From Candidatus Mcinerneyibacteriota bacterium (lineage in GTDB: Bacteria > AUK180 > JAQVHJ01): a stretch of 6,089 bases of DNA. Positions 1 to 6,089 of the stretch are shown here, in pieces. The stretch is taken from the NCBI GenBank assembly GCA_030630935.1, contig DAOVMD010000206.1:1-6089 (forward strand). The letters are read 5' to 3'. Under the pieces are notes generated by a model. The model was not told the origin of the DNA. It saw only the letters and a list, made by a program, of their open reading frames with translations, and did no database searches. Each line of letters opens with the position of its first letter. Position 1 is the stretch's first letter. Position numbers and translations under genes: made by a program.

Positions 1-2
1 GA

Positions 3-62
3 AAGTTAAGTCTCAATACAAATGTGCCTATAAGATTGGATGAAGTTTGTTTTTACTATTAA
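3..62 (+). other. Possible 3' end of an upstream gene
   Basis: The frame starting at nt 3 is open from the window edge to a TAA at 60-62 and would encode a 19-residue C-terminus ending in DEVCFYY. The frame starting at nt 2 is also open, ending at a TGA at 41-43. Nothing in either short stretch identifies a family, so this is only a candidate partial gene; the sequence left of the window would settle it. Confidence 0.18.
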
Positions 63-63
63 G

Positions 64-84
64 TATTCACGATTAACTATTCAC
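64..84 (-). repeat. Three tandem heptamers, GTGAATA type
   Basis: The + strand reads TATTCAC-GATTAAC-TATTCAC, three 7-nt units; on the - strand this is GTGAATA-GTTAATC-GTGAATA. The same heptamer family appears in the opposite orientation just after the radical SAM gene (4111-4138), which marks it as a dispersed short tandem repeat of this genome rather than chance. It resembles in style the heptanucleotide STRR repeats known from filamentous cyanobacteria, but the unit is different. Confidence 0.6.
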
Positions 85-85
85 T

Positions 86-110
86 GCTCAAACAACAGAG
101 TTGCTTGAGC
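86..110. repeat. Inverted repeat GCTCAA-N-CAAC hairpin, copy 1
   Basis: Arms 86-96 (GCTCAAACAAC) and 100-110 (GTTGCTTGAGC) pair at 10 of 11 positions with an A-C mismatch at the seventh, around a 3-nt loop. A second copy with the same arms and the mismatch at the same position, but a 33-nt interior, lies at 5871-5924. The absence of a T-tract argues against a classical terminator; a small dispersed palindromic repeat is more likely. Confidence 0.65.
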
Positions 111-135
111 ATGGCATTTGAACAATTGAACTATA

Positions 136-155
136 AGACGTGCCGTGGCACGTCT
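136..155. repeat. Perfect 9-bp REP-like palindrome
   Basis: AGACGTGCC (136-144) and GGCACGTCT (147-155) are perfectly complementary around a GT centre. The element is GC-rich within very AT-rich surroundings and is followed by CTACA. Similar AGACG-palindrome-CGTCTCTAC elements are, as I recall, common small dispersed repeats in several bacterial groups. It splits a low-complexity tract (AACAATTGAAC before, AACATTTAAAC after), as though inserted there. No T-tract follows, so it is not a typical intrinsic terminator. Confidence 0.65.
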
Positions 156-162
156 CTACAAT

Positions 163-207
163 AACATTTAAACATTTTTTAACATTTAAACTATTTAACA
201 CTTTAAC
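163..207. repeat. AT-rich low-complexity tract of AACATTTAAAC units
   Basis: AACATTTAAAC occurs at 163-173 and again at 181-191, an 18-nt period, followed by decayed versions (TATTTAACACTTTAAC). Related wording (CATTTGAACAATTGAAC) lies upstream at 114-130, so the palindrome at 136-155 sits within the tract. It may act as an AT-rich upstream element for the promoter that follows, but that is inference. Confidence 0.5.
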
Positions 208-228
208 TCTTTTAGTTCTTCTAATTTC

Positions 229-257
229 TTGACATTAATATATCAGTATGGTATAAT
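229..257 (+). promoter_or_regulatory. Consensus sigma70-type promoter
   Basis: A perfect -35 box TTGACA (229-234) and a perfect -10 box TATAAT (252-257) are separated by the optimal 17 bp. TGG (249-251) just before the -10 box makes it an extended -10 element as well. Transcription should start near 264, leaving a leader of about 20 nt before the ATG at 286. The leader has a good ribosome binding site, AAAGGAG (272-278), 7 nt before the start. This should be a strong housekeeping promoter for the TPR and lytic transglycosylase genes. Confidence 0.88.
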
Positions 258-285
258 TTAAAGATAAATATAAAGGAGTCATTAG

Positions 286-1071
286 ATGGAACATGTTAAA
301 TATATATTACTATTTATAATTCTATTGATAGGTTTGTATACACTGATTACATACATTTCAAAGTATGTTACCAAGCGAAAATTAGTTGCTGTGTTAAAGA
401 CTGCAGCAGAGATGCAAAAAATAGGAGATTTATCCGGTGCTCTTGAGCATCTTGAAACTAATTTAAATGTATTTTCATTTAAAGACCCTATATTTGCTTC
501 CTATATATCATTTCTCATTGCAAATCAGAAGTATGATAAGGCGAAGAAGATAATCAAGGAAACAATTGAGAATCCAAAGGAAGAGTTTGCTGCTGTAAAT
601 ATGCTTGGATATCTTGCCACAATTGAGGAGGATTTCTCTACTGCAGAACAGCAATACCTTCGTGCGTTGGAGCTTGATCCTAGTAAGAAGAAGGCAATCT
701 ATACTAACCTGGCAGTAATTTATGCAGAGCAGGGGATCAAATTAGATAAAGCTGCTGATATGCTGAATGAAGTATTAAGCATTGAAGATGGTGCGAATAA
801 GTATCCTGTTTATGTAAATCTTGGTTATGTATTATATAAAAAGAAGCAGTTTGAGGATGCGTTAATTAACGAGAAAATAGGTCTCGAGCTGATTCCGAAA
901 GGAGAAACATTTGATAGTATCCGGGCATTTGCTCATTTCATTATAGGTTTAATATTAAAGAATCAAAACAAGAAATCCGAAGCCAGGCCTGAATTATTAA
1001 TTGCCCGGCAATTAGTGAGAAATCCAAAGTTTAGGATTAAGATACAAAAGGAGCTCAGTGAACTATCGTAA
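286..1071 (+). CDS. Membrane-anchored tetratricopeptide repeat (TPR) protein
   Basis: A 261-residue protein of unknown specific role. Residues 6-27 form one hydrophobic segment followed by basic residues (KYVTKRK), so it is probably a signal anchor. From about residue 38 onward the chain is helical repeats of TPR type. The clearest is at about 104-137 (LGYLATIEEDFSTAEQQYLRALELDP) and another at 174-207 (VNLGYVLYKKKQFEDAL), with weaker units at 38-60, 70-100, 138-165 and 214-246. TPR arrays are protein-binding scaffolds. It overlaps the lytic transglycosylase gene by 14 nt, so the two are probably translationally coupled and may act together at the cell envelope; that link is inferred. The ATG at 286 is supported by AAAGGAG at 272-278 and by the strong promoter just upstream. 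Which side of the membrane the TPRs face is uncertain: the basic residues after the helix could place them in the cytosol. Confidence 0.9.
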   Translation: MEHVKYILLFIILLIGLYTLITYISKYVTKRKLVAVLKTAAEMQKIGDLSGALEHLETNLNVFSFKDPIFASYISFLIANQKYDKAKKIIKETIENPKEEFAAVNMLGYLATIEEDFSTAEQQYLRALELDPSKKKAIYTNLAVIYAEQGIKLDKAADMLNEVLSIEDGANKYPVYVNLGYVLYKKKQFEDALINEKIGLELIPKGETFDSIRAFAHFIIGLILKNQNKKSEARPELLIARQLVRNPKFRIKIQKELSELS

Positions 1072-2212
1072 TATCTTAAATCGAGTAATTACATTATTGT
1101 TATTATTTCTGTTTTCCAATCAAGTATTTGGAGATGTTGAAAAATTAGAAGTACCACTTGATGAGACTGTAACTAATGCAATAATCAATATTGCATCCGA
1201 TCCAGTTTCAAAGAATTATTATGAAGATGTAATTTTTCAAAGAGTTAAATATTTAAATTTTTTCAAAACAATATTTAAGAAAAACGGGATTCCTGAGGAA
1301 TTGGTTTATCTCAGTGTAATTGAATCCGGTTTAAATCCTAGAGCTCAATCCCCGGCGGGAGCAGTTGGCATTTGGCAGTTCATGCGTCCTACTGCGGAAG
1401 GTTTAGGACTGAAGGTTAATTTCTGGATTGATGAGAGACGGGATTATATTAAATCAACCCGGGCAGCTGCAATTTATCTGAAGGGCCTTTACAATTCTTT
1501 TGGTTCCTGGGAATATGCTCTTGCAGGATATAACCTTGGCGGGAGAAAATTAAAAAAAGCGATTAGAGAGAAAGTAGGAGAAGATAATCTTCAAAAACTA
1601 AATATCCCCAGGGAAACAAAGAATTTTGTAACCGGCTTCTATGCAGTGTTTCATATTATTAATAATCACAAAGCTTTTGGATTCTCAGGATTAAATCAAA
1701 ATGATAAATTTCGATTTGAAACTATTGAATTTAACTCAGTTGTTGATTTGAAATTCATTGCATCAAATCTTGGTATTTCAGTAAAAACTCTGAGGAAACT
1801 TAATCCCGAATTAAAGTTTGGATTTACTCCACCTGGGAAATACTTACTGATTATCCCGCAAAAGAAAAAGAAATTATTTTATAGAAACCTTAAAAAAGTT
1901 AATATAAAAAAAGAGATGTTTGAAGGTAGTCATATAATTTTTCATTTAGATACTCTTATTTATTTTTATAATAACTATGGAGTTTATAAGAATTTTTATC
2001 ACATGATACTTACTAATCGGAATTTTTTTTTAAGAAGGAAGACTTTATTGATTTCATTATTAAGAGATTCTCACTCTGAGAAAAGAGTTAATGATGCTGC
2101 TGATTTAAAGCAATCAGAAGTTGCATCAAAATTGAGAGATGGAGATGCTTTAAAACTTGAGGTTAGGGAGAATATTCTCCTCAAGGATATTTTTATTTTT
2201 TTTGACGAATAA
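1058..2212 (+). CDS. MltD-like lytic murein transglycosylase with LysM domains
   Basis: Predicted to cleave the MurNAc-GlcNAc bond of peptidoglycan, forming 1,6-anhydroMurNAc, in the periplasm. Residues 1-25 are a signal peptide (LLLLFLF core, cleavage near FG/DV). Residues about 75-200 are the SLT domain: catalytic Glu89 in VIESGLNP, the AGAVGIWQFM motif (100-109) and ALAGYNLGG (154-162). Residues about 226-267 match the LysM form common in MltD proteins (KLNPELKFGFTPPG). Residues about 290-334 look like a second, decayed LysM (HIIFHLDTLIYFYNNYGV, ending TLLISL). The last 50 residues match nothing I recognise. The start is GTG at 1058, preceded by AAGGAG (1048-1053) with only a 4-nt spacer; it gives a complete signal peptide, and no ATG lies before the catalytic domain. 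A T9 run at 2023-2031 and a terminator-like hairpin inside the 3' end are odd features. It is MltD-like by architecture, but the symbol is withheld because the family is broad. Confidence 0.92.
   Translation: MNYRNILNRVITLLLLFLFSNQVFGDVEKLEVPLDETVTNAIINIASDPVSKNYYEDVIFQRVKYLNFFKTIFKKNGIPEELVYLSVIESGLNPRAQSPAGAVGIWQFMRPTAEGLGLKVNFWIDERRDYIKSTRAAAIYLKGLYNSFGSWEYALAGYNLGGRKLKKAIREKVGEDNLQKLNIPRETKNFVTGFYAVFHIINNHKAFGFSGLNQNDKFRFETIEFNSVVDLKFIASNLGISVKTLRKLNPELKFGFTPPGKYLLIIPQKKKKLFYRNLKKVNIKKEMFEGSHIIFHLDTLIYFYNNYGVYKNFYHMILTNRNFFLRRKTLLISLLRDSHSEKRVNDAADLKQSEVASKLRDGDALKLEVRENILLKDIFIFFDE
2156..2203 (+). terminator. Terminator-like hairpin plus T-tract inside the 3' end of the transglycosylase gene
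   Basis: CTTGA (2156-2160) pairs with TCAAG (2181-2185), and GGAGA (2167-2171) pairs with TCTCC (2176-2180) around ATAT; 2161-2166 bulge out. An alternative fold pairs CTTGAGG with CCTCAAG. GGAGAATATTCTCC (2167-2180) is a perfect palindrome. A T-rich tract follows (2189-2203), including T8 at 2196-2203. This is the layout of an intrinsic terminator, but it lies before the TAA at 2210-2212, so ribosomes finishing the gene would disturb it. It may act as a partial terminator or attenuator between the first two genes and the rest. Confidence 0.5.
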
Positions 2213-2232
2213 AAACCAGGAAGGTAATAGAT

Positions 2233-2613
2233 ATGATAATATTAAAGATTTTTGGAGCTTTATTTGCCGTAGTTTTAATTTTTGTGGGCTTAATGTTTTT
2301 AGTTGCGACTGCCTCAACTGCTGGGTTAAAGATAGGCGGAGTCTTTTTAATCATAGCTGGAATCAGTTTTTTTATAATAATATTTAAAGGTTCCAAATCA
2401 AGCGCTTCCGGTTCTGGTGAGGGTGATGTTAAGATTATTCATAATGTTACAGTTGATCTTCCGGAAGATGCAAAGTTAAAGGAGTTTCTTTGCAAGAACT
2501 GTGGTGCTTCAATAAAACCTGAGAACTTAAAATTTACCGAGGCCGGGTCAATCATGGTGACCTGTCCTTATTGCAGTACTTCTTACGAGATTCAAGAGGA
2601 ACCCAAGTGGTAG
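2233..2613 (+). CDS. Small two-helix membrane protein with C-terminal zinc ribbon
   Basis: A 126-residue protein I cannot assign to a named family. Residues 3-26 and 33-51 are two transmembrane helices joined by a short turn, followed by a Ser/Gly-rich linker (53-64). The C-terminal domain at 85-118 carries two paired cysteines, Cys87-Lys-Asn-Cys90 and Cys111-Pro-Tyr-Cys114, with a 20-residue gap: a classic zinc-ribbon pattern. After a helical hairpin, both termini most likely lie in the cytosol. The ATG at 2233 has AGGAAGG (2218-2224) 8 nt upstream and follows the transglycosylase stop by only 20 nt. It may be transcribed by readthrough from upstream and could serve the following radical SAM/DUF2207 pair as an accessory, but adjacency is the only evidence for this. 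Confidence 0.85.
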   Translation: MIILKIFGALFAVVLIFVGLMFLVATASTAGLKIGGVFLIIAGISFFIIIFKGSKSSASGSGEGDVKIIHNVTVDLPEDAKLKEFLCKNCGASIKPENLKFTEAGSIMVTCPYCSTSYEIQEEPKW

Positions 2614-2644
2614 TTAATAATTAAAAATAATGTTCTTTAAATAA

Positions 2645-2653
2645 TGTTATAAT
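2645..2653 (+). promoter_or_regulatory. Extended -10 promoter candidate for the radical SAM gene
   Basis: TATAAT (2648-2653) is a perfect -10 box and is directly preceded by TGT (2645-2647), matching the TGn extended -10 element. The -35 position (about 2625-2630, AAATAA) does not match consensus, which extended -10 promoters can tolerate. The start would fall near 2660, giving a leader of about 98 nt before the ATG at 2758. In such AT-rich DNA a chance TATAAT is likely, so support is moderate. Confidence 0.42.
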
Positions 2654-2744
2654 ATTGAGAATGATTACAATTTTATAAGATTAGATTTCCGCTTTTGTGG
2701 AATGAGATTCTTATGAAGAAGATGGAACTTTCATTAATTAATTC

Positions 2745-2750
2745 AAGGAG
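2745..2750 (+). promoter_or_regulatory. Ribosome binding site that fixes the radical SAM start at 2758
   Basis: AAGGAG lies 7 nt before the ATG at 2758-2760, an ideal spacing. The in-frame alternatives upstream, TTG at 2695 and ATG at 2713, have no comparable site, and the residues they would add (MWNEILMKKMELS...) look like leader translation rather than domain sequence. The start at 2758 is therefore preferred. Confidence 0.8.
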
Positions 2751-2757
2751 TTTAATT

Positions 2758-4110
2758 ATGGGACTAAGGGAATTTTTTATAAAGGCCCCAGGTGTGAAGC
2801 CGGGTTTATATGATTACATCGGCGAAGGTGATTTAGAGAATTATAAATTACATCTCAGGGTTGAGCTTGATGGAACCGGGATATTAATGGTTAATGCTTC
2901 GAGAATTATTCATTGTAATGAGACAGCAGTTTATTATATATATTGTATATTTCAGGGTATGACGATTGAAGAGATTATTCCATTTGTCAGAAACAATTTT
3001 AAAGGTGTTAAACCTGAAGAGATCCGGAAAGATTTTAACAGGATTAAAGACATTATAATTAATTTTTCTAACACTGAAGATGTTTGTCCTGTTACATATT
3101 TTGATATTGAAATGATTGAACCTTTCACGAAGAAATTATCCGCACCTTATCGTATGGATCTTGCTCTTACATATAAATGTCAAAATAAATGTACACACTG
3201 TTATTCATCCAGTCCCCGCACTGCAAAAGAATTGAAAACAGATGAGTGGGTCAGGATAATTAAAGATTTATGGAATGTAGGGATTCCACATATCGTTTTC
3301 ACCGGTGGAGAATCAACAACCCGTGACGATCTCCCTGAATTAATCCAGGCAGCTGAGGAAATTGGGGCAATCACCGGACTTTTAACAAACGGTCGACGTC
3401 TTGCAGATAAAGCTTATTTAGATGAACTTGTTTCTGCAGGTTTAGATCATATTCAAATTACACTTGAATCTCATGAAGAATCTATTCATGATAAAATGGT
3501 GGAGTCCCCCGGAGCATTTAAGGAGACTCTACAGGGATTAAAGAATGCAATTGAAACTCCGATATATACAATTACAAACGCAACGTTAACAAAAATAAAT
3601 GCAATTGAATTTCCAACGACAATAAAATTTCTAAAAGACCTTGGGGTTGAAACCTTTGCATGTAATGGTATCATTTATGCCGGTAAGAGCGAAGGGTCCG
3701 AGCTCGGAATATTTGAAGATGACCTTGAACCGTTAATTACTCGAATCAAGGATAAAGCACTTGAGCTTGATATGAGGTTTATGTGGTATACTCCTACCAG
3801 GTATTGTCATTTCAATCCTGTTAACGAAGGGTTGGGTGTCAAGAGATGCACTGCAGGACTTTTTAATATGTGTATTGAACCGGATGGCAATGTAATTCCG
3901 TGTCAATCATATTATAAACCTGTAGGAAATATCCTTACCGATAGCTGGGATTCTATTTGGAATAATGAAATTGTAAAATCAATCAGAGACCGTGCCTGGA
4001 TTCCTGAAGAATGTAAGGATTGCCCTGATCTTTCACTATGCGGAGGTGGTTGTCCTCTCTATAATGAAACAGGGAAGTTGATTTGCGATAGCATTATGGG
4101 AGATGGCTAG
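2758..4110 (+). CDS. Radical SAM/SPASM enzyme with N-terminal PqqD-like (RRE) domain; probable peptide or protein maturase
   Basis: A 450-residue cytosolic iron-sulfur enzyme (numbering from ATG 2758). Residues about 30-103 resemble PqqD-like RiPP recognition domains: GILMVNASRIIHCNETA, then QGMTIEEIIPFV and a helical end at EEIRKDFNRIKDII. The radical SAM core begins near 132 with the CX3CX2C cluster Cys141-Cys145-Cys148, followed by the SAM-contacting TGGES (182-186) and LLTNGRRL (208-215). The C-terminal SPASM domain is complete: Cys364, PDGNVIPC ending at Cys382, then Cys419-X2-Cys422-X5-Cys428-X3-Cys432 and Cys443, enough for auxiliary [4Fe-4S] clusters. This architecture is typical of enzymes that modify ribosomally made peptides (PqqE, AlbA and related sactisynthases). 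The exact reaction cannot be read from sequence. The next gene, 98 nt downstream, ends in a Cys-Ala repeat tail and is the only plausible substrate in view. An alternative is a substrate encoded elsewhere. Confidence 0.9.
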   Translation: MGLREFFIKAPGVKPGLYDYIGEGDLENYKLHLRVELDGTGILMVNASRIIHCNETAVYYIYCIFQGMTIEEIIPFVRNNFKGVKPEEIRKDFNRIKDIIINFSNTEDVCPVTYFDIEMIEPFTKKLSAPYRMDLALTYKCQNKCTHCYSSSPRTAKELKTDEWVRIIKDLWNVGIPHIVFTGGESTTRDDLPELIQAAEEIGAITGLLTNGRRLADKAYLDELVSAGLDHIQITLESHEESIHDKMVESPGAFKETLQGLKNAIETPIYTITNATLTKINAIEFPTTIKFLKDLGVETFACNGIIYAGKSEGSELGIFEDDLEPLITRIKDKALELDMRFMWYTPTRYCHFNPVNEGLGVKRCTAGLFNMCIEPDGNVIPCQSYYKPVGNILTDSWDSIWNNEIVKSIRDRAWIPEECKDCPDLSLCGGGCPLYNETGKLICDSIMGDG

Positions 4111-4138
4111 GTAGTGAGTAGTGAATAGTGAGTAGTGA
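4111..4138 (+). repeat. Four tandem heptamers GTAGTGA
   Basis: GTAGTGA-GTAGTGA-ATAGTGA-GTAGTGA starts on the base after the radical SAM stop codon, with a decayed fifth unit AAAGTTG. Phased differently the units are GTGAGTA/GTGAATA, matching the reverse-orientation copy at 64-84. It is a dispersed short tandem repeat lying between the two genes; its closeness to the stop means expansion could change the spacing to the next gene without harming either reading frame. Confidence 0.75.
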
Positions 4139-4142
4139 AAAG

Positions 4143-4173
4143 TTGATTAATGGAGAATGTGATATGCTTAATA
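4143..4173 (+). promoter_or_regulatory. Weak promoter candidate ahead of the DUF2207-like gene
   Basis: TTGATT (4143-4148) could be a -35 box, and TTAATA (4168-4173), preceded by TGC, could be an extended -10 box, but the 19-bp spacer is long. The gene may instead be co-transcribed with the radical SAM gene, since no terminator is visible in the 98-nt gap. Low confidence. Confidence 0.22.
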
Positions 4174-4196
4174 AAATGATTTCAATATTATAACAT

Positions 4197-4201
4197 GGAG
4201 G
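4197..4201 (+). promoter_or_regulatory. Ribosome binding site for the DUF2207-like gene
   Basis: GGAGG lies 7 nt before the ATG at 4209-4211. A TTG directly before it (4206) is also in frame, but the ATG is the better start and has ideal spacing. Confidence 0.8.
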
Positions 4202-4208
4202 ATTATTG

Positions 4209-5798
4209 ATGAAGCGTAGATTTGTTATTTTATTAATATTGTTATGCGGCTTAGTTTCATTTACATCAGCCCAGGATTATTATTTCGGTATTCCAAAGTA
4301 CACAGTTGATGTATATATTCAGAAGGATGCTTCAATTGATATTGATTATAATATTACATTTGCTCCTGTAAGGGATTCCCATTCCGTTGATATTGTTGAT
4401 ATCGGATTCCCTACTACGGCATATAAATTAAACAGTATCAGCGCATCAGTTGACGGGCATGAAATACCACGGAGCAGCATCAAGACTTCAACATATATTG
4501 ATATTGGAGTTGAGATTCATTTGGGTAGTCATACAATAATGCCGGGGGATCAAGGAACTTTATTCGTTCATGGTAATAATCCTAAAATGGTTTTTCAAGA
4601 TAAAAAGAAGAATGATTATGCGAGTGTTGAGTTTGTCCCGACTTGGTTTGGGAGTAAGTATGTAAGCGGATATACAAAATTAACAATCAATATCCATTTC
4701 CCCGCAGGTGTAGGTCCGGATGAAACCATTTATCATTATTATGAATTTACTAATACTTTCAGGGATAATCTTAACAGGATAACTTTCTCCTGGGAATGGG
4801 ATAATGCAAGGATGTCTGATCAATATCGGGTAGGGGTTTCATTCCCGAAAAAATATGTTGATAGGATTTATAAAAAGAGTGCAGGTGTTCATTTTAAGAA
4901 ATTCTTTTCAGGATTATTTGGTTTTTTATGTAATCCTTGTATGTTCATTTTTTATTTCGTTGGTTTTGCAGTTGGGATTGGTATCTGGTCATCTAAATTT
5001 CGAATGAAAAAATACCTCCCGCCATCATTAAAAGTTGAAGGTGTGGGAATAAAACGAGGATTAACCGCAGTTGAAGCTGCAATCCTTGGAGAGATGCCTT
5101 TGAATAAAGTAACATCAATGATAATCTTCGGGTTAGTTAAGAAGAAAGGAATAAAAATCAAAACCTTCAAACCCTTAAATTTAAGCAAAACTAACATTAA
5201 ACACCCCTGGTATGATTATGAAGAAGATTTCCTGAAAGCAATTAAGGAGAAGACAGGGAAATTAAATAAAACGGAATTAAAAGATTTAATGGTTAAACTT
5301 ATTAAGAAAGTTGCAAAGAAATTAAAAGGGTTTAACTTAAGCATGACCAGGAAATATTATAAGTCAATTGTCAGCAATGCCTGGCAGTTAGTGAGAAAAG
5401 CCAATATTCCACAGATTCAATCTGAAACAATTAACCGGAACTTAGAATGGCTTCTTATGGATAAGCATTTTGATGATAAGTTTAAAAATATTCCATTTGA
5501 AAATATATATGTGCCTTCTTATTGGTATCATCATATTCCATATCGCGGTGGCGGTCAGTCAACAGGTGATATGGTTAAGTTCCCGAGCTTGGACTTTGCA
5601 AATGATTTCGTGAAAGGATTTCAAGTTATGTCCGATAATATTGTTTCGGATGTTCAAGGTTTATTCTCCGGTGTTACAAAGGTTACAAATCCACCGCCAA
5701 AACCTTCGTCGGGCGGATATAGTTCTTCAGGTGGTGGTTGTGCGTGTGCGTGTGCGTGTGCAGGTTGTGCGTGTGCTTGCGCCGGTGGTGGTAGATAA
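4209..5798 (+). CDS. DUF2207-like membrane protein with C-terminal Cys-Ala repeat tail
   Basis: A 529-residue protein (numbering from ATG 4209) with DUF2207-type architecture; the family's biochemical role is unknown. Residues 1-21 are a signal peptide (VILLILLCGLVSFTSA). Residues about 23-220 form a beta-rich outer domain (YTVDVYIQKDASIDIDYNI, with a conserved-looking VEFVPTWFGS). A transmembrane segment at about 236-261 contains Cys-Asn-Pro-Cys (241-244). The cytosolic part begins with basic SSKFRMKKY and PPSLK, then GLTAVEAAILGE (284-295) and a helix set typical of the family (VTSMIIFGLVKKKGIKIK). Beyond about 440 it is linker-like, reaching a Pro/Ser/Gly stretch (NPPPKPSSGGYSSS). The last 22 residues are GGG, (CA)4, G, (CA)3, GGGR, with cysteines at 511, 513, 515, 517, 520, 522 and 524. 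Many relatives end in plain Gly-rich tails, so the alternating cysteines are the unusual part. The topology puts the tail on the same side of the membrane as the upstream radical SAM enzyme. Confidence 0.85.
   Translation: MKRRFVILLILLCGLVSFTSAQDYYFGIPKYTVDVYIQKDASIDIDYNITFAPVRDSHSVDIVDIGFPTTAYKLNSISASVDGHEIPRSSIKTSTYIDIGVEIHLGSHTIMPGDQGTLFVHGNNPKMVFQDKKKNDYASVEFVPTWFGSKYVSGYTKLTINIHFPAGVGPDETIYHYYEFTNTFRDNLNRITFSWEWDNARMSDQYRVGVSFPKKYVDRIYKKSAGVHFKKFFSGLFGFLCNPCMFIFYFVGFAVGIGIWSSKFRMKKYLPPSLKVEGVGIKRGLTAVEAAILGEMPLNKVTSMIIFGLVKKKGIKIKTFKPLNLSKTNIKHPWYDYEEDFLKAIKEKTGKLNKTELKDLMVKLIKKVAKKLKGFNLSMTRKYYKSIVSNAWQLVRKANIPQIQSETINRNLEWLLMDKHFDDKFKNIPFENIYVPSYWYHHIPYRGGGQSTGDMVKFPSLDFANDFVKGFQVMSDNIVSDVQGLFSGVTKVTNPPPKPSSGGYSSSGGGCACACACAGCACACAGGGR
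5739..5783 (+). repeat. In-frame tandem repeat encoding the Cys-Ala tail
   Basis: Three perfect TGTGCG hexamers and one TGTGCA (5739-5762) are followed by GGT and then TGTGCG, TGTGCT and TGCGCC. The first 24 nt alternate strictly between pyrimidine and purine, which is slippage-prone and can favour Z-DNA. Each gain or loss of a hexamer keeps the frame and adds or removes one Cys-Ala pair. The later units use different codons (GCG, GCT, GCC; TGT, TGC), which suggests the peptide pattern is kept by selection and is not only recent slippage. Confidence 0.85.
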
Positions 5799-5824
5799 TC
5801 TATAAGGTGATTTAATATAAATAA

Positions 5825-5835
5825 GCTCTTTGACA
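5825..5835 (+). promoter_or_regulatory. boxA-like sequence
   Basis: GCTCTTTGACA differs at one position from the classical boxA antitermination core GCTCTTTAACA of rRNA leaders. TTGACA (5830-5835) could also be read as a -35 box, but the -10 region 17-18 bp downstream (ATTACT or TTACTA, 5853-5859) is poor. Either way it hints at a transcript running rightward beyond the window. Short motif, so low confidence. Confidence 0.3.
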
Positions 5836-5870
5836 TATTAATTTAAAAATAAATTACTACTGATCACACT

Positions 5871-5924
5871 GCTCAATCAACTCTCATATACCAAATTGGA
5901 TATACGACGCAGTGTTGTTTGAGC
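5871..5924. repeat. Inverted repeat GCTCAA-N-CAAC, copy 2 with larger interior
   Basis: Arms 5871-5881 (GCTCAATCAAC) and 5914-5924 (GTTGTTTGAGC) pair at 10 of 11 positions with a T-T mismatch at the seventh, exactly where copy 1 (86-110) has its mismatch. Outside the arms both copies share CACT on the left and A on the right. The interior contains a second stem, TATA-CCAA / TTGG-A-TATA (about 5887-5904). It looks like a longer member of a small palindromic repeat family; I see no gene in it. Confidence 0.6.
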
Positions 5925-5934
5925 AGATAATAGA

Positions 5935-5967
5935 CCCAGAACCACGCATTTCATTAGGGTATCTGGG
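5935..5967. repeat. GC-richer hairpin of unknown role
   Basis: CCCAGAACC (5935-5943) pairs with GGT-A-TCTGGG (5958-5967), nine base pairs with one bulged A and a 14-nt loop. The surrounding 5935-5980 is about 57% G+C by hand count, far above the rest of the window. This suggests a foreign or structured element such as a dispersed repeat or remnant of a mobile element. No T-tract follows directly, so a terminator is not favoured. Confidence 0.4.
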
Positions 5968-6003
5968 CGCGGAAGCAGACGTTTTATAAATTGTAGAAAG
6001 CAG

Positions 6004-6089
6004 AAAAACCTTTAACCACTGAACACACTGATCACACTGTAAAGATAAAGAAAAACTTTTAATCACGGATCTCACTGATCACACTGTAA
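6004..6089 (+). repeat. Two 39-nt direct repeats built from 9-nt CACTGATCA units
   Basis: 6004-6042 and 6051-6089 match at 34 of 39 positions with a 47-nt period, both ending CACTGATCACACTGTAA. Within each, the units are 9-mers: CACTGAACA-CACTGATCA-CACTGTAAA in the first and CACGGATCT-CACTGATCA-CACTGTAA in the second. The core ACTGATCACACTG also occurs at 5859-5871, directly before the inverted repeat. The array runs to the window edge and may continue. Spacers are not uniform and units are degenerate, so it is not a CRISPR. Confidence 0.75.

Follow-up and report, generated by a model that had tools for sequence, protein, structure and literature searches.

An RRE-bearing radical SAM/SPASM enzyme (E) and a membrane protein with a Cys-rich C-terminal tail (S) are encoded together in archaea and bacteria, and our analysis confirmed that the observation is real and extends well beyond the single contig on which it was made. 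The pairing, its exclusiveness, the selection on the tail, and the domains and fold of E were established computationally. The results suggest a system, not yet characterised, in which the substrate for chemical modification is the tail of an entire membrane protein. We estimate a probability of about 70% that E, S and a zinc-ribbon membrane protein (Zr) constitute a dedicated cassette in which E modifies the tail of S, likely by forming thioethers, and S is left uncleaved.

The cassette in the window

In the window, the whole stretch of 6,089 nucleotides that was analysed, the genes for Zr, E and S lie on the same strand (Table 1). The 98 nt between E and S in the original prediction correspond to positions 4111-4208. 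Zr had been overlooked there as a member of the cassette, as had the gene order of the window, E-S, which is the opposite of the usual S-E. No Rfam RNA was found in the window.

Table 1. Positions of the cassette genes and of the features of E and S in the window.
Feature	Positions	Strand	Basis or remark
Zr, 126-aa membrane protein, conserved partner	2233..2613	+	Zinc-ribbon matches below cut-off; two predicted TM helices, C-terminal zinc ribbon CxxC...CxxC, end EEPKW
E, RRE/radical SAM/SPASM enzyme, 450 aa	2758..4110	+	Pfam Radical_SAM and SPASM above cut-off
RRE (PqqD-like winged helix), E residues ~16-105	2803..3072	+	Model elements E16-21 to H86-105; TfuB1 and PqqD profile matches
Radical SAM cluster motif CX3CX2C (C141, C145, C148)	3178..3201	+	Invariant in family alignments
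SPASM region, C350 C364 C382 C419 C422 C428 C432 C443	3805..4086	+	Pfam SPASM
S, DUF2207/TIGR04222-type membrane protein, 529 aa, proposed substrate	4209..5798	+	Homologous to S of G083 (E-value 1e-10)
Predicted signal peptide, S residues 1-22	4209..4274	+	Hydropathy segment 1-19; helix 2-15 in model
Extracytoplasmic beta domain, S residues 22-216	4272..4856	+	Fold like luminal domain of yeast Ost1 (ribophorin I)
Predicted TM helix region, S residues ~233-263	4905..4997	+	Hydropathy; helix 243-263 in model
C-terminal domain, S residues ~271-500	5019..5708	+	Remote relation to TIGR04222
Cys tail GGG-(CA)4-G-(CA)3-GGGR, proposed modification site	5730..5795	+	Near invariant in 60 loci

The E reading frame opens with an ATG at 2758 that has AAGGAG on its 5' side and runs to the stop at 4110; a TTG at 2695 is a possible alternative start, and homologue alignments begin at the ATG. 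E scored above the Pfam cut-offs for Radical_SAM (90.7 bits) and SPASM (42.6 bits, cut-off 21.5), and seven of its eight SPASM Cys residues are invariant in alignment A7, the exception being C443. Taken alone, the PqqD-like N-terminus of the window protein reached 13.7 bits, under the Pfam cut-off. PqqD was matched in 18/18 members of the E family (best 1.3e-8), and the family profile matched the lasso RRE TfuB1 with an E-value of 3.3e-5. Judged by these profile matches, the E family is clearly RRE-bearing. E has the CX3CX2C motif, the SPASM auxiliary-cluster Cys residues and the RRE of the RRE-radical SAM/SPASM peptide maturases, in agreement with the original description of a PqqD-like, radical SAM and complete SPASM enzyme.

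The predicted fold of E is nearest to SkfB (Z 27.5), then SuiB (Z 27.1), and the nearest solved folds are those of SkfB, SuiB, CteB and PqqE. Among the best 25 NCBIfam matches listed, E fell below the curated cut-offs of the named maturases: PqqE scored best (124.6 against 381.35), followed by SkfB (95.9, cut-off 300), StsB (78, cut-off 625), ACGX (67.7, cut-off 400) and AlbA (65.5, cut-off 850). A role in heme synthesis (NirJ, Ahb) was rejected on scores far under cut-off and on the lack of any such gene recurring nearby. A defence role was likewise rejected: in PADLOC the only similarity was of a generic kind, to viperin and methyltransferases. At an E-value of 1e-40, no copy of E was found on plasmids.

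The S reading frame extends from an ATG at 4209 to the stop at 5798. In the predicted structure, its beta domain superimposes on yeast Ost1 with Z 17.4 and an rmsd of 2.6 over 180 residues. The earlier label "DUF2207-like" is justified as a remote relation, not as membership, since PF09972 gave 12.4 bits for the window protein and 23.5 for one homologue against a cut-off of 24.4. TIGR04222 was absent from the NCBIfam matches listed for the window protein. It appeared below cut-off in one S homologue (E-value 5.9e-5), in 3/37 family members and in the S of the ACHx type described below (22.8 bits, cut-off 43).

The mean net charge of S proteins rises from +0.1 before the last TM segment to +2.6 after it, which supports a cytosolic tail. 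The N-terminal beta domain would then most likely lie outside the cell and the tail on the cytosolic side. The number of internal TM segments by hydropathy varies among 69 S proteins (one in 40, two in 24, three in 5), so this placement is not settled; furthermore, the tails of the related TIGR04222 proteins are predicted to be periplasmic (PMC12452194).

The Cys tail and its pairing with E

The last 22 residues of S are GGGCACACACAGCACACAGGGR, in which we count the seven Cys residues originally reported. The tail is disordered in the structure model. Across 60 loci the tail protein is nearly invariant, with a mean pairwise difference of 56% at codon position 3 and 1.6% at positions 1 and 2. 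A near-constant protein encoded by differing DNA indicates selection at the protein level, and the codon diversity rules out a microsatellite origin. Six to ten or more Cys residues are present per tail. Cys is the element common to every tail class; Ala, Val, His, Ser and Asn are variable. In archaeal tails the Cys/Ala spacing is the same, and a single break residue separates the blocks. At seven loci, S homologues paired with a sister clade of the enzyme carry (ACHx)n tails of period 4.

Pairing was assessed in the best 80 of 528 candidate loci homologous to E in public genomes, where E homologues share 44-53% identity. A Cys-tailed S adjoins E in 73 of the 80, with a median gap of 12 nt. 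No adjacent copy is present at L036, L037, L039 and L057; for L036, L037 and L057 the genome encodes a Cys-tailed S at another site, and the genome of L039 yielded none. Loci L072, L077 and L095 are broken by contig ends, and at L094 the reading frame of the tail is interrupted. E and S are paired in archaeal as well as bacterial phyla and in both gene orders. Directly 5' of S, a gene like Zr is found in 58 of the 64 cases that could be assessed; the Zr cluster has CxxC..CxxC in 42/42 members and two TM segments in 37/42. Nearly all genomes sampled were MAGs, and the cassette is also present in a named strain, Thermanaerothrix daxensis GNS-1 (L099).

Presence and absence across whole genomes gave the same picture. 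Among 350 Chloroflexota genomes, the 23 with the tail are also the 23 with full-length E; among 200 bathyarchaeal genomes, the two sets of nine likewise coincide. Tailed proteins that routinely lack the enzyme, which would have spoken against the original prediction, were not seen, as E accompanies the tail in 23/23 and 9/9 of these genomes; nor do other precursors take the place of S beside E elsewhere, where the same kind of S was found. Generic DUF2207 proteins, with Gly-rich, Cys-free tails, were present in 76 of the 350 Chloroflexota genomes, only four of which are among the 23 with the Cys tail. Cys-tailed S thus tracks E, and plain Gly-tailed DUF2207 proteins are not associated with it; this comparison, suggested with the original prediction, came out in support of it.

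Proposed modification of the tail and alternatives

In our proposal, Zr, S and E work as one cassette dedicated to protein modification. S would sit in the membrane and expose its beta domain on the outer side, and its C-terminal domain and Cys tail would most likely be cytosolic; there the RRE of E would recognise S. Using S-adenosylmethionine and three predicted Fe-S clusters, E would then modify the Cys repeats, most likely by installing the Cys thioether cross-links known from sactipeptides and ranthipeptides. S would stand in for the leader peptide and remain uncleaved, the product being a membrane protein with a modified Cys module. The zinc-ribbon partner suggests that the finished tail may serve in metal or redox chemistry. 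The site, the topology, the thioether chemistry and the absence of cleavage are what we infer from the data. Modification of the tail by E is supported by co-localisation, co-occurrence, specificity and tail selection, by the recurrence of an (ACHx)n repeat with the sister enzyme clade, and by the enzyme type together with the lack of a conserved small precursor. The original prediction noted no short Cys-rich precursor, and none of the 126 small Cys-rich ORFs checked near E is conserved. The largest recurrent small-ORF cluster (8 loci) was rejected as a precursor because it is an out-of-frame reading inside a pseudo-enzyme gene.

The thioether reading also has precedent. Most sactipeptides described so far are hairpins whose donor Cys residues are N-terminal and whose acceptors are C-terminal, and Ala can be used as an acceptor by SkfB (PMC8326336). 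The two blocks of (CA)4-G-(CA)3 are in antiphase about the central Gly, such that in a hairpin each Cys of one arm would lie opposite an Ala of the other, an arrangement suited to nested Cys-to-Ala links. More specifically, though we consider this less likely than not, the archaeal/bacterial system might make a permanently tethered hairpin of nested Cys-to-Ala thioethers, with pairing fixed by (CA)n-G-(CA)3 and a catalytically dead radical SAM paralogue as accessory in Anaerolineae. The (ACHx)n tails do not fit a Gly-centred hairpin.

It is unlikely, though the strongest of the alternatives, that E modifies the tail without thioethers, through epimerisation, C-C links, heterocycles, or methylation by the neighbouring methyltransferase. 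Radical SAM/SPASM enzymes of the same fold do make C-C links (SuiB, PqqE) and other bonds, and TvgB performs repeat-directed carbon chemistry, making cyclopropylglycine in TVGG repeats (PMC9062424). A methyltransferase gene is present in 40 loci and may add extra chemistry, but it is missing from the window and from archaeal loci other than L033, and the constancy of Cys among otherwise variable tail residues points to sulfur.

We consider it improbable that the tail is an unmodified poly-thiol binding a metal or Fe-S cluster, perhaps for E or Zr, with E acting elsewhere. Such a role would suit a flexible tail of many Cys residues and a zinc-ribbon partner. Exclusive pairing with an RRE-bearing peptide-maturase fold, however, is unexpected for a simple metal-binding tail, and the cassette contains no other conserved substrate candidate.

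Very improbable, in our estimation, is that S is an oversized conventional RiPP precursor whose tail, once modified, is cut free by a protease and leaves the cell as a small product. RRE-radical SAM chemistry is typical of RiPPs and a Gly-rich linker precedes the tail, but no protease or exporter is common to the loci (the best cluster, weakly Peptidase_Mx-like, is found in 12/84 and a signal-peptidase-like protein in 8), and the body of S has retained 27-41% identity to that of the window protein. The original term "RiPP-like" is fair for the enzyme, while nothing points to a peptide that is cut off or exported. Finally, co-inheritance of neighbours with unrelated functions deserves almost no weight, since despite the phylogenetically uneven sampling of MAGs the pairing spans both domains in both gene orders, and both genes are retained in genomes where they lie apart.

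Significance and relation to known systems

RRE-bearing radical SAM/SPASM enzymes are regarded mainly as makers of small peptides. Here such an enzyme is tied to a whole membrane protein with a tail that hardly changes from one phylum to another. Cross-linking of the tail, if it takes place, would mean that the same chemistry can also equip membrane proteins with permanent modules, and the simple, repetitive substrate would let the choice and order of links be studied. It would also be a second independent enzyme type, beside MNIO, that acts on tails in a single kind of membrane protein. The presence of the cassette in T. daxensis GNS-1 makes the native protein directly examinable. No published report of the system described here was found in the literature covered, which lies largely outside subscription journals.

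Ordinary DUF2207 members (PF09972) share with S an N-terminal extracytoplasmic domain, a TM segment and a Gly-rich C-terminus; S differs in that their tails are Cys-free and unlinked to E. The ACGX-repeat system (NCBIfam TIGR04340) ties a radical SAM/SPASM enzyme by name to a four-residue Cys repeat, like (ACHx)n, but the ACHx-type enzyme scores 97.4 against it, compared with 67.7 for the window enzyme, both far from the cut-off of 400.

The sacti- and ranthisynthases SkfB, AlbA and CteB have in common with E the RRE, radical SAM and SPASM/twitch architecture, the fold and a Cys target encoded next door. They act on short leader-bearing precursors to give a released product, unlike S, a 529-aa membrane protein with no separate leader. 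QhpD is a radical SAM enzyme that cross-links Cys in a subunit that stays a protein, QhpC of quinohemoprotein amine dehydrogenase (PMC7876137). In contrast to S, QhpC is small, has a 28-residue leader that is cleaved, and carries Cys to Asp/Glu links.

The closest published analogue is the TIGR04222/MNIO system (Antoine et al. 2025, PMC12452194). In both, the membrane protein belongs broadly to the DUF2207/TIGR04222 type and has a low-complexity Cys-bearing C-terminal tail, an adjacent gene encodes a post-translational modification enzyme, and the substrate role is proposed from genomics. S falls below the TIGR04222 cut-off, and none of the five window proteins has an MNIO match among the Pfam or NCBIfam matches listed. 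MNIO is missing from a third of the genomes that have TIGR04222 genes, and the TIGR04222/MNIO tails are Ser/Gly-rich with interspersed Cys and mostly from Actinomycetota (PMC12452194). The enzyme there is a multinuclear non-haem iron oxidase, whereas E is a radical SAM enzyme.

Recurrence of the E-S pairing

The coordinates, the intervening gap and the Cys tail that the original prediction gave for the RRE/radical SAM/SPASM enzyme (E) and the membrane protein (S) were borne out when the window was re-read, and a plausible ribosome-binding site precedes each of the two genes. The source genome (3.16 Mb) is in 471 contigs, and the window, one entire contig (G000:C361), carries five genes on one strand. 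The TPR and MltD-like genes are not among the conserved neighbours at other loci. The 41-nt and inverted repeats of the window may be dispersed repeats at which the assembly broke off.

Coordinates of features in the window and at loci (L) of other genomes
Feature	Position	Strand	Remarks
TPR protein, then MltD-like lytic transglycosylase	window 286-2212	+	upstream of Zr
Zinc-ribbon membrane protein (Zr)	window 2233-2613	+	126 aa
E	window 2758-4110	+	450 aa
S	window 4209-5798	+	529 aa
N-terminal beta domain of S	window 4272-4856	+	residues 22-216; predicted extracytoplasmic (model)
41-nt repeat, two copies	window 6002-6089		contig end
Inverted repeats	window 77-97/5913-5933 and 58-90/4115-4147		common to intergenic stretches
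Pseudo-radical-SAM paralogue	L045:7351-8514		about 45 further such ORFs close to E in Anaerolineae; fold and RRE region kept, radical SAM and SPASM Cys gone
Class I methyltransferase	L045:8527-9273		and 39 other loci (40 in all); after enzyme genes
Third tail style, Chloroflexota	L144:10090-11808; L145:4049-5794	-	ACHSACHSACVHDACHS...
TIGR04222 protein, Chloroflexota	L194:1462-2370		302 aa, above cut-off; irregular Cys/Gly tail (GCGSSCGASCGG...)

The relative that was found first, 33% identical and from a distant genome (G083), adjoins a homologue of the window S (pairwise E-value 1e-10) with another Cys repeat, ACHAACHNACHNACHSACHS..., as its tail. E was found in 5 of 8 genomes of that phylum, each time beside an S with nine units of the (ACHx)n type. 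A profile of the enzyme, run against about 85,000 species genomes, picked out 528 candidate loci. The best 80 were retained; most of these are from Bathyarchaeota or Chloroflexota (Anaerolineae), and a handful from Actinomycetota, Acidobacteriota and Thermoplasmata. A Cys-tailed S terminates directly upstream of E in 72 of these best 80 of 528 loci, and also in L094 with a frame break; the gap has a median of 12 nt and is at most 150 nt in 70 of the 72. At three loci (L036, L037 and L039) E stands apart from S, which lies elsewhere in the genome for at least two of them, and ORFs of ~550 and ~250 aa recur beside E in all three.

Co-occurrence is given as counts, without a probability, because species are not independent samples. 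Among 350 Chloroflexota genomes, the tail (detected as a DNA pattern for CACAxCACACA) and E at full length (at least 618 bits) fell in the identical 23. Ordinary DUF2207 proteins, whose tails are Gly-rich and Cys-free wherever the true end was read, occur in 76 of the 350, and 4 of the 76 lie within the 23, about the level under no association. The original prediction had called for this comparison of Cys-tailed with plain Gly-tailed DUF2207 homologues, and the outcome is in its favour. In a further Chloroflexota genome (G248) E is more distant (421 bits) and S carries an ACHS/ACVHD tail; another (G208) has the pseudo-enzyme only. The bathyarchaeal tail was found in 9 of 200 genomes and E in the identical 9, one as a fragment; one additional genome gave merely a weak radical SAM match. 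The third tail style shares a genome (G123) with a CA-type cassette in one case.

The tail and its carrier

The bacterial tail takes the form (CA)3-5-G-(CA)3-GGGR, and the bathyarchaeal tail SCVCACA-S-CACACACV-S-CACACA. Sixty tails identical in their last 15 residues are encoded by 60 distinct DNA sequences, which differ on average by 1.6% at codon positions 1 and 2 versus 56% at position 3, and all six codons are used for the final Arg, whereas whole S proteins are just 27-41% identical to the window S. Strong selection at the protein level therefore acts on the tail.

In the structure model of S (pLDDT 83, pTM 0.46) the beta domain is followed by a TM region and by a C-terminal domain that is mostly helical; the tail is disordered. 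In fold the beta domain resembles the Ost1/ribophorin I luminal domain (Z 17.4, rmsd of 2.6 over 180 residues); M1 aminopeptidases have a less similar counterpart in their N-domain (Z about 12). Fold resemblance of this kind shows no function. The charge of S, +0.1 before the last TM and +2.6 after it, favours a cytosolic C-terminus, although more than one hydrophobic segment in 29 of 69 S proteins leaves this unsettled. The earlier label "DUF2207-like" holds as a remote relation, but by score S is only a distant relative of DUF2207. Since TIGR04222 and PF09972 hit identical ORFs in ordinary DUF2207 proteins (e.g. G203:C7), both families and S seem to belong to a single broad type.

The enzyme and its paralogue

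E has an RRE, and its radical SAM and SPASM Cys are intact. Its model (pLDDT 84, pTM 0.86) is closest in fold to SkfB (Z 27.5, rmsd 3.9, 347 residues), followed by SuiB (Z 27.1, rmsd 3.6, 374 residues); among the NCBIfam matches listed, E belongs to no named maturase. A tree built from 59 sequences puts the CA-type and bathyarchaeal enzymes and the pseudo-enzymes in one group (support 100/100), within which the bathyarchaeal set has 82/89, and the ACHx enzymes in a separate group (82/73). Tail class tracks the enzyme tree.

Zr directly precedes S in 58 of the 64 cases that could be assessed. In Anaerolineae a paralogue often follows E, as does the methyltransferase; in the paralogue CX3CX2C is absent in 45 of 46 of these proteins, which form a single clade (100/100) beside the Chloroflexota enzymes. 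That a dead paralogue is conserved, RRE region included, suggests that it binds the substrate or serves as a scaffold.

Proposed chemistry and known systems

RRE-bearing radical SAM/SPASM enzymes of this fold modify ribosomal substrates; known sactipeptides mostly form hairpins whose Cys donors lie in the N-terminal portion, and Ala is tolerated as acceptor by SkfB (PMC8326336). Folding of the tail about its Gly would set every Cys of (CA)n-G-(CA)3 opposite an Ala. By analogy with such hairpins, and given the Ala tolerance of SkfB and this geometry, E would most likely cross-link the tail by thioethers and leave S whole. No protease or exporter common to the loci was found among the neighbour clusters around E. 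The recurrent methyltransferase may act on the tail. We infer each step of this mechanism beyond the pairing of E with S.

A literature search found no report of a system in this form. The closest proposal in print makes TIGR04222 membrane proteins that have a Cys-rich C-terminus the substrates of MNIO enzymes (PMC12452194) and, in the portion of the source consulted, mentions no radical SAM counterpart; the TIGR04222 protein at L194 is a useful comparison for it. QhpD is a radical SAM enzyme able to cross-link Cys within a protein subunit (PMC7876137). The E-S system pairs a Cys-tailed membrane protein, as in the former, with a radical SAM enzyme, as in the latter.
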